Source: Methanolobus sp. WCC4 (GTDB lineage: Archaea; Halobacteriota; Methanosarcinia; Methanosarcinales; Methanosarcinaceae). From it: 64,000 nucleotides of DNA. Positions 1 through 64,000 of the stretch are shown piece after piece. The stretch spans positions 1,470,480-1,534,479 of the forward strand of contig NZ_CP150629.1 in assembly GCF_038022665.1 (NCBI RefSeq), in the 5' to 3' direction. How positions within the stretch are numbered: the first letter of the stretch is position 1; the number at the start of each line of letters is the position of its first letter. Below the pieces are notes generated by a model that was given only the letters and a program-made list of their open reading frames with translations, made no database searches and had not been told where the DNA came from. A program made the position numbers and the translations under genes.

Positions 1-819
1 AATGATAGTCTTACGTGGTTAGGACACTCTGCTTATCTGCTTAGTATTGATGACAAAAAGGTCTTGCTAGATCCCATGCTGGGTCCTGTTGCATCACCTG
101 TCTCATTTGTTGGGATCAACAGATATGAGTACAGTGAAGATATCATGATGAACATCATTGATGAAATGCCACCGATAGATGCAGTTCTCATAACACATGA
201 CCATTATGATCATCTGGATTACCAATCCATTGTAAAGCTAAACAGCAAAGTATCGCATTTCTTTGTCCCTCTTGGATGTGGTGCTCATCTGGTCAGATGG
301 GGCATTCCTGAAGAGAGGATTACAGAGCTTAACTGGTGGGAAGAAGCGGAGTATCAGGGCATGACCGTTGCTTTGACACCATCCAGACACAATTCCGGAA
401 GGGATCCGTTCAGTATCGATACCACACTATGGGGTGGCTGGGTCATTCTTGGAAATGGCACCCGGATATATACCAGTGGTGATGGTGGCTATGGTCCACA
501 TTTCAAGGAGATCGGGGACCAATACGGACCTTTCGATATTACACTGATGGAAGGTGCTCAATATGACCAGAGGTGGGCTGAGATCCATATGACACCGGAG
601 CAGTCTGTTCAGGCTCATGTGGATGTGAATGGTGAGACCATGATGCTGATGCATTGGGGAGCATTCACGCTGGCTAACCATGCATGGAATGAACCAATAG
701 AAAGGGCGCTTGAAGAAGCAAATGAGAGAGAAGTGAACATAATTGCTCCAATGATCGGTGAGACAGTCCTGTTGGACTCAGATCTGCAAACATCTCCACC
801 TTCATGGTGGGATCTCTGA
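1..819 (+). CDS. MBL-fold metal-dependent hydrolase (5' end missing)
   Basis: The reading frame is open from the first base of the window, so the start lies upstream. The frame opens with a beta-strand resembling the start of UlaG/RNase Z-like beta-lactamase-fold enzymes (TWLGHSAYLLSIDDKKVLLDP). The metal-binding signature HDHYDH (H-x-H-x-D-H) follows, and later conserved histidines are in PSRHNSGRD, TSGDGGYGPH and LMHWGAF. This set of motifs fits a dinuclear-zinc L-ascorbate-6-phosphate lactonase-like (UlaG) hydrolase or the related NAPE-PLD-like branch. The 272 visible residues are nearly a full domain, so only a short N-terminal piece is missing. The substrate cannot be deduced. No operon partner lies downstream, where a 549-bp gene-free stretch begins. 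Confidence 0.85.
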   Translation, partial: NDSLTWLGHSAYLLSIDDKKVLLDPMLGPVASPVSFVGINRYEYSEDIMMNIIDEMPPIDAVLITHDHYDHLDYQSIVKLNSKVSHFFVPLGCGAHLVRWGIPEERITELNWWEEAEYQGMTVALTPSRHNSGRDPFSIDTTLWGGWVILGNGTRIYTSGDGGYGPHFKEIGDQYGPFDITLMEGAQYDQRWAEIHMTPEQSVQAHVDVNGETMMLMHWGAFTLANHAWNEPIERALEEANEREVNIIAPMIGETVLLDSDLQTSPPSWWDL

Positions 820-1368
820 TCTGCAAATTCAGGCTCTGTAGAAAACGTATAGATATTACTATCTATTGTCAAAATCTGGGCTCTGTAGAGATCCTGTCAA
901 TTCCAGCTTTGAAGTCAACACCTATCAATTCCGAATAAAACCAATTGTTTTCAATTAGTGGAAATGGAACGTGCCGCCTGCGGCGGGTGGCCGTACTGTT
1001 CTTTGTTCCCAAATGATCTTTTGCAGAACTATCATAAACACAAGGATGCGATGGACAATAGTTTTGCTAACTGGAAGTCATGAATAACTACAACCATCGC
1101 GAAGGATCCGGCGAAGCTGGCACGGTTCAAACAGATGAAAAATAGTTGATTGACCTATTGATTGACTTAAATTCATTTCTGTATTCAAATGAGGATCTCT
1201 ACAGAGCCAAATTCTGCAAAAATAATCACTATTCTGAAAGACAAATAAAATTATTATTAAAAATAGTGCATATTTTGAAGATTAAGCCATAAAGTAATTA
1301 TAAAGTAGTTGCTACTATATTAAAAATAAATACTGAGGTCTAGATCTCAAGAGTGGAAGGGTATAATT
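820..1368. other. Gene-free stretch with transposon-like remnant
   Basis: No convincing gene. It holds a partial terminal repeat at 832-844, a 330-bp inverted-repeat-bounded element at 879-1208, and an AT-rich promoter zone (about 1230-1360) ahead of the lipoprotein gene at 1369. Confidence 0.7.
879..1208. mobile_element. Decayed insertion element with 17-bp perfect terminal inverted repeats
   Basis: The left end GGCTCTGTAGAGATCCT (879-895) is the exact reverse complement of the right end at 1192-1208. The flanks read AAAATCTG (871-878) and AAATTCTG (1209-1216), a likely 8-bp target duplication with one mismatch. The interior has only short broken reading frames. One of them (around 1085-1148) encodes TIAKDPAKLARFKQMKNS, which looks like the tail of a transposase, but I cannot assign it firmly. 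The terminal sequence and 8-bp duplication resemble the IS6 family (inference). It is the longest relative of the repeats at 2000, 13855, 49583 and 57928. Confidence 0.7.
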
Positions 1369-1965
1369 ATGATGGGTAGGGAAGTATTGATTATTTTGTT
1401 AATTTTGTTATCTGTATTTTTTACAGCAGGTTGTGTGGATGAACAGGCCAACCAGGGAGAAATTGCAGAAACAAATATTCAAAAAGAAAAGGAACTACAG
1501 GATTCTACTTCGATAGAAGAAAATTTATCTGTTGCTGAAGTGCAAACAGATATTTCAAATAAAGATGAACCTCCTGTTCGTCTATCACTGGAAGAAGTGC
1601 AGGACAGGGCAGGTTTTGAGGTAATTTATCCTTCATATATTCCAGAAGATTATAATTTCTCCCATGCGTTTATTCATAAAAGCGTTGATGGAACAGCTCT
1701 AGAGGGTGTTTTGGAAAGTGTTGATATATGGTACAAGAACGACACTGATTTTATAAGTATCAGTGAAAGGATCTATTATAATGATTCTTTTAAGTATCAG
1801 GCAACTGATTATGATGAAACTGTCAATATCAATGGACATGAAGCTATATACATAGAATTTTCACAGACTCATGCTTTGATATGGGACGTAGACGACATCC
1901 AGATATATATTTTTGCTACGACTAGTAAGGAAGAGGCTTTAAAGGTGGCTACATCTATAAAGTGA
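1369..1965 (+). CDS. Lipoprotein with DUF4367-like domain
   Basis: This is a 198-residue exported protein of unknown function. It has a hydrophobic signal segment (residues about 5-18) ending in a lipobox-like TAGC, so the mature protein probably starts at Cys21-22 and is tethered to the outer face of the membrane. A charged linker of about 45 residues precedes a globular part from residue 75. That part has the pattern of DUF4367: GFEVIYPSYIPEDYNF early on and ALIWDVDDIQIYIFA near the end. Two ATGs in tandem (1369, 1372) follow a weak GGAAGGGT ribosome site. The gene stands alone with its own AT-rich promoter region and is followed by a repeat element. Confidence 0.75.
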   Translation: MMGREVLIILLILLSVFFTAGCVDEQANQGEIAETNIQKEKELQDSTSIEENLSVAEVQTDISNKDEPPVRLSLEEVQDRAGFEVIYPSYIPEDYNFSHAFIHKSVDGTALEGVLESVDIWYKNDTDFISISERIYYNDSFKYQATDYDETVNINGHEAIYIEFSQTHALIWDVDDIQIYIFATTSKEEALKVATSIK

Positions 1966-1999
1966 CCTGTAGGGTCCTGCATTTTCCTTTTTTATATTT

Positions 2000-2172
2000 G
2001 GCTTCGTAGAAATCCTAGATATCAATTAGTTTTAACTATGGCCAAAGATAACGATTATTTAAATCTGCGTTTATCTGCGTGACCTGCTGAACGGAAGTTC
2101 AGCAGGCACTCAACTCCTTTGGAGATGAGTGTATCTGTGGTTTATAGCAAAGTAATGGTTTTTCTATAAGCC
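2000..2172 (-). repeat. MITE-like hairpin repeat (copy in inverted orientation)
   Basis: The ends GGCTTCGTAGAAAT and TTTCTATAAGCC form imperfect terminal inverted repeats. The interior carries a perfect 10-bp hairpin CCTGCTGAAC-GGAA-GTTCAGCAGG (2083-2106) and a second hairpin (about 2107-2132, CACTCAACTCC...GGAGATGAGTG). The order of these two hairpins is reversed relative to 13855-14047, so this copy lies in the opposite orientation. No target duplication is visible. Confidence 0.8.
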
Positions 2173-2239
2173 CAAATTAATTCCATTCAAATATTCTGTA
2201 TAAGATTACCCTTATATAGTAGCAGACATATTATACACT

Positions 2240-2257
2240 TGACTGATTAGTCACTCA
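2240..2257. promoter_or_regulatory. TetR-type operator-like palindrome 1 (alcohol dehydrogenase)
   Basis: TGACTGA-TTAG-TCACTCA, 6 of 7 arm positions complementary. The same 7-4-7 pattern recurs at 2297, 14178 and 14225. Confidence 0.6.
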
Positions 2258-2296
2258 TCATTGTGTATACTTAAGAATACAGCATGGTTATATCAA

Positions 2297-2314
2297 TGAC
2301 TGATTGCTCACTCA
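2297..2314. promoter_or_regulatory. TetR-type operator-like palindrome 2 (alcohol dehydrogenase)
   Basis: TGACTGA-TTGC-TCACTCA, centred 57 bp from the first palindrome. It lies 55 bp ahead of the start codon, where a bound repressor would block transcription. Confidence 0.6.
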
Positions 2315-2368
2315 CTATGTTGTCTGAGAATATAAGACTTTTCAGGAAAGGAAAATTGAGGATCTAAT

Positions 2369-3538
2369 ATGAGTTATAATATGTATGTACCTACCAGAAC
2401 CCTGTTCGGTGCTGGTCAGTTAAACAATTTGCATGAACAGAAAATGCCTGGCAAGAAGGCTATGATCGTTATCTCTAATGGTAAGTCTACAAGAGAGAAC
2501 GGTTATCTTGCAAGGACAGAAGAGCAGCTGAAACTGGCAGGTGTGGAAATTGCGGTCTTTGACAGGGTTGAACCTAACCCGCTAAGATCAACAGTTATGG
2601 CAGGCGGTGCTTTTGCAAAAGAGAATGACTGTGACTTTATAGTCGCTCTGGGGGGCGGAAGCTGTATGGATGCGGCAAAGTCGATCGCTGTAATGGCCAC
2701 CAATGATGGTGATTATTGGGATTACATTCCTTCCGGCAGCGGAAAAGGAATGCCGGTAAAGAATAGTCCTCTACCGCTCATAGCCATCACAACCACAGCC
2801 GGAACTGGGTCAGAGACCGACCCCGGTACAGTGATCACTCATGAGGAAAAGCATGAGAAGACCGGATTTATGCATGAGGAACTTTTCCCTGTTCTGGCTA
2901 TTGTCGATCCTGAACTTATGCTGACCGTACCACCGAAGTTCACTGCATATCAGGGATTTGACGCATTGTTCCACAGTGTAGAAGGGTACGTTTCCAACGG
3001 TGTCAATCTTATGAGTGACATGTATGCGATCACTGCCATAGAGAATATCGCGAAGAACCTTGCAAAGACCGTGGAGAACGGGAATGACCTGGATGCACGT
3101 GAGAAGGTTGCTTTTGGTAACACTCTTTCCGGTACAGTGATGTGTGTAGGCCTTGTAACCAGTCAGCATTCACTGGAACATGCGATGTCAGCCTATCATC
3201 AGGAACTTCCGCACGGTGCAGGTCTTATCATGATAAGCAAGGCGTATTTTACACATCTTATTGACAAGCACGTCTGTGATGACAGGTTCGTACAGATGGC
3301 AAAGGCCATGGGAACGGAGGATGCCAAAGAGCCGATGGATTTCATCAAAATGCTCGTGAAATTGCAGGAAGACTGCGGTGTTGCAGATCTTAAGATGTCC
3401 GACTACGGAATCAAGCCAGAGGAATTCGAGACAATGGCCAGGAACGCAAAGGATACCATGGATTTCCTGTTCACCTGTGACAGAACCAATCTTAGTGTTG
3501 ATGACTGTGTTGCCATCTACGAGGCTTCCTACAAGTGA
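2369..3538 (+). CDS. Iron-containing alcohol dehydrogenase
   Basis: A 389-residue group III alcohol dehydrogenase that would interconvert alcohols and aldehydes with NAD(P)H in the cytoplasm. The nucleotide-binding loop GGGSCMDAAKS lies at residues 95-105. The metal ligands expected for the family are all present: Asp198 and His202 (in FDALFHSVEGY), His271 (SLEHAMSAY) and His282 (LPHGAG). Length matches FucO/butanol dehydrogenase-type enzymes. The start ATG follows a GAGGATC ribosome site. The promoter carries paired palindromes shared with the aldo/keto reductase gene at 14290, suggesting co-repression. It precedes a run of co-oriented redox and cupin genes. The natural substrate cannot be read from sequence. 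Confidence 0.93.
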   Translation: MSYNMYVPTRTLFGAGQLNNLHEQKMPGKKAMIVISNGKSTRENGYLARTEEQLKLAGVEIAVFDRVEPNPLRSTVMAGGAFAKENDCDFIVALGGGSCMDAAKSIAVMATNDGDYWDYIPSGSGKGMPVKNSPLPLIAITTTAGTGSETDPGTVITHEEKHEKTGFMHEELFPVLAIVDPELMLTVPPKFTAYQGFDALFHSVEGYVSNGVNLMSDMYAITAIENIAKNLAKTVENGNDLDAREKVAFGNTLSGTVMCVGLVTSQHSLEHAMSAYHQELPHGAGLIMISKAYFTHLIDKHVCDDRFVQMAKAMGTEDAKEPMDFIKMLVKLQEDCGVADLKMSDYGIKPEEFETMARNAKDTMDFLFTCDRTNLSVDDCVAIYEASYK

Positions 3539-3603
3539 GGATAGTCCTCTTCATTTTTGACAACTGAATGAACTGTATTACAAAGTCAAGGGTGATTCAA
3601 AAT

Positions 3604-4029
3604 ATGACCAATTCAAATGATCTAAGTGAAAGTGCAATTTTCCCTAAAGGAGTAGAACTTCCTGAATTTTTAAGCAAGTACTTTACAGGTAAAGTATGGG
3701 TTAGCATGCTGGTTGATAGGGATAATGAATTCAATTGTCCCATCGGCAATGTAACATTCGAACCCGGATGCATAAATAACTGGCATAAGCATCCCGGAGG
3801 GCAGATTCTGTTAGTAACAGGCGGACGTGGCTACTACCAGGAAGAAGGAAAGCCTGCATGCGAACTCAAAGCAGGTGATGTAGTGACAATAGCTCCGGAT
3901 GTAAAGCACTGGCATGGAGCAGCACATGATAGCTGGTTCGTACACCTTTCCGTTGAGACAAATGCCACCGCAGGTCCGGCTGAATGGATGGAACCGGTAG
4001 CTGATGAAGACTACAAAGAACTGGAATGA
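3604..4029 (+). CDS. Single-domain cupin protein
   Basis: A small cytoplasmic beta-barrel of 141 residues. The two cupin motifs are clear: NNWHKHPGGQILLVTGGRGYY (motif 1, metal-binding His pair and Gln) and PDVKHWHGAAHDSWFVHLSV (motif 2). This type is annotated as quercetin-dioxygenase-like or mandelonitrile-lyase-like cupin, usually next to carboxymuconolactone decarboxylase or aldo/keto reductase genes. I chose the ATG at 3604 because AAGGGTGAT sits just before it; an in-frame ATG at 3568 would add 12 atypical residues. The next gene begins 3 bp after its stop and starts with a second copy of the same cupin, so the two arose by duplication. Its reaction is unknown. Confidence 0.85.
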   Translation: MTNSNDLSESAIFPKGVELPEFLSKYFTGKVWVSMLVDRDNEFNCPIGNVTFEPGCINNWHKHPGGQILLVTGGRGYYQEEGKPACELKAGDVVTIAPDVKHWHGAAHDSWFVHLSVETNATAGPAEWMEPVADEDYKELE

Positions 4030-4032
4030 ATT

Positions 4033-5556
4033 ATGTCTAAAAATAACAAAACCAGGTTACTGATGCTGTGTTTTTCTTTGATCTTCATTTTTGCAGCAGG
4101 ATGCATTAGTGATACTGATGGTGAACTGGAAGATGACACAATATTCCCAAGAGGGAATAATGTAGCCGGAAGTCCGCTCGGGGAGAGTTTTACAGGAGAC
4201 GTATGGGTCGAAATGCTTGTGACTGACGATACCTACAACTCCCCATCATATAACGTAATATTTTCACAAGGAGCAAGGACCGATTGGCATTCACACCCGG
4301 GAGGGCAGCTTCTGTTCGTAACCAGTGGAGAAGGATATTATCAGGAAGAAGGTGAACCTGCAAGACCACTGGAAGCCGGTGATGTTGTGGAAATTGCACC
4401 AGGTGTCATACACTGGCATGGTGCAACAGCAGATAGTACATTCGAACATGTCGGAGTAACCACCAATCCAGATGCAGGTGCTGCAGAATGGTTTGGAGAC
4501 GTTACAGATGAACAATACAATAATTTAGTCATTAATACAGAACAAAATTCAGAGGAAGATAACATGGTAGAAAATAACGAGCAGGGAAGATATGATCCAG
4601 GAGATCTTACATTCGAACTAAGTGAAAATGTCATTTTAGAAGAGGTCAGATTCAAGAATAAATTCGGAGCCGAGGTTTCAGGACACTTATACGTGCCTGA
4701 AGACATAAACAGATCCCAGAAATACCCTGCAATTATTGTTGGAACTCCTTACGGCGGAGTAAAGGAACAGGGAGCAGGACTCTATGCTCAGGAACTGGCA
4801 CAAAGAGGCTTTGTTGCTATGGCATTCGACGAATCCTATAATGGAGACAGTGGTGGAGAACCAAGACATATTTCATCCCCTGACCTGTTTGTTGAGGATT
4901 TCAGTGCAGCTGTTGACTTCATCGGTACAAGAGACTTTGTAGACAGAGAGAAGATCGGAGTTATTGGAATTTGTGGCAGTGGAGGATTTGCAATTACTGC
5001 AGCCCAGGTTGACCCACGTATCAAAGCAGTTGCTACTGCAAGTATGTATGATATTAGCAGCATGTTCAGAGATGGATTCGGATATTCATTGACCGATGAG
5101 CAGCGTGCTGCAGCTTTAACCCAGATGGCTGAGCAGAGATGGGTAGACTTCGAGAATGGCAGCCCATTGGTGCCTGAAGGATTCCCTGGTGAACCAGCAG
5201 CAGCAATTCCGGAAGGTTTGGATCCAATTACAAGTGAGTTCTTTGAATACTATGCTATGGAAAGAGGATTCCATCCAAATGCAGGAGCATCATTTACTGC
5301 AACAAGTGGTATGTCCTTTATGAACTTCCCTCTGATGAACTACATTGAGACAATTTCCCCAAGACCAATTCTTTTCATCATGGGAGAGAATGCTCACTCC
5401 AGATATTATACAGAAGAAGCATATGAAAGAGCAGCTGAACCAAAAGAGCTGGTAATTGTCCCAGGTGCAAGACACATCGATTTGTACGATGGCGGAGACA
5501 ATGACTATATTCCATTTGACAAGCTGGGATCATTCTTCAAAGAAAATCTGGCATAA
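4033..5556 (+). CDS. Lipoprotein fusion: cupin domain plus alpha/beta hydrolase
   Basis: A 507-residue exported protein with three parts. Residues 1-24 are a lipoprotein signal (lipobox AAGC). Residues about 35-160 are a cupin closely resembling the product of the preceding gene (TDWHSHPGGQLLFVTSGEGYY; PGVIHWHGATADSTFEHVGV). After an acidic linker, residues about 185-507 form an alpha/beta hydrolase of the dienelactone-hydrolase-like group. The nucleophile elbow reads GICGSGG, so a Cys rather than Ser probably acts; the Asp/Glu region ILFIMGENAHS and the His in PGARHIDLYD complete a triad. The lipobox and domain order imply both enzymes work outside the membrane. Substrate unknown. The fusion could tie peroxide or aromatic chemistry to ester or lactone cleavage (inference). 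Confidence 0.85.
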   Translation: MSKNNKTRLLMLCFSLIFIFAAGCISDTDGELEDDTIFPRGNNVAGSPLGESFTGDVWVEMLVTDDTYNSPSYNVIFSQGARTDWHSHPGGQLLFVTSGEGYYQEEGEPARPLEAGDVVEIAPGVIHWHGATADSTFEHVGVTTNPDAGAAEWFGDVTDEQYNNLVINTEQNSEEDNMVENNEQGRYDPGDLTFELSENVILEEVRFKNKFGAEVSGHLYVPEDINRSQKYPAIIVGTPYGGVKEQGAGLYAQELAQRGFVAMAFDESYNGDSGGEPRHISSPDLFVEDFSAAVDFIGTRDFVDREKIGVIGICGSGGFAITAAQVDPRIKAVATASMYDISSMFRDGFGYSLTDEQRAAALTQMAEQRWVDFENGSPLVPEGFPGEPAAAIPEGLDPITSEFFEYYAMERGFHPNAGASFTATSGMSFMNFPLMNYIETISPRPILFIMGENAHSRYYTEEAYERAAEPKELVIVPGARHIDLYDGGDNDYIPFDKLGSFFKENLA

Positions 5557-5572
5557 AAACAGGTTCAACTAT

Positions 5573-6514
5573 ATGAGTCTAAAAATGAATGCATTTAAGG
5601 ACTTGATATTGGATGAAGAGCGTGCTCTGTATGCCATACAGAACGCTACGATCTCTCGCTGTACCTTTGATGGTCCTGCAGATGGCGAGTCTGCTTTGAA
5701 GGAAAGTTCAGACATACACGTTTCAGATTGCGACTTCAGACTACGTTATCCCTTCTGGCATGTAAAGAATGCTCTGATCGAGAATATTCGAATGACCGAT
5801 ACATGCCGTGCTGCATTATGGTACAGTAACCAGGTGACAATAAAAGATAGTCATATGGGAGGCATCAAAGCTGTACGGGAATGTGAGGATATCACTATTG
5901 AAAACTCTAACATTGTATCACCTGAGTTTGGATGGTTATCACACAGGCTAGCCATGAAGAATTCAGAGCTTGAGTCTGAATACCCATTCTTCTACAGCAC
6001 AGATATCCTGCTTGATAACTTTGAATTGAAAGGCAAATACTCCTTTCAATATGTGGAGAATGTCGAGATAAGGAATTCCCGACTGGATACAAAGGATGCT
6101 TTCTGGCATAGCAAGAATGTCACCGTCTCAGACAGTATCGTAAAAGGTGAATACCTTGGCTGGTACTCTGAAGATCTCAAACTTGTCAGGTGTAAAATAA
6201 TCGGAACCCAACCGCTTTGTTATGCAAAAGGTCTGGTCCTTGAGGATTGTGAGATGATCGATTGTGATCTTTCATTTGAATACAGTGACGTTCATGCTAC
6301 AATTACAGGTTCAGTAACAAGTGTAAAAAATCCACGCAGCGGACACATCAGTGCCGATTCTATTGGAGAACTAATACTGGATGACAATAAGCTGGCAGAT
6401 GATTCATGTGTGATCGAGGTACGGGAAGGAATGAATAATGAAAAAATTCAAAATTCAGATACTTATAATGAAAATATACTGAACAATAAGAATGCGCCTG
6501 TTCAGGAAATGTGA
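5573..6514 (+). CDS. DUF3737 family right-handed beta-helix protein
   Basis: A 313-residue protein with repeated short strands such as VTIKDSHMGG, ITIENSNIVS, VEIRNSRLDT and VTVSDSIVKG. These are the rungs of a parallel beta-helix. Family hallmarks CTFDGPADGESALKES, DFRLRYPFWHVKN, CRAALWYSN, SPEFGW and KGEYLGWYSEDLKL identify DUF3737, a family I know mainly from Firmicutes and other anaerobic bacteria. Function is not established; the fold suggests polysaccharide binding or processing. No signal peptide is visible. The start at 5573 lies 16 bp after the hydrolase stop and an in-frame extension to 5456 overlaps that gene. The C-terminal 25 residues are Asn-rich and look unstructured. The bacterial distribution suggests horizontal transfer. 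Confidence 0.85.
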   Translation: MSLKMNAFKDLILDEERALYAIQNATISRCTFDGPADGESALKESSDIHVSDCDFRLRYPFWHVKNALIENIRMTDTCRAALWYSNQVTIKDSHMGGIKAVRECEDITIENSNIVSPEFGWLSHRLAMKNSELESEYPFFYSTDILLDNFELKGKYSFQYVENVEIRNSRLDTKDAFWHSKNVTVSDSIVKGEYLGWYSEDLKLVRCKIIGTQPLCYAKGLVLEDCEMIDCDLSFEYSDVHATITGSVTSVKNPRSGHISADSIGELILDDNKLADDSCVIEVREGMNNEKIQNSDTYNENILNNKNAPVQEM

Positions 6515-6532
6515 CAAAGTGAGGAATTCCCA

Positions 6533-7054
6533 ATGAAAAATACTTCGGAATATAATGCTAGTGCAAAAAGGATAGTGATTTGTTTAGGAGTATTTTTACT
6601 GGTATTTTTAGCGATCGGATGTATTGAACAAAATAAAATGGATCAAAACTCCATCGACAATCAATCAGAAGAGGAACAGGGCGAAATCATCCGTGAAGAG
6701 GAGGAAACTAAAATGCAAATAAGTGTTCAATCAAACGGAAAAACAACGATCTTTGAGCTCAATGATGGAAATGCTGCAAAAGATCTCTATGAACAGTTAC
6801 CCTTAACGATCGATGTTGAAGATTTCAGCAATAATGAAAAGATATTCTATCCACCAAAAAAACTCGATACAACTAATACACCTATGGCAAATGCAAAAGC
6901 TGGAACGCTTGCATATTATGCTCCATGGGGAGACGTTGTGATGTTCTATGAAAAATTCGGTTCTGCAGGCGGTCTGTACGAGTTAGGTAATGTCGTATCA
7001 GGTGGAGAGCATATCAAAAATATGTCCGGCACGATACTCATAGAGAAAGTGTAA
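6533..7054 (+). CDS. Lipoprotein with cyclophilin-like domain
   Basis: A 173-residue exported protein. The N-terminal hydrophobic stretch ends in the lipobox LAIGC (Cys about residue 30). A Glu/Gln-rich linker leads to a domain of about 110 residues starting MQISVQSNGKTTIFELN. The segments LYEQLPLTIDVEDFSNNEKIFYP, GTLAYYAPWGDVVMFYEKFG and LYELGNVVSGGEHIKNMSGT match the cyclophilin-like fold family (Cyclophil_like), whose members lack demonstrated prolyl isomerase activity. In bacteria this domain often sits beside flavodoxin and aldo/keto reductase genes, as here. The start follows a GTGAGGAATT ribosome site. The function is unknown. Confidence 0.8.
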   Translation: MKNTSEYNASAKRIVICLGVFLLVFLAIGCIEQNKMDQNSIDNQSEEEQGEIIREEEETKMQISVQSNGKTTIFELNDGNAAKDLYEQLPLTIDVEDFSNNEKIFYPPKKLDTTNTPMANAKAGTLAYYAPWGDVVMFYEKFGSAGGLYELGNVVSGGEHIKNMSGTILIEKV

Positions 7055-7109
7055 ATGGATCCACGAATTGGTCTGGAAATAAATACAGTAAGCAGAGAGG
7101 ACAATTTTA

Positions 7110-7274
7110 GTGACCACAAAAGAGTGTACGTGTTTCGATGAAACCGCAAAGAAAATTCGAATAGGTACTTTTTCGCATTCAAGCGACATACGTGAGATCA
7201 CAGGTCTGATCAATGAAAAGGTGTTCCTGCAAATTAACAAACATAAAGCGTGGGATATAAATGACGAATTTTAA
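7110..7274 (+). CDS. Possible small protein, 54 aa, GTG start
   Basis: The only open frame in the 206-bp gap between the cyclophilin-like gene and the flavodoxin gene. It has a GCAGAGAGG ribosome-like site ahead of a GTG and overlaps the flavodoxin start by 14 bp. The product (VTTKECTCFDETAKKIRIG... to DINDEF) has two nearby cysteines at the N-terminus and no family I recognise. A second frame just before it (7054-7140) also reads well for 28 codons, so the gap could hold a frameshifted remnant. Low confidence. Confidence 0.25.
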   Translation: MTTKECTCFDETAKKIRIGTFSHSSDIREITGLINEKVFLQINKHKAWDINDEF

Positions 7275-7788
7275 TGAAAAGAAGTGTCTGATAGCATATT
7301 ATTCCCGTAAAGGGAATAACTATGTCAGTGGAAAAATAGTGAATTTGCAGGTAGGTAACACAAAAGTAGTAGGCGACATGATCCGGGACATAACCGGAGG
7401 CGATGTTTTCCAGATCGATACTGTAAGACCTTATCCAAAAGACTATACAGCAACTACCAACGTGGCAAAAAAGGAATTGAATGAAAATGCCAGACCTGAG
7501 CTTACCAGCCATGTAGAGAATATGGAGTCCTATGAAGTGATCTTCCTGGGTTATCCTAACTGGTGGGGAACCATGCCAATGGCGGTCTGCACATTCCTGG
7601 AAGAATATGACCTTTCAGGAAAGACCATTGTTCCGTTCTGTACACATGAAGGAAGCGGAATGGGTCGTAGTGAAAGTGATGTTGCAAAGCTTTGTCCGGA
7701 ATCAACACTTTTGAAAGGACTCGCTTTTCACGGTTCACGTGTAAGTGCTGCAAAAAAGGATGTTGAAGGCTGGGTGGGATCATTCTGA
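7261..7788 (+). CDS. Flavodoxin family protein
   Basis: A 175-residue FMN-binding electron carrier or NAD(P)H-dependent flavoprotein. The phosphate-binding region is CLIAYYSRKGNNYVSG near the N-terminus. The isoalloxazine loop YPNWWGTMPMAV and the strand IVPFCTHEGSGMGRS match the Flavodoxin_4 group found with aldo/keto reductases in anaerobes. The arrangement suggests it supplies electrons within the neighbouring redox gene run (inference). Start ATG follows GTGGGATATAA. A hairpin with a T-rich tail (7885-7920) downstream is a plausible terminator. Confidence 0.9.
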   Translation: MTNFNEKKCLIAYYSRKGNNYVSGKIVNLQVGNTKVVGDMIRDITGGDVFQIDTVRPYPKDYTATTNVAKKELNENARPELTSHVENMESYEVIFLGYPNWWGTMPMAVCTFLEEYDLSGKTIVPFCTHEGSGMGRSESDVAKLCPESTLLKGLAFHGSRVSAAKKDVEGWVGSF

Positions 7789-7884
7789 ATGATGTCTTGA
7801 ACTATCATGGAATACTGGGGTCGAGTCTTGAAAAAAGGATGTCCACGAATTTCATTCGGGACTGATGATCCTTGTTTCAGTTCA

Positions 7885-7920
7885 GATATTTCCATGCAAG
7901 TAACATGGAATATCAATTTT
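7885..7920 (+). terminator. Candidate terminator hairpin after flavodoxin gene
   Basis: GATATTTCCATG pairs with CATGGAATATC around a 7-nt loop, one bulge, followed by AATTTTATTA. It lies between convergent genes. Confidence 0.4.
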
Positions 7921-7921
7921 A

Positions 7922-8671
7922 TTACATACCGTCCTTTTTTGTTTTTTGTCTTCCTCCAAGGATCTTTGCAATGACCAGACTGATCTCAAAGAATGCTATT
8001 AGAGGTAGTCCGATCATTATCTGGCTAATGACATCTGGTGGTGTAAGTAATGCTGCCAATACGAAAAAAGAAACATACAGATGTTTTCTATATTGAATGA
8101 ATGCTCTGTAAGGAATTATATTCTTTCTAATAAGGAATATCATTAACAAAGGCATGTCAAATATCAATCCGAATATTATTGTTGTTGCAAATACAAAGGA
8201 GATGAACTTGAATATGGAATATGTTGCAACAACTCCGGACGCATCAGCATTTAGAAACAGGTATTTAATGAAAAAAGGGAGCATTATAAAATATGAATAT
8301 GCCACTCCGAGAATGAACATAAATAGAATTGCAATGAACGAGACAATTATCCAAAACGAACCTGCCTTGATCCTTATTTCCAAATTAAAACGATTGATGA
8401 TAGCTTTCAGTGCAAAGAAGATGATCAATGGGGAAGATATCATGAGGGCTAATATAAGCGTCATCTTAAGCTTCAGCATCATGACCTCAAGAGGTGCTAC
8501 ATAGACAACAGTCGCTCCTTCCGGCAAAAGATCAAGTCTGATCCTTTCGATCATAAAACCGGTCAATGGGAATGAGATTGATGCCCCTGCCAGAAATACG
8601 ATGGCAATATATGCCAATTTCTTGCGGACTTCAGATAGCATGAAGTTAACGTCTTCTAAATGGGACATCAT
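7922..8671 (-). CDS. tatC: Twin-arginine translocase subunit TatC (copy 1)
   Basis: A 249-residue polytopic membrane protein with about six hydrophobic segments, the length typical of TatC. The N-terminal cytoplasmic piece SHLEDVNFMLSEVRKKLAYI contains the diverged TatC entry motif. A cluster including FIIFFALKAIINRF, VAYSYFIMLPFFIKYLF and LLTPPDVISQIMIGLPLIAFFEISLV matches TatC periplasmic loops, helix 5 and the conserved Phe-Glu. TatC binds the RR signal of folded export substrates. It is transcribed away from the second tatC from a shared 100-bp divergent promoter region. The entry motif is weaker than in the second copy, suggesting specialisation. Confidence 0.88.
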   Translation of the reverse strand: MMSHLEDVNFMLSEVRKKLAYIAIVFLAGASISFPLTGFMIERIRLDLLPEGATVVYVAPLEVMMLKLKMTLILALMISSPLIIFFALKAIINRFNLEIRIKAGSFWIIVSFIAILFMFILGVAYSYFIMLPFFIKYLFLNADASGVVATYSIFKFISFVFATTIIFGLIFDMPLLMIFLIRKNIIPYRAFIQYRKHLYVSFFVLAALLTPPDVISQIMIGLPLIAFFEISLVIAKILGGRQKTKKDGM

Positions 8672-8771
8672 ACTTAATCTTCATCTTTTCTAGCATTTTA
8701 TTCTTTTGGAAAAGGCAATATATTTCTCATCCAAATAAGTTTTAATTCATTTATTACATACAGTTAACCTG

Positions 8772-9506
8772 ATGGTCGATACATATGACAGAATAGCAGG
8801 TGTTCCCGGAGACCTCGATACTCCACTTTCAGAGCACTTTAAAGAATTAAGTCATAGGATGATGATCGTTCTTATCGCTCTTTTTGGCATAATGATCGTT
8901 TTATACCCTTTCAGTGAAAATGTTCTTATGAGGCTGTGGGACAATTTCATACCTCAGGGTGTTGGAATGTTTGTATATTCTCCTCTTGAATGGGTAATTG
9001 CAAAGCTTAAACTCTCTCTTGTAGTTTCTATTGCGTTTGTGTTTCCTTTATTCCTGTATGAAATGTTCAAATTTGCTTCAAGGGGCTTGTATTCCAATGA
9101 AAAGAAGTTCTTCGTGACAATTGTACCGTCCTCTTTCATACTTTTCTTTTTTGGAGCCTACATATCCTATTATCTTGTTCTGCCTTTCATGTTCGATTAT
9201 GTCATATTCTATTCGAATGGTGTGGCAATCTCACAGATATCTGTTCAAACCGTAATGTCATCTGTGACAACACTTATTCTGGGATTTGGTTTGATATTTC
9301 AGTTGCCACTGATCATGATCGCTGCAATAAAAATGGGGATCGTTGAGTACGAGTTCCTTAGAAAAAAGAGGATCTTTGTTTATATGACCTTACTGGGTCT
9401 TTCTGTATTCATATCCCCTGACCCTACGTTTATTGCTCAATCAATATCGGCTTTTGCCTTTGTCATATTGTTCGAGATGGGTCTTTTATTGGCAAGATGG
9501 GTTTAG
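8772..9506 (+). CDS. tatC: Twin-arginine translocase subunit TatC (copy 2)
   Basis: A 244-residue TatC with six predicted membrane segments. The N-terminal motif TPLSEHFKELSHRMMIVLIA corresponds to the H-x-x-E-L-x-x-R signature that contacts twin-arginine signals. VFISPDPTFIAQSISAFAFVILFEMGLLLARW has the conserved proline region and Phe-Glu near the C-terminus. It lies upstream of tatA (9789) and the Tat-dependent binding protein (10033) on the same strand, so this copy is the likely partner for that substrate. Two tatC genes back to back are also known in some other archaea. No ribosome site of note precedes the ATG, so leaderless or weak initiation is likely. Confidence 0.9.
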   Translation: MVDTYDRIAGVPGDLDTPLSEHFKELSHRMMIVLIALFGIMIVLYPFSENVLMRLWDNFIPQGVGMFVYSPLEWVIAKLKLSLVVSIAFVFPLFLYEMFKFASRGLYSNEKKFFVTIVPSSFILFFFGAYISYYLVLPFMFDYVIFYSNGVAISQISVQTVMSSVTTLILGFGLIFQLPLIMIAAIKMGIVEYEFLRKKRIFVYMTLLGLSVFISPDPTFIAQSISAFAFVILFEMGLLLARWV

Positions 9507-9655
9507 TAAGACACATCAAAGAATTTAATGTCTATGTAGAAATAAATGCTATCTTAAGAGCCAAATCCTTCTTTTCTTTTTCAACAGGATCAGGGAATGG
9601 GTACGAGGATCACTAACCCAATTAGTTTTCATGACAATATATCCTCTAAACAAAA

Positions 9656-9670
9656 CTATATATATAATTG
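9656..9670 (+). promoter_or_regulatory. TATA box for tatA/iron transporter genes
   Basis: CTATATATATAATTG sits about 120-130 bp ahead of the tatA start, implying a leader of about 95 nt. The TatC gene ends at 9506, so tatA probably has its own promoter. Confidence 0.45.
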
Positions 9671-9788
9671 AACACTATTTCGCATCATCAACACAAAGTA
9701 GGCACAACTAATATTATATGGGCCATAAATACCAATGGATCAAGAATGAGATAATTGATCGAATATAGCTAAAAAAGAGGAAAAACGT

Positions 9789-9968
9789 ATGATAGGCGGA
9801 ATCGGTACCACTGAACTAATTGTAATATTTGCATTGGCAGTTCTTCTGTTCGGTGCGAACAAGCTTCCTGAACTTGCTCGCTCAATGGGGACATCAATTG
9901 GAGAATTCAAAAAAGCACAAAAAGAATCAGAAAGAGCTGTAGATCGAATGGCTGATCCTGATGTTTGA
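9789..9968 (+). CDS. tatA: Twin-arginine translocase subunit TatA
   Basis: A 59-residue protein, short but complete. It has the TatA layout: an N-terminal membrane helix (GTTELIVIFALAVLLFG), the hinge FGANKLPELARSMG, then an amphipathic helix with basic and acidic residues (SIGEFKKAQKESERAVDRM). Multiple copies would form the export pore with TatC. The start ATG follows AAGAGG. No TatB is expected in archaea. It lies between tatC and a gene for a Tat-signal protein. Confidence 0.9.
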   Translation: MIGGIGTTELIVIFALAVLLFGANKLPELARSMGTSIGEFKKAQKESERAVDRMADPDV

Positions 9969-10032
9969 GATCGTTGAATTAATAGGATCCACGACTGCTT
10001 AATTTGTATATCAAAAAACAGAGATCGATAAT

Positions 10033-11061
10033 ATGCAAAGACGTACTTTCATAAAACAAGCTGCTACTGCAGCACTCGGCATTTCAGTACTGGGAATTGC
10101 AGGAAAGATATATTCAAGTACCCAGGCGAATGCAACACAAACCTTAACAATCTATTCAGGCAGAAAAGAAGACCTTGTATCCCCACTTATCGAGAAGATC
10201 GGATTGGATATGGGAATCGATATTCAGGTAAGATATGGGAAAACAGCTGAACTGGCATCCACTATATTAGAAGAAGGAGCAAACAGTCCTGCGCACCTGT
10301 TCTTTGCTCAGGATGCCGGTGGTCTGGGAGCTCTTAGCAAGGAAGGAAGACTTCTTGGTCTGTCTCCGAGCCTTCTTGAAAAAGTTGATCCTACCTTCAG
10401 GTCCCCTAAGGACGAGTGGATAGGTATAACTGGACGTGCACGGACTGTCGACTATAATGTGGAACTTGTCGACCCCAACGAACTCCCTGATTCCATATGG
10501 GGTTTCACGGACCCCAGGTGGGGCGGAGGTAAGATCGGGTGGGCACCTACAAATGGTTCCTTCCAGTCCTTTGTCACAGCTTTGAGGGTCCTTGAAGGTG
10601 ATGACAGGGCAAGGGAATGGCTTGAGGGCATACAGGCCAATGACCCCCAGGTATATCCAAAGAACACCCCTATCGTCGAGGCACTGGGCAGGGGCGAGAT
10701 CCATGTTGGTTTCGTGAACAACTACTATCTCATGAGGTTCAAGTCCGATGACCCAGATTTCCCTGTGGAGCACCACTACACGAAGGGAGATGCGGGTTCC
10801 ATCATCAATGTGGCCGGTGTCGGAATACTTGATACTGTGGAAGACCGGGAACTTTCAGAACAGTTCATCGAGAGACTGCTGAGCCTGGAGTCACAGCAAT
10901 ACTTTGCGGGTGAGACCTTTGAATATCCACTCATAAGCGGTGTGGATGTTGAAGGCGGTCAGAAACCACTCTCAGATATCAACACACCGGATATAGACCT
11001 GAGCGACCTTGATGACCTCAAGGGTACGCTGGACCTCCTGAATGAAGTGGGAGTACTCTAA
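10033..11061 (+). CDS. Tat-exported iron(III)-type ABC transporter binding protein
   Basis: A 342-residue extracellular solute-binding protein of the FutA/FbpA class, which captures ferric iron. The N-terminus MQRRTFIK is a twin-arginine signal (Arg3-Arg4, Phe, Lys), followed by a weakly hydrophobic helix (AATAALGISVLGIAG). So the protein is likely exported folded by the Tat genes just upstream. The mature part begins TLTIYSGRKEDLVSPLIEK, the standard opening of this family, and has FFAQDAGGLGALSKEG and GEIHVGFVNNYYLMRF, the latter with the Tyr pair used for metal binding in iron-binding homologues. Permease and ATPase genes follow within 30 bp. Thiamine or another oxyanion substrate cannot be wholly excluded. 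Confidence 0.9.
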   Translation: MQRRTFIKQAATAALGISVLGIAGKIYSSTQANATQTLTIYSGRKEDLVSPLIEKIGLDMGIDIQVRYGKTAELASTILEEGANSPAHLFFAQDAGGLGALSKEGRLLGLSPSLLEKVDPTFRSPKDEWIGITGRARTVDYNVELVDPNELPDSIWGFTDPRWGGGKIGWAPTNGSFQSFVTALRVLEGDDRAREWLEGIQANDPQVYPKNTPIVEALGRGEIHVGFVNNYYLMRFKSDDPDFPVEHHYTKGDAGSIINVAGVGILDTVEDRELSEQFIERLLSLESQQYFAGETFEYPLISGVDVEGGQKPLSDINTPDIDLSDLDDLKGTLDLLNEVGVL

Positions 11062-11090
11062 GACCATTTCACTTTCGGTATGAAAGAACT

Positions 11091-12689
11091 ATGATGAAGA
11101 TCACAACCCTATTGGGCAGAAATGCCGGCCTTGACAGGATCCTTTCAGTATTCTCTTCCACAGTTGTACTATTGGTATCCATCCCTCTCTTCTATCTGGT
11201 GATAAGAACCTATGGTACAGGTCCTGAAATACTTGACATTGCTCTGGCCCCGAAGAACATTGCGATCTTTATCAACAGCATTGTCCTGGCAACCCTGGTG
11301 ACCACATTCTCGGCACTGATAGCAGTTCCTCTGGCATTCCTTACTGTCAGGACTGACCTTCCATGGAAACGTTTCTGGAGTATTGCCACGGCACTCCCGC
11401 TGGTCATCCCAAGTTATGTGGGAAGTTTCGTTATCATTTCAGCCATAGGCCCAAAAGGGAGTATGATCCACAATTTGCTCAAACCACTTGGTGTGGAAGG
11501 TCTGCCTTCAATATATGGTCTTCCGGGAGCTGTGCTGGCCCTTACGCTGTTCTCTTATCCGTATATTCTCCTGACTGTACGTTCAAGTCTTCAGAACCTT
11601 GATCCATCCCTGGAGGAGGCTGCCCGCAATATGGGATGCAGCCGATGGGAGACTTTTGTGCGTGTTACTCTGCCTCATATAAAGCCCTCCATAGCTGCAG
11701 GCGGGTTGCTGGTTGCACTGTACAGTTTGAGCGACTTTGGAACTCCTTCTCTTATGAGGTTCGATTCGTTCACAAGGGCAATATTCATCCAGTATCAGTC
11801 AAGCTTTGACAGGAGCACAGCTGCTGTGCTGGCCATGATGCTGGTCTTGCTCGCATTTGTGATCCTTGTTCTGGAGTACAGGTCCAGGGCTCGTGTCAAC
11901 TATCACGGAGCCAGTGCTGTTACAAAACGTCCTCTCCCGATCATAGAGCTTGGAATCTGGCGAACACCTGCACTGATATTCACATCTATTGTTGTGCTGT
12001 TTGCTCTGATAATGCCTCTCGGAGTGATCGTATACTGGCTGTTCAGAGGTTCGTTCGATCTTGACTTCCTTATGGGTCTCTTCAAGCTTTGCATGAACTC
12101 CGTATATGTATCAGGGCTTACCGCTGTGGCTGCCATAATAGCAGCCCTTCCAGTATCGATATATGCTGTACGCTATCCGCGGAAGCTAAGCAATATGCTT
12201 GAGAGGGCCACATATCTTGGTTCCGGGCTTCCGGGGGTAGTGGTAGCTCTCTCCCTTGTGTTCTTTGGAGCAAACTTTGCCACGGGTCTTTATCAGACAA
12301 CAGCAATGCTCATCTTTGCCTATGTGGTGCTCTTTCTTCCAAAGGCCGTGGGAACTGTGAGGTCTTCCCTTCTTCAGGTAAATCCAAGACTGGAGGAGGC
12401 TGCCAGAAGTCTTGGAAGCGGACCGCTCGAAACCCTGGAAAAGGTGACAATTCCTCTTGTAAGGCCGGGACTTGTCAATGGAGCTGCTCTTGTGTTCCTG
12501 ACCACCATGAAAGAGCTGCCTGCAACCCTTATACTCTCCCCGATAGGTTTCCAGACATTGGCGACTCGTATATGGGCGGCCACAGATGATGCATTCTATG
12601 CTGAGGCTGCGGTAATGGCGATATTCCTGATAATTGCATCAGGTCTGTCCATGTCGATAATACTCAAACAGGAAAAGGCAGCTTTTTAA
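11091..12689 (+). CDS. Iron(III)-type ABC transporter permease, FbpB class
   Basis: A 532-residue membrane protein made of two fused permease halves. Each half carries an EAA coupling loop to the ATPase: LEEAARNMGCSRWETFVRVTLPHIKPS (about residues 176-202) and LEEAARSLGSGPLETLEKVTIPLVRPG (about 433-459). Around a dozen hydrophobic helices are visible, as expected for FbpB/SfuB. Tandem ATGs at 11091/11094 follow a weak GAAAGAACT. It starts 29 bp after the binding protein and ends 14 bp before the ATPase, a typical three-gene operon. Confidence 0.92.
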   Translation: MMKITTLLGRNAGLDRILSVFSSTVVLLVSIPLFYLVIRTYGTGPEILDIALAPKNIAIFINSIVLATLVTTFSALIAVPLAFLTVRTDLPWKRFWSIATALPLVIPSYVGSFVIISAIGPKGSMIHNLLKPLGVEGLPSIYGLPGAVLALTLFSYPYILLTVRSSLQNLDPSLEEAARNMGCSRWETFVRVTLPHIKPSIAAGGLLVALYSLSDFGTPSLMRFDSFTRAIFIQYQSSFDRSTAAVLAMMLVLLAFVILVLEYRSRARVNYHGASAVTKRPLPIIELGIWRTPALIFTSIVVLFALIMPLGVIVYWLFRGSFDLDFLMGLFKLCMNSVYVSGLTAVAAIIAALPVSIYAVRYPRKLSNMLERATYLGSGLPGVVVALSLVFFGANFATGLYQTTAMLIFAYVVLFLPKAVGTVRSSLLQVNPRLEEAARSLGSGPLETLEKVTIPLVRPGLVNGAALVFLTTMKELPATLILSPIGFQTLATRIWAATDDAFYAEAAVMAIFLIIASGLSMSIILKQEKAAF

Positions 12690-12703
12690 AAAGGAGTTGA
12701 AAG

Positions 12704-13753
12704 ATGATGGCATTGATCGAGATAAAAGATATTGTAAAAACATATGAAGGTTCTCCAGCTGTTGACGGAATAGGTTTCAGCATAGAAGAAGGTGAGATCT
12801 TTGCAATGCTGGGTCCAAGCGGTTGCGGTAAGACAACAACCCTTCGCCTCATCGCCGGATTTGAAAGGCCGGATGGTGGTGAGATACTTCTGGGCGGAAA
12901 TATGGTTGCAGGTGTAAATACATTCGTGCCACCTGAAAAGAGAAAAGTGGGTATGGTTTTCCAGGATTATGCTCTTTTTCCCCACATATCCGTCAGGGAG
13001 AACATAGCTTTTGGTCTCAGGGACCTTGAAGGAGAAGAGAAGGATAGTGTTGTGGACAACATGCTTGAATTTGTAGGTCTTTCCGGATATGGCGGCCGTC
13101 ATCCGCATAAACTTTCAGGAGGGCAGCAGCAGCGCGTGGCACTTGCAAGAGCACTGGCCCCATGTCCTCTAATGGTGGTTCTGGATGAGCCTTTCAGCAA
13201 CCTTGATACTGATATGCGGACCCAGATGAGGGAAGATATGCTGAAGATACTCAGAACTTCAAATGCCACCACAATCCTTGTAACACACGATCAGGAAGAG
13301 GCTTTTTCCATGGCTGACAGGATCGCGGTGATGAATAACGGTAATATAGAGCAGATAGGTACTCCTGAGGAGATCTACCATCACCCTGCCACAAGCTTTG
13401 TAGCTGAATTTGTAGGTAAGGCGGATTTCATAGAGGGTGTCATTGAGGATGAAGGTATTCTCACCGAAATAGGGCTGTTTACAAACAAAACATCTCTGAA
13501 GAAAGGAGAACGTGTAGAACTTATGATCAGACCTGATGATATTGAGATTGTGCCTGATATCAATGGTTCGTGCATTATTAAAGAAAAGAGATTCAAAGGT
13601 TATGAGGTCCTGTACACTATTTGCCTGAAAAATGGGACAATTGTCCATTCTACCGCACCTTCATCGATCATTCAGGAAACCGGCTCAATGGTAGATATCA
13701 GAGTGAAGGTTGACCATGTGGTTGTTTTTCAGAATGGTAAGGCTGTTTTTTGA
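12704..13753 (+). CDS. Iron(III)-type ABC transporter ATP-binding protein, FbpC class
   Basis: A 349-residue ATPase that powers uptake with the two preceding proteins. Walker A GPSGCGKTT is at residues 37-45, the Q-loop in VGMVFQDYALFPH, the ABC signature LSGGQQQRVALARAL, Walker B LMVVLDEPF, and the switch His in VTHDQEEA. The last third (from about 235) is a TOBE-like regulatory barrel, seen in GERVELMIRPDDIEIV. Length and layout match FbpC/PotA-type subunits. A strong AAAGGAG ribosome site precedes the tandem ATGs (12704, 12707). Confidence 0.95.
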   Translation: MMALIEIKDIVKTYEGSPAVDGIGFSIEEGEIFAMLGPSGCGKTTTLRLIAGFERPDGGEILLGGNMVAGVNTFVPPEKRKVGMVFQDYALFPHISVRENIAFGLRDLEGEEKDSVVDNMLEFVGLSGYGGRHPHKLSGGQQQRVALARALAPCPLMVVLDEPFSNLDTDMRTQMREDMLKILRTSNATTILVTHDQEEAFSMADRIAVMNNGNIEQIGTPEEIYHHPATSFVAEFVGKADFIEGVIEDEGILTEIGLFTNKTSLKKGERVELMIRPDDIEIVPDINGSCIIKEKRFKGYEVLYTICLKNGTIVHSTAPSSIIQETGSMVDIRVKVDHVVVFQNGKAVF

Positions 13754-13854
13754 GGCTATGGATATACAAAAAGCAGTTAACTATTTTTCCATCTGGAAAA
13801 ACCTGATAATTTCATTGGGCACTATCCTATAACTTTTGTTTATAACAGAATTTC

Positions 13855-14047
13855 GGCACTGTAGAAATCCTAGTTATCAATGAGTTTTCAGCTAGGGCCA
13901 CAGATAAACACAGATACATCCATCTCTTTCGGAGTTGGATGCCTGCTGAACTTTCGTTCAGCAGGTTACGCAGATAACGGTTAGTCAAATCTGTGTTATC
14001 TGCGTGCATCTGTGGTTTATAACAAAGTAGAGTTTTTCTACAGAGCC
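13855..14047 (+). mobile_element. MITE-like element with perfect 8-bp target duplication
   Basis: The left end GGCACTGTAGAAATCCTAG and right end TTTTTCTACAGAGCC are inverted repeats. Immediately outside, AGAATTTC occurs at both 13847-13854 and 14048-14055, a perfect 8-bp target site duplication. No reading frame of note. Two internal hairpins: ATCCATCTC...GAGTTGGAT (about 13918-13940) and CCTGCTGAAC-TTTC-GTTCAGCAGG (13942-13965). Related copies are at 2000-2172 and 57928-58114. Confidence 0.85.
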
Positions 14048-14177
14048 AGAATTTCAGTACTTCGCAATTTTTTCCTTTCCTTCTTTATCTTATCGATATG
14101 CATCTACCTCGAACACTGAACTACTAATTTGACCCTTTATTTTCTTCTGAGTCATTATTTATTTTAGTTTATAACTG

Positions 14178-14195
14178 TGAGTGAGTGGTCAATCA
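14178..14195. promoter_or_regulatory. TetR-type operator-like palindrome (aldo/keto reductase, distal)
   Basis: TGAGTGA-GTGG-TCAATCA, 6 of 7 arm positions pair. It has the same 7-4-7 architecture as the alcohol dehydrogenase promoter sites. Confidence 0.5.
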
Positions 14196-14224
14196 AAGCA
14201 ACTATATACTAGCAATCCTGTATA

Positions 14225-14242
14225 TGACTGACTGTTCAGTCA
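14225..14242. promoter_or_regulatory. TetR-type operator-like palindrome (aldo/keto reductase, proximal)
   Basis: TGACTGA-CTGT-TCAGTCA, a perfect palindrome with a 4-bp spacer. It is preceded by ACTATATACT (about 14200), a plausible TATA box. The site lies 48 bp before the start codon. Confidence 0.6.
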
Positions 14243-14289
14243 TTATTATGTTACATAACTTACTATAATTCAAATTCAGGAGAACTAAA

Positions 14290-15489
14290 ATGTTATACAG
14301 GAAAATGCCAAAGAACGGAGACGAGCTTTCTATACTCGGTTTCGGAGCTATGCGCCTTGCCTCTAAAGAAGACGGCAGCATAGATGAAGAGAGAGCCACC
14401 AGACAGGTGCGCGATGCTATCGATCAGGGAGTGAACTATGTTGATACTGCATGGCCTTATCATATGGGAGAGAGCGAACCTTTCCTGGGTCGTGCTCTTG
14501 CTGATGGATACCGCGAGAAGGTGAAGATCGCAACAAAGCTTCCTTCCTTCCTTGTAGAAACCAGGGAGGATATGGACAGGTTCCTCAATGCCCAGCTGGA
14601 GAAACTGAACACTGACCATATAGACTACTATCTTCTCCACTACCTTGTGGGTGACCTGTGGGATGATATTGAAAAACTTGGAGTGCTTGATTTTCTTGAA
14701 CAGGCCAAAGCTGACGGTCGCATCATCAACGCCGGTTTTTCCTTCCATGGTGCAAGTGAGGATTTCAATCGTATAGTGGATGCTTATGACTGGGACTTCT
14801 GCCAGATCCAGTACAACTTCCTTGATGAGAAGAACCAGGCAGGAAAAGCCGGATTGGAATATGCGGCTTCAAAAGACCTTGGTGTTATCATTATGGAACC
14901 TCTCCGTGGAGGAAACCTTACAAAGAACGTGCCGCAGGCTGTAAATGATATCTGGGATGAGGCTTCGACAAAGAGAACCCCTGCAGAATGGGCTCTGCGC
15001 TGGATATGGGACCACCCGGAGGTCACAGTGGTCCTTTCCGGTATGAATGATGAAGCACATATCGAAGAGAATCTCAGGATAGCAGGGGAAGCACATCCGA
15101 ATTCCCTGACAGAAGCAGAAATACAGCTGGTAAACAGGGTAGCTGACAAGTACCGTGAACTGATGAAAGTAGGCTGTACTGGCTGCCAGTACTGTATGCC
15201 CTGTCCTGTGGGTGTGAATATCCCTCTCTGCTTCGAGGAGTACAACAACATGTACCTGGTCGATGACCCTGAAGGTGAGAAGTTCCTGTATGCCGCAAGA
15301 CTTGGGGGTGTTGTAGAGTGTGGAGAACCTGCACTTGCATCCCAGTGTGTCCAGTGTGGCAAATGTCTTGAGAAATGTCCTCAGCACATTGACATACCAT
15401 CTGTTCTTGGTTCCGTTGTGGAAGAAATGGAAGGTCTGGACATAGAGCAGAGGATTGCGATGGCAAAGGAGATGTTCAAACAGGTATAA
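14290..15489 (+). CDS. Aldo/keto reductase with C-terminal 4Fe-4S domain
   Basis: A 399-residue oxidoreductase. Residues 1 to about 290 form the aldo/keto reductase barrel: LSILGFGAMRL opening, catalytic Asp/Tyr region GVNYVDTAWPYHMGESE, Lys in KVKIATKLPS, and the LLHYL strand. Residues about 295-370 carry Cys clusters CTGCQYCMPCPVGVNIP and CVQCGKCLEKCPQHIDIP, as in ferredoxin-like extensions of this subfamily. It could couple carbonyl reduction to iron-sulfur electron transfer. The start follows CAGGAG. It is monocistronic, and its promoter palindromes match those of the alcohol dehydrogenase at 2369. Confidence 0.93.
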   Translation: MLYRKMPKNGDELSILGFGAMRLASKEDGSIDEERATRQVRDAIDQGVNYVDTAWPYHMGESEPFLGRALADGYREKVKIATKLPSFLVETREDMDRFLNAQLEKLNTDHIDYYLLHYLVGDLWDDIEKLGVLDFLEQAKADGRIINAGFSFHGASEDFNRIVDAYDWDFCQIQYNFLDEKNQAGKAGLEYAASKDLGVIIMEPLRGGNLTKNVPQAVNDIWDEASTKRTPAEWALRWIWDHPEVTVVLSGMNDEAHIEENLRIAGEAHPNSLTEAEIQLVNRVADKYRELMKVGCTGCQYCMPCPVGVNIPLCFEEYNNMYLVDDPEGEKFLYAARLGGVVECGEPALASQCVQCGKCLEKCPQHIDIPSVLGSVVEEMEGLDIEQRIAMAKEMFKQV

Positions 15490-15636
15490 TTGTCTGATTT
15501 TTGCAAAATAATAAAAGAGTATGTTGTTTGGCTTATTAAACCTAAGAACCAAACAATATTTCTGTTTTATTTGATTCTCTTCAGTATCATCAGGTTCAGT
15601 TAATTATATTATGTATCCAATGCAGAAGTGAAATAA

Positions 15637-16422
15637 ATGGATCTTAAAAGCGTACTAAACAAGCTTAAAAATAATGAGATGGACATCGAAACTGCAGAAT
15701 CGGATATCCGTTCAATGGGCTATGTCCCGGTCACAGACATTGCCAAAATAGACACTTTCCGCAAGCATCGAACGGGCATAATGGAAGCCATCCTTGCAGA
15801 GGGTAAGGACCCGGCTGATGTTGTGGAAATTGCAAAAGCACAGGTTGCTGCAAGCGGGAGAGTTCTTATCACAAGGCTCAGTGAAAGTCACAGGGAAATG
15901 ATCGAGGCCATGTTCCATTCCGATAAGCTTGAGTGGGACCTTCATTCAAAAGGTGTTGTGGTCCATGACGGAACTCCTGCACCAAAGACGGGTGGAGTTG
16001 TTGCGATAATCACTGCCGGAACCGCTGACATAGACGCAGCAGAAGAGGCAAGGATGGTAGCTCATGAGATGGGATGTGAGACAATAGCGATCTATGATGT
16101 AGGAGTTGCCGGTTTCCACAGGCTTGTCAATGAGATGCAGGTATTGCGGGAAAAGAAACCGGATTCAATTGTTGTGGCAGCAGGAAGGGAAGGAACTCTG
16201 CCAACTGTTGTCTCAGGTCTTGTAGATGTACCCGTTATCGGACTTCCCGTATCCACAGGCTATGGAGCCGGTGCAAAGGGTGAGGCTGCATTACTCTCGA
16301 TGTTGCAGTCCTGTTCCGTGCTCTCAGTGGTGAACATCGATGCGGGATTCGTTGCCGGATCATTCGCAGCAAGGATAGCCAACAGGGTTGCTGAGGCAAG
16401 GGGTAGCAGGTCTCAGGAATAA
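15637..16422 (+). CDS. larB: LarB, pyridinium-3,5-biscarboxylate (nickel-pincer) cofactor synthesis
   Basis: A 261-residue protein related to the PurE/AIR carboxylase fold. In characterised bacteria LarB carboxylates and hydrolyses nicotinate adenine dinucleotide as the first step to the nickel-pincer nucleotide. Recognisable segments are GVVAIITAGTADIDAAEEARMVAHEMGCE, YDVGVAGFHRL, VVAAGREGTLPTVVSGLVDVPVIGLPVSTGYG and NIDAGFVAGSFAARIANR, which match the family closely. The start follows GAAGTG. It is 50 bp upstream of larC, so the first and last pathway enzymes are paired. Neither larE nor a lactate racemase is in the window. Confidence 0.93.
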   Translation: MDLKSVLNKLKNNEMDIETAESDIRSMGYVPVTDIAKIDTFRKHRTGIMEAILAEGKDPADVVEIAKAQVAASGRVLITRLSESHREMIEAMFHSDKLEWDLHSKGVVVHDGTPAPKTGGVVAIITAGTADIDAAEEARMVAHEMGCETIAIYDVGVAGFHRLVNEMQVLREKKPDSIVVAAGREGTLPTVVSGLVDVPVIGLPVSTGYGAGAKGEAALLSMLQSCSVLSVVNIDAGFVAGSFAARIANRVAEARGSRSQE

Positions 16423-16472
16423 TCGCTTGTTTAATGTTTATAGTTTGAAATATACAACACGGAACTGATATC

Positions 16473-17657
16473 ATGAAGTCCCTGATATTTGACCCCTTCT
16501 CCGGTGCAGCCGGTGATATGATTCTTGGGAGCCTTATCGACCTTGGTGCAGATGGACAGAAGATACGTGAGATGATAGAATCTGCAGTAGACGTATCTGT
16601 CTCTGTGGACCGAAAGAACAAGAAGGGTATCGATGCCACCGACGTTCACATACATGTACCACATGAGGAACACTCGCGGCATTATACTGAGCTTGTAGGT
16701 ATCATCAGGTCTGCCGGTCTACCTTCACAGGTTGAGAAAAGTGCTCTTGATGTCTTTGAGATCATGGCGAGGGCGGAGTCGAAGGTCCACGGTGAATCAC
16801 TGGAAACGATCCATTTCCATGAGGTAGGTCAGAATGATGCCCTTGCTGATGTTATCGGTTCATGTGCAGCAATCCATGAGATTGGGGCTGATGCCATATT
16901 CTGTACTCCTGTGAATGTAGGTGGTGGCAGGGTAAAAGCTGCGCACGGTTCAATGGCCGTACCCGCACCTGCAACCCTTGAGATATTGAGGTCAGGCAAT
17001 CTCCTTTCATACGGAATGGGTGACAGGGAGTTGCTCACACCAACCGGTGCTGCATTATTGTCCTATTTTGCAAAGCCACTGGAGAACCTTCCAAAAGGAA
17101 GGGTGCTTTCAGTCGGTTACGGTGCAGGTGATGCAGATACCGAAGACCCCAATGTACTTCGCACCCTCATCATGGAAACAGCCGATGTGCTCACAAAGGA
17201 CCGCATCGAGGTTCTGGAGACCAATGTGGACGATGTCACAGGTGAGGTTCTGGGTAATCTTTTCGACAAACTGCTGGCAGCAGGAGCAAGGGATGTTGCG
17301 ATAACTCCCACAATTATGAAAAAGGGAAGGTCAGGCCATATCATCAAGGTCATCACAAAGGCCGAGAACAGCGAGAATGTCGCCAGAGAGATGATGAAGG
17401 AGACCGGCACCCTTGGAATACGTGTGATACCAACGGCTCATCGTTTTGTTGCAGACCGCAGGATGGATGAGGTCAGCATCTATCTCAGGGGCGAGGAGTT
17501 CACGGTTGCTGTGAAGATCGCTCAGGATAAAGCTGGCGAGATCTTGCATATGTCCGCAGAGTATGAGGATTGCCGCAAGGTTGCCGATAAGGTAGGATTG
17601 CCGCTGAAAGAGATAATCCGCCGGGTCGAGGAAGAGGCCTGGGGGAAGTTCTCATAG
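16473..17657 (+). CDS. larC: LarC, nickel insertion for the nickel-pincer cofactor
   Basis: A 394-residue protein, the full length of single-frame LarC (in some bacteria it is split by a programmed frameshift; here it is continuous). The opening SLIFDPFSGAAGDMILGSLIDLGAD is diagnostic, followed by HFHEVGQNDALADVIGS with potential metal-binding His/Glu, CTPVNVGGGRVKAAHGSMAVPAPAT, LLTPTGAALL, and ETNVDDVTGEVLG. LarC uses CTP to insert nickel into the pincer. It is co-directional with larB. Confidence 0.95.
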   Translation: MKSLIFDPFSGAAGDMILGSLIDLGADGQKIREMIESAVDVSVSVDRKNKKGIDATDVHIHVPHEEHSRHYTELVGIIRSAGLPSQVEKSALDVFEIMARAESKVHGESLETIHFHEVGQNDALADVIGSCAAIHEIGADAIFCTPVNVGGGRVKAAHGSMAVPAPATLEILRSGNLLSYGMGDRELLTPTGAALLSYFAKPLENLPKGRVLSVGYGAGDADTEDPNVLRTLIMETADVLTKDRIEVLETNVDDVTGEVLGNLFDKLLAAGARDVAITPTIMKKGRSGHIIKVITKAENSENVAREMMKETGTLGIRVIPTAHRFVADRRMDEVSIYLRGEEFTVAVKIAQDKAGEILHMSAEYEDCRKVADKVGLPLKEIIRRVEEEAWGKFS

Positions 17658-17724
17658 CTTCCCTCTATTTTTGTATAAGGTCTAACCACAAACAATCTAA
17701 ACTATAGCACCAATCAGGTAGCAA

Positions 17725-18621
17725 ATGATAGACGACGTCGTGAAGTTATTCAAAAAACTGGGCACTAAAGATCTGCGCATACTCACAGGTATCGAGATAG
17801 GCATGAAGGATTTCGAATGGGTGCCGATAGAGGAACTGATGAAGTATACGCGCCTGCCGTATTCCACTCTTGAGTACAAGCTGGGTTTGCTCATAAAGAA
17901 CAACATGGTTGTCGGGGTAAAGAATCCCTATGAAGGTTATCAGATCTACTTCGATGGCTACGATGCCCTGGCTCTCAATGCATTTGTGAAGAGGGGTACT
18001 ATCAGTGGCATTGGTGATGAGATAGGTGTGGGTAAGGAATCCGTGGTCCATGAGGCTGTAAAAGAGCCGGAACTTGGGTTAGGAGAACCACAGGGAGTCA
18101 TTCTCAAATTCCACAGGGAAGGTCGGACCAGTTTCAAGTCTGTGAAAAGGACGCGTTCACATCTCAATGACAGGGAACACTTCTCATGGATATATGCAGC
18201 AAGACTGGCTGCAAAGCGGGAGGCTGAGATCATCAAGGAATTATATCCCGATATTTCAGTCCCGAAACTCATTGACAACAATCGTCACGCACTTGTCATG
18301 GATGTGGCAAAGGGGACCCTTCTGTACAAGACAAAGCTTGAGGCCCCTCAGTGGTTCCTTGATGAGATAATCAGGCAGATCGGTCTTGTCTATGGGAAAG
18401 GTTACATCCATTCCGATCTTAGTGAGTACAATATCTTTGTCAACGAGGATGGGGTGCAGTTCATCGACTGGCCTCAGTATGTAGAAACATCTCACCCTCA
18501 TGCGGATGAGCTTCTTGAAAGGGATGTCTCAAATGTGCTCAAACACTTCAAGCGCAAATACCGTATCGATATGGATGTGGCAGACGTAGTATCCGGCATA
18601 AAAAGCGGTATGTGGTCATAG
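17725..18621 (+). CDS. rio2: Rio2 serine protein kinase
   Basis: A 298-residue RIO2-type atypical kinase. Residues 1 to about 85 are a winged-helix domain (GTKDLRILTGIEIGMKDFEWVPIEEL). A Rio ATP-binding loop follows (GIGDEIGVGKESVVHEA), then the catalytic loop HSDLSEYNIFV (about residue 229, active Asp) and FIDWPQYVETSHPHA (metal-binding Asp). In eukaryotes and archaea Rio2 acts in late small ribosomal subunit maturation. It starts 67 bp after larC and is followed 32 bp later by the DUF460 gene. Confidence 0.95.
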   Translation: MIDDVVKLFKKLGTKDLRILTGIEIGMKDFEWVPIEELMKYTRLPYSTLEYKLGLLIKNNMVVGVKNPYEGYQIYFDGYDALALNAFVKRGTISGIGDEIGVGKESVVHEAVKEPELGLGEPQGVILKFHREGRTSFKSVKRTRSHLNDREHFSWIYAARLAAKREAEIIKELYPDISVPKLIDNNRHALVMDVAKGTLLYKTKLEAPQWFLDEIIRQIGLVYGKGYIHSDLSEYNIFVNEDGVQFIDWPQYVETSHPHADELLERDVSNVLKHFKRKYRIDMDVADVVSGIKSGMWS

Positions 18622-18653
18622 ATATATCATAGAAGTGACATAGAATATATTGT

Positions 18654-20633
18654 ATGCAAAACGGGGTTATATACGGCATCGACATAGCTAAAGGCTCTTC
18701 AAGGGCACAGGAGGCACCCCGATATGCCGTTGCCGTTCTAAAGGACGGGGAAATAAACCATTACACCATGGTCCGGCTTCACAGGATACTCCGGATGCTG
18801 AGCAATGACCGTCCTGACTACATTGCTGTTGACAATATTCTCGAGCTCGCTGCGAATAAGAAGGAGCTTATCCGTTTTCTTGAAAAGCTACCTGAGAATA
18901 CGAAACTGGTACAGGTCACCGGAGGTATTCACCAGAGATCACTGGTCCGTCTTGCAAAGGAACATGGTCTTTCCTTCAACCAGTTCGACCCCGGTCAGGA
19001 AGCAGAGGCATGTGCCATCCTTGCAAGTCTTGGTGTTGGTGTTGAGGTATCACTCTTTGAGGACATAACCCGGATCAAAGTGAGCCGTGCCAGGTCCCTT
19101 GGCAGGGGTGGGTGGAGCCAGAACCGCTACCGCAGGAAGGTACATGGTGCGGTGAAGGAAAAGAGCAGGGAGGTCGAGAGCACTCTTCGCAAGTTCTCCC
19201 GTGAGACAGGCTACACCTATGCTGAACGTATCACCGAAGGTTTTGGCGGATACGTCAGGGCTGAATACACGGTGAAGGCCAGACGTGACCGTGTACCGGT
19301 AAAACCATCCTCGAATGCTGATGTGCAGGTAACGGTAAAAAGTGTGGAAAGGGACAAGATCCAGTACATCCCTCTTAAAAGACCGGGACGCAAGTACACC
19401 ATCGTGGGCATCGATCCCGGTACTACTGTAGGTATAGCCATCCTCTCACTTGACGGGGAACTGCTACTTTCCGACAGCATACGTGGAATATCCCATGATG
19501 AGGTCGTCAGGATGATAGCCGAGTACGGCAAGCCTGCCATAGTTGCCACGGATGTATATCCTACTCCGTCTGCCGTGGAGAAGATCCGCCGCAGTTTCAA
19601 TGCTGTTATATGGAATCCGAGGGGGGAGATCAGGGCGGAGGATAAGATAGCCCTTGCACGCAAGTTCGGATATTCCAATGATCATGAACGTGATTCTCTC
19701 ACAGCGGCACTTGCCACGTATAAAGCATACAGGAACGTCTTCTCCAGGGTGGAGAAGCGCGCTCCGAAATATATGGACCTTGACAGGGTTAAGTTCCATG
19801 TCATAAACGGGGACCCGATCGACGAGGCTATTGAGAAGGTTGCGTCGGAATCTAAGATACAGGTGAAGATGAAACCGGAACCGGAGCCTGTAAAGGAAGA
19901 TGTTACGGACGTGGATGAGCAGGTAAAGAAGCTGCGTGAGGAACTCTCCCAGCGTAATTCCCAGATAAAACAGCTCAAAGAGTATGTGTCAGAACTCAAG
20001 TATGAATCAGGCCAGAAGGACAGGAAGATAGAGAATCTTGAGATGCGTATCAACAAGATCAGGAATTCCACCTATAAACAGGTGAGAAGGGAAAAAGAGA
20101 TGCAGATACGTGATTCTGAGATCACACGGCTGAAAAAGGAACTTGCAAAGACAAAGAAGTCCCTGCGTAACCAGCGCAAACAGAACAAGCGCCTGAAACA
20201 GATACGCAAGAAGGAAGTAAAGGGTGAGGGTCTGCCTGTGAAGGTCATATCCTCGTTCACAAGGGAGGCCATTGAACACACGAAGGAACTCTATGGTCTC
20301 AAAGAGAATGATGTGGTATATCTTGAGAATCCAAGTGGTGGTGGTCCGATAACCGCTTCACTGCTGATCGAAGCAAAGGTGAAGGCAGTGCTGATAAAGG
20401 AGGACCTTCCACATGCTGCTCTTGAGTCATTCTATGATGGTGATGTTCCTGTGTTGAAAGATATACAGGTCCATCGTGTGGGTGATCTGGCATCGGTTAA
20501 CCCTGATCAACTTGAAGAGGCCATTGATAAATGGCAGGAAGAAGCTGAAGAGCGTCGCAGGGAAAAAGAACATGAACAGGTCAGGTCCATTCTCGATGAA
20601 TACAGAAGTGAACGCAGAAGAGGTCTTGCATGA
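18654..20633 (+). CDS. DUF460 archaeal protein with RNase H-like domains and coiled coil
   Basis: A 659-residue archaeal protein. Residues 1 to about 130 begin VIYGIDIAKGSSRAQEAPRYAVAV, a degenerate RNase H-like strand. A basic segment (about 145-190, Arg-rich) could bind nucleic acid. Residues about 245-360 form a second RNase H-like module opening YTIVGIDPGTTVGIAILS with DHERDSLTAALATYKAY near its end, comparable to RuvC/YqgF acidic positions. Residues about 410-520 are strongly charged coiled coil. The C-terminal 140 residues contain VISSFTREAIEHTKELYG and NPSGGGPITASLLIEAKVKAV. Function is not established; location after rio2 suggests RNA or ribosome metabolism (inference). Confidence 0.85.
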   Translation: MQNGVIYGIDIAKGSSRAQEAPRYAVAVLKDGEINHYTMVRLHRILRMLSNDRPDYIAVDNILELAANKKELIRFLEKLPENTKLVQVTGGIHQRSLVRLAKEHGLSFNQFDPGQEAEACAILASLGVGVEVSLFEDITRIKVSRARSLGRGGWSQNRYRRKVHGAVKEKSREVESTLRKFSRETGYTYAERITEGFGGYVRAEYTVKARRDRVPVKPSSNADVQVTVKSVERDKIQYIPLKRPGRKYTIVGIDPGTTVGIAILSLDGELLLSDSIRGISHDEVVRMIAEYGKPAIVATDVYPTPSAVEKIRRSFNAVIWNPRGEIRAEDKIALARKFGYSNDHERDSLTAALATYKAYRNVFSRVEKRAPKYMDLDRVKFHVINGDPIDEAIEKVASESKIQVKMKPEPEPVKEDVTDVDEQVKKLREELSQRNSQIKQLKEYVSELKYESGQKDRKIENLEMRINKIRNSTYKQVRREKEMQIRDSEITRLKKELAKTKKSLRNQRKQNKRLKQIRKKEVKGEGLPVKVISSFTREAIEHTKELYGLKENDVVYLENPSGGGPITASLLIEAKVKAVLIKEDLPHAALESFYDGDVPVLKDIQVHRVGDLASVNPDQLEEAIDKWQEEAEERRREKEHEQVRSILDEYRSERRRGLA

Positions 20634-20676
20634 GGCCTGATGCCAGGTACGAAATTGATATGCGGGGTACGTTCTT

Positions 20677-21297
20677 ATGAAAAGGACATCACTCCTGCTT
20701 GCCGGTGGTCTGGGTACCCGTCTCAACGGAAGGGAAAAGGCGCTCATGTTACATCAGGGATCGACCTTACTGGAACGTGCACTTGCGGTCCTTGATGATG
20801 TATCCGATGAGGTCATCGTGTCCCTCAGGGATGATGAACAGATACAGGATTTCTCTGATTATCTTGATGACCGTATCGTTGTCACGGATCGTGTAAGGAA
20901 CGCGGGTCCTCTTGCAGGTATGCTTGCTGGTTTTGAACGAGCTTCAGGTGACTATGTATTTGCCGTGGCATGTGACATGCCTTTCCTGAACGAGCAACTC
21001 ATCGACATGATGTTCAATATGGTGGGAGAACATGATGCACTGGTCCCGATAAGTGAATATGGTATGGAGGAACCACTTCATGCGATATATCGCAGGGATG
21101 TCATGCTTGAGGCGATAGAGGCTTCTCTCGGTGAAGGTCAGCGAAGTATCCGTGCACCAGTAGCATCCCTTGAGAATGTACTGTATCTTGATGCTGAAAC
21201 TATCATGGCTGTAGACAAAGATCTTAAGAGTTTTGTTAACATAAATACTCCGTCAGATGTTCAAAGGATAATTAACTGGCAGTCCGATGATGGATAA
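20677..21297 (+). CDS. mobA: Molybdenum cofactor guanylyltransferase MobA
   Basis: A 206-residue nucleotidyltransferase expected to attach GMP to molybdopterin, for example for formylmethanofuran dehydrogenase cofactors. The N-terminal loop LLLAGGLGTRLNGREKALM is the MobA/GlmU-type GTP-binding signature. NAGPLAGMLAGFERASGDYVFAVACDMPFL contains the conserved GP-x-GG-like turn and metal-binding Asp. The C-terminal NINTPSDVQRI is a typical MobA ending. It starts 43 bp after the DUF460 gene. Confidence 0.88.
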   Translation: MKRTSLLLAGGLGTRLNGREKALMLHQGSTLLERALAVLDDVSDEVIVSLRDDEQIQDFSDYLDDRIVVTDRVRNAGPLAGMLAGFERASGDYVFAVACDMPFLNEQLIDMMFNMVGEHDALVPISEYGMEEPLHAIYRRDVMLEAIEASLGEGQRSIRAPVASLENVLYLDAETIMAVDKDLKSFVNINTPSDVQRIINWQSDDG

Positions 21298-21321
21298 TTG
21301 ACCTGATAGTGATGTGTCACA

Positions 21322-21891
21322 ATGATAGACCATGGTATTGTAATAGAGAAGGCGATCTGGAGAATTGCGGATGAGTATGACCTTGATGTTGAAGCCGTGG
21401 AAAATGCTATCAATTTCTCGGAAAGACCGATCGACCTTGATACATTGGTGGGGCAGGGTATATTCTGCTTCAGGGGACCCAGTGAGAATGTCAAGTATGA
21501 CAATGCTGCCCTGTGTCTTTCAAACAAGATACTTGCAAACCCGGGTGTTGCAAAGAATATCTTATCCATTCTTTGTGAGCGCATCAAAAAGTGGGACCAT
21601 GAGGATATAAATGATCTTCTTTCCTTATTGAAAATGTCTATCACGATAATGGAACTGAACCCGGATGAGTATCCGGGCCTTAAAGCATGCAGTATCGACC
21701 CTGAAAAACTGCCTTCTGAAGAGATCCCTGCTGATCTGGTTAACCGGGATGACAGGTATCGTGTATGGGCCATGGACAAACAGGGGATGTGTCTTGTGGG
21801 AATAGATGCAAACGAAGTTGTTCATATCGATGACATCAGGCATGCTCTTAATGACGGGGATGTGGATGCGGGAGATATCATCCAATGTTGA
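21322..21891 (+). CDS. Hypothetical protein, 189 aa
   Basis: I do not recognise the family. The product is acidic, soluble-looking and has no signal or membrane segment. The first 60 residues (IEKAIWRIADEYDLDVEAVENAINFSE) are predicted helical. The middle is helix-rich with several Cys (CFRGPSEN, LCLSNK, LCERIKKW). The end DDIRHALNDGDVDAGDIIQC is acidic with a C-terminal Cys. It starts 24 bp after mobA and may be cotranscribed. Confidence 0.65.
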   Translation: MIDHGIVIEKAIWRIADEYDLDVEAVENAINFSERPIDLDTLVGQGIFCFRGPSENVKYDNAALCLSNKILANPGVAKNILSILCERIKKWDHEDINDLLSLLKMSITIMELNPDEYPGLKACSIDPEKLPSEEIPADLVNRDDRYRVWAMDKQGMCLVGIDANEVVHIDDIRHALNDGDVDAGDIIQC

Positions 21892-22074
21892 GATATATAA
21901 TTCATGTTCTCTAAATAATTTTATATATTATTTCTAATATGTCCATTGTACATACGAATAATTTCGATAACTTAATAAATATGTTATGTACATTTAGGTT
22001 AGAAAAAGATGGAAATATCCTGCATAGATATGACATTATGCAAAAATATTTTGATCTTGGAGTTGGTATGCTGA

Positions 22075-22716
22075 ATGGATCCTGATACGCCGGAAGAATG
22101 GTTCAAATTAGCGTTTGATGCCGATGATCCGGAAGAGAAGATAGAATATTTCACTCTTATCTTAGAACATGAGGATCTTGACCCGGAACTATGGAGCAAC
22201 GAGGCTATTGCCCTGGTATGGAATAATAAGGGCATTGCACTTTCTTTTTTAGGACTGGACGAAGAAGCGCTTGAATGCTTCAGAAGGTCCATTGAACTTT
22301 ACAAAAGCGACATTGATGTATGGTGTAACATGGGTGTGGTCATGTTCAATACTGGTCGCTATGAGGATGCCATTAAATGTTATAGCACGGTTCTGACCAT
22401 CGACCCCAATAATGATGATGCCTGGATCAACAAAGGGGATATCCTTGAAGTTATGGGTAAGCACAACGAAGCTATCGATTGTTATAGTAAGGTTCACAAG
22501 GAGATAGAGCTGGATAACAAGTTCGCTGTTGTGTGGCACAAGAAAGGTATCTCTTATTTTGGTCTTGGTAGATATGATGATGCAGCTAACTGTTTTAACA
22601 GGGTCCTTAAGATCGATCCCGACCATCTGGATGCGGTTGAGAAGCTGAAGGCTGCAATGGTCAGAACAACAAAAATGAATGAGGATATGAAGTATTCAGG
22701 TACTTCATACCAGTAG
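22075..22716 (+). CDS. Tetratricopeptide repeat protein
   Basis: A 213-residue protein made mostly of TPR helical hairpins. Repeats with the W-L-G-Y-A-F-A-P pattern are visible as WNNKGIALSFLGLDEEALECFRRSIEL, WCNMGVVMFNTGRYEDAIKCYSTVLTIDPNN, WINKGDILEVMGKHNEAIDCYSK and WHKKGISYFGLGRYDDAANCFNRVLKIDPDH. It would act as a protein-binding scaffold; partners unknown. No signal peptide. TPR proteins of this style are abundant in Methanosarcinaceae. Confidence 0.88.
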   Translation: MDPDTPEEWFKLAFDADDPEEKIEYFTLILEHEDLDPELWSNEAIALVWNNKGIALSFLGLDEEALECFRRSIELYKSDIDVWCNMGVVMFNTGRYEDAIKCYSTVLTIDPNNDDAWINKGDILEVMGKHNEAIDCYSKVHKEIELDNKFAVVWHKKGISYFGLGRYDDAANCFNRVLKIDPDHLDAVEKLKAAMVRTTKMNEDMKYSGTSYQ

Positions 22717-22756
22717 AAATAACCTGTATCGTAGATTATCTTTTTAGATCACATTA

Positions 22757-24010
22757 CTATACAGTGAAACGCTCACCCAGTTCAGGAGCGTGGGCATCGA
22801 CCCCGATCTCTTCTCTTATCCAGTCTGCAAATCCTTCACAGTTGTCCCCATGCATGGTGAACACACGTTCCGTTCCCCTGTCACAGAAATCCTTTACCAT
22901 TTCCTTGAGCTCTTTGTCTCCTGAATGGGCAGAGAAATCATATTGTTCTATCTTTGGTTTGAGGTGCCTGATCGCTCCATCGGTTTCGATGTTGCCTGTA
23001 TCCATGGCCATTCTGCCATTCGTTCCCTCAACCTGGTAACCGGTAAGTATTATCTTTGATTTGGGGTCTTTACAGAGTCTGTCTATGTAGCGGAGAACAG
23101 GTCCACCGTTAAGCATTCCCGCCGTTGTGACTATCACGGACGACTCAAGGCGAAGGCTCTCCCTTTTCCTTCCTTTCACCATTGTAGCGTTATCAAATGC
23201 TTTTTTCAGGTGTGTGGGATTACGGATATAGTCGGGATATTTTGACATGATCTTGTATGCCTGCACTCCCATGCCATCAACATATGGTCTGATCCCATGC
23301 GCATCCAGCAGCATGAGCAGTTCCTGTGTTCTACCGATCGCGAAGGCGGGAACGATGACACTGCCGCCGATGTCAAGTGTATCCATAACGGAATCTATGA
23401 ATGCTTCCTCTACTTCTCTGCGTGGAGGATGTTCGTCGCCAAAATATGTGCTTTCGGTGATGAGCACATCAGAATCGGGAAACTCAACCGCACCTGATAC
23501 CAGTCGTGTATCCGAGGTATTGATGTCTCCTGTATAGAAAATGCTCTTGTTCTCTTTATCCTTGATATGTATCGCTGCAGCACCTGGTATGTGTCCGGCA
23601 TTGAAGAACTCAACATCATATCCACAGGCGCGGAACTCAACACCTGTATCAACCTGTTTGGTCTGGTGCGCGAACTTTGAGAGGTCGATGGAATCATATA
23701 TTGGCATCTCACCCTCTCTTTCAGCTATCTTCAGAGTGTCCTTTGCCAGCATGTTTGCCATGTCGAATGTCGGGGGGGTCATGTAGACATCAGGTTCGAG
23801 GTCCATAAGGTTTGGAACTGCACCGGAGTGATCGATATGAGCGTGGGATACCAGAATTGCTTCAGGCCGTGATCCGTTCACCGGATACTTTACGTTCTCT
23901 CCCGGGGATACTCCGTAATCCATCATTATCTTCTCATCGACAAGTACTGCCGATCTTCCAACCTCTCTGCATGCACCCTTGAATTCCAGTTCCATCTTAC
24001 CCATCTCCAT
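22757..24010 (-). CDS. Beta-CASP ribonuclease (CPSF-like, no KH domains)
   Basis: A 417-residue metallo-beta-lactamase/beta-CASP nuclease. Motif 2 HAHIDH at residues 56-61 binds the two zinc ions. Further motifs are HIPGAAAIHI, TGDINTSDTRLV, STYFGDEHPPRREVEE, VPAFAIGRTQELL, TTAGMLNGGP (motif B region), DFSAHSG and FTMHGD. The length indicates the KH-less archaeal class (aCPSF2-like) involved in RNA processing or 5'-3' decay. The ATG directly abuts the topoisomerase stop codon, so the two are translationally coupled; a second ATG four codons in (23998) is an alternative start. Confidence 0.9.
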   Translation of the reverse strand: MEMGKMELEFKGACREVGRSAVLVDEKIMMDYGVSPGENVKYPVNGSRPEAILVSHAHIDHSGAVPNLMDLEPDVYMTPPTFDMANMLAKDTLKIAEREGEMPIYDSIDLSKFAHQTKQVDTGVEFRACGYDVEFFNAGHIPGAAAIHIKDKENKSIFYTGDINTSDTRLVSGAVEFPDSDVLITESTYFGDEHPPRREVEEAFIDSVMDTLDIGGSVIVPAFAIGRTQELLMLLDAHGIRPYVDGMGVQAYKIMSKYPDYIRNPTHLKKAFDNATMVKGRKRESLRLESSVIVTTAGMLNGGPVLRYIDRLCKDPKSKIILTGYQVEGTNGRMAMDTGNIETDGAIRHLKPKIEQYDFSAHSGDKELKEMVKDFCDRGTERVFTMHGDNCEGFADWIREEIGVDAHAPELGERFTV

Positions 24011-26245
24011 TCAGACGATATCCGCCTGCCATGCTTTTAGTTTCTTAACAGGTATACTTGTAACTTTTGCAAGTTCCAGAGCATCTGCTTCACAAAGTTC
24101 TTCCACACTGCATATGCCTGCATCTGCCAGTTTCTCAGCAGTGACCTTTCCGATACCTGATATGTCGTTCAGGGTCTTTGGCCGTTCCTTGCCCTCATTC
24201 TGCTTCTTCCTTTCCTCTTCCTGTGTCTTCTGCCATTCAATAAAATTGCATTCAGGACATCCAAGGTTCCATGGGCGTTTGCCTGCATTGACAATGCGTA
24301 TGTGATAAAGTCCGTGATCATCACATTGCTTATCCGTTACTACAACCTGACCTGAACGTGGCAGGGGTAGTGAGAAATTACAATCCGGGTAACCTTCGCA
24401 TCCAATGAAACGGGAACCACGCTTGGATCTCATGACCATGAGGTTAGAACCACATTCTGTACAGGTTCCTATGATCTTATCCTCACGAAGACCGGCACGC
24501 AATGATTCACTGATGTCATCCTTGTTCTTTCCAAGTTCGGAGAAGACGAGTTCCAGCATTTCCCTTGATTCGTTCAGAACATCATCTTCAGGAATGCCTC
24601 CTTCTGCTATCCTGTCCATGTCAGCTTCAAGTTTGCTGGTCATATCAGGTTTTGATATGGTAGGTGCGAACTTCTCAAGTGTATCTACAACAGCGATCGC
24701 GGTCTTTGTTGGCTGGAGTGGGTTTCCATGCACGTATGCGCGTGAATAGAGCTTACTGATGATCTCGTGACGGGTAGCCTTTGTGCCAAGTCCCATCTCT
24801 TCCATTATCCTGATAAGCCTGCCCTGTCCGTATCTTCCGGGAGGTTGTGTTTCCTTTGCTTCTACTTCCAGCTTTGTAACATCATGTTTGTCGCCTTCCT
24901 CCATCTTTGGAAGCAACCTGTCCTCCGGTGCATTGTAGTGGTAGTACCATCTCCATCCGGGCTCTACGAGCCTTGCACCGCTGGCCTTGAACTCCTCCCC
25001 TTTGATATCGAACTTGGACCGGATGGTCTCCCATTTTGCAGGGTCTGCAAAGGTTGCGAAGAAACGTCTTACAACCATCTCATAGAGTTTCCATTCCTGC
25101 TCGTTCATCTCGGTCTTCTTAGCAAGGGATGCCGGGAAGATAGGAGGGTGATCCGTGGTCTCTTTCTTACCTCTGGTAGGAACAAGTTCCTCTTTCTCCA
25201 GCAGTTTAAGCGCATACTGCTTGAAGGCACCGGTCTTGAAGATCTCTATCTGTGCCCTCAGGTCGATACTTTCGGGATAGACTGTGTTATCGGTTCTCGG
25301 GTATGAGATAAAACCGTTCGTATAAAGGGTCTCAGCGATCCTCATTGCATTGGCAGCCGTAAAGCCAATGGAACTGGCAGCGCTGATAAACTCGGTGGTG
25401 TTAAAAGGAGTTGGTGGTTTGTCGGTCTTCTCGGAGGTCTTGAGTTCCGTTACCAGAGCCTCATCGCCCACAGCTATCCTTTCCATAGCTGAATCTACTT
25501 CATCCTTTTCCCAGAAACGTTTGGTACGGTGCTCGACCTTGAACTCCTCTCCTGTTCCGCTCTTCAGCATTGCCGAGAGTTCCCAGTAGGGCCTCGGGAT
25601 AAAGGCATCTCTCTCCTTCTCACGCTCTACTATAAGGGCAAGTGTCGGTGACTGCACCCTGCCCACTGACAGGAACATCTTTCCAAGACGTCCTGCGGCG
25701 AGGGAGATGTAACGGGTAAGTGACGCACCCCATACAAGGTCTATGACCTGCCTTGAATGTCCTGCATCCGCCAGATCGAAGTCGACATTGGAAGGATTTG
25801 AGAATGCTTCATTGATGGCCTTTGGTGTGATCGCACTGTAATGTACACGATCGAATGGCACATCAGGGTTCACTCCCCTGATGATATCAAGGGCTTCAAC
25901 GCCTATTAGCTCTCCTTCTCTGTCGTAGTCAGTTGCAATGGTTACTTTAGCGGCTTCTTTCCCAAGCTTCTTTAAGGCAGCTACTATCTTGACCTGGGTC
26001 GAGGATGTGATGATCTCTGCACCTATGAGTTCGTTTGCCTCTACCTTCTGCCAGTTGTTATATGCCTTTGGAAAATCGAGCTTTACTATGTGTCCGCTAA
26101 GGCCGATGAATACTTTTCTCTCCTCACCTGATCCGTCTTCGTAAGTGTCTACTCCACTTACGCGAACCTGCTTTGGTTTTTTGGGAGTCAGGATTGCCGC
26201 TATCCTTTTTGCTGCAATATGTTTCTCTGCTATGATGAGATGCAT
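24011..26245 (-). CDS. topA: DNA topoisomerase I (type IA)
   Basis: A 744-residue enzyme that relaxes negatively supercoiled DNA. The Toprim domain begins MHLIIAEKHIAAKRIAAIL and has ATDYDREGELIG (metal-binding Asp-x-Asp region). The catalytic tyrosine is in FISYPRTDN (about residue 313). A DNA-gate region follows, with GLGTKATRHEIISKLYSRAYV. Near the C-terminus are zinc-finger cysteines (GTCTECGSNL and GCEGYPDC, then CDDHGLYHIR...GCPECN) and a helix-hairpin-helix end, LNDISGIGKVTAEKLADAGI. It is the first gene of a two-gene minus-strand unit with the nuclease. Confidence 0.96.
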   Translation of the reverse strand: MHLIIAEKHIAAKRIAAILTPKKPKQVRVSGVDTYEDGSGEERKVFIGLSGHIVKLDFPKAYNNWQKVEANELIGAEIITSSTQVKIVAALKKLGKEAAKVTIATDYDREGELIGVEALDIIRGVNPDVPFDRVHYSAITPKAINEAFSNPSNVDFDLADAGHSRQVIDLVWGASLTRYISLAAGRLGKMFLSVGRVQSPTLALIVEREKERDAFIPRPYWELSAMLKSGTGEEFKVEHRTKRFWEKDEVDSAMERIAVGDEALVTELKTSEKTDKPPTPFNTTEFISAASSIGFTAANAMRIAETLYTNGFISYPRTDNTVYPESIDLRAQIEIFKTGAFKQYALKLLEKEELVPTRGKKETTDHPPIFPASLAKKTEMNEQEWKLYEMVVRRFFATFADPAKWETIRSKFDIKGEEFKASGARLVEPGWRWYYHYNAPEDRLLPKMEEGDKHDVTKLEVEAKETQPPGRYGQGRLIRIMEEMGLGTKATRHEIISKLYSRAYVHGNPLQPTKTAIAVVDTLEKFAPTISKPDMTSKLEADMDRIAEGGIPEDDVLNESREMLELVFSELGKNKDDISESLRAGLREDKIIGTCTECGSNLMVMRSKRGSRFIGCEGYPDCNFSLPLPRSGQVVVTDKQCDDHGLYHIRIVNAGKRPWNLGCPECNFIEWQKTQEEERKKQNEGKERPKTLNDISGIGKVTAEKLADAGICSVEELCEADALELAKVTSIPVKKLKAWQADIV

Positions 26246-26559
26246 GTTATCTCCGTATGTCTTGAATGGTGCAATATAATGATAAAATGTTCATTTGATG
26301 CTATACTTTTGATAAAAGATCTTTATTTTTACAGGGTTATTTAATGATTAAATCTAACAAACATCCTTGTAAATATATCTATCGCAGAAACAATTGATCA
26401 GATGGCCCTGCAATTATGCAAAAACAAGCAACGAATTGCATCTCTGGTAACTAATGAATAAAAATGAGAGTAATAATTCAAAAAAGTAGATGAAACATTT
26501 CCTGTTCCCACCACCAGGAAAGAACAGGAAATGCCCAATCCCACCCATATGAAAGAAGG
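26246..26559. other. Gene-free stretch between topA and ferritin-like gene
   Basis: No gene. The topA side is AT-rich with plausible promoter sequence on the minus strand (TAAATCATTAAATAACC region, about 26335-26350). The other side holds a strong hairpin ending the oxidative-stress operon (26476-26533). Confidence 0.6.
26476..26533 (-). terminator. Terminator hairpin of the ferritin-like operon
   Basis: CATTTCCTGTTC (26496-26507) and GAACAGGAAATG (26522-26533) form a perfect 12-bp stem with a 14-nt loop. On the minus strand it lies about 27 bp past the stop codon and is followed by TACTTTTTTGAATTATT. Confidence 0.65.
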
Positions 26560-27057
26560 TTAGTCCTTTCTTTGCATAAGTTCGATATCTTCCATGACTG
26601 CCTGAAGGTCATCCTCGTGCTCGATCTCATCCGTGAGGATCTGTAACACTATCTCGTAGGTTACAGGGTCTTTATCCTTGACCTTTTCAAGGATGTTGTT
26701 GTAGACCTGGATGGCACATTGCTCTCCCTTGATGTTCTGCTCAAGGATCTTCTTTACAAATGGATCATCAGGTGCTTCATATCCACAGTTTGTGACATCG
26801 TACCATTCCTGGGGAGAGAGTACAGGTGTTCCGCCAAGCTGTAAGATCCTGTTAGCTACCATGTCTGCATGACGAAGCTCATCATTTGCATGCTCTATAA
26901 GTTCAGCTACGGCAGCTTCCCTCATAGGACCTTTGACAACCTTTGCACCGACCCAGTACTGGTAGTATGCTAACCATTCATCTGCAAGTGCTTTGTTCAA
27001 TAAGTCTATCAGTTCGTTGACATCTAACCCTAATATTTCCACGCCTTTTGTTCCCAT
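26560..27057 (-). CDS. Ferritin-like protein, probable Dps-like (DPSL/thioferritin) type
   Basis: A 165-residue four-helix protein. Helix A has LNKALADEWLAYYQYWVGA (Glu ligand), helix B ELIEHANDELRHADMVANRI (Glu-x2-His-type), helix C EQNIKGEQCAIQVYNNIL and helix D DEIEHEDDLQAVMEDIE, giving a complete diiron site. Two cysteines (TNCGYEAPDD and GEQCAIQ) are spaced 23 residues apart, like the pair near the ferroxidase centre of archaeal DPSL proteins (established for Sulfolobus and Pyrococcus). It would oxidise and store iron and consume peroxide. It is the last gene behind the Fur-like regulator and peroxiredoxin, 37 bp from the latter. Confidence 0.85.
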   Translation of the reverse strand: MGTKGVEILGLDVNELIDLLNKALADEWLAYYQYWVGAKVVKGPMREAAVAELIEHANDELRHADMVANRILQLGGTPVLSPQEWYDVTNCGYEAPDDPFVKKILEQNIKGEQCAIQVYNNILEKVKDKDPVTYEIVLQILTDEIEHEDDLQAVMEDIELMQRKD

Positions 27058-27094
27058 AATAGGTCACCTATGGATTATATCTTTGCATTTGTAC

Positions 27095-27769
27095 TTAAGA
27101 CTGTTTCTTGAGGCACATGAACCAGTCGAGGCAGTACTTTCCTTCCTCTTCGGTCTCGACCCTTTCCTTTGCAGATCCGCATGATCCTGGAGGTGGGATT
27201 ATGACATCATCGCCTGGTTGCCAGTTGGCAGGTGTTGCGATGTTCTCAGCATCGGATTTCTGCATTGCAAGGATAAGTCTCTTGATCTCATCCATGTTCC
27301 TTCCGTTGGAAAGTGGATAGTAGACGATGGCTCTTATCTTTGCTTTTGGGTCCATGATGAAAACCGCTCTGACAGCCTGTGTTGTGGAGGCATTTGGCTG
27401 TACCATACCGAACTTCTTTGCAACTTCCATCTTAAGGTCTGCAATGACCGGGAAGGTCACCTCAACGTCCTTCATTCCATTGTACTCGATCTTCTCTTTG
27501 ATCGTCCTGAGCCATGCAATATGTGCATAGATACTGTCAATGGAAAGACCGATCAGCTCTGTGTTCAATTCCCTGAACTCTTCCTGCATGCTGGCAAATG
27601 TCATGAACTCTGTTGTACATACAGGTGTGAAGTCTGCAGGGTGGCTGAAAAGAATTACCCACTTCCCCTTGTAATCTTTAGGAAAATTGATCTCCCCGGC
27701 AGTTGTCTCTGCTTTAAATGACGGTGCATCGTCGCCGATAAGTGGCATCGTTACAATTTCTTCTTCCAT
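27095..27769 (-). CDS. Peroxiredoxin (archaeal Prx6/AhpC-TSA type)
   Basis: A 224-residue thiol peroxidase that reduces hydrogen peroxide and organic peroxides. The peroxidatic Cys51 is in HPADFTPVCTTEF. The conserved Arg is in QAVRAVFIMDPKAKIRAIVYYP. The extended C-terminal arm contains Cys197, Cys213 and Cys219 (SCGSAK, KYCLDWFMC), matching the resolving cysteine positions of archaeal two-Cys peroxiredoxins. An ATG follows AGGAGTAAT, which overlaps the end of the regulator gene. Only one base separates the two genes, so expression is coupled to the regulator. Confidence 0.95.
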   Translation of the reverse strand: MEEEIVTMPLIGDDAPSFKAETTAGEINFPKDYKGKWVILFSHPADFTPVCTTEFMTFASMQEEFRELNTELIGLSIDSIYAHIAWLRTIKEKIEYNGMKDVEVTFPVIADLKMEVAKKFGMVQPNASTTQAVRAVFIMDPKAKIRAIVYYPLSNGRNMDEIKRLILAMQKSDAENIATPANWQPGDDVIIPPPGSCGSAKERVETEEEGKYCLDWFMCLKKQS

Positions 27770-27770
27770 A

Positions 27771-28166
27771 TTACTCCTTCTCCATACATTTCTTGCAGAT
27801 CCCGTAAAAATTGGTATCTGCTGATTCTATTTTGAATCCGTCTATCTCTTTTGCTATTTTCATAGCATATTCATAGAGCTCTTCAGATTCGTAGTCTTTC
27901 ATTTCTCCGCATTCAAGGCACATTGTGTGGTGGTGAGGTATCAAATTGGATTCGAACCTCGAAACACCTTTAACATTGACTTCCTTGATCAGGCCTTTTT
28001 CAGACAAAAACTTCAGATTGTTATACACAGTAGCTTTACTGATACGGGTAAGTTTTTGTCTTACTCCCTCAAAGACATCATCTACAGTGGGATGACCATC
28101 AAATTCCTTAAGGAAATCCAGGATCTCTATCCGCTGGTTCGTATATTTGATGTCTGCTCTTTTCAT
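27771..28166 (-). CDS. Fur/PerR family metalloregulator
   Basis: A 131-residue repressor. The winged helix is in TNQRIEILDFLKEFDGHPTVDDVFEGVRQKLTRISKATVYNNLKFL. Metal-binding features follow: HHHTMCLECGEM supplies His residues and the first Cys-x2-Cys, and the end GICKKCMEKE supplies the second, forming the structural zinc site. The target position PHHHTMC resembles PerR-type iron/manganese sensing; its genes downstream (peroxiredoxin, ferritin-like) support a peroxide regulator. An AT-rich palindrome upstream (28224-28245) is a likely autoregulatory box. Confidence 0.9.
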   Translation of the reverse strand: MKRADIKYTNQRIEILDFLKEFDGHPTVDDVFEGVRQKLTRISKATVYNNLKFLSEKGLIKEVNVKGVSRFESNLIPHHHTMCLECGEMKDYESEELYEYAMKIAKEIDGFKIESADTNFYGICKKCMEKE

Positions 28167-28223
28167 ACTTGTCTCACCTTCCGACCATTATATTTGAATG
28201 GTTTTCATGTAAGAACATATTCT

Positions 28224-28245
28224 AAATAATAATTATTATTATTTA
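28224..28245. promoter_or_regulatory. Candidate Fur/PerR box
   Basis: AAATAATAATTATTATTATT(TA), an AT-only near-palindrome resembling PerR and Fur boxes (TTATAATnATTATAA-like). It lies about 58 bp upstream of the regulator start, in the divergent region shared with the exonuclease III gene. Confidence 0.5.
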
Positions 28246-28413
28246 AGTTTTGTTCTCAAATGATATTTGTGTTTAATAATAATCTCTAATATTATACATC
28301 ATATACATATATTACGTGATCAGGCAGAGGTAAACGGATACAAAATAGATGTCAGGCAAGATACTTATCAGATAAGCTCTCAAATACTGCTCAGTACTTG
28401 AGGTGGCATAAGA

Positions 28414-29187
28414 ATGAGCAGGATCAAAATTGTTTCATGGAATGTGAATGGCATCAGGGCAGCCCATAAAAAAGGTTTCCTTGACTGGTTCAATGAGGAA
28501 AGGCCGGACATACTCTGTATTCAGGAGACCAAGGCCAGAAGGGAACAACTCCCGGAAGAGCTTCTTGAGATCGATGGCTATTACAATTATTTTGCCTCTG
28601 CGGAGAAAAAAGGTTACAGCGGTGTTGCACTTTATACCAACAAAGAACCTGTTGACATCAAATGCGGCTTTGGTATCGACAAGTTCGACAGCGAAGGAAG
28701 GACCCAGATCGCAGACTTCGGGGATTTCGTACTCTATAATATATACTTCCCCAACGGCAAGGCATCAGCTGAAAGACTTGCCTACAAGATGGAGTTCTAT
28801 GACGCTTTTCTTGAACATGCCAATACCCTCAGGTCCCGAGGCAAGAAGATCATTGTCTGCGGGGATGTGAACACTGCTCATAAAGAGATCGATCTCGCCC
28901 GGCCAAAGGAGAATGAGAAGATATCAGGTTTCCTTCCCCAGGAGCGTGCATGGATCGACAAGCTCCTTGATAATGGTTATGTGGATACTTTCAGGATGTT
29001 CAACACCGAACCTGAGAACTATACCTGGTGGAGTATGAGGACAAGGGCAAGGGAAAGGAATGTGGGCTGGAGGATCGACTACTTCTTTGCAAGTGATGAT
29101 ATCACGGATAATGTAAAGGATTCATTCATCCTGCCGGAAGTAATGGGTTCGGATCACTGTCCTCTGGGCATCGACCTTGAGATATGA
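28414..29187 (+). CDS. xthA: Exodeoxyribonuclease III / AP endonuclease
   Basis: A 257-residue EEP-family nuclease that cleaves DNA at abasic sites and trims 3' ends. The N-terminal motif [18 protein letters not shown], the metal-binding Glu in [29 protein letters not shown] (catalytic Asp-x-Asn) and the terminal [13 protein letters not shown] (Asp-His pair) are all intact. The start follows GAGGTGGC. It is divergent from the peroxide regulator, so an oxidative DNA repair role is consistent. Confidence 0.96.
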
Positions 29188-29246
29188 TCTTAGAATTGGG
29201 ATATTGGTAGAAGCAGGAACAGATGATCAGAATAGTTGATGTTCTT

Positions 29247-29699
29247 TCATCGGCTGATGCTGTCAATTGCGATCTTGACGGCTTCTTGAGGGTTATTCGC
29301 TTTGATGGTGCCCTCTATTTCCCATTTTGAATCCAGTGTCACTACGGTCTTACCCATTTTCAGGGAGTGTGCTATCTCTGAGAGCGTTCCGTACTCTCCT
29401 CCAATGGCTATCAGGGCATCTGATGAGCGTGCTATTATGACATTTCTCGCATGTCCCATTTCGGTCACAACTGCTATGTCTATGTAAGGGTTAGCGCTTT
29501 TATGACTGTCTCCGGGAAGTATGCCTATGGTGGTACCTTTTTCACTTTTAGCACCGGCAGCGACTGCTTCCATCACTCCTCCAAGTCCGCCACAAAATAA
29601 TATTGCTCCACTCCTTGCGATCCCGGCCCCGGTCTCATATGCTTTCCTTCGCAGTTCCTCATCACAGGAACCTGCACCTATCACTCCGATCTGTATCAT
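29247..29699 (-). CDS. LOG/TIGR00725-like Rossmann-fold protein
   Basis: A 150-residue protein of the lysine-decarboxylase-like (LOG) superfamily. The glycine-rich opening IGVIGAGSCDEELRRKAYETG and FCGGLGGVMEAVAAGAKSEKGTTIGILPGD match the TIGR00725 group. MGHARNVIIARSSDALIAIGGEYGTLSE corresponds to the LOG signature PGGxGTxxE, here with GGEYGTLSE. Superfamily members hydrolyse nucleoside 5'-monophosphates to base and ribose 5-phosphate; activity is unproven for this subgroup. A single-domain cytoplasmic protein, 32 bp downstream of the tsr3 gene. Confidence 0.8.
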   Translation of the reverse strand: MIQIGVIGAGSCDEELRRKAYETGAGIARSGAILFCGGLGGVMEAVAAGAKSEKGTTIGILPGDSHKSANPYIDIAVVTEMGHARNVIIARSSDALIAIGGEYGTLSEIAHSLKMGKTVVTLDSKWEIEGTIKANNPQEAVKIAIDSISR

Positions 29700-29731
29700 A
29701 TTATGTGATCCTGAAAGTTGATGATATTGGT

Positions 29732-30253
29732 TTACATGTATTCGCTCTGTATCCTAAGGATATCCTTGCTATCTTTAGCCTGTGAATACTCTTCCAGAGG
29801 CTCATGGTTGAGTTCAAGGAATGTGTGTCCCCAGTTGAACTTTGACATTATCCTCTCTGCCTGTTCCTTATTCCCGAGGATGTAAAGGGATGCTGCAAAG
29901 GCTTCTACAGATGTGAGTTTGAACGGTCTTCCGAAGTTCACCGGATTTGCAGCTACAAGGTAGGGCAATGCACGGTGTTCAAGTCTCATCCTGAGAAGTT
30001 GTGGGAACACCCTTTCAACCTCTTCCCATGAACAGTCAAGGACAGTAATGCCTTTTTTAGCACTATCTGCAGGTGACAGGGCCTTCTCTGCCATTGGGTC
30101 CAGAAGTATGGATCTTGAAGGTATCCTTTCTATTTTCTCTGAAAGGTTCACAAGTCCGAAACGCGCCATTTTCTTGCCAGTACATTTTTTCGGGTCACAT
30201 TGTTTTGCGTGATACAGGAAGAGTTTGATATCCTTTTGTTCGACAGGTGCCAT
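29732..30253 (-). CDS. tsr3: Tsr3-type rRNA aminocarboxypropyltransferase (DUF367)
   Basis: A 173-residue RNA-modifying enzyme. Segments [90 protein letters not shown] match the Tsr3/DUF367 family, which transfers the aminocarboxypropyl group from SAM to a small-subunit rRNA nucleotide in eukaryotes and archaea (SPOUT-like fold). The cysteine pair near the N-terminus is a family feature. Confidence 0.92.
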
Positions 30254-30445
30254 GTGTCATGATGGACCTTGATCCTATATATCGCTAATTGAAGCACAGG
30301 ATAAATTAATCACAAGATAATATAGATATGTATTTATATTTTTAAGTGATATTTACTTTAGTGTATACTTTAGGTGACATTGGATCGTTCTTCGATCCTA
30401 ACCGAAATTACTAGAAATCACTATCATCAATAAGAGAGGCATTTT

Positions 30446-31246
30446 ATGACAGCAACGATCTTTACTATTGTTTCAGGGAAGGGTGGTGTCGGTACAACTA
30501 CAGCTGCTATTAATCTTAGCGCTGCGATTGCGGGGTTTGCAAAAAAGACCCTTATAATCGATGCTGATATCGGAATGCCCACTATCGGGTTAATGTTGGG
30601 ACTGGACACATCAAAGGCAACTCTGCATGACGTTCTTGCAGGTACTGCCGATTTAAAGGATGCAATATATGATGGTCCGAACAACATGCATGTTCTTCCG
30701 GGAAGTATTTCCCTTCATAGTTTCCTGAATGCTGATACAGATCCCATCAGTGAGATCATTGATGGTCTAAAAGACAAATATGATTTCATTGTTATCGATT
30801 CTCCTACAGGGATAAACAAGAATTCCCTATTCGCTATCTCTCTTGCAGACGAACTGATCCAGGTGGTAAATCCAGATATTGCATCCCTTGCCGGTGCAAT
30901 GAAGATAAAGACCATCTCGGATAACATGGGTAAACAGTTCCGTGGGATCTTCCTTAACAGGACTGGTGTGACCCCCAACGAGCTTAGTAAGGAAAGGGTC
31001 GAGACAGCTCTTGGCCTTAAGATATTGGGGGAGATACAGGAAGAGAACAATGTGAAGAATTCACTGGCCTTCAAAGCACCTGTGGTGGTAAAATATCCGG
31101 GTTCAAGCGCATCTGTCGGTTTTAACAAGGAAGCAGCAGAGATCGCTGGTATCAAAGTACCTGCAGCTGTTAATGAGGATGCAGAAAAGAAAGAGAAGAA
31201 GGAAAAGAAGAGCCGGAAGTTCTCCTTATCGAAGAGCAAGAGCTGA
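30446..31246 (+). CDS. MinD/ParA-family ATPase, TadZ/CpaE-like
   Basis: A 266-residue deviant-Walker ATPase. The P-loop reads SGKGGVGTTTAAINLS: the signature Lys12 of MinD/ParA is kept but the usual P-loop Lys is Thr17, as in atypical TadZ/CpaE proteins that position Tad pili. Later motifs IDADIGMPTIGLMLGLD (switch I) and YDFIVIDSPTGINKNSLF (Walker B) are intact. The C-terminal 20 residues are a Lys/Ser tail (KKEKKEKKSRK) that may bind acidic partners or membrane lipid. It starts the cluster of TadA and TadB/C-like genes, supporting a localisation role for a pilus or secretion machine (inference). Confidence 0.8.
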   Translation: MTATIFTIVSGKGGVGTTTAAINLSAAIAGFAKKTLIIDADIGMPTIGLMLGLDTSKATLHDVLAGTADLKDAIYDGPNNMHVLPGSISLHSFLNADTDPISEIIDGLKDKYDFIVIDSPTGINKNSLFAISLADELIQVVNPDIASLAGAMKIKTISDNMGKQFRGIFLNRTGVTPNELSKERVETALGLKILGEIQEENNVKNSLAFKAPVVVKYPGSSASVGFNKEAAEIAGIKVPAAVNEDAEKKEKKEKKSRKFSLSKSKS

Positions 31247-31342
31247 GACTTAGCGGATATATGAAAAACTGTGAACTAAGAACTGTGAACTAAGTGTTTA
31301 AAAGAAGATAATAATGACCACTAATATCGGGGTTGGTAATAA

Positions 31343-33475
31343 TTGAATGATATTTCAGGTGACCGAACTGAAGATAAAGATGAGGAAAACGGCCTTCCTG
31401 ATGAAACGGTATCAACAGAGGAGGAAATAACCGTTTCTGAAATGGAAGATGAACCCCTTTTACAGTCCGAAGTATCAATTGATGAAGGAACAGAAGAAGG
31501 GTCAGGAGAAACAGTATCCGTCTTTTCAGAAGAAGATGTGATCGATCTTGCGGATGTTTCTGTAGAGGATGCTTTTATTGAAGACATTAATGAAGTACAG
31601 GCCGATCTGTCAGATGAACCGCTCGATGAGGATGAGTTCAGTATGCTGGATGACATCCTTGCTGTTGACCAGGATAATCTTATAAATGAACTTGCAGACC
31701 TTATCCTTCCTGACGCGGAACCTGTGAGCATCGAAAGTCTGAAGAGCAAGGTCAATGAGGTACCTGTCTCTTCTTATGATGATGTTGTACCTCCTGAGAT
31801 AGAGTCTGTCTGGGAGGCAGCGATAGCTGAGATATTCGAGATCGAACCTGTAGAAGAGGAATTGATCGTAGATGAGGAGGAAACCGAGTCTATCATTGAC
31901 CGCGTAAGCAAACTGTTTGCAAGGAAGCAGATCAACCTTGATCCCTATAACGTAGTGGAACACGGTCCTATAGTCGATCTCACAATGCCTGTTGACAGTC
32001 CTTACAAGGAGGTCGAACTGTATGAGGTGAATCCTCTATATGCCTATATAAGAATAGCATATGATCCGGAAGCCCATGAGTTCCAGTATCAGGCCATTGA
32101 ACCTGTCCTTTCGGAAAAGGAGCAGGAACTTCTTGATGCTATCAAGATCAAGTTCATCGAGACCCTTGATATAAATCTTAAAGAGGTATCACGTGAGAAT
32201 GCGGAAGAATACCTTAAATTCAATGCGATCGAGTACCTTAAAGAGTACCAGATAGATATCTCTCCCCGTAAACGTGAGAGAATACTGTACCACATCATCC
32301 GTGATTTTGTGGGCTATGGTGCTATAGATGTACTCATGAGGGATCCATATATTGAAGATGTCTCATGTGATGGTCCTAACACACCGGTGTACATTTACCA
32401 CAAAGAGTACAATTCAATTCCTTCTAACATCAATTTCGAATCAGATGATATACTTGACTCAGCTGCCATCAGGATCGCGCAGATATGTGGCAGGCATATA
32501 TCGGTAGCACATCCATTATTGGATGCTACAATGCCGGATGGTTCCCGTATACAGATGACGCTGGGAAGGGAGATAACCACTCGTGGAACTACCTTCACCA
32601 TAAGAAGGTTCAAGGATAATCCGATAACCCCTACCAACCTCATCGATTTCCATACGTTCTCAACCGCAATGATGGCATACCTGTGGCTTGCTGTTGATTC
32701 AAGCAAGAGTCTTGTCTTTGCAGGAGGTACTGCTTCAGGTAAGACAACAGCAATGAATGCTGTTTCACTTTTCATCCAGCCGGAAATGAAGATCGTTTCC
32801 ATCGAGGATACAAGGGAACTCAACCTTACTCACCCTAACTGGATCCCTGGTGTGACCAGGCAGGCTTTCTCAGGTGAGGAAAAAGGTTCTATTGAGATGT
32901 ATGAACTCCTGAGGGCTTCATTGAGGCAAAGACCTGAATACATCCTTGTGGGCGAGGTTCGTGGTGCTGAAGCCTATGTACTGTTCCAGGCAATGTCAAC
33001 AGGTCACACTACATTCTCTACAATGCATGCTGATTCCGTTCAGTCAGTGGTACACAGGCTGGAGAATCCTCCTATCAATGTACCAAGGATTATGATTCAG
33101 GCTCTTGATCTTGTTTCTATACAGGTTCAGGTCAAGGTCGGTGAAGAGCGTGTCAGGCGTTGTAAGACACTCACCGAGATAGTAGGAGTTGATCCAAGGA
33201 CAGGTGAACTTCTTACAAATGATGTTTTCTCCTGGGATGCTGCCAGGGATATGTTCCAGTATTCAGGCAGGTCATATGTGATAGAAAGTGTCATGGAAAG
33301 TCGTGGCTGGACCGAAGAAAGGGTCCGTGACGAGTTGAAACGACGTCAGGATATCCTTGAATGGGCTCGTGATAAGCACATCACGCATTTCAATGATTTC
33401 ACGAAGATCGTTGTGGCCTATAACCGTGAACCGGAAATGGTAATGAAACTTGTAAGGCAGGAATTGCATGACTAA
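31343..33475 (+). CDS. TadA/GspE-family secretion or pilus assembly ATPase
   Basis: A 710-residue hexameric ATPase. Residues 1 to about 185 are an unusual acidic, low-complexity Glu/Asp/Ser/Val extension. The conserved archaeal core follows: DPYIEDVSCDGPNTPVYIYHKEY, Walker A GGTASGKTTAMNAV (Lys about 467), the Asp box IEDTRELNL, Walker B-type YILVGEVRGAEAY, and the His box STGHTTFSTMHADS. It powers assembly or secretion through the two membrane proteins encoded next. The TTG start at 31343 follows GGGGTTGG; an ATG at 31442 is less likely. The last 8 bp overlap the next gene. Confidence 0.93.
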   Translation: MNDISGDRTEDKDEENGLPDETVSTEEEITVSEMEDEPLLQSEVSIDEGTEEGSGETVSVFSEEDVIDLADVSVEDAFIEDINEVQADLSDEPLDEDEFSMLDDILAVDQDNLINELADLILPDAEPVSIESLKSKVNEVPVSSYDDVVPPEIESVWEAAIAEIFEIEPVEEELIVDEEETESIIDRVSKLFARKQINLDPYNVVEHGPIVDLTMPVDSPYKEVELYEVNPLYAYIRIAYDPEAHEFQYQAIEPVLSEKEQELLDAIKIKFIETLDINLKEVSRENAEEYLKFNAIEYLKEYQIDISPRKRERILYHIIRDFVGYGAIDVLMRDPYIEDVSCDGPNTPVYIYHKEYNSIPSNINFESDDILDSAAIRIAQICGRHISVAHPLLDATMPDGSRIQMTLGREITTRGTTFTIRRFKDNPITPTNLIDFHTFSTAMMAYLWLAVDSSKSLVFAGGTASGKTTAMNAVSLFIQPEMKIVSIEDTRELNLTHPNWIPGVTRQAFSGEEKGSIEMYELLRASLRQRPEYILVGEVRGAEAYVLFQAMSTGHTTFSTMHADSVQSVVHRLENPPINVPRIMIQALDLVSIQVQVKVGEERVRRCKTLTEIVGVDPRTGELLTNDVFSWDAARDMFQYSGRSYVIESVMESRGWTEERVRDELKRRQDILEWARDKHITHFNDFTKIVVAYNREPEMVMKLVRQELHD

Positions 33476-34391
33476 TGTTTATCAGGTGTTCGCTTACAAT
33501 CTGTTTGGCAAATACTATGAGAGAAGGAGGGTCGAATTCTTCGGTCTTCGTCATAGTCTCCTGAGGAACAGGATGGATACGTCATATGACGTTTACATGG
33601 CCAGTGCCCTTTTAAGTTCAATACTGAGTGCTGTAGGTGCTTCATTCTTTATTTCATTGATACTTGTTGTAATGGGTGTCCCTGAGATAAAAGCGTCAAG
33701 AATAATGCTTCCTTTATGGTTCGAGCCGCTGGTCCAGTACAAATCGATGATAGTAGGCCCTTTTCTTGTTCTGCTGTTCACGGCACTTGTTTTCATCTGT
33801 GTGTACAAGGTGTTCCAGATCTACCCTTCTATAATGTCAGGTGACAGGAAAAGACGTATCGACACAATGCTTCCGTATGCTGTGAACTATATGTCCGCAA
33901 TGTCAGGTGCAGGTGTACTTCCGGTAGATCTCTTCAGGTCCCTTGCTAATAATGATATCTATGGTGAGGTCTCAGTTGAATGCCGTTATCTGGTACGTGA
34001 CCTTGAGGTCCTGGGCCAGGATCTTGTAACTGCAATGAAGAACCTTGCGACAACGACCCCTTCCCCTACACTACAGGAGTTCCTGCAGGGTGCTATCACT
34101 GTGGTCACATCGGGGGGACAGCTTGAGCCATATTTCCAGATCAAGACAGAGCAATATATAGCGGAGAACCGTCAGAACCAGAAGGAATTCCTAGAGACAC
34201 TGGGTCTTCTTGGTGAGACCTATGTGACCGCCTTTGTTGCCGGTCCTCTTTTCCTTGTGGTCGTAATATCCATCATGTCGATAATGGGTAACGCGCAGAT
34301 GGTCTTCCTTTACATCATTATCTATGCATTGATACCGATCGGCAGTATCATGTATGTAGTTCTTATCAGTATGATGACCCCGGAGGCCTGA
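33468..34391 (+). CDS. TadB/FlaJ-like inner membrane assembly protein 1
   Basis: A 307-residue type II secretion F-domain protein. A membrane pair lies near residues 45-65 and 90-115, then a cytoplasmic helical region (RRIDTMLPYAVNYMSAMSGAGVLPVDLFRSLANND) typical of the GspF/FlaJ fold. Two C-terminal helices (TAFVAGPLFLVVVISIMSIMG and FLYIIIYALIPIGSIMYVVLISMM) close the protein. It would form the platform recruiting the TadA ATPase. Start overlaps the ATPase end by 8 bp, indicating translational coupling. Confidence 0.9.
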   Translation: MTNVYQVFAYNLFGKYYERRRVEFFGLRHSLLRNRMDTSYDVYMASALLSSILSAVGASFFISLILVVMGVPEIKASRIMLPLWFEPLVQYKSMIVGPFLVLLFTALVFICVYKVFQIYPSIMSGDRKRRIDTMLPYAVNYMSAMSGAGVLPVDLFRSLANNDIYGEVSVECRYLVRDLEVLGQDLVTAMKNLATTTPSPTLQEFLQGAITVVTSGGQLEPYFQIKTEQYIAENRQNQKEFLETLGLLGETYVTAFVAGPLFLVVVISIMSIMGNAQMVFLYIIIYALIPIGSIMYVVLISMMTPEA

Positions 34392-34392
34392 A

Positions 34393-35394
34393 ATGAACCT
34401 GCGTGAGATAATCAACAACATCTTCAATAAAGAAGCGGATCTTGACAGTTCCCTCACAGAAGAAGAGCTATCTGAGATCGAGGATCAGCATATAAGCTTC
34501 AAGATCAAAGAAGCCGGTAAGAATGTGCTTCTGAAGGAGTTCTTCAAAGATCCCAGAAAGATGCTGTATACATACCCTGAATACACTTTCTTTGTGAGCG
34601 TACCTTTAGCTTTTGTTTTCTTTATTGTGGGCATGGCAGCTACCTGGGGTACTGTGCTGATAGATGATGTTATCGTTTTCACTGTCCTTTTAGTTATAAC
34701 TCCTCCTTCTATCACGTTCCAGATAAAATACAAGAAGACGAGCAAGATAGAGGAATACCTTCCAACTTTCCTGAGGGATATATCCGAGATGAGCAGGGCA
34801 GGACTTACTCTTCCAAGGGCTGTCAATACTGTTGCAAAAGGTGAGTATGGGGCTCTGACCGGTGAGGTACAGAGCATGGATTCCGCCATGTCATGGGGTG
34901 TTTCCTTTGAAGAGGCACTGGAGACCTTTGCAAAAAGGACTCCTACTCCTATAATCACAAGGACGGTCTCCCTTATCAATCAGGCCAGCAGGGCAGGTGG
35001 TCGCGTATCTTCCGTTCTGGAGGCTGCTGCCAGGGATGCAAGGGAAGTTAAACTGCTGGAGCGTGAGAGGCGCGGTAACATGATGGTCTATGTTGTCATC
35101 AGTTACATGTCGTTCTTCGTTTTCCTCTTCGTAATTGGAATGCTTACCTCCACTTTCGTGCCAACAATGGCAGATGCAGGCAGGGCAGCTTCAGCAGCAG
35201 GCGCAGGAAGTCAGTTCATCGGCGCTTTTGACCCGGCTAAATATACCCGTCTTATGATGCATACCGGAGTTATCCAGGGATTCATGAGCGGTCTTGTTGC
35301 AGGTCAGATGGGTGAGGGTTCAGTTTCCCTTGGACTGAAACATTCCATTATCATGACCCTTATCGCATGGGTAGTATTCACCTTTGTGATCTGA
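34393..35394 (+). CDS. TadC/FlaJ-like inner membrane assembly protein 2
   Basis: A 333-residue partner of the previous protein. After a charged N-terminal 60 residues come two membrane helices (FFVSVPLAFVFFIVGMAATWG and VIVFTVLLVITPPSITFQI), a GspF-type helical bundle (EYLPTFLRDISEMSRAGLTLPRAVNTVAKGEYGALTGEV), and C-terminal helices around MMVYVVISYMSFFVFLFVIGML and SIIMTLIAWVVFTFVI. One base separates it from the upstream stop. No pilin or prepilin peptidase gene lies nearby, so the secreted subunit is encoded elsewhere. Confidence 0.9.
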   Translation: MNLREIINNIFNKEADLDSSLTEEELSEIEDQHISFKIKEAGKNVLLKEFFKDPRKMLYTYPEYTFFVSVPLAFVFFIVGMAATWGTVLIDDVIVFTVLLVITPPSITFQIKYKKTSKIEEYLPTFLRDISEMSRAGLTLPRAVNTVAKGEYGALTGEVQSMDSAMSWGVSFEEALETFAKRTPTPIITRTVSLINQASRAGGRVSSVLEAAARDAREVKLLERERRGNMMVYVVISYMSFFVFLFVIGMLTSTFVPTMADAGRAASAAGAGSQFIGAFDPAKYTRLMMHTGVIQGFMSGLVAGQMGEGSVSLGLKHSIIMTLIAWVVFTFVI

Positions 35395-35447
35395 GCCGGA
35401 AAAAAGAAATTAAAATAAAAAGTTGCTTATTCGATCTTCGAATAAGC
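35395..35447. terminator. Bidirectional terminator hairpin overlapping fumarase stop
   Basis: GCTTATTCGA-TCT-TCGAATAAGC (35425-35447) is a perfect 10-bp stem that includes the last codons of the minus-strand fumarase gene. On the minus strand it is followed by AACTTTTTATTTTAATTTC, and it lies between convergent genes. Confidence 0.6.
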
Positions 35448-36005
35448 CTCCTTTGCTTTTTTGGTGATGTTCAGGAACAGGTCTTCGTTGTGGGAATCTA
35501 TTCCAACGACAAGAGGTCCGAATTCCTTTACTTCGAGTTCCCACACAGCTTCAGGCATTCCCAGGTCCAGCCAGTGTACCTTCTTTACCTTCTCGATGCT
35601 CATGGCAGCAAGTGCGGCACATCCTCCTGTGAATGCAAGATAGACTGCTTTGTTCTCCATGGCTCCCTTGACGTTGTCCATTCCGCCCTTCCCTATAAAG
35701 GCACGTACGGGGTGCACCTTAAGGAGTTCCGGTGTCATTTTTGACATACGGGCACTGGTTGTAGGTCCGGCAGCCACGACTTCCCAGTTACCGTCGTTCT
35801 CTCTCATGAGGGGGCCGCAGTGGTAGATCACTGCACCTTCAAGGTCAAAGGGTAGTTCCTCTTTCTCCTCTGCCATTTCAAGTATCCTGGCATGTGCCTC
35901 ATCCCTTGCTGTGAAAACTGTCCCTGTGAGGTATACGATGTCACCTGCTTTGAGCTTCTTTACACTCTCTTCAGCCAGTGGTGTTGTAAGTCTGTATTCC
36001 ATCAC
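35427..36005 (-). CDS. Fumarate hydratase class I, beta (C-terminal) subunit
   Basis: A 192-residue subunit corresponding to the C-terminal half of class I fumarase, which interconverts fumarate and malate. Diagnostic segments are [81 protein letters not shown] and [47 protein letters not shown]. The start ATG overlaps the alpha-subunit stop (TGATGG), so the two are coupled. The enzyme fits the partial reductive citric acid cycle of methanogens. Confidence 0.94.
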
Positions 36006-36841
36006 TGGTCACCTCCAAGTGTGACTGAAGCGTGTCTATTTGCCCAGCATTGTATGTTCACAGCCACAGGCAGGGATGCAGTATGGCAGTGTGCCTTCTT
36101 TATGTGGACTGCAAGTGCCGTGGTCTTTCCTCCAAGTCCCATGGGTCCGATCCCAAGGGAATTGATATCATTGAGCAGGTCCAGTTCCTCTTCGTTCATA
36201 TCATCCATCTTTTCAAGAAGTGACGACTTTGCAAGCCTTGCTGCTTTGTCAAATGACCCGCCGATACCAACACCCACGACAATTGGCGGGCAGGGTTTAC
36301 CACCGGCATTCAGCACGGTCTCAAGTACGAAGTTACGTATCATGTCCTTCTCTGTAGGGTTGAGCATCCTTATGGCACTCATGTTCTCAGAGCCTGCACC
36401 CTTTGGGGCAACGGTTATCTTTATACTGTTCCCTTCGACCAGTTCGTATTTGATATCAGGTATTCCGTTTCCTGTATTATTCCCACTGTTACTGCGGCTG
36501 ATCGGATCCACCGCATTGGGGCGGAGTGGTATCGATGCAGTTGCCAGTTTAACACCTTCGAGGATCGCTTCCTCAAGGTTACATTCTATGATAGCTTCAC
36601 GCCCCAGCTCTACGAAGAATATGAGTATTCCTGTGTCCTGGCATATGGGCACTTTCCGGCTGCCAGCGATCTCTATATTCTTCAGGATGGCTTCAAGTTG
36701 TTCTTTTGCTACGGGGGAATTTTCATTAGAAGCAGCTTTTTCAAGTGAGCTAACAACATCCTGTGGAAGTCTGGTCTCAGCTTCTTCAAGAATATCTACA
36801 ACGGCTGATACAACAGTATCATGATTGATAGGATTTGACAA
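36002..36841 (-). CDS. Fumarate hydratase class I, alpha (N-terminal) subunit
   Basis: A 279-residue subunit carrying the oxygen-sensitive [4Fe-4S] cluster. Cys residues of the family are visible in [49 protein letters not shown] and [39 protein letters not shown] and [19 protein letters not shown] are other matches. It is the first gene of a two-gene operon; a weak ribosome site AAAGGTGATC precedes the ATG. The split into two subunits is typical of archaea. Confidence 0.94.
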
Positions 36842-36894
36842 AAAAGATCACCTTTAATGTTTGGCACAGGAAAGAACGATATTTCAATTTTAAA

Positions 36895-36980
36895 TGGTGC
36901 GGGAGAAGGGATTCGAACCCCCGAACGCCTACGCGAGCAGATCTTGAGTCTGCCACCGTTGACCGCTTGGTTACTCCCGC
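36895..36980 (-). tRNA. tRNA-Leu (anticodon CAA), CCA encoded
   Basis: Reading the minus strand, acceptor arms GCGGGAG/CTCCCGC pair perfectly and are followed by A and an encoded CCA. The anticodon stem is GCAGA/TCTGC with the loop CTCAAGA, so the anticodon is CAA (Leu, codon UUG). A long variable arm (TCGCGTAGGCG) marks a class II leucine tRNA, and the T arm GGGGGTTCGAATCCC is canonical. No intron. Confidence 0.96.
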
Positions 36981-37009
36981 ATCGGGATTAACGATACCTC
37001 TATAGCTGT

Positions 37010-37022
37010 ATTTATTATAAAT
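37010..37022 (-). promoter_or_regulatory. TATA box of tRNA-Leu
   Basis: ATTTATAATAAA on the minus strand lies about 30-40 bp upstream of the mature tRNA 5' end, the usual place for an archaeal TATA box. Confidence 0.5.
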
Positions 37023-37226
37023 CTAACTGTCGTTATCTGATCTTATATCTTGAACCTGCTTGTTGATAAGCGGTGGTTATTTTCCATGCAATATATTATC
37101 ATTGTAATATTTTAATCGACGGTATTAAATATATGCCTAACGATATTGTAAGTGAGTCAACAGTATTTGTTCATTAGTGAATCGTTGGCTTAGTGGTACA
37201 GTAAATAGAATGCTGGGGGCATTACT

Positions 37227-37454
37227 ATTAGGCGGAGTAGGTTAGACATTACGTTGGATATCCTAAAGATAACTCTTGAAGGTGCAAAGAAGACACAGAT
37301 AGTTTACGGAGCGAACCTTAATTCTTCAATTGCGAACAAGTATATTACAATACTTGCAGAAAAGCAGCTTATTGAACATAAAGGGGACGTATTTGTAACA
37401 ACTGATAAAGGAAGACAATACAGGGAAATGGCCAGTGAACTTAGTATTCACTAA
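37227..37454 (+). CDS. Small archaeal winged-helix protein, apparent ATT start
   Basis: A protein of about 75 residues with one winged helix: RRSRLDITLDILKITLEGAKKTQIVYGANLNSSIANKYITILAEKQLIEHKGDVFVTTDKGRQYRE. This matches a common archaeal family that starts MxRRSRLDI. The conserved RRSRLDI lies upstream of the first usual start codon in frame (TTG at 37254); no ATG, GTG or TTG exists before it after the stop at 37206. The best positioned codon is ATT at 37227, seven bases after GGGGG. Start from ATT, or from TTG with loss of the N-terminus, are both possible. It probably binds DNA. Confidence 0.7.
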   Translation: MRRSRLDITLDILKITLEGAKKTQIVYGANLNSSIANKYITILAEKQLIEHKGDVFVTTDKGRQYREMASELSIH

Positions 37455-37493
37455 CCTTTTCCAATATCTTTTTTTTTGTATTCTCTATTTATA

Positions 37494-37961
37494 TCATATA
37501 AGTCCGAGCACACCTGATAGTTTCAACAGTACGTTAGCTATGGCAAATGTGACACTGTTGGTAAACCCGACAGGCTCGATCACTATCCTATCCTCATCCA
37601 TGGCATCGACGAATGTGCCCAGTGGGTATTCGGAGTTCAGCACTTCATAAGTTGTATCTTCATCAGTACCAACCACGACAGTTGCACCGATATCGTCTTC
37701 TGCATCAATTTCCTCGAATGTCGTGATCACAGAATCCTCAGTGACTGCTTTGATATGCAATTCAGTGCCGTCGTTCTGTTCGATCACCAGATGGACAACC
37801 TCATTTCCAAGCAACATATTAATGAAAGAAGGTACCTGGTCAGAAACATCATTGTACTCGTTCACCTTCAGTTCGATGTCAGTGAAAATATCAGCACTTG
37901 CGGTCTGTGCGGATGCAAGCGCAACGGACAGGACCAACAATAAGATTATTAGTTTTTTCAT
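37494..37961 (-). CDS. Secreted protein of unknown function
   Basis: A 155-residue product with a clean signal peptide (MKKLIILLLVLSVALASAQTASA, cleavage near residue 23). The mature part is acidic and predicted mostly beta: HLVIEQNDGTELHIKAVTEDSVITTFEEID, then ATVVVGTDEDTTYEVLNS. A hydrophobic C-terminal tail (SVTFAIANVLLKLSGVLGLI) could anchor it to the membrane. I recognise no family. The start follows GGGAGGAGCG. It is convergent with the winged-helix gene and divergent from PolD. Confidence 0.75.
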   Translation of the reverse strand: MKKLIILLLVLSVALASAQTASADIFTDIELKVNEYNDVSDQVPSFINMLLGNEVVHLVIEQNDGTELHIKAVTEDSVITTFEEIDAEDDIGATVVVGTDEDTTYEVLNSEYPLGTFVDAMDEDRIVIEPVGFTNSVTFAIANVLLKLSGVLGLI

Positions 37962-38167
37962 ATTCGCTCCTCCCTTAAAATCTATAATTTATATTTTGAA
38001 CTTAATACTATTAAAGGGTTAACTGATGAACAATTGATTATATGTTCGTGCCTGTTCCCCACTCTGGACCATTTATACTCCCAAAATAAAAATGTGAACC
38101 ATGACAATGGTTTTTTACTTCCTGTGACATAGAGTACCGGGACGGAGGATTCTGAATAGGCGAGATA

Positions 38168-41100
38168 GTGGTCAGCGATTCCATGAGGGAATATTTTGAA
38201 GGACTCGAGTCCAGACTACATGAAGAGATAGCTATTGCCAATCGTGCACGTTCAAAAGGCAGGGACCCAAAACCTCAGGTAGAGATCCCTCTTGCCAAGG
38301 ACCTTGCGGACAGGGTGGAGAACCTGATCGGTGTGAAGGGCGTTGCTGAACAGATACGTATCTTCGATGAGACGATGTCCCGTGAGGAGGGTGCCCTTGC
38401 AATAGGAAAGGCTGTTGCAGAGGGTGCAGTTGGAGAGTTCGATTCTAAGGAAGAAGCTATCGAGGCTGCTATACGTGTGTCTGTTGCAATGCTGACCGAG
38501 GGTGTGGTTGCTGCACCTATCGAGGGAATAGACAAAGTGACCCTTGGAAAGAACGATGACGGAAGCGAGTACATAAGGATATTCTATTCAGGACCCATAC
38601 GCAGTGCAGGAGGAACAGCCCAGGCGCTCTCCGTACTTGTAGGTGATTATGTACGCCGTGCTGTAGGTATTGACCGTTTCAAGCCACGCAAGGATGAGGT
38701 TGAGAGGTATGTGGAGGAGATCCTTCTCTACAGGCGTGTGGCTACTTTGCAGTACACACCATCTGAGGATGAGATCAGGCTGATAGTCGAGAACTGTCCG
38801 ATCTGCATCGATGGTGAGCCCACAGAGGCTGAGGAAGTTGAGGGTTACAGGAACCTTGACAGGATAGAGACCAACAGGGTACGTGGCGGTATGTGTCTTG
38901 TACTTGCGGAAGGTCTGGCACTGAAGGCCCCGAAGGTCCTGAAGCATGTCAACAAGCTCGAAATGGATGGCTGGGACTGGCTTAACAAGCTCATAGCCGG
39001 AACGAAAAGCTCAGATGATGACGATGGCGGTTTTGTCGGTGTCAAACCCAAGGACAAATATCTACGTGATCTCATTGCTGGCCGACCCGTATTCTCCCAT
39101 CCAATGAGACCCGGTGGTTTCAGGTTACGATACGGAAGATCACGAAATACTTCTTTTGCAGCCGCAGGGATCAGTCCTGCGAGCATGTATATAATGGATA
39201 GTTTTATCGTTGCGGGTACCCAGCTCAAAGTGGAGCGTCCGGGGAAAGCTGCCGGAATGGCACCTGTGGACAGCATTGAAGGTCCTACTGTCAGGCTGAG
39301 ATCAGGCGATTTGGTCAGGGTGGATGATGAGCAGATGGCTATAGATATCCATCCTGAAGTGGAAGAGATCATCGATATTGGCGAGATACTGATCAACTAC
39401 GGTGATTTCCTTGAGAACAATCATCCGCTTGTCCCTTCATCTTATTGTTTTGAATGGTGGATACAGGAATTTGAAAAGGCTGTTGTGGACTCTCCTTATT
39501 CAAAGGCTGAACTGGAGTTGCCTTCACAGGAACTGGCACTTGAACTGTGCGAAAAATATAATGTTCCTCTGCATCCTGCGTACACTCATCTGTGGCATGA
39601 TATCTCGATCGATGAGTATACTGAACTTGCTTCGTTCATATCCGGGAATGGCACTCTCTCCTCTGATGGTTCCTGTCTGGAACTACCGCTTGATATTTCA
39701 AATGATGCCGGGATTAAAACGATCCTGGAAAAACTGCTGGTATTGCACAGTGTACGTGGCGGAAAGATAATGATAGGTGACCCTCTTCCATTCATCAGGT
39801 GCCTTGGTCTTGACAGGGAACTGACTAAGAAATGGGATTCACTGACTTCAACAGAGATCATGGATGTTGTCAACGAGGTCAGCGGGATGGTCGTAAGGGC
39901 GCGTGCCCCTATCCGTATAGGTGCAAGAATGGGCCGTCCGGAGAAATCCAACAAGAGAAAGATGTCTCCTGCTCCTCATGTCCTGTTCCCTATCGGGGAT
40001 TCTGCAGGGAACACCCGTAAGATGGAGGCGGCTGCCAGCTATATCGCATCTATGAACGGGAAAGTTGGCCAGATACGGGTTGAGATAGGAAACCGTGTAT
40101 GTCCGGCCTGCGGAATGGATAGTTTCCTCTACCGCTGTGACTGTGGAGAGTTCACCGTTCCCAAACTGTTCTGTCCGAGATGTGGCAGGTCCGAACCGAA
40201 GGAGGAGTGTCCAAAGTGCGGTTCAAAGACCACCTGTGTGAAGATGCAGAACATCAATTTCAAGGAGATATACCAGGCTGCCTTCGCGAAGGTCGGTGAA
40301 CGTGAGAATATCGAGGTCAAGGGTGTCAAGCGCATGATGTCCGGGACCATGACACCGGAACCTCTTGAAAAAGGCATCCTGAGGGCTAAGCATGATCTTT
40401 ATACTTTCAAGGACGGGACCGTCAGATACGATATGTCCGACATCCCGTTGACACACATACGGGCAGATGAACTTGATATCGGTGTTGAGAAGCTCCAGCA
40501 GATCGGTTACACTGAGGATATATATGGTGAGCCATTGGAAAGGGATGATCAGGTCGTATGTCTCAAAGTGCAGGACCTTGTGGTATCTTATGACTGTGCC
40601 GCCTACCTGCTGAGAACCACTCAATATATCGATGACCTTCTTGTGAAGTACTATGGGGAGGAACCATATTATAACGCAAAGGAAGCCAGTGATCTTGTAG
40701 GCACCATGCTTATGGGTCTTGCTCCGCATACCTCTGCAGGTGTGCTAGGAAGGCTTGTAGGATTTACCAAGGCATCCGTGGGTTATGCACATCCTTTCTT
40801 CCATGCAGCCAAGAGAAGGAACTGTGATGGGGACGAGGACTGTGTGATGCTTCTTCTGGATGGTCTTATGAATTTCTCAAGGGACTACCTGCCTGAGAAG
40901 AGGGGAGGTAAGATGGATGCTCCGCTTGTGCTTACAACTCGTCTGGATCCGAGCGAGGTTGACAAGGAAGCACATAATATCGATGTGTGTGACCACTATC
41001 CTCTGGAATTCTATGAGGCAACACAGAGCTATACAAATCCCAAGGAACTCGAATCCACATTCGATCTCATCAGTGCCAGACTCGGTACTCCTGACCAGTA

Positions 41101-41575
41101 TGAGCACTTCATGTTCACCCACGATACTTCTGATATCGCAGCTGGTCCGCTTAACAGTGCCTATAAGACCCTTGGCAGTATGGTGGAAAAGATGGATGCC
41201 CAGCTTGCTCTGGGGGATAAGATCCGTGCTGTGGATGCTTCCAATGTTGCGGAGAGGGTATTGATATCGCACTTCCTTCCGGACATGTTCGGCAATCTCA
41301 GGGCGTTCTCAAGACAGGGTACCAGATGCCTGAAGTGTGCTGCCAAGTTCAGGAGACCTCCGCTTACGGGTATTTGCCCTAAATGTGGCGGACGTGTTAT
41401 CCTCACGGTGCATGAGGGTGCTGTAAAGAAATATCTCGAGGTCTCAAAGAAGGTTGCACTCGAGTACAACGTATCAAGCTATACAAAACAGAGGATCGAT
41501 CTTCTAGGTCTTGACATGGAATCGCTGTTCCAGAATGACCGGTCAAAACAGACCGGACTCCTGGAATTCATGTGA
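38168..41575 (+). CDS. polC: DNA polymerase D large subunit DP2
   Basis: A 1135-residue catalytic subunit of the archaeal replicative polymerase PolD. Diagnostic parts are the N-terminal [70 protein letters not shown], and [24 protein letters not shown]. The catalytic motif [18 protein letters not shown] includes Asp887 and Asp889, the pair required for nucleotide addition. Zinc-binding cysteines are at [37 protein letters not shown] and the C-terminal [21 protein letters not shown]. No intein interrupts it, although NCDGDED is an intein site in some relatives. The GTG start could be replaced by ATG at 38183. Confidence 0.97.
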
Positions 41576-41618
41576 TAAAATATAACAGGGTGCTTCTGCT
41601 CGTTCTGTAGAGGTTCTT

Positions 41619-42851
41619 TCATTCTTCTATTTTCAGGCCTAGCGCATTGATCTCGTTTATGAGCTCTGTGAACTGTTCTATCTCGAATTCAAGTATCTCT
41701 TCCTTAGAAAGACCGATGGACATTTCCCCGTCATATGTCAGCATCTCCGGGCCCCTGCGGACAAAGCGTGATACTCCATCTCCTGAGAGGACCTTTGTTG
41801 CTTCAGGGTCATGTACGAATGCCCTTCCCGGGATAAGTACGGTTTCCTTTAGGTCACTGAGGTCAAGTTTTTCCAGGTCCTCTATTGTGATAAGGCACCC
41901 TATGTCCTTGTCAACTGCAACGACATTGACCGCACTTCCGAGCTTTGTGAATATCTCCTGAAGCCTGTCCTTTGAAGCTCTGCTCGAAAGTATTGTGGCA
42001 TCTTTCCTGACAGCCGGCAATCTGTCGAGTGCATACTGCTCGTTCCTGATGGCATATGGTGAGCCGATGAGCGGGTCTTCCAGTGGTGTTCCTGTGATGC
42101 GGATATTGTGTTTTGAATCAGCATCACGGACGATCTGCACGAACTCTTCTATGGGATGTGTCTCTATGCCATCCATCACGGGAGCGTTGTTGAGGATGAG
42201 TCCTTCCTCCGTCCTGTTGGCAAAGCGCATGAGTATCGCTCCTTTTGCTCCCATTTCCTCAAGGTCTGTAAGGGTCTTTTCAAGAACATCCCCGTCATTG
42301 ATCCCCGGGATAAGGACGATGGCCGCGTAGACATCGCAATGCTGACAGAACTGGTGCAGGACCTTTAACGATGCTTCAGGCTCGGGATCTCTCATGTATT
42401 CCCTCCTTAGCTCAGGGTCTGTTGCGAACACTGTGAATGATACTTCTGTAACTCCGTGTTCGAGGAAGAATTCAGCTTCATCCCCTTTGTCAAATCCTTT
42501 TCCGCTGGTGTATCCAAGATGTATGGGGATGCCGAACTGTGCAATGTTGGCAACAAGCTCCATGAGGTCGGGATAACAACTGACATCTCCTCCACCGCTG
42601 ATGGTTATCTTGTCGAAGTCGCCGCCCATACGCAGACGCTGGTAGAGTTCCTGGAACACATATTGCCCGGGTTTAAAGCTGGAGTAGGCTTCCCTTACGC
42701 CTCTGGTGCAGTAGTCACAGCCTTTTTTAAAAGGAAAACAGTATTTACATCCAAAAGGCGGATTGTCCTTTACTTTCTTGAAATAACAGTATGTGCAGAA
42801 GCCTTTGCAATCGATTCCCGGATTGCCTCCTACGTCAGCGGTGATCTCCAT
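41619..42851 (-). CDS. mmp10: Mmp10, MCR-arginine C-methyltransferase (radical SAM)
   Basis: A 410-residue radical SAM, cobalamin-dependent enzyme that methylates the arginine near the MCR active site (family function known from Methanosarcina acetivorans). The radical SAM cluster motif is C15-x3-C19-x2-C22 ([12 protein letters not shown]). Extra cysteines follow in [19 protein letters not shown], typical of Mmp10. Further family segments are [32 protein letters not shown] and [18 protein letters not shown]. Its divergent position directly upstream of mcrB supports co-function with MCR. TATA-like ACATATATAATATG lies close to its ATG. Confidence 0.93.
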
Positions 42852-43215
42852 AGAACGGATTACATATTATATATGTACTTAAAGGTTTGCGGATCACAGG
42901 GTTTTGACAGAAGATGATCTATAATAATTCTGTCTTTGTCTCAGTCACATATATACTTTATTTAAAGCAGGATGCTGGCAGAGCACATAGTGAATTATTT
43001 TTATCAATTGATTTTACCTGCGTTCGATGATAACGGTATTGTCAGAAACGATGCAAAAGGTTTAAACGTCATTGTTGCTTAATAAATCCGAGAATTCCCG
43101 GTGGAAAATATATGCGCAGAGATTACTGTGTGGTACAGAGTAATTGACTTTCTTTATTTGTCTGTGCATTTCCAGATGGGTGATTTCTGAATAGAAACAT
43201 AGGAGGAAAATATAC
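42852..43215. other. Divergent promoter region of mmp10 and the mcr operon
   Basis: No gene. Contents: near-palindromic ACATATTATATATGT (42861-42877) close to the mmp10 start, CATATATACTTTATTTAAA (about 42948-42966), GGTTTAAACGTC (about 43056) and AAAATATATGCGC (43105-43117) as possible TATA boxes. A strong AGGAGG ribosome site (43201-43206) precedes the mcrB GTG. The long untranslated region on the mcr side is consistent with strong, regulated expression (inference). Confidence 0.55.
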
Positions 43216-44520
43216 GTGTCTGATAAAATAGACATTTACGACGACAGAGGTAAACTGTTGGAAAGCGGCGTTGATCTTATGGATATTGCGCCAACAAGGA
43301 ATGCAGCGATTCAAAATATCATCAAAGATACAAAGAGGACAGTTGCTGTAAACCTCGCAGGTATCGAGAAAGCGCTGAAAACAGGTTCAATGGGTGGCGC
43401 TAAAAAGCAGATCCTTGGTAGAGAACTTGACTACGACATCGTAGGCAACTCCGGTGCTATCCTTGATGCAGTAGAGACACTCATTAAGGTCAGCGAAGAT
43501 GATGACACCAATGTAAAGGAACTTGGTGGCGGAAAGCAGCTTCTTGTCCAGATCCCAAGCGTAAGGACACAGATCGGTGCTGACTTCGTATCTGCAAGCA
43601 CAGTAACCGGTGCAGCAGTCGTACAGACAATCATTGACATGTTCAACACTGACATGTTCGATGCACCAATCGTAAAGTCCGCTGTATGGGGAAGCTACCC
43701 ACAGACAATGGACATGAAGGGCGCAAACATTGCATCCATTCTCAGCATTCCACAGAACAACGAAGGTCTTGGATACTCCCTGAGGAACATCACAACAAAC
43801 CACGTTGCAGCAATCACCGGTAAGAAGGCAATCAATGCAGCAGCACTTTCATCCATCTTCGAGCAGGTAGGTATGTACGAGATGGGTAACGCTGTAGGTC
43901 CTTTCGAGAGACACCAGTTACTTGGTCTTGCTTACCAGGGTCTTAACGCAGGCAACTTCGTTTACGACATCGTAAAAGAGAACGGTAAGGACGGTACAAT
44001 CGGTACTGTGATCGAGTCAACAGTAGAAAAGGCTCTTGAAGCAGGTGTCATCTCCGTCGACAAGACAGCACCTTCCGGCTACAACTTCTACAAGGCAAAC
44101 GATGTTTCCATGTGGAATGCATGTGCAGCAGTCGGTCAGCTCGCAGCAACCCTTGTAAACTGTGGTGCAGGCAGAGCAGCTCAGAACGTATCCTCAACCA
44201 TCCTCTACTTCAATGACATACTTGAGAAGGAAACAGGTCTTCCAGGCTGTGACATGGGTAGGGCACAGGGTACTGCAGTAGGATTCTCATTCTTCAGTCA
44301 CTCCATCTATGGTGGCGGTGGACCAGGTATCTTCAACGGTAACCACGTTGTAACCAGGCACTCCAGAGGTTTCGCAATTCCTTGTGTATGTGCAGCAGTC
44401 TCACTTGACGCAGGCACACAGATGACCACCATCGAGAAGACATCCACACTTGTCGGTAACGTATTTGGATCCATTCCAGAATTCAAGGAGCCAATCAAGG
44501 CAGTGGCAGGAGCTCTCTAA
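43216..44520 (+). CDS. mcrB: Methyl-coenzyme M reductase beta subunit
   Basis: A 434-residue subunit of MCR, the enzyme releasing methane from methyl-coenzyme M and coenzyme B. It opens [31 protein letters not shown], a standard McrB N-terminus. Other conserved blocks are [85 protein letters not shown] and [25 protein letters not shown] (coenzyme B/F430 region). The GTG start has a strong AGGAGG nine bases upstream. First gene of mcrBDCGA. The operon shows a codon bias to AAC, ATC, TAC, GAC, as in highly expressed genes. Confidence 0.98.
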
Positions 44521-44570
44521 GACACAACTCCCCTCCTTAAATATCACAGATAATCATAAAGGTAACAAAA

Positions 44571-45077
44571 ATGTCCGAAGCTTGTTCAGACGCAAACAAT
44601 GTGCAGCTTGAAATATTCCCTTCAAGGCTGCTTAAACCTGAAACAGCCCAGAACTTACTCAACGAGATCGCTGATCTTGATGGGATCATAAGGCTGTTCG
44701 TTCATGGCCCAAGACTTCCCCAGACCGTTCCTTACGGACCTGCCACAGGATTGCCTGTGCAGCACCCTGGAAACACTGTAATTGAGGTCGCAGGCCAGGC
44801 AATAGAACTTGCCGTATCCGTTGGTAGCATCCGTATGGAAGTTATGAACGCAGATGTAAAAGAGCAGGTCAGGGAAGTTTGTGAGAATGTTCTTTCAGTA
44901 CCATTCGAGTTCAGAGAAGGTAACTTCATTCCAAGAAGACAGACTGTAAGTGACTACGCAAGACGTGGCGCAGATGCAGATCCCCTTCTGATTGGAATGA
45001 CCGACCCGAAAGGAAAACTGAAGAACCAGCCAGTATGTATCCTTAAACCTGATGACATACCACATGATATGGAATAA
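44571..45077 (+). CDS. mcrD: MCR operon protein D
   Basis: A 168-residue accessory protein of the mcr operon, implicated in MCR assembly or post-translational handling, not part of the mature hexamer. Recognisable blocks are VQLEIFPSRLLKPETAQNLLNEI, RLFVHGPRLPQTVPYGPATGLPVQHPGNTVIEVAGQAIEL and FREGNFIPRRQTVSDYARRGADADPLLIGMTDPKGKLKNQ, which match McrD closely. A TAAAGGTAAC ribosome site precedes the ATG. It follows mcrB by 50 bp. Confidence 0.96.
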   Translation: MSEACSDANNVQLEIFPSRLLKPETAQNLLNEIADLDGIIRLFVHGPRLPQTVPYGPATGLPVQHPGNTVIEVAGQAIELAVSVGSIRMEVMNADVKEQVREVCENVLSVPFEFREGNFIPRRQTVSDYARRGADADPLLIGMTDPKGKLKNQPVCILKPDDIPHDME

Positions 45078-45085
45078 GTGATAAC

Positions 45086-45688
45086 ATGTTCGACCGGGAA
45101 ACACAGGTTGTAGATTGCAGACACGGAATGGGTCTTGGCCGTGGAGGAGGACTTGCCCAGCGCGGTACTCTTTCTGAAACAGGAAGACCTGATGTCATCG
45201 CAGTTGCAATGAGCCCGGGAAGAAGACATATCACAAAACCAGTATGTGAACTCACATATGGCATGCGCCGTGAGGAGATTCAGGTAAGTGTGCTCGTGCT
45301 TAACACCGGTTCAGGTGTTCCGGACACCAATATGGGTTCCGGCTCTTTCGGAATAAGTCCTGAGGAGATAGCACAGATCAACAGACACAAAGTTGCTGTG
45401 ATCCACACAGGGAACATAAGGGACCATGTGGTCAGAAAAGTAAAGGCAATTCTTGAAGAAGCCGATATTCCTGCAGTAGTTGTTTGTCAGACCCTTGTTG
45501 ATTTCGAGGATCTCGCAATGGCAGGAGTCAAGACACGGCTTGTTAAACCAAAAGATAGTGATATTCTAACTAAGGGAAGGGTAATGGAAATTGTGACAGG
45601 AGTTACACGAGGCGAATCATGTTCGAGGGAAAAACTGAACGAACTCGTGAAAGCCGTGAAAACCACAATGAGATCATTAGAGAATTAG
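45086..45688 (+). CDS. mcrC: MCR operon protein C
   Basis: A 200-residue protein of the mcr operon. In Methanothermobacter, McrC is part of the ATP-dependent activation complex for reduced nickel F430. The opening is FDRETQVVDCRHGMGLGRGGGLAQRGTLSE, followed by VIAVAMSPGRRHITKPVCELTYGMRREEIQVSVLVLNTGSGVPDT and SGSFGISPEEIAQINRHKVAVIHTGNIRDHVV. All are typical of McrC. Nine bases after mcrD. Confidence 0.96.
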   Translation: MFDRETQVVDCRHGMGLGRGGGLAQRGTLSETGRPDVIAVAMSPGRRHITKPVCELTYGMRREEIQVSVLVLNTGSGVPDTNMGSGSFGISPEEIAQINRHKVAVIHTGNIRDHVVRKVKAILEEADIPAVVVCQTLVDFEDLAMAGVKTRLVKPKDSDILTKGRVMEIVTGVTRGESCSREKLNELVKAVKTTMRSLEN

Positions 45689-45700
45689 GAGTGAATAATT

Positions 45701-46450
45701 ATGGCATATGAACCACAATATTATCCAGGAGCAACATCAGTTGCTGAAAACAGAAGAAAACACATGTCTGGTAAAGTCGAGAAGCTCAGAGAGATCTCCG
45801 ACGATGACCTGACACTTGTTCTCGGACACCGTGCACCAGGTAGCGACTACCCAAGCACCCACCCACCACTCGCAGAAATGGGCGAGCCAGAATGTTCCGT
45901 AAGAGAACTCGTAGAACCAACACCAGGCGCAAAAGCTGGTGACAGGGTAAGGTACGTACAGTTCGTTGACTCAATGTACAACGGTCCATCAGTACCATAC
46001 TTCAGATCCTATGCAGCAGCTATCAACAACAGAGGTGTCGACCCAGGAACACTTTCCGGTCGTCAGGTCGTTGAAGCTCGTGAGAGAGACATGGAAGAGA
46101 TCGCAAAGTTCCAGATGGAAACCGAGATGACCTGCCCAGCACTCGCAAGTCTTAGAGGTGCAACAGTACACGGTCACTCACTCAGACTTCCTGAGGACGG
46201 CGTAATGTTCGACATGCTCGACAGGTGCAGAAAAGAAGGCGATGTAATCATTATGCACAAGGACCAGGTAGGAAGGCCTATCGACAAGAAGGTAGACCTC
46301 GGAAAGCCAATGTCCCCAGAAGAGGCAGCAAAGAGGACAACCATTTACCGTGTCGACAATGTGGCATTCAGAGATGACGCAGAGGTCATCGAATGGGTAC
46401 ACAGAGTATTCGACCAGAGGACCACATACGGCTTCAAGCCGGAGAACTGA
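45701..46450 (+). CDS. mcrG: Methyl-coenzyme M reductase gamma subunit
   Basis: A 249-residue structural subunit. Blocks [73 protein letters not shown] and [49 protein letters not shown] match McrG. The C-terminal [12 protein letters not shown] is also typical. The start has TTAGGAGTGAATAATT before it. It lies 12 bp after mcrC. Confidence 0.98.
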
Positions 46451-46460
46451 GGTGATTATA

Positions 46461-48179
46461 ATGGCAGACGACAGACAGAGAATGTTTGCAAAACACATGG
46501 AAATTAAGTACACAAAAGAGCACGGTACTAACAAAATGGAAGGTGGAAAGATCACCGATATGACTGTGGAATACCACAGACTTGGTGTCGATCAGAACCC
46601 ACGTAAATTAGAGATGAAAAAGGCAGGTCAGGACCTCGCAGCAAAGAGAGGACTTGTCGGTTACAACCCAATGATGCACTGTGGTGGTATACCACTCGGT
46701 CAGAGAGCACTCACCCCATCATTCCTTTCCGGAACAGATGACATGGTCGAGATCGATGACCTTCACTACGTCAACAACGCTGCAATGCAGCAGATGTGGG
46801 ATGACATCAGAAGGACCGTAATTGTCGGTCTGGACATGGCACACGAGACCCTCGAGAAGAGGCTCGGTATCGAAGTCACACCAGAAACGATCAACCACTA
46901 CCTTGAGACACTCAACCACGCACTTCCTGGTGGAGCAGTCGTTCAGGAACACATGGTCGAGACACACCCAGCTCTTGTAGATGACTGTTTCGTCAAGATC
47001 TTCACTGGTGACGATGAACTCGCAGACGAGATCGACAGCCAGTTCCTTATCGACATCAACAAGCAGTTCCCTGCAGAGCAGGCAGAGCAGCTTAAGGCAG
47101 CAATCGGAAAGAACTCATTCCAGGCAGCACACATCCCAACAATCGTCAGCAGAACCACCGACGGTGGTCAGACAAGCAGGTGGATGGCTATGCAGGTCGG
47201 TATGGCATTCATTTCAGCATACAGCATGTGTGCTGGTGAAGCAGCAGTAGCTGACCTTTCATACGCAGCAAAGCACGCTGGTGTCATCCAGATGGGAGAA
47301 ATGCTTCCAGCAAGACGTGCACGTGCACCAAACGAGCCAGGAGGAATTCCATTCGGTCACATGGCTGATATCATCCAGACCAGCCGTAAGACACCAGAAG
47401 ATGCAGCAAACGTAACCCTTGAGGTAGTTGGTGGAGCATGTATGCTTTACGACCAGATCTGGCTCGGTTCATACATGTCTGGTGGTGTAGGTTTCACCCA
47501 GTACGCAACAGCAGCATACTGTAACAACATCCTTGATGACAACCTCTACTACAACGTAGACTACATCAACGACAAGTACGATGGTGCAGCAAACACAGGT
47601 ACAGACAACAAGATCAAGGCAGACCTCGAAGTAGTAAAGGACATCGCAACAGAGTCCACGATCTACGGTCTCGAGAACTACGAGAAGTACCCAACAACCC
47701 TCGAAGACCACTTCGGTGGATCCCAGAGAGCAACAAGCCTTTCCGCAGCAGCAGGTTCCGCTGTATCCCTCGCAACAGGAAACGGAAACGCTGGTCTCTC
47801 CGGATGGTACCTCTGTATGTACCTCCACAAGGAAGCACACGGCCGTCTCGGTTTCTTCGGATACGACCTGCAGGACCAGTGTGGTGCTACAAACGTACTC
47901 TCATACCAGTCCGACGAAGGTCTTGCTCTTGAACTCCGTGGACCAAACTACCCTAACTACGCAATGAACGTAGGTCACCAGGGTGGTTACACAGCTATTG
48001 CATCCGCTGCTCACGCAGGACGTGGAGATGCATACGCAGTCAACCCACTCGTCAAGGTCTGTTTCGCAGACGACCTCCTCCCATTCGACTTCTCCAAGCC
48101 AAGGAAGGAGTTCGCAAGAGGAGCTCTCAGAGAGTTCGAGCCTGCTGGTGAGAGATCACTCATCATTCCAGCAAAGTAA
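46461..48179 (+). CDS. mcrA: Methyl-coenzyme M reductase alpha subunit
   Basis: A 572-residue catalytic subunit that binds F430, coenzyme M and coenzyme B. Start is ATG 46461 (GAGGTGATTATA before it); an in-frame extension to 46350 overlaps mcrG and is false. Modified-residue neighbourhoods are present: His in FQAAHIPT (about 224), Arg in [14 protein letters not shown] (about 285-288), thioglycine and S-methylcysteine region GYDLQDQCG (about 467-474). [31 protein letters not shown] and [18 protein letters not shown] are hallmark sequences. Closes the operon; a hairpin-plus-T terminator follows. Confidence 0.99.
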
Positions 48180-48192
48180 TTTTAAAACAAGT

Positions 48193-48224
48193 GCAGGCTT
48201 AATGCCTGCTACTTACTCTTTTTT
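48193..48224 (+). terminator. mcr operon terminator
   Basis: GCAGGC-TTAAT-GCCTGC (48193-48209) followed by a T-rich tract ending in TTTTTT, 14 bp after the mcrA stop. Confidence 0.65.
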
Positions 48225-48387
48225 GAATAAGTTCTATTCTTCTGCTCTTCTTTACTCTGTTACTAAGATCTGTAAGATCATCCATTCGAAGAACTATCCG
48301 ATCATGGATATGTTAGGGAGGATGGCTCTTAGAAAACTACTAATAACTTAAAACCTTGAAGAAACTTAAAAACAAGGTGCTGTAAAA

Positions 48388-49524
48388 ATGTCTTTTCACG
48401 TGATGCTGATCCCTACCCTGGGTTGCCCGGGAGAATGTAATTACTGCTGGAGTTCCGAAGAAAGATCCCCTGTAATGAGTATCGAGACCATAAAAGAAGT
48501 AGTTGAATGGCTCAAGAACTTCAAGGAGGATTCGGTAACTTTCACCTTCCATGGTGGGGAACCGCTCCTTGCAGGTGCAGATTTCTTCAGGGAGGCTTTA
48601 CCACTCCTTGCAGAGGGAGCAAAGCCGAAGAAAGTGGCCTTTGCCATACAGACCAATCTCTGGAAGATGACAGACGAGATCGCTGAGATATTTGCGGAAT
48701 ATAACATTCCTATCGGTTCCAGTCTTGACGGTCCTAAAGAGCTTAATGATTTCCAGAGAGGGGACGGATATTATGAAAAGACCATGCGTGGCTATGAGAT
48801 CGCAAAGGAACACGGACTTTCCGTGAGATTCATTACTACTTTTACTTCCCATTCCGAAAAGTTCAGAGAAGATATCTTCAATTTCTATCTGGAGAACGGC
48901 TGGACCCTTAAGTTCCATCCCGCTCTGCCTTCATTACGTGGTGACGAACCTGAAAAATGGGCTCTTGATCCGGAAGAATACGGTAGGCTCCTGATCTATC
49001 TCCTGGATAAATACCTGGAGAACATAGACAAGATCGAGGTAATGAACATCGACCACCTTTGCAAAGGCGTATTTAGCGGCAGAGGTGCAGTATGCACTTT
49101 CGTGGATTGTATGGGAGATGTCCTGGCCGTAGGACCTGACGGAGGCATATATCCATGCTATCGCTTTGTAGGTATGCCTGAATATGTAATGGGCAATGTC
49201 CGTGACAATCCAGGCATTGAAGAACTTTCAAAGTCCGCTGCATGGAAGCTCATGTTCGATTACAAGGATCACGTGGATGAGAACTGTAAGGACTGCAAAC
49301 ACATAAAATATTGCAGAGGCGGCTGTCCTTACAATGCCATAACCCCGACAGGCGGAGAAATAAAGGGAGTCGACCCACACTGTATCTCATACAAGATGAT
49401 ACTGGATGAGATAACCGAGAGGGTCAATAATGAGATGTTCGGAGGTCCAAGTATGGAGGCTGACTTCTTCCAGAACCCCATGAAGCCTTCAAAACCGGGA
49501 ATAATGGCACTGATGTTCAAGTGA
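48388..49524 (+). CDS. Radical SAM/SPASM peptide-modifying-type enzyme next to mcr
   Basis: A 378-residue enzyme. The radical SAM motif is C13-x3-C17-x2-C20 (TLGCPGECNYCWS) with FTFHGGEPLL as the GGE motif. The SPASM-type auxiliary-cluster region has VCTFVDC, GIYPCYRFVG, ENCKDCKHIKYCRGGCPY and DPHCISYK. It resembles methanogen peptide-modifying enzymes (I associate it with TIGR04083, from memory). SPASM enzymes modify peptides or proteins (thioether bonds, desaturation, formylglycine). It lies 209 bp after mcrA behind a terminator and has GGTGCTG before its ATG. No clear precursor peptide gene is nearby, so MCR itself or an unlinked peptide may be the substrate (inference). Confidence 0.88.
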   Translation: MSFHVMLIPTLGCPGECNYCWSSEERSPVMSIETIKEVVEWLKNFKEDSVTFTFHGGEPLLAGADFFREALPLLAEGAKPKKVAFAIQTNLWKMTDEIAEIFAEYNIPIGSSLDGPKELNDFQRGDGYYEKTMRGYEIAKEHGLSVRFITTFTSHSEKFREDIFNFYLENGWTLKFHPALPSLRGDEPEKWALDPEEYGRLLIYLLDKYLENIDKIEVMNIDHLCKGVFSGRGAVCTFVDCMGDVLAVGPDGGIYPCYRFVGMPEYVMGNVRDNPGIEELSKSAAWKLMFDYKDHVDENCKDCKHIKYCRGGCPYNAITPTGGEIKGVDPHCISYKMILDEITERVNNEMFGGPSMEADFFQNPMKPSKPGIMALMFK

Positions 49525-49582
49525 ATATGAGTGAAACTGATCATCAGGGAATTGATGACTTTTTGTATCGGATCCTTTATCA

Positions 49583-49680
49583 GGTTCTGTAGAAACACTG
49601 CTTGTCAGGAGTTTCGAATCATAATGCGGATACACTCAACTCCATAGGAGGTAAGTGTATCTGTTATTATCCTGTATTAC
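49583..49680. repeat. Truncated copy of the hairpin repeat family
   Basis: It begins GGTTCTGTAGAAACACTG like the left end of the MITE-like family and contains one internal hairpin (GATACACTCAACTCC ... GTAAGTGTATC). The right inverted repeat is absent. The element sits between the radical SAM gene and the hydantoinase-like gene. Confidence 0.6.
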
Positions 49681-49799
49681 ATATTCTGTCTTTTCTTTTG
49701 TCTTCAAAGTGTTCGACAAACATGGTAATGCTTAAATAGTGCAAAACCATTGTTTTTTACACTATCTTTATTATATCTTATTTTAAGGAGTGAACCAAT

Positions 49800-51848
49800 A
49801 TGCAATACAGTCTGGGCATAGATGCCGGTGGTACATTTACAGATGGTGTGATCATCCGTGACTCGGATGGAGTTATAATGGATGCCACAAAGGTCCTGAC
49901 AACATATCCTGATCCAATTGGTGGGATCAAGAAAGTAATAGATTCTCTTGATGCAGAATATGTAAAAGATGTAAAGCTGGTTTCCGTATCCACTACACTT
50001 TCCACGAATACTATCCTTGAGGACACGGGTTTTCCTGTAGCTGTCATCCTTGTCGGGGATTATGTCATCCCTAAGGAAGGGTTCCCGGCGAAATATCATA
50101 TCCAGCTAAGCGGTGGTCACACAAGTAACGGAGAAGAGGCTGCTCCACTTGATGAAGATGGGGTGAAGTTGTTCGCTCTTGAGGTGAAGGATCACGTTGC
50201 AGCATTCTCAGTGTCATCTTTCTTCAGCAATCGTAATTCAGAACACGAACTTCGCGTAAAACAGATCATCCGTGAGTTGACAGGACTCCCTGTTGTTTGC
50301 GGACATGAACTTTCCCAGGAGGTAGGTGCATATGACAGGGCGATAACTGCATATCTCAATGCCCAGCTTCTGCCGATAACCCATAAGTTCATCCAGTCCA
50401 TCATGGAGGACATAAAGTCCAGAGGCATGGATGCAAATCTCCTTATGCTCAAATGTGACGGTTCGGTGGTCGGTATGGAAGAAGCTCTGGAGCGTCCTAT
50501 CGAGTCGATATTCTCAGGACCTGCTGCCAGTCTTGTCGGTGCGGCCTTCCTCACAAAATACGATACATGCGTCATGGTGGATGTAGGCGGTACCAGTACG
50601 GATGTTGCTCTTATCAGAAATGGTGTTCCCGAACTTAGCGACCAGGGTGCCGTGGTAGGTGGCTGGAAGACAATGGTAAAGGCTATCAGGATGGAGACTT
50701 CGGCAACAGGCGGTGATAGTCATGTATGGGTCAAGGACCAGAAGTTCTATGTTGGTCCAAGAAGGGTCATCCCTCTCTGTCGTGCTGCTACCCTGTACAC
50801 AGGGTTCCTTGAGAAGTTGAAAGGGGCCAAGTCGCCATCAAGGAAGCTCCTGGATGAGAATGTACAGCCAACGAAGTTCTTTGTGCGAACAGGCTTGAGA
50901 CCACTGGAACTCTCAAGAAGCGAGGATGAGATCTACGATGTAATTCAGGGATCTCCAGTTTCTTATGTTGATATCTTCCAGATCCTTAAGAAACAACCAA
51001 GCGTCCGTGCACTTGATAGCCTGATACAGAAGCGTGTGGTACAGTCAATCGGATTCACACCAACCGATGCTCTGCATGTACTTGGTGACTTCAATAAATG
51101 GGAAACAGAGGCGTCGATCATCGGTGCTGAAAGACTTGCAAAGCAATTGCGTGTCAGTAAGGAAGAGGTTGCAACCATGGTGAAGCAGAAGGTTGCAAAG
51201 AACATGGCATCCGACCTGGTGTCATACCTGGTGGATGGTATTCCGCAGACGGTCGTTGACCAGATGCTCTCAGGTAAGAATTTCACACGTTTCAAGGTAG
51301 AGACACCTGTAATATTGCTTGGGGGGCCAGTGATTGCCTACAAGGAAGAGATGGAAGATCTCATCGATGCCGATATTATTGTTCCTGAGCATGCAAGTGT
51401 AGGTAATGCTGTAGGTGCTCTTGTCGGAAAAGGTATCAAGCGTGTTGAGATCCTTATCAAGAAGGACTTTGCACCGATCACAGGTGAGGATGTTACCGAC
51501 GAGGAGCTTAAAGGTGCAAAAGAGGTCATCAGCTACTTCGTTTTCACCCCGGAAGGCAGGGAGATACTCCCTGATTACATGCAGGCCTTTGATTTTGCCA
51601 GGAATACCGGTAAGGGTATCATCATGGATTACATGAAGGCAGCCGGTTATTCGAAGGATGAGGTTGAGATAGAGGTGACCAAAAAGGAGCTCATGGTAAG
51701 AGAAGGCGAAGAACCAGTTGAGACCAAGGTCATTGTAGTTGGCATAGGCACGTCCAAACTTGTTGTGGAAAAGGATGTTATCCCTGACTACATGCGCAAA
51801 AAAGCTGTCAGCTTCCGCTCTGCTGAAGATTCATATTCTGGAAAATAA
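49800..51848 (+). CDS. Hydantoinase/oxoprolinase (HyuA) family protein
   Basis: A 682-residue ATP-using amidase-fold protein. The phosphate-binding opening YSLGIDAGGTFTDGVII matches the hydantoinase A/acetone carboxylase beta group. Further blocks are VSVSTTLSTNTILEDTGF, VCGHELSQEVGAYDRAITAYLNAQLLP, LMLKCDGSVVGMEEALERPIESIFSGPAASLVGAAFL and VMVDVGGTSTDVALIRNG. The last 250 residues contain VILLGGPVIAY and PEHASVGNAVGALVGK, like family members. Substrate unknown: hydantoins, oxoproline or a methanogen-specific compound. It lacks a HyuB partner in the window. The start follows AAGGAGTG. A hairpin-like sequence follows the stop. Confidence 0.9.
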   Translation: MQYSLGIDAGGTFTDGVIIRDSDGVIMDATKVLTTYPDPIGGIKKVIDSLDAEYVKDVKLVSVSTTLSTNTILEDTGFPVAVILVGDYVIPKEGFPAKYHIQLSGGHTSNGEEAAPLDEDGVKLFALEVKDHVAAFSVSSFFSNRNSEHELRVKQIIRELTGLPVVCGHELSQEVGAYDRAITAYLNAQLLPITHKFIQSIMEDIKSRGMDANLLMLKCDGSVVGMEEALERPIESIFSGPAASLVGAAFLTKYDTCVMVDVGGTSTDVALIRNGVPELSDQGAVVGGWKTMVKAIRMETSATGGDSHVWVKDQKFYVGPRRVIPLCRAATLYTGFLEKLKGAKSPSRKLLDENVQPTKFFVRTGLRPLELSRSEDEIYDVIQGSPVSYVDIFQILKKQPSVRALDSLIQKRVVQSIGFTPTDALHVLGDFNKWETEASIIGAERLAKQLRVSKEEVATMVKQKVAKNMASDLVSYLVDGIPQTVVDQMLSGKNFTRFKVETPVILLGGPVIAYKEEMEDLIDADIIVPEHASVGNAVGALVGKGIKRVEILIKKDFAPITGEDVTDEELKGAKEVISYFVFTPEGREILPDYMQAFDFARNTGKGIIMDYMKAAGYSKDEVEIEVTKKELMVREGEEPVETKVIVVGIGTSKLVVEKDVIPDYMRKKAVSFRSAEDSYSGK

Positions 51849-51870
51849 AGAAAATAAAAAAAGATGCGGG

Positions 51871-51890
51871 AGGGAAGGAACTTCCCTTCT
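51871..51890. terminator. Hairpin between convergent genes (HyuA-like and aroA)
   Basis: AGGGAAG-GAA-CTTCCCT is a perfect 7-bp stem with pyrimidine-rich sequence on both outer sides. It lies 22 bp after one stop and a few bp before the other gene's end. Confidence 0.4.
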
Positions 51891-51893
51891 CTC

Positions 51894-53174
51894 TTATTCT
51901 ATAAGGTTCACATCTGCTCCGAGGGCTGTCATTTCCTCGAAGAAGTTGGGGAATGATATCTCTACGGATTCAGCGGTGTCAATTACAGTGTCACCTGCAA
52001 CCATTCCTGCAATGGTGAGCGCCATTACTATCCTGTGGTCATGCCATCCGTGGAGTTCAGCGCCACGAAGTTTTCCGCCGGTGATAATGAGCTGGTCCGG
52101 TTCTTCCTTGACAGATATTCCCATCTTGGTGAGCTCAAGTGCCATTGCATGCAGCCTGTCAGTTTCCTTGTAGCGGACGTGCTCAGCATTCTCTATAACT
52201 GTTACGCCTTCTGCACATGCGGCCAGTACGGCAATGGTAGGTACAAGATCAGGTGTTGCTCCGGCATCGAATGTTGTTCCTTTAAGACCATTACCTGTGA
52301 CCTTTACAACTCCGTTCTCTTTATCCCATGATATCTCAGCTCCCATTCTTTCGAGGACATCGATGATCTCAACATCTCCCTGTTTTGAAGGGAACAGGTT
52401 CTTCACGGTGACGGAGGATCCGGTCACTGCTGCAGCTGCTAAGAGATAGGAAGCTGATGAGAAATCTCCGGGAACTGTATAATCCTTGAGGTTGTATCTC
52501 TGGTTTGCAGGGATTATGAACTTGATCGTGTTGCCTTCCTCAACAAGTATCTCGCCACCGGCCTTCTCGATGATCTCCATTGTCACATCCACATATGGTC
52601 TGGATTTCATCTCACCCTTGATAGAAAGGGTTGTGCTCTGGGTTGTAAGGGGGCATGCGATAAGTAGTGCAGATATGAACTGTGAGCTTATTGAGCCGTC
52701 TATCATTGTGATAGCCCCTTTAAGTCCTCCGCGTACTACAAGAGGTGCACAGCCGTTACCACGGGTGGAATATGCCTCTACACCCAGTTTGTTCAGCACA
52801 TCCAGTAATGGCTGGTTAGGTCTGCTCCTTATTGAACCGTCCCCGGTTAGGACGGTCACACCGTTGGTCAGTGCAGAGACCGCTGTCATGAAACGGAGAG
52901 TGGTGCCGGAATTAGCTACATCTATAACATTGTTCGGGACAAATGGTTTTCCATTTACTCCTCTGATGTGAAGTTCATTCTCTGATCGCTCGATAGTTGC
53001 TCCGAGTGATTCACATGCACGTACGGTTGCCAGGGTATCAGCTGACATAAGGGGCCGGTGAATAGTACATTCATCTGAAAGGGCAGCAACAGTGATGGCC
53101 CTGTGCGTATAACTTTTAGATGGAGGTGCAAAAACCTCACCATTGACTTTAGAAGTACTGACAGATACTTTCAT
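51894..53174 (-). CDS. aroA: 3-phosphoshikimate 1-carboxyvinyltransferase (EPSP synthase)
   Basis: A 426-residue shikimate pathway enzyme that joins PEP to shikimate 3-phosphate. Motifs: PPSKSYTHRAITVAALS (Lys-Ser phosphate-binding), NSGTTLRFMTAVSAL, RPNQPLLDVLNKLGVEAYS, SQFISALLIACPL, YTVPGDFSSASYLLAAAAV, DLVPTIAVLAACAEGVTVIENAEHVRYKETDRLHAMALEL (catalytic Asp and Glu) and DHRIVMALTIAG. Length and layout fit the whole enzyme. No aromatic-pathway neighbour is adjacent. Confidence 0.97.
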   Translation of the reverse strand: MKVSVSTSKVNGEVFAPPSKSYTHRAITVAALSDECTIHRPLMSADTLATVRACESLGATIERSENELHIRGVNGKPFVPNNVIDVANSGTTLRFMTAVSALTNGVTVLTGDGSIRSRPNQPLLDVLNKLGVEAYSTRGNGCAPLVVRGGLKGAITMIDGSISSQFISALLIACPLTTQSTTLSIKGEMKSRPYVDVTMEIIEKAGGEILVEEGNTIKFIIPANQRYNLKDYTVPGDFSSASYLLAAAAVTGSSVTVKNLFPSKQGDVEIIDVLERMGAEISWDKENGVVKVTGNGLKGTTFDAGATPDLVPTIAVLAACAEGVTVIENAEHVRYKETDRLHAMALELTKMGISVKEEPDQLIITGGKLRGAELHGWHDHRIVMALTIAGMVAGDTVIDTAESVEISFPNFFEEMTALGADVNLIE

Positions 53175-53488
53175 TTTATCCTCTTTGGTTACGGGTTTTA
53201 ATAAGATCGATGATCAGATATCTTTTGTTGCCATTCCCATATCATGGCAAAGACCATATAACTAGTTTAAACAAAACCAATATTAATTTTTCCTTAAACG
53301 TGTGATATCACGGTCAGAATAGCCTTACTCAGTGATATTCTTATCGATGGCTCATCAGATATTGTTATTATGAAGGCTGTATATCTTATGCATATCTTAT
53401 TTATGTTCAGAACTTGAATGCTCACCAGGACATCCGAATCCGAACAATGAAATATTATATCACTTATTAATGACCGTTGGTGCGAAGA
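53175..53488. other. Gene-free stretch between aroA and DUF488 gene
   Basis: No gene. It contains AT-rich putative promoter sequence for both divergent genes (ATATAACTAGTTTAAAC about 53255-53272; AATATTATATCACTTATTAATG about 53449-53470). Nothing else stands out. Confidence 0.5.
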
Positions 53489-53923
53489 ATGAAATGTTAT
53501 ACGATAGGATATGGGAATCGAGGGATCGATGACTTCATATCAATGCTCATTGAGAACAAGATCACACACCTTGTGGATATAAGGAGGTATCCTCAGTCTA
53601 CTTTCAAGGATTATGACAGGGAATCACTGGAAGTATTGCTCCCGAAGAACAGGATCCTTTACTCGCATTGTGATGGTGTGGGGGGGATGCGTGATACGAC
53701 CTATGTGGAATACATGGGTACCGGTCCTTTCAAAGCAAGTTTTGCAAAGCTCATGGATCATATAAGGAAAGTGAATGATGATGGTGGCAGGGTAGTACTT
53801 ATGTGTGCGGAAAAGAGTCCGAAAGGATGCCACAGGCAGTATCTTTCTATAAGGCTCGAAGAAAATGGAGTAGAGGTCATCCACCTCGTGGAAAGAGGGC
53901 AGACAAACCTCTTCAACTTCTGA
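53489..53923 (+). CDS. DUF488 domain protein
   Basis: A protein of 144 residues. It opens MKCYTIGYGNRGIDDFISML, with LVDIRRYPQSTFKDYDRE and DGGRVVLMCAEKSPKGCHRQYLSIRL, matching DUF488 (a family of unknown function with conserved Cys-His). I chose ATG 53489 because the family starts there; a TTG at 53477 would add MVRR. A short GGTGCGAAG ribosome-like site precedes. Convergent with htpX. Confidence 0.85.
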   Translation: MKCYTIGYGNRGIDDFISMLIENKITHLVDIRRYPQSTFKDYDRESLEVLLPKNRILYSHCDGVGGMRDTTYVEYMGTGPFKASFAKLMDHIRKVNDDGGRVVLMCAEKSPKGCHRQYLSIRLEENGVEVIHLVERGQTNLFNF

Positions 53924-53978
53924 TGTCCGAATCGGACCACAGTTGAATTGAATTATATTTGTCGATACAATACTTATC

Positions 53979-54836
53979 TTACATTGCACGAAGACGCTTG
54001 ATACGCTCTTCGGTTGCAGGATGTGTTCTGAAAAGGTTCATGAGTGAGCTTCCCCTGAGCGGGTTCACGATGAACATATGTGCTGTGTGTTCGGAAGGTT
54101 GCACATCTCCTCTTCTCTGGCGGTAATGTGTGCTGCCATATTCCAGTTTCTCCAGTGCACTTGCAAGTGCCCATGGTTTCTGTGAGATACGTGCTCCTTC
54201 TTCATCAGCAGCGAACTCTCTTGACCTTGAGATCGCAAGCTGGATGATCGTTGCTGCCAGTGGAGCAACTATGGCAAGTGCCAGAAAACCTATGATGCCG
54301 CTTGCACCGTCATCATCTCTTCCGCCAAGCCCGCCGAATATCGCTGCCCATTTGACCCAGGTGGCTACCATGGTGATAACACCTGCGATGGTCGCGGCAA
54401 TAGCACTTATCAGTGTATCGCGGTTCTTTACGTGGCCCAGCTCGTGGGCAAGTACACCTTCAAGTTCATCAGCGTTCAACAGGTCAAGTATCCCTGTTGT
54501 AGCAGCCACTGCTGCGTGCTGGGGGTCCCTGCCTGTTGCGAATGCATTCGGCATGGATGTGTGTACGATATAGACCTTTGGCATTGGCAGATTCGCACGC
54601 ATTGCCAGTTTCTGTACTATGCCATAAAGCTCAGGAGCTTCAGCTGATGTGACTTCCTGCGCACGGTACATTTTCAGGACTATCTTATCACTATACCAGT
54701 AACTTCCAAAATTCATGACTATCGCGAATATAAAAGCGATGATCATTCCTGACGTTCCACCAAGCATCTGGCCTACAATGACCAAAAGACCGGTTAAGGA
54801 TGCCAGCAATAAAGTGGTTTTTATCATATTTCCCAT
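53979..54836 (-). CDS. htpX: HtpX-like membrane zinc metalloprotease (M48)
   Basis: A 285-residue integral membrane protease that degrades misfolded membrane proteins. The zinc motif HELGH is in [18 protein letters not shown], the third ligand Glu in [14 protein letters not shown]. Two N-terminal helices ([39 protein letters not shown]) and two further helices after the active site ([41 protein letters not shown]) match HtpX. The end [18 protein letters not shown] is conserved. The start has GAGGAATTTC upstream; the fourth residue Met is an alternative start. Confidence 0.95.
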
Positions 54837-55080
54837 GAAATTCCTCTTAGATAGAATATAGTTCTAAGGCACAATTTAGTTGTATGTTCTTCTATAAAAA
54901 TCTACCTGTTATTTTATTATTCCTTGTTAATAAATATAAATATCAGTAGACTTCAATAAACTTTAAAGAACTGAAAAAGAGTGGTCTTTTATATTTGAGT
55001 AACAGGGTTTTTGCAGATATAAATAAATAAGAGATATATCAGATATCAAAAAGTAAAAAAAGAATATGAATGAGGTACAT

Positions 55081-55344
55081 TCATATTTCTTCGACAACGA
55101 TCTCTTCTTCAAGCTCCATCTCATCGATGAGAGCTTCAAGTTCCGCAAGCTCAGCTTCCAGATCCTGCATCTCGGTGTCCGTTATACCCACCATTTCTTC
55201 ATTGAGTGCTTCATCGGCAACACTTATGTTCTGTGTGTCTCCGGTACCTGCAGTATCTTCTGTGGTATCTTTATCAGCACAACCCGAGATTACAAGAGCA
55301 AACAGCAGAACTGCAATGATGGCGATATTCCTAAATTTGGTCAT
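55081..55344 (-). CDS. Small acidic lipoprotein B' (module copy 1)
   Basis: An 87-residue exported protein. The signal segment ends in the lipobox VISGC, so Cys21-22 is lipidated. The rest is highly acidic and helical: EALNEEMVGITDTEMQDLEAELAELEALIDEMELEEEIVVEEI. It aligns well with the product at 58328-58606 over the whole length, including the block LNEEMVGITDTEIQDIEEELAE. It lies 28 bp behind the large secreted protein, forming a two-gene module. Coiled-coil-like acidic helices tethered to the membrane suggest an anchor or adaptor (inference). Confidence 0.85.
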   Translation of the reverse strand: MTKFRNIAIIAVLLFALVISGCADKDTTEDTAGTGDTQNISVADEALNEEMVGITDTEMQDLEAELAELEALIDEMELEEEIVVEEI

Positions 55345-55372
55345 TTCTTCTCAACTCCTATATCGTATCTCA

Positions 55373-57031
55373 TCATACAGTCAACTTAATGCTCTGTGTT
55401 ATTGAATCATTGTTCAGTTCATCGCTGTCAGATTCATATGCGGTCAGAGTGACGTTATATTCTTTATAAAGAGCATATTCATGTGTTGGAGATTGTTCTG
55501 TTGAGTAATTACCATCATCAAAATCCCAGTTCCATGAAGAAGCATTCATAGAGGTATCAGTAAACGTCACATTAAGACCATCAATAGTGTAAGTGAAATT
55601 TGCAACAACTGTTACACTATCTTCTTCATTCTCTGAATCTTCATCGTCATCATCATCGACTTCCTCTTCAGATTCGTCATTGTCATCTACTTCTTCTTCT
55701 TCTTCTTCTTCATCATCAGAGGAATCATCATCATCGACATAGCGGCTGGCCCATTCGCCTTCCTCACCATTGACCTCATAGGTGCCAATGCCTGCAAGCA
55801 CTGCAGTACCTGTTCCATTGACTGTGAGTTCGATGTCACTTCCTTTGACCATCACGGTAAGCCTGCTTCCTTCGATAAAGACCTCTTCAGTGAGATTTAT
55901 GAAAACGAATGCTCTGTTGTTATCCGTGCTGTTTCCTGAATCGATGTTCGATGTCTCATAGTTCGCCTTCGATAGATTGATGTCAGCATCCCCTGCAAGG
56001 TCCTTGATAACAAGTTTTGCATATTCATTGGCTTCTATCTCTATGGATACATTACCTGATATCACAGCAGTTCCGTTTCCTTCTGCTGCCAGTGTTCCAG
56101 TACCTGTAAGTACCACTACGCCCTCTCTTTCTTTCTTGAGCTCCTGAAGCATTTTCCTTAGAATGGCATTAGCGTCCTTGATGTCCTCACCCGCTTTAAC
56201 GATGTATCTGTTTGCTTCACGGATATTCTGTCCATTATTCCCATTCCCGTAGGTGTTTCTTGCATTAACCTGATTCTCTTTTGCATCATCTATGAGATCT
56301 TTGTACTCTTCAAGCATCTCTTCGAGGTCTTCTACATCTTCACCATTCTCTTTCATGGTAGTTATCTCATTCTCAAGGCGTACCACAAGTTTCTCAGATG
56401 TCTTGAGGACAGCATTGATCTTGTTATCGATAGCTTTACTGGAAGCTGTTACACGATTCTTGCGTGCATCGTTCCATATGTCCCTGATGTTCTTTGCAGA
56501 GTCTGCAAGTTCCTCTCTGGTAGTTGCTTTTTCAACATTGTCCCTTTCCTCTTCAAGAGCATCGATGTATTCATTGTCTTCATCGAGCAGAGATATCATG
56601 TAATCGATGGTGTCTATAAGGTATTCCTTGGTTGCATTGATAGCTTCTTCAGTGTCAAGTTTCGGGTTCTTTGATCTGATATCTGCAAATTTGATCTTTG
56701 CTGTCTGATAGTCTGATTCAGAATTCCTGCTTTCACTTCTTTTTCGGTTTGCATCTTCAGTGGCATTAAGCATGATCCTGTCTCTGTCACGTACCTGATC
56801 TGTAGTGGAATCATCTTCATCATCTGAAGACTCGTCAGAATCTTCTCCGTCATCACTGTCATCATCTTGATCACTATCAGCTACATTGTCATTTCCATTG
56901 TTTCCTCTTATGGTCTTTTCACCATAGTTCTTTGAGTTATCAGAGTCTGCAAGTGCTCCTGTAGGAAAGATGCTCATCAGCATCAACAGTACCACAAGGC
57001 ATGCAAATATCCTCATACCGTTTATTTTCAT
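55373..57031 (-). CDS. Secreted helical/beta protein with PKD domain, A' (module copy 1)
   Basis: A 552-residue secreted protein. Signal peptide residues 1-28 (cut after ALA). A long acidic stretch includes SDQDDDSDDGEDSDESSDDEDD, then DQVRDRDRI. Residues about 110-310 are helical and Lys/Glu-rich. A beta domain follows (GTGTLAAEGNGTAVISGNVSIEIEANEYAKLVIKDLAGDADINLS, then SNIDSGNSTDNNRAFVFINLTEEVFIEGSRLTVMVKGSDIELTVNGTGTAVLAGIGTYEVNG). After an Asp/Glu linker, a C-terminal PKD domain (WNWDFDDGNYSTEQSPTHEYALYKEYNVTLTAYE) ends it. The paralogue at 58675 lacks the acidic stretches and the PKD domain. Confidence 0.85.
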   Translation of the reverse strand: MKINGMRIFACLVVLLMLMSIFPTGALADSDNSKNYGEKTIRGNNGNDNVADSDQDDDSDDGEDSDESSDDEDDSTTDQVRDRDRIMLNATEDANRKRSESRNSESDYQTAKIKFADIRSKNPKLDTEEAINATKEYLIDTIDYMISLLDEDNEYIDALEEERDNVEKATTREELADSAKNIRDIWNDARKNRVTASSKAIDNKINAVLKTSEKLVVRLENEITTMKENGEDVEDLEEMLEEYKDLIDDAKENQVNARNTYGNGNNGQNIREANRYIVKAGEDIKDANAILRKMLQELKKEREGVVVLTGTGTLAAEGNGTAVISGNVSIEIEANEYAKLVIKDLAGDADINLSKANYETSNIDSGNSTDNNRAFVFINLTEEVFIEGSRLTVMVKGSDIELTVNGTGTAVLAGIGTYEVNGEEGEWASRYVDDDDSSDDEEEEEEEVDDNDESEEEVDDDDDEDSENEEDSVTVVANFTYTIDGLNVTFTDTSMNASSWNWDFDDGNYSTEQSPTHEYALYKEYNVTLTAYESDSDELNNDSITQSIKLTV

Positions 57032-57205
57032 TTTTACCCTCCGTTCTCTTTCTGTTTTTCGCTCATTTTCATTTTTTCTATTATTGAGTATTATATAAGA
57101 AATTGATAAAGATTATGATGTCCTTCTTTCAGGACCACAGATAAATAAATAGGAAGATCCGACCTGTCAGTCGAATCTATCTTTTTAGATACTCCCTGTC
57201 CGGTA

Positions 57206-57526
57206 TTAATCCTGACATGAGCCATCTCTTTGAGGCCCATCTCCGTCGCAGTCTCCATCTCCCTTACAGTTTGTTCCATCACAACTTCCATCACAATCTC
57301 CCTTACAGTTTGTTCCATCACAATCTCCATTACTGTTACCTGTGATCTCTGTTATGGAGCTATCGGCATTTATGCCTGCCCTTGTCTGATCCCTTGGTGC
57401 GAAATCCGGTACACCGGTACAATCTTCCTCTCTGTCTCTAACCTGGTCACAAGCCATTGCTGTTATGGTGAATATACTAAGCAACATTATAGTTACAGCT
57501 ACTAGTGTGAACACTCTTATTTTCAT
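57206..57526 (-). CDS. Small secreted Cys/Asp/Gly repeat protein
   Basis: A 106-residue exported protein. The hydrophobic signal (MKIRVFTLVAVTIMLLSIFT) ends at AMA, with Cys next (ACDQVRDREEDCTG). The mature start DQVRDRE is shared with the two large neighbours (DQVRDRDR, VQDRDR). The C-terminal half has the repeats DCDGTNCKGDCDGSCDGTNCK and nine cysteines overall, matching a 39-bp tandem repeat in DNA (57258-57323). Asp/Gly/Cys repeats suggest metal binding or disulfide cross-linking. The start has GGGAG. Its promoter copies that of the module at 58675. Confidence 0.75.
   Translation of the reverse strand: MKIRVFTLVAVTIMLLSIFTITAMACDQVRDREEDCTGVPDFAPRDQTRAGINADSSITEITGNSNGDCDGTNCKGDCDGSCDGTNCKGDGDCDGDGPQRDGSCQD
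57258..57323. repeat. Tandem repeat, period 39 bp, in coding sequence
   Basis: A 27-bp block (57258-57284) recurs identically at 57297-57323, giving 13-residue period Cys/Asp/Gly repeats in the small secreted protein. It suggests recent expansion by slippage or unequal exchange. Confidence 0.75.
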
Positions 57527-57561
57527 TTAATTCTCCCTCTGCGTTAATCTGTTTGAATAGT

Positions 57562-57620
57562 GTAAGTGTAAGTTTAAACGAGATAGCTTGGTGGTTAATC
57601 CGATACAAACCTACACTTAC
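57562..57620 (-). promoter_or_regulatory. 5' leader stem-loop, copy 1
   Basis: GTAAGTGTAAGTTT (57562-57575) pairs with AAACCTACACTTAC (57607-57620) at 13 of 14 positions around a 31-nt loop. The TATA-like CTTATAT (57641-57648, minus strand) predicts a start about 26 bp away, at the outer base of the stem. So the transcript of the small Cys protein probably begins with this hairpin. Confidence 0.6.
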
Positions 57621-57642
57621 AATCCTTCTTTCGTCGAGACAG

Positions 57643-57664
57643 ATATAAGCATACTTTACTTCAT
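57643..57664 (-). promoter_or_regulatory. Duplicated promoter block, copy 1
   Basis: 22 bp identical to 60156-60177, containing the minus-strand TATA-like CTTATAT. It lies about 120 bp upstream of the small secreted protein gene. Confidence 0.6.
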
Positions 57665-57927
57665 AGATACTTTAAGTCTGAATCCATGTAAAAAGAAGGC
57701 TTATAATGGTTTATTTTACTTTATGATCCTTCATCATGCTTCAGATATGTCTTTGAACTTGTGGGCGAAAGTTGTTTTTTCCTTCGTGTACTGAACAAAA
57801 ATATAGCTTTGTTCAATATGGTGCATTATCCATAGTGTAATATGTGCTGACAATCCAACCTTTGAAAAGATAAGTTCTTTACTAAGCTGCAGGAGTGGGA
57901 TCTCATGACATTGGGTTATGTTTATTC

Positions 57928-58114
57928 GACTCTGTTGAAATCCTGCTGATCATGAGTTTTGAATCACAACCGCAGATCAACACAGATACATCTATCTACA
58001 TCGAGTTGGATGCCTGCTGAAATTTCAGCAGGCCATAAAGATAGCGTTCATCTATATCTTCGTACATCTGCATGCATCTGTGGATCTATAGCTATAAGAG
58101 ATTTCTACAGAGCC
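57928..58114 (+). mobile_element. MITE-like hairpin repeat between module copies
   Basis: Left end GACTCTGTTGAAATCCTG, right end GATTTCTACAGAGCC. Internal hairpin CCTGCTGAA-AT-TTCAGCAGG (58013-58032) and an upstream part AACACAGATACATCTATCTA in the same order as 13855-14047. Flanks GTTTATTC and TTTCCTTC match at only 5 of 8 positions, so a target duplication is not clear. Confidence 0.75.
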
Positions 58115-58327
58115 TTTCCTTCAATAAAGACCTAAGACAATGTTCTTTCACTTAATGATCATGATTTGCTGTATGGAAGCAATTCATGTGGAGTAACAGC
58201 TACGGAGTAACAGCTAGGGTGGATGACGGCGTCTAACATCGATAATGATCTTCAGGGTAAAATAGTAAAATTCTCAGTTAGTAGATACTAAAAAGGTAAA
58301 AGAAGGGGAAACATGAATGATGATCAT

Positions 58328-58606
58328 TCATATTTCTTCGACCACAATATCACTTTCAATATCCGTTCCATTTGTTTCGTTGATCAGTGTCTCTATCTCT
58401 GCAAGTTCTTCTTCAATATCCTGTATCTCGGTGTCTGTGATACCTACCATTTCCTCATTTAATGTTTCTTCTGCAAGGGATGTATCAACATCTTCAATAT
58501 CTTCTGAAGCTTTCTGGTCTTCCGTAGATGCATTGTCCGCACAACCGGATACTATAAGTCCAAGGAACAGAACTGCCATTATTACAAGGTATTTCGTCTT
58601 TACCAT
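58328..58606 (-). CDS. Small acidic lipoprotein B (module copy 2)
   Basis: A 92-residue paralogue of the product at 55081-55344. The signal segment (VKTKYLVIMAVLFLGLIVSGC) has a lipobox. The mature part is acidic and contains TLNEEMVGITDTEIQDIEEELAEIETLI, close to LNEEMVGITDTEMQDLEAELAELEALI of the paralogue. Start 58606 aligns with the paralogue's start; ATG 58612 (two codons upstream, with AGGAG four bases before) is an alternative. It lies 68 bp behind the large module protein at 58675. Confidence 0.85.
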   Translation of the reverse strand: MVKTKYLVIMAVLFLGLIVSGCADNASTEDQKASEDIEDVDTSLAEETLNEEMVGITDTEIQDIEEELAEIETLINETNGTDIESDIVVEEI

Positions 58607-58674
58607 GTACATTCATCTCCTATTATCACTTATATTGTCATTTTATATGATGATGTTCACTGTTGTGTGCTGTC

Positions 58675-59835
58675 CTATTCTTCAACATCTTCAGTATCAT
58701 TTGCTTCAGGTGCAGCCCATTCCTTCTCTACACCTTCCACTTCATAGGTGCCTTCTCCCGTGAGTACGACGTTTCCGCTTCCTTCAGCATCAAGGGATAT
58801 GTCTGTTCCACGCAGTGTGACGATAAGGCGGCTCCCTTCTATCATTACATCTCCTGTGAGGTTGTGATATACATATGCCCTGTTGTCCACATCACTGTTA
58901 CCTGCATCGATGTTCGAATATCCATATGTGGCATCCCCTGTGTCCACTTCTGCATCTCCTGCCATATCCTTGATGACAAGTGTGGCATTGTCTGCAGTGA
59001 AGCTCATTGTGACATCGCCGGAAAGGACAACAACTCCGTTACCTTCAGCCGACAGTGCTCCCTCTCCAGTGAGCGTTACAAGTCCTTCGCGGTATTGCTT
59101 GAGTTCCACCAGCATCTCTTCAAGCACACCATTTGCCTGTCTGATGCTCATGCCAGCCTGCCTCATATTCTGAACAGATCGCATCTGTCCCTGTACGTTT
59201 CCGTAACCTGCCTGTTTCTGATACTGCTCTGCTTCGGCAATATGGGCATTATATTGTTCAAGAAGTCCTTCAAGTTCGGTTACATCTTCACCTCTGGCTT
59301 CCATACGCATGATCTCGTTCTCAAGGCGAAGTGCCATTGCCTGGGATGTCCTTATGACCGCAGTCATCTTGTTGTTGACAGAATTGGCTGCTGAAGCAGC
59401 TTTTTCTTCACGTGCCTCTCTCCAGATCTCCCTGACTTCCCGGGCTGCTTCAGCAAGTTCCGCTCTTGTGGTTGCTTCAGCTACATCATCCTTTATAGCG
59501 GTCAGTTCCTCTGTATATTCTTCATTTTCAAGGGTATCTATCATTATGTCAATGGTACTGTTCAGATATTCCTTCGCAGCTTCCATCGCCTCTTCTGTAT
59601 TAAGGGCAGAATTGTTTGCTTTGATACGCAGGAAGTTCTCTGTTGCTTCTCCGTATCTCTCCCTGACAGTCATATTCTGTCTGAACTGTTCCATGGTAGT
59701 AGCATTTATCCTGTCTCTGTCCTGTACCCTTTCCTGCAGGCCATCTGACCCGGCGATCGCTGATGCCGGAACAATACTTGTCAGCATCATCATAATGGCA
59801 AAGCATAGAAATATCTTCATTATCTTGTTTTTCAT
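58675..59835 (-). CDS. Secreted helical/beta protein A (module copy 2)
   Basis: A 386-residue exported protein. Signal peptide (MKIFLCFAIMMMLTSIVPASA, cut near residue 27). Residues about 30-270 are helical and charged (RVQDRDRINATTMEQFRQ; IKANNSALNTEEAMEAAKEYLNSTIDIMIDTLENEEY; AAREVREIWREAREEKAASAANSVNNKMTAVIRTSQAMALRLENEIMRME). A beta domain follows (LTGEGALSAEGNGVVVLSGDVTMSF; LVIKDMAGDAEVDTGDATYGYSNIDAGNSDVDNRAYVYHNLTGDVMIEGSRL). It ends EWAAPEANDTEDVEE. It shares both domains with the protein at 55373 but is shorter. No known family. The leader of the gene carries two stem-loops. Confidence 0.85.
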   Translation of the reverse strand: MKNKIMKIFLCFAIMMMLTSIVPASAIAGSDGLQERVQDRDRINATTMEQFRQNMTVRERYGEATENFLRIKANNSALNTEEAMEAAKEYLNSTIDIMIDTLENEEYTEELTAIKDDVAEATTRAELAEAAREVREIWREAREEKAASAANSVNNKMTAVIRTSQAMALRLENEIMRMEARGEDVTELEGLLEQYNAHIAEAEQYQKQAGYGNVQGQMRSVQNMRQAGMSIRQANGVLEEMLVELKQYREGLVTLTGEGALSAEGNGVVVLSGDVTMSFTADNATLVIKDMAGDAEVDTGDATYGYSNIDAGNSDVDNRAYVYHNLTGDVMIEGSRLIVTLRGTDISLDAEGSGNVVLTGEGTYEVEGVEKEWAAPEANDTEDVEE

Positions 59836-59948
59836 ATTGTTCTCTCCAGTTCTCTATGTACTTTCTTTAATTAATTCAATTTTTCAATGTTATGTGTGAA
59901 CAAAAGTATAATGTTCCTTTTATGTGCTTGAATAAGTAGGTGATAGTA

Positions 59949-59973
59949 GGATTCGGCAGATATTGCCGAATCC
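59949..59973 (-). promoter_or_regulatory. Second leader hairpin of module protein A
   Basis: GGATTCGGCA (59949-59958) and TGCCGAATCC (59964-59973) form a perfect 10-bp stem with a 5-nt loop, 114 bp upstream of the start codon, inside the predicted 5' leader. No T tract follows on either strand, so it is not a standard terminator. Confidence 0.5.
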
Positions 59974-60072
59974 CTGTTTCATATCTGTTCCCTCTTATCC
60001 CGGACATGAAACTCGTTTTTTTTTGGATTGTCTCCATTACCACCCCTACATGCCAGTTGCTGGCTCATAGGT

Positions 60073-60132
60073 GTAAGCGCAGGTTTGGATGGGATGACCA
60101 GGTAGTACATCCGATCATGGCCAGTGGCTTAC
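60073..60132 (-). promoter_or_regulatory. 5' leader inverted repeat, copy 2
   Basis: GTAAGC (60073-60078) pairs with GCTTAC (60127-60132), and GGATG (60087-60091) with CATCC (60108-60112). The position matches the stem at 57562-57620 of the duplicated leader. The innermost pair of the outer stem has changed from T-A to C-G, a compensatory change. The predicted start falls at the outer base of the stem. Confidence 0.5.
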
Positions 60133-60155
60133 AATTCCATCTTTTGCAGAACTGA

Positions 60156-60177
60156 ATATAAGCATACTTTACTTCAT
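60156..60177 (-). promoter_or_regulatory. Duplicated promoter block, copy 2
   Basis: Identical over 22 bp to 57643-57664, with the minus-strand TATA-like CTTATAT. It lies about 320 bp upstream of the module protein A start, implying a leader of about 297 nt. Confidence 0.6.
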
Positions 60178-60300
60178 ATGGACTTCAGGAATTGTCTGGT
60201 ACTAAAAAAAGGCTTAAAAATGGTTATTTTACTTGATAGGACTTTATAATACTTCAGATGGAGTAACTTTCATATTTAGTTCCCAGTAACAATTATATGG

Positions 60301-61137
60301 GTGTACTATGTAAATATACATCCTGTGTTAAAGAATAAGATCATCCTGCTATGTTCTATTAGCATATTCCTACTTGCATGTGTGCCACTATCAAATGCCA
60401 CAGAAGTGGCAACTATCCATGGCGCAGTATATGAATGGGATTCCTTTGAACCTCTTGAGAACGTTATCGTAGATGTTGATTCAACACCACCCCAGTCCAT
60501 GCTTGCAAAATATGGTCTTTATTCCTTTGATCTTGTACCGGGCAATTACACTATACTGGCCAGCTATTACCGGGGCAATGACCTTGTAGCTTATGCAGAG
60601 GAAGAGGTCACTATCACAGACGATGGTGATTACGTTATGGATCTTATCCTGCTCCCGGTTTATTATGATACTTCCTTCAATGAGAGCGAGTTTGCAGAAC
60701 TCGATGAGATCGCCAGTTTTTCAGAGGAAGGAGGGGACAGTGCATCTTTATCTACAGGTACGATGCTGGTCATTCTCATTATTGTGGTTGTGCTCATTGC
60801 AGGTGCGTACTATATTGTCAAGCAGCGTAATTCAGGATCATCACCTGATGATGGTGATCATGTGCAGGATGCTGATACTGAGATGATGATGTCAGGAGAT
60901 AAATGGGATGATCTGCCTGAGGATCTTCGTCAGGTCGTGGGTATCATTGAAAGGAATGATGGTCGTATCACCCAGAAGGACCTGCGTACAAAGGTAAAGC
61001 ACTCAGAGGCGAAGGTCAGCCTTATGATATCGGACCTTGAAAGCCGTGGCATTGTCCGAAAATTCAAGAAGGGACGTGGGAATGTTATCATTCTTGAAGA
61101 TACTGCTGATACGGACGAACCAAACCAAAATATATAA
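60301..61137 (+). CDS. Membrane-anchored winged-helix protein with extracellular beta domain
   Basis: A 278-residue one-component-sensor-like protein. Signal/anchor helix residues about 13-32 (IILLCSISIFLLACVPLSNA). Then an extracellular carboxypeptidase-regulatory-like domain (GAVYEWDSFEPLENVIVDVD ... YGLYSFDLVPGNYTILASYYRG), a transmembrane helix about 151-171 (GTMLVILIIVVVLIAGAYYIV), and a cytoplasmic winged helix (LPEDLRQVVGIIERNDGRITQKDLRTKVKHSEAKVSLMISDLESRGIVRKFKKGRGNVIIL). The GTG start at 60301 has no strong ribosome site. Divergent from the secreted module and sharing its intergenic region, it is a good candidate regulator (inference). Confidence 0.85.
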   Translation: MYYVNIHPVLKNKIILLCSISIFLLACVPLSNATEVATIHGAVYEWDSFEPLENVIVDVDSTPPQSMLAKYGLYSFDLVPGNYTILASYYRGNDLVAYAEEEVTITDDGDYVMDLILLPVYYDTSFNESEFAELDEIASFSEEGGDSASLSTGTMLVILIIVVVLIAGAYYIVKQRNSGSSPDDGDHVQDADTEMMMSGDKWDDLPEDLRQVVGIIERNDGRITQKDLRTKVKHSEAKVSLMISDLESRGIVRKFKKGRGNVIILEDTADTDEPNQNI

Positions 61138-61234
61138 CTGCATTCAATGTGTATGGAAGAAACGCATTGACAAATAGTTCTAATTATGTATTTTATGATA
61201 TTAACGACATTTATGATATTTAATGAGGGTATAC

Positions 61235-61747
61235 ATGCGAGTTTCCATGGACATTGAGTTAAAGGATATCCCCGGGCAGTTACTTCTTGCCTTAAAACCG
61301 GTCTCCGAGTTCAAAGGCAATCTTATATCAGTGGTACACCACCACGAGAAGAGGACTCCCCGCGGTACAATTCCGGTTCAGATAGTGTTCGAGACAAAAC
61401 CGGACAAGCTTGATGATATTGTTGCAAGTCTTGAAGAAAGTGACATCAGTATCGTGCGCATCGATGAGAAGAGATACTTCGAGCACGGCGCTGTCATACT
61501 TATAGGACATATAGTCCACACGGACATACAGGATACTATCGATTCCATTGACAATACAGGTTATGCAGAGATAGTGGATCTCAACCTTTCAATGCCAAAG
61601 ATCAACATGGCATCCTCAGCATCCCTTAAGATCGATGCAGTGAGCAAAGAGCATCTGGCACAGGCAATCGATATATTGAAGGATATCGCCGAGAAGAAGG
61701 ACCTGCTTGTCATTGAACCTATAAAGAGCCAACTGGGGGCGATCTGA
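61235..61747 (+). CDS. ACT-domain-like regulatory protein (amino acid binding)
   Basis: A 170-residue cytoplasmic protein that begins MDIELKDIPGQLLLALKPVSEFKGNLISVVHHHEKRTPRGTIPVQIVFE, a typical ACT-type ligand-binding fold. A second half (GHIVHTDIQDTIDSIDNTGYAEIVDLNLSMPKINMASSASLKIDAV) may be a further ACT-like repeat. ATG 61235 is preferred: GAGGGT sits just before it and an upstream ATG (61223) is within the ribosome site. The stop overlaps the start of homoserine dehydrogenase by one base, so it probably regulates that enzyme's pathway. Confidence 0.85.
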   Translation: MRVSMDIELKDIPGQLLLALKPVSEFKGNLISVVHHHEKRTPRGTIPVQIVFETKPDKLDDIVASLEESDISIVRIDEKRYFEHGAVILIGHIVHTDIQDTIDSIDNTGYAEIVDLNLSMPKINMASSASLKIDAVSKEHLAQAIDILKDIAEKKDLLVIEPIKSQLGAI

Positions 61748-62742
61748 TGAGAACTGTACGTGTTTCCATAATAGGTTTCGGTGCTGTAGGCCAGGGAGTT
61801 GCAAACGTTCTCCTTGACAAGAAAGGTTATCTTGAGGACATAGGTCTGGACTTCAAGGTCGTTGCTGTTGCGGACTCAAGGACAGCTGTCATTGATCCTG
61901 AAGGAGTGGACCTTGCTGCTGTGGTCAACAGAAAGAAGACCGAAGGCACTGTTGGAACTGAAAAGCTCACAGGACTTGAGATTATAGAGACCATCGACCA
62001 TGAGGTGGTCGTTGAGACAACACCTACCGATATTGTCACGGGTGGAGTGGGTCTTAAGAACATGCTCATGGCATTCGAGAAGGGTAGGGATCTGGTAACA
62101 TCCAACAAAGGTCCTCTTGCAATGAAGTACGGTGAGCTCATGGAAAAGGCCGAAGCAGGTGGCTCTAAATTCCTGTTCGAGGCTACAGTTGGCGGTGCAA
62201 TGCCTGTTCTGAACCTTGCAAGGGATGTACTTGCAGGTAACAACATCACCAATGTTGAAGGTATATTCAACGGTACATGTAATTACATACTTACCCGTAT
62301 GATGGAAGAACGTGCTCCTTATGAGCAGATGCTTGCAGAGGCACAGGAACTCGGATATGCCGAGACCGACCCGACCTACGATGTAGAGGGTATCGATACG
62401 GCATGTAAGCTGGTCATTCTGGCAAACAGTGTGTTCGGAATGAATGCGACCCACGAGGATGTCACTGTAACAGGTATAACGAAGATCACTCCTGAAGCAT
62501 TGCTGCTTGCAGAGAACGATGGCTACGTCATCAAGCTCATAGGCGAGGTCAATGACAGCAGGATCAATGTTGCTCCAAAGCTTGTACCTATCGACCATCC
62601 GCTTGCAGTAGGTGGCTCACTTAATGTCGCATCAGTGCAGACTGATCTCTCCGGACCTATCACTGTGACAGGACGTGGAGCAGGTTCCATCGAGACCGCA
62701 AGTGCGATACTCAGTGACATGATATCCATTTACAGGGACTGA
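61747..62742 (+). CDS. hom: Homoserine dehydrogenase
   Basis: A 331-residue enzyme reducing aspartate semialdehyde to homoserine, toward threonine and methionine. The Rossmann loop [13 protein letters not shown] is at the N-terminus. Catalytic region blocks are [58 protein letters not shown] and [29 protein letters not shown], all matching. It lacks an attached aspartokinase or ACT domain, which is instead the separate upstream protein. Confidence 0.97.
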
Positions 62743-62782
62743 AAAGGTCTCTTCTCTTCTTTTTATTCTCAGGAAAGGTATT

Positions 62783-64000
62783 ATGACAGATTTCAGAGAA
62801 TTCGCTCAGGCATGCAAGGTCATCGAAGGCACTTCAGGTTCACTTGATATGACCTCCCTTGTGGCGGAATTGCTTCAGAAGGTAACTCCAGAGGAACTTC
62901 CGGTTGTGACCCATTTCGTGATGGGTGAGATCTTCCCTGCCTGGAGCAGTGAGGAAATAGGTGTTGGTGCAGGTATCCTGTATAATGCACTTGCCAAGTC
63001 TGCAGGTATCTCTGTTTCTGATATAAAGGAACTTGTAAGAGAGACAGGTGATATAGGCGAGACTGCCGTCAGGGCACTGAAGAAAGTGTCAAGTGGTCAG
63101 GCTACGTTCTCTTCTTTCCTTGAGGAGTCCAATGACATCTCTATACTTGAGGTATTTGACAGGTTCAAAGCCATCTCAAAGTCCTCAGGAAAAGGCTCCC
63201 AGACATCCAGGATCAAGCATCTTCAATATCTTTTCAATTCCGCATCTCCTGAAGAGGTCAGCTACATCGCCCGACTTGCAGTGGAAGAACTGCGGATCGG
63301 TGTCGGTGAAGGAATAGTCAGGGATGCTATAGCACTGGCATTTGATGTTCCATCGGAAGAGGTCGAGCGTGCTTTCATGCTTACCAATGACCTTGGCCTG
63401 GTCGCTGTAACTGCCAGGGAAGGCGGCAGGGATGCTGTACTGTCACTTGGACTTGAACTCAACCGTCCAATACGCATGATGCTGGCTCAGATCACTCCGG
63501 CTTTTGATACTGCGCTATCCGAACTTGGCACTGCTGCGATCGAGTGGAAGTTTGACGGTGCCAGAGTTCAGATCCATAAACAGGGTGATGATATAACCTT
63601 ATTCTCACGCAGACTTGAGAACATAACCGATTCACTTCCGGACATCGTGGAAGCAGTAAGAGAGAATGTCCATGCGGAATCTGCAATACTTGATGGTGAG
63701 GCTGTAGCTATCGATGAGAACGGAAGGCCAAGGGCCTTTCAGGATATATTGAAACGTTTCCGCAGGAAATATGATGTACAGTCAACTGCACGGGAGATCC
63801 CACTGACGCTCAATCTCTTTGATATAATGTACCTCAATGGTGAGGAACTGCTCGACCTCCCACTCACAGAGAGAAGGGCCAGACTCAGGGAATGTGTGAA
63901 TAACGGGAACAACATCAATGTTGATACGCAGTACCTGACAGATGATCCGGAGAAGATACTTGAGATCTACAATGATGCCCTCAAGGCGGGTCATGAAGGT
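62783..64000 (+). CDS. lig: ATP-dependent DNA ligase (3' end cut by window)
   Basis: The visible 406 residues are the N-terminal and adenylation parts of the archaeal replicative ligase. The DNA-binding domain runs to about 230 ([44 protein letters not shown]). The nucleotidyltransferase motif I is [12 protein letters not shown] with catalytic Lys256. Motif III region [17 protein letters not shown] and motif IV-like [12 protein letters not shown] follow. The remaining OB domain lies past the window edge. ATG 62783 follows GGAAAGG. Confidence 0.96.

Follow-up and report, generated by a model that had tools for sequence, protein, structure and literature searches.

A candidate envelope-sensing module in Methanosarcinia pairs genes for exported proteins with a membrane-bound winged-helix regulator

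Why would an archaeon keep two copies of a gene pair for secreted proteins beside a membrane protein that carries a winged helix? The question is raised by positions 55081-61137 of the window, the whole 64,000-nucleotide stretch of Methanolobus sp. WCC4 DNA analyzed here, which hold six open reading frames. Five lie on the minus strand: B1 (55081-55344, 87 residues), a small acidic lipoprotein with the lipobox ISGC and a conserved C-terminal acidic amphipathic segment; A1 (55373-57031, 552 residues), a secreted protein with a helical region, a beta domain, an acidic stretch and a PKD domain (~55403-55615); C (57206-57526, 106 residues), a short secreted Cys/Asp/Gly protein; B2 (58328-58612, 94 residues), another small acidic lipoprotein; and A2 (58675-59835, 386 residues), with a signal peptide, a helical region and a beta domain (58711-59088). 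The sixth, W (60301-61137), lies on the plus strand. The preliminary description reported two A-B pairs, at 55081-57031 and 58328-59835, and both are present as it described, together with the common blocks LVIKD[LM]AGDA, SNID[SA]GNS and EGSRL in both A proteins and LNEEMVGITDTE in both B proteins. The motif QVRDR, which it gave as shared with C, occurs in C and A1; A2 reads RVQDRDR. A1 and A2 are 45% identical in alignment and an A2 query recovers A1 at E 2.3e-83; the duplication is also visible as repeated DNA over both pairs, and B1 ends in an inverted repeat (3′ end, 55063-55089), which is matched by 58308-58334 within that of B2 (58308-58336). A1 and A2 are an old tandem duplication. A tblastn search of the duplicated gap (57561-58330) found no W pseudogene.

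W is divergent from A2 and, as first described, is a membrane-anchored winged-helix protein, with an ectodomain (~60400-60666), one hydrophobic segment (~60757-60822) and a winged helix (~60919-61095) that matches PF24034 (DUF7343) above the cut-off (E 1.1e-17). At E<=0.1 each of the 44 W relatives also matches this family (the strongest at 2.6e-20), and all 44 have a hydrophobic segment between ectodomain and winged helix, called as a 19-residue hydropathy window above 1.6 and followed within 15 residues by at least two Lys or Arg in 43. Across 50 sequences, 10 positions of the ectodomain are invariant. The N-terminal half of W matches CarboxypepD_reg below the cut-off in the window protein (15.1 bits against 32.3), and the model matches 26 of the 44 relatives at E<=0.1 (best 2.1e-6). 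A sequence search with W found no PDB match, and the ectodomain gave a weak match to PDB sequences (E 0.004) that serves as a hint of fold only. Judged by its DNA-binding domain and membrane segment, W would fit a transmembrane transcription regulator. Translation may start at GTG 60325 rather than GTG 60301, which gives a better signal peptide.

Neither A nor B has a Pfam match above the cut-off, the PKD addition excepted, or an NCBIfam match above it. The acidic region and PKD domain that were noted earlier in one A copy are present in A1, as acidic runs and as profile matches at residues 473-536 or 487-543 (PF00801, PF18911; E 8e-7, 1.5e-8). Structure prediction had been suggested for the A beta domain, and AF2 returned a model of it alone (pLDDT 92.6, pTM 0.85; full A2, 86.2 and 0.46), whose best matches to solved structures were at Foldseek E 0.082 and VIA Z 5.9 (rmsd 2.6 over 69 aligned). 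The PDB sequence search with this domain gave weak matches to phage beta-helix spikes (best E 0.0094), again a fold hint only. Fold searches of A against the non-viral libraries returned helical-bundle arrangements only (best Foldseek E 0.15; best VIA Z 9.3).

Beyond the window, in the class Methanosarcinia, the A core has matches in 166 of 237 genomes (E<=0.01) and the W ectodomain in 158 of 236 of those genomes (E<=0.001), which makes this an old module rather than a local oddity. The two lists, compared by hand and recounted, give 151 genomes with both, 15 with A only and 7 with W only. Of 79 W loci in named genomes, 69 have A alongside, within set distances (41 divergent, 28 on the same strand); the 79 are what remains of the best 80 of 164 confirmed stretches once repeats are dropped, several genomes contribute two, and some of the genomes also fed the profiles. 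In the type-1 stretches fetched from the host family, B lies beside A in 26 of 26 and hom-ACT-W is divergent from A-B in 25 of 26, by our own count. At the level of sequence, A, B and W do form a module, one to which a membrane regulator is linked, as first proposed. The suggestion that W is conserved beside A holds at those 69 named loci and fails in families f3 and f4 and in one f2 genome, where W lies away from A, yet most of those genomes encode both. A second paralogous type is common to A and W, and the A and W trees split at the same place in a single change (support 99 and 73); W-A pairing recurs in both types with a different gene order. Genus g13, presumably Methanosarcina, which is amenable to genetics, has both forms. 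Outside the class, among 20 loci hand-picked from the matches listed, A adjoins W in 6 and W occurs without a recognized A in 14; at one, L382, separate neighboring genes encode the helical part and the beta part of A, and both are divergent from W. The gene htpX was considered as an envelope-stress partner and set aside as a conserved member of the neighborhood in the host family.

The idea that A is always accompanied by B did not survive: phmmer found no B in type-2 loci, and 6 of 20 stretches from order-mates have A with no B next to it (L122, L124, L127, L137, L138 and L140, of which L127 ends near A). A lipobox is present in all 49 members of the B set, which includes one probable non-B (L049, 15948-16319). 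Half of the type-2 A proteins (8/16) have a lipobox of their own, as against 0 of 42 of type 1. This pattern fits anchoring of A, and B may be a replaceable anchor.

Between W and A or C lies an element of ~120 bp with two spaced sites, the duplicated non-coding block at 57640-57755 and 60153-60264 that the preliminary description overlooked. The copy before C (57640-57755, plus strand; nhmmer E 2.8e-23) has site 1 on the C side and site 2 ~60 bp off, and the copy in the A2-W gap (60153-60264, plus strand; E 2.6e-21) has two sites of the TTTACTTxAT type with an almost constant spacing; the corresponding genome matches are 1528120-1528235 (E 2.9e-22) and 1530632-1530744 (E 4.7e-21). Scanning 54800-61300 against Rfam produced three matches, the best at E 0.74 and none near the gathering score, so the block was treated as DNA. 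A scan allowing spacings of 57-63 yielded 31 distinct dual elements, 28 with one spacing and the others (2 and 1) a base off. We regard the element as a candidate operator combined with a putative A-side core promoter, which may be site 1. Its core motif precedes A in families f2 (2/2), f3 (4/4), f4 (5/5) and f5 (4/6), including genomes in which the W gene has another location; among control genes it was present before 5 of 756. No such motif was found ahead of type-2 A in g13 and g5 (0/7), the f6 A, 10 of the 11 other type-1 A genes of the host family or 6 of 8 host-genus type-2 A genes, and by eye none was seen before W in f3 and f4. Transcription start-site tables have been published for Methanolobus psychrophilus, according to the part of PMC5378194 available to us.

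We propose that W is a one-component, single-pass transmembrane transcription regulator, with its ectodomain outside and its winged helix inside, that would read the state of the cell envelope, possibly that of the S-layer, and control the divergent A-B(-C) genes, probably by binding the dual element. In this species it would also control an S-layer gene. A would be exported and retained on the outside of the membrane, in many cases by the lipoprotein B, so that its helical bundle and beta domain could work in the space beneath the S-layer. As co-components do, A and B would probably feed back on the W ectodomain by contact. We give this reading, with exported A and B as partner and output, a probability of roughly 0.58.

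The S-layer gene is where this proposal meets its closest competitor, in which W regulates only itself and a structural A-B-C module, a scaffold or tether under the S-layer, and the S-layer copy of the element is an accidental promoter duplication unrelated to envelope sensing. Among the matches listed, a third copy in this genome (1553545-1553660) precedes an S-layer gene and one other species (G042) has the same arrangement, which makes 2 of 27 genomes of the genus; the strong copies displayed otherwise lie at A, C or W, with the exception of L226 (16 stretches, a part of the matches away from A or W, were fetched). Such rarity would suit an accident. Against it, the S-layer gene is on the same side of the element as A or C in both species, the S-layer copy matches the two consensus sites with 0 and 1 mismatches, and the W ectodomain is kept across several families, which exceeds the needs of autoregulation. 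We consider the structural account unlikely.

Distinctly less credible is the view that the element serves a different regulator or is simply a strong core promoter, W regulating something else and staying near A by locus inertia. The core does resemble a BRE/TATA unit, and part of it may be merely a strong TATA/BRE promoter; the separation of W from A and the element in f3 and f4, and the many outside-class W loci without A, point the same way. Site 2, however, is not part of the core, and before 22 of 57 held-out A genes its score exceeds the 99th percentile of 563 controls; W-A pairing in two paralogous types of differing gene order, and again outside the class, would be hard to ascribe to inertia. 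The preliminary description favored an adhesin or metal-binding surface structure, for which the PKD domain and acidic stretches of A1 and the Cys-rich C speak, several C relatives having NGDGxCDNFVDEDGDGxCDNC. Both ideas now seem very improbable: PKD is present in 4 of 58 A proteins, acidic tails vary in length in the alignment, the conserved A positions include no Cys or His, and phmmer found C only in host-genus loci. Our proposal of an envelope-reading W can also be taken further, to an ancient, phylum-wide envelope-stress response in which occupancy of the W ectodomain by A and B reports the integrity of the S-layer or pseudo-periplasm and W adjusts A, B, C and sometimes the S-layer. This extension is tentative and, on balance, doubtful; if true, it would be an archaeal counterpart of the bacterial pathways for envelope stress that center on a membrane-bound transcription factor.

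To our knowledge, how archaea sense damage to or change in an S-layer envelope is largely open. The locus offers a conserved candidate for this role, a membrane regulator with two exported partner families, and a defined DNA element that would predict targets, the S-layer gene included. It looks like an undescribed system for reading and adjusting the outer surface in methane-producing archaea and some relatives; the earlier impression that it was new agrees with our finding no description in searches of an open-access library.

Among known proteins, the S-layer proteins of Methanosarcinales (DUF1608/PF07752) resemble A as surface proteins of the same group, in the parts of PMC3361143 and PMC12369344 available to us. 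One such gene here has the dual element, whereas a profile search matched PF07752 to neither A1 nor A2 at E<=1, and it is not among the 25 of 67 families listed for 58 A relatives. ArnR and ArnR1 of Sulfolobus acidocaldarius are membrane-bound one-component regulators of archaeal surface structures, as W would be; compared by description, they differ in acting on archaellum and pili promoters, and the abstract mentions no partners like A and B (PMC6396743). Transmembrane transcription regulators combine, as W does, a membrane segment and a DNA-binding domain in a single chain, the single-pass layout being the commonest (~56%), and the survey passages available do not mention the W family (PMC10269533). 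W departs from them in its conserved ectodomain family and its exported partners. A regulator gene beside its partner gene, as in co-component systems, is found at the 69 of 79 named loci, and not in f3 and f4 or at 14 of the 20 outside-class loci. W differs from VtrA and ToxR in its C-terminal DUF7343 winged helix. By description and gene layout, the basis on which we compare them, VtrA/VtrC and ToxR/ToxS are like W and A in that a membrane-bound DNA-binding protein is encoded beside an extracytoplasmic partner (PMC9214523, in the part available).

The window spans positions 1470480-1534479 of a 2.85-Mb single-contig genome, and the closest named relatives, judged by the A-B-W module, are Methanolobus species. 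All six open reading frames of the preliminary description (B1, A1, C, B2, A2 and W) are present as described in the window sequence. In A2, a secreted protein of 386 aa, a signal peptide precedes a helical region and then a beta domain; A1 has the same layout, extended by a PKD domain and an acidic stretch. B1 and B2 are small lipoproteins whose acidic C-terminal segment is conserved; C is short and secreted, with DGDGxCDNC-type stretches in several relatives. PKD aside, neither Pfam nor NCBIfam gave a match over cut-off for the A and B proteins of the window. The divergent gene W (60301-61137, plus strand) encodes a protein whose ectodomain and DUF7343 winged helix are joined by a single hydrophobic segment. 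We read these genes as an envelope-sensing system with control of A-B-C, at somewhat better than even odds (about 0.58). Related inverted repeats lie at the B1 and B2 stop codons (55063-55089 and 58308-58336) and are possible terminators; a further 15-nt inverted repeat (93%; 57561-57575/57607-57621) falls within the presumed 5′ leader of C.

Gene order ties A, B and W together in the host family. Among 26 type-1 stretches fetched there (the form with A-B divergent from W; gene order counted by hand), B adjoins A in all 26, and hom, an ACT-domain gene and W stand ahead of the divergent A in 25, the exception without W (L045) being an additional A-B pair. On the far side, htpX and aroA flank most of these stretches. 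In the paralogous type-2 form, A′ is followed by W′ on the same strand. The type-2 locus of the own genome (923880-927684; L031 6881-10685) carries a single W′ and two A′ genes, all on one strand, with no B found. Elsewhere, a 68-aa W fragment sits between two tandem A-B pairs (L046 9844-10050), probably left over from a duplication that had included W, and a 334-aa type-1 A from genus g13 apparently lacks the beta domain (L059 9111-10115).

The association extends to a wider set of 79 W loci from named genomes, these being the distinct loci among the best 80 of 164 confirmed stretches, with several genomes supplying two loci and some also having fed the profiles. A is divergent (≤1.8 kb) in 41 and upstream on the same strand (≤2.5 kb) in 28, six loci run into a contig edge and four are without A; A and B occur together in 40/79. 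In stretches from other families of the order, B adjoins A in 14/20, one being an ORF that overlaps A (L133), and is absent beside A in L122, L124, L127, L137, L138 and L140, of which the L127 stretch stops 0.3 kb past A. W lies beside A in L133, L136-L140, L192 and L193, and is encoded elsewhere in the f3 and f4 stretches and in L134 (f2). Outside the class, A stands beside W in 6 of 20 loci picked by hand, with B in three of these six, and no A was recognised in the other 14. On our reading, L378 and L379 carry a divergent secreted helical protein below the A threshold. In L382 (4541-6014), A is split: one gene encodes the helical part and its neighbour the beta part, and each is divergent from W, which gives independent evidence that the helical part, the beta part and W belong together.

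A and W also largely share their distribution. The A2 protein query matched 98/111 host-family genomes, and the A core profile (E≤0.01) matched 166/237 class genomes. Order families f2-f5 were among those matched, as was class family f6; f7 gave just two matches, both weak. The W ectodomain profile (E≤0.001) matched 158/236 class genomes. Comparison of the two listings, recounted by hand, gave 151 class genomes with A and W, 15 with A without W and seven with W without A. Completeness reaches 90% or more in five of the 22 genomes with one partner, namely G131, G011 and G204 with A (the last two by weak matches) and G119 and G150 with W. In the small-genome genera g6 and g8, profile searches found neither protein, except that A gave a single weak match in g6 (E 0.0036). 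Beyond the class, the W ectodomain occurs in further families, with 110/344 phylum genomes matched at E≤1e-6, own class included. In quick trees, a single branch separates type-1 from type-2 for each protein, as expected if A and W descended as pairs; support is 99 in the A tree and 73 in the W tree (a value that is not firm; several long branches were flagged). A1 and A2 fall into two within-genus lineages, each with single-copy species, and their tandem duplication therefore looks old, with losses afterwards.

AlphaFold2 modelled A2 without its ends as six helices followed by beta strands (mean pLDDT 86.2, pTM 0.46), and the beta domain alone, from 61 rows, at pLDDT 92.6 and pTM 0.85; fold searches with either model returned no clear match among solved structures. 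A lipobox is present in 49/49 of the B set (which includes L049 15948-16319, unlikely to be a true B) and in 8/16 type-2 A′ versus 0/42 type-1 A. The remaining eight type-2 A′ belong to the host genus; they have no lipobox, and no B was found in their loci. Because B was looked for and not found in type-2 loci of the host family, the simplest reading is that B would tether A to the membrane and that some A′ may anchor themselves.

The gaps upstream of W and of C have in common a 137-nt block (73% identity, E 7e-13) consisting of two sites, near TATAAGCATACTTTACTTYAT and TTTTACTTGATAATACTTTAT; the window copies of this dual element lie at 57640-57755 and 60153-60264. A two-site scan permitting spacings of 57-63 returned 31 distinct places (33 rows, two being a second spacing of one place), with a spacing of 61 in 28 by hand count, 60 in two and 62 in one; 29 of the 31 were aligned. 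When a position model from 25 host-genus copies was applied to other loci, with 563 genes as controls, site 1 exceeded the 95th percentile of controls in 27/57 A genes and site 2 the 99th in 22/57. The core AAAG[TC]A[TA][GAC][TC]TTAT lies within 350 bp of 31/74 A genes versus 5/756 controls (Fisher p 9e-31), and in a partly overlapping named set precedes 29/78 versus 7/276 (p 2e-15), both p-values being overstated, as the core was chosen after viewing the sequences and the genes have common ancestry. It precedes A in f2 (2/2), f3 (4/4), f4 (5/5), f5 (4/6) and f6 (0/1), type-1 A in genus g7 (8/10), the host genus (4/17) and the rest of the host family (1/11), and type-2 A in the host genus (2/8), g7 (1/3) and g13/g5 (0/7). 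Most of the host-genus type-1 misses have C interposed between A and the dual element. We infer from sequence that the core may be the A-side BRE/TATA unit and site 2 an upstream tandem repeat. A weak copy (E 0.0097) lies at 923880-923971 ahead of the first type-2 A′ of the own genome (L031), and G047 has a strong one (E 2e-14; L226 1112-1230) close to a GNAT-like gene and a gap in the assembly.

A sequence-only model of the dual element, searched across 60 genomes, gave weak matches as well as three strong ones in the own genome, two in the window and a third at 1553545-1553660 (E 1.9e-18); 16 stretches with matches away from A and W were fetched. The third copy lies 137 bp ahead of an ORF of 876 aa that matches the S-layer family PF07752 in two stretches (E 2.4e-194), and in G042 the element similarly lies 297 bp ahead of an 872-aa S-layer ORF. 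PF07752 genes occur in 27/27 genus genomes, and when 50 fetched loci (L240-L289, some lacking full upstream DNA) were scanned, strong matches appeared in these two genomes only, so that sequence support for S-layer control, if real, is limited to two species. At the own-genome locus (1550777-1553660; L178 4778-7661) the dual-element copy is intact and the S-layer gene also encodes CARDB; across the element from it lie glycogen-debranching/GH15 genes and a gene for a DUF2582 winged-helix protein.

Under envelope sensing, W would bind the dual element, as linkage and footprint suggest, and might sense A or B, the least certain step. Searches of open-access papers found no description of the A-B-W system. 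The anatomy of W fits the transmembrane transcription regulators (PMC10269533), here with exported partners. Its layout with a partner is like that of the co-component systems VtrA/VtrC and ToxR/ToxS (PMC9214523), and W, as a putative archaeal membrane-bound regulator of surface structures, resembles ArnR/ArnR1 (PMC6396743).

Follow-up and report, generated by a model that had tools for sequence, protein, structure and literature searches.

A duplicated promoter and a covarying leader hairpin upstream of surface-protein genes in Methanolobus

The hairpin described here lies at the predicted start of transcripts from a duplicated promoter in Methanolobus sp. WCC4 and is very probably a real RNA element. 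The two promoter copies lie on the minus strand of the analysed window (the whole stretch of DNA, 64,000 nucleotides of contig NZ_CP150629.1) and precede two neighbouring surface-protein genes, encoding a small Cys protein and module protein A. The stem covaries among relatives and holds a constant position behind the promoter, and its loop carries a motif found in two genera. The element most likely protects or tunes these messages. The genes and promoter features are the following.

57206..57526, minus strand: small Cys-rich secreted protein, first gene behind copy 1 (ORF; homologues in the same place in relatives)
55373..57031, minus strand: module protein A homologue with a PKD domain, behind the Cys gene (ORF; relatives)
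58675..59835, minus strand: module protein A, the gene behind copy 2 (ORF; relatives)
60301..61137, plus strand: divergent membrane-bound DUF7343 winged-helix regulator (Pfam PF24034, E 1.1e-17; synteny)
57643..57664, minus strand: copy 1 promoter block ATGAAGTAAAGTATGCTTATAT (BRE/TATA), identical to copy 2, its core kept in 25/27 Methanolobus genomes
60156..60177, minus strand: copy 2 promoter block ATGAAGTAAAGTATGCTTATAT, 22 bp, identical to copy 1
57711..57724, minus strand: copy 1 upstream AAGTAAAATAA box (alignment with copy 2 and relatives)
60225..60238, minus strand: copy 2 upstream AAGTAAAATAA box (alignment with copy 1; own-genome box search)

Protein A and a lipoprotein form a module that is present here as a tandem duplicate (55081-57031 and 58328-59835). 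At most of the Methanolobus loci examined, the gene order is a conserved gene, the divergent DUF7343 regulator, the promoter, an optional Cys gene, protein A and a small lipoprotein, and an M48 (HtpX-type) protease often follows the lipoprotein where the fetched stretch reaches far enough. The comparison set comprised 26 further genomes of the genus; named protein A homologues are those of M. profundi, M. vulcani and M. halotolerans. Four genomes (WCC4, G004, G017 and G023) contain the module twice and therefore two promoters. The product of the DUF7343 gene (60301-61137) is membrane-anchored, has a weak carboxypeptidase-regulatory-like match and is encoded divergently from the module across the genus. 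This winged-helix protein is a candidate envelope sensor and possibly a regulator of the promoter. The Cys protein (57206-57526) and the module protein A homologue (55373-57031) have a DQVRDR segment in common, so the former may descend from the N-terminal part of module protein A.

The earlier note on this DNA had described the regions upstream of the two genes as homologous, which agrees with their 73% identity over 137 nt (BLAST E 5e-15), and the identity of the 22-bp block was confirmed letter by letter (57664-57643 = 60177-60156, minus strand). An own-genome search with copy 1 as query retrieved copy 2 (E 2.6e-11), and a third promoter copy was found 23 kb away in front of an S-layer gene, whose product matches PF07752 and TIGR01567. 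Judged from the sequences, the homology of copies 1 and 2 is a promoter duplication that also includes this third site. The core AAGTAAAGTATGCTTATAT, searched in the 27 Methanolobus genomes with ≤2 mismatches allowed, occurs 1–3 times per genome in 25 of them, mostly at the same locus, and the reversed core pattern used as a control gave few matches. In the WCC4 genome, the upstream box TAAAGTWTTATCAAGTAAAATA (≤3 mismatches) was retrieved only at the S-layer promoter and copy 2, its copy 1 form being more diverged. Predicted leaders are ~95 nt for copy 1 and ~298 nt for copy 2, within a nucleotide of the ~94 and ~297 nt claimed before. Among 25 major Methanolobus S-layer loci, the block was detected only in WCC4 and in G004 and was not found at the other 23.

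In both copies, an inverted repeat starts 21–23 nt after the block, at the predicted transcription start.

57607..57621, minus strand: copy 1 hairpin 5' arm TGTAAGTGTAGGTTT, at the predicted transcription start (15 pairs with 57561-57575; p 0.003)
57561..57575, minus strand: copy 1 hairpin 3' arm AAACTTACACTTACA (pairs with 57621-57607; covariation in relatives)
57590..57595, minus strand: copy 1 loop motif ACCACC (ACYACC in 12/14 Cys-type leaders)
60127..60133, minus strand: copy 2 hairpin 5' arm TGTAAGC (7 pairs with 60072-60078)
60072..60078, minus strand: copy 2 hairpin 3' arm GCTTACA (pairs with 60133-60127)
60101..60106, minus strand: copy 2 loop motif ACTACC (motif survey of leaders)

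The inverted repeat reported for copy 1 is present, although its count of 13 of 14 paired positions has to be corrected: all 15 positions form standard pairs, of which 14 are Watson-Crick and one is G-U. Copy 2 has 7 pairs in total: the outer six are those of copy 1 and the seventh has changed from T-A to C-G, as previously noted. Judged by itself against dinucleotide shuffles, the stem of copy 1 exceeds chance (p 0.003) and that of copy 2 does not (p 0.12), so the case for the hairpin rests on the relatives; the start of the copy 2 leader as a whole folds at z = -3.0. A U tract of the terminator or attenuator type was found neither after the copy 1 hairpin (CUAUUCAAACAG) nor after that of copy 2 (CCUAUGAGCCAG). 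Rfam returned three matches for window positions 57000-60500, all far below the gathering score and outside the leaders.

The copy 2 leader has a long additional stretch, and within it a perfect inverted repeat, GGATTCGGCA-GATAT-TGCCGAATCC, lies at 59949-59973. The leader of the orthologous gene at locus L010 is much shorter. The insertion was considered as a genomic repeat, an idea that was rejected since the stretch is unique in the genome.

The hairpin was found in most relatives. Its 5' arm starts 20–23 nt after the end of the block in nearly all leaders. The position of the 3' arm varies, with an arm spacing of 30–100 bp centre-to-centre that covers all helical phases, and pairing is kept. 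When whole hairpins were aligned with MAFFT, leaders with short loops had their 3' arms misplaced, and the arms were therefore cut by hand and aligned alone. In this arms-only alignment of 15 leaders, 85.8% of the cells of a 16-pair stem are paired and 8 of the 16 pairs show double-sided changes; choosing arms by complementarity inflates the former value and the latter less so, and hand-cut arms lean towards structure, against which slid and shuffled controls guard only in part. Double-change cells numbered 23, vs 7.7 in shuffles, and none of 500 shuffles reached the covariation score. Slid registers were 21–46% paired, with at most 4 pairs and 5 cells doubly changed. The covariation in relatives on which the earlier note had staked its hairpin is thus present, and these values (8/16 pairs, 23 cells vs 7.7) indicate pairing under selection for this stem.

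Stem significance pooled over 32 leaders was 1e-21, a value that overstates the evidence because the leaders are related; individually, 15 of the 32 had p < 0.01. When the first 14 nt were fixed and the rest shuffled, pairing exceeded expectation for Cys-type leaders (2e-6), A-type leaders (6e-4) and genus g8 (1e-3), combined values that are likewise overstated by relatedness. Folding z was below -2 in 12 of the 14 Cys-type leaders and, less strikingly, in 6 of the 15 A-type leaders. G-U mismatches outnumber A-C mismatches (26 vs 10 cells; 8 vs 6 distinct column states), so the excess expected for RNA pairing is present but weak.

The hairpin does not accompany every copy of the promoter. It is weak or absent at the A gene of one duplicate in G023 and in genus g4, where no first-nucleotide pairing was found, and the S-layer gene of WCC4 itself (L003, G000:C1:1553548) has the shared promoter with no clear +1 hairpin. 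Block and hairpin are both present at the G004 S-layer gene (L065). In genus g8, the same promoter and hairpin precede a similar secreted protein in which DADGDG motifs are repeated; the arms differ in sequence with pairing kept (AGGTTCAGGC / GCCAGAACCT; in another genome, AGGGTTCAGGC / GCTTGGACCCT), and three of six leaders have an ACCACC loop. The genes behind this promoter in genus g3 encode a protein A relative and an ABC transporter. The g3 hairpins are suggestive only, pairing of the first nucleotides being no better than shuffles for the group (p 0.55). Three g3 transporter leaders with this promoter type (L121, L124 and L136) contain CUACCAC, GGUGGUAG and CUACCACC arms, which on sequence grounds can form mutually exclusive, switch-like hairpins.

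We tentatively read the element, at somewhat less than an even chance, as a stem that protects the 5' ends of mRNAs for secreted and surface proteins. In M. psychrophilus, the BRE/TATA lies ~19–22 nt from the mapped TSS (PMC5378194), a matching distance that would place the start of the stem at or near +1. A strong archaeal promoter was duplicated together with its gene module, and transcription is predicted to start ~22 nt after the TATA block. The first mRNA nucleotides, UUGYAAG..., would pair with a downstream segment, closing the 5' end into a stem at or within 1–3 nt of +1. This stem would shield the 5' end from 5'-3' decay and thereby prolong the life of messages for secreted or surface proteins. 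A protein or small RNA would probably dock at the ACYACC loop and modulate the protection. The WCC4 genome encodes an RNase J-family enzyme (483 bits, over the cut-off). Given such an enzyme, a stem that would close the 5' end and the secreted or surface nature of the genes, 5'-end protection is the simplest reading.

The conserved loop motif exceeds the needs of a plain protective stem, which counts against protection, and its conservation suggests a further partner. Of the 14 Cys-type leaders, 12 carry ACYACC, as do copy 2 and three of the six g8 leaders (2–6% would be expected), its first copy lying 40–49 nt after the block. Seven leaders were read as having two units, and RNAalifold folds them into two inner helices enclosed by a long outer stem. 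When a covariance model built on these seven was run against 27 genomes, it recovered only its seven source loci; the model is specific to one clade and misses copy 1. The frequency of the motif, its doubling and its repetition in the g3 transporter leaders together with the complementary GGUGGUAG all speak for a leader that is mainly a regulatory binding site, in which the stem is a scaffold presenting ACYACC loops to an RNA-binding protein or small RNA, translation or decay is turned up or down, and 5'-end protection is secondary. We nevertheless judge this rather unlikely, as almost no A-type leader that keeps the hairpin has the motif, a trans partner is only presumed, and an in-leader GGUGGU partner to the loop occurs in copy 2 alone among Methanolobus leaders.

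In copy 2, GGTGGTAA (minus strand, 60037-60044) could pair with the leader's own ACTACC loop, a possible pseudoknot that is absent from the other ACYACC-carrying Methanolobus leaders. Pairing of the loop with an in-leader GGUGGU partner was also considered as a general feature and set aside, being plausible only in copy 2 and genus g3.

A broader proposal, which we consider unlikely, is that these leaders form a family of archaeal leader RNAs not described before, spanning Methanolobus and related genera and defined by a +1 hairpin with one or two ACYACC loops; by binding these loops, a common partner would coordinate how messages for secreted envelope and S-layer-associated proteins are degraded or translated.

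An inverted repeat over the transcription start could also be a DNA operator to which a repressor binds, for example the product of the divergent DUF7343 gene, which adjoins the promoter across the genus. The fairly constant distance between ACYACC and the block (40–49 nt) would suit such a site, as would the near-equal column states of G-U and A-C mismatches (8 vs 6). However, half-sites are expected at constant or phased spacing and the arms stand 30–100 bp apart in all helical phases, their sequences change together between species, and the regulator gene lies beside neither copy 1 nor the S-layer copy. With spacing variable and unphased and the changes matched, an operator is less likely than RNA pairing; the G-U vs A-C comparison does not decide the matter, and we hold the operator to be quite improbable.

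Control of ribosome access, by masking or as a thermometer, in which the hairpin would compete with base pairing around the start codon, appears more doubtful still. Masking of the ribosome site by a leader stem-loop has been proposed in M. psychrophilus (PMC5378194), and g3 leaders have the hairpin directly before the ribosome site. Masking does not fit copy 1, whose ribosome-site region is outside the stem and, over most of its extent, predicted to be largely unpaired; the length from hairpin to start codon runs from ~20 to >200 nt. That the hairpin is a functionless by-product of sequence conservation in the promoter and start region, as the hairpin-less copies and the conserved 5' arm within the promoter region might suggest, is hardly credible, since the 3' arm, which the promoter does not need, stays complementary at changing distances, with 8 of 16 pairs double-changed.

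To our knowledge, few archaeal 5' leader structures have comparative support. The leaders of E. coli ompA and Bacillus aprE are bacterial stabilising stem-loops at or near the mRNA 5' end, on messages for envelope or secreted products. The Methanolobus stem, predicted to lie at or within a few nt of the 5' end, would resemble them in position and does so in the envelope or secreted products, but it belongs to an archaeal mRNA and promoter and has a conserved ACYACC loop, and its stabilising role would be an extension by analogy. Lactobacillus S-layer genes likewise have structured leaders, thought to be stabilising, on an abundant surface-protein mRNA, but the Methanolobus sequence, promoter and domain of life are unrelated.

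Closer relatives offer two further comparisons. The S-layer genes slmA1 of Methanosarcina (MA0829 / Mbar_A1758) have a conserved TATA and an untranslated leader of 154–159 nt, for which secondary structures have been predicted; the role of these structures was described as unknown (PMC3361143). They share with the present element a related methanogen host, a surface protein, a conserved TATA and a structured leader. In contrast to the Methanolobus stem, we found no covariation reported there (PMC3361143), and the Methanolobus promoter and hairpin mainly serve another locus, the block being present at only two Methanolobus S-layer genes. Long 5' UTRs with structured leaders have been mapped by dRNA-seq in M. 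psychrophilus (PMC5378194), in the same genus and with a BRE/TATA-to-TSS distance of ~19–22 nt. That study proposes ribosome-site masking and alternative starts, not the present element (PMC5378194). We found no paper describing this Methanolobus hairpin among the open-licence papers searched, and Rfam held no match. Earlier work did not settle what structured leaders do on archaeal surface-layer mRNAs (PMC3361143). Because the position of the element described here is defined, its stem covaries and its loop motif is conserved, 5'-end protection by structure in archaea becomes directly testable.
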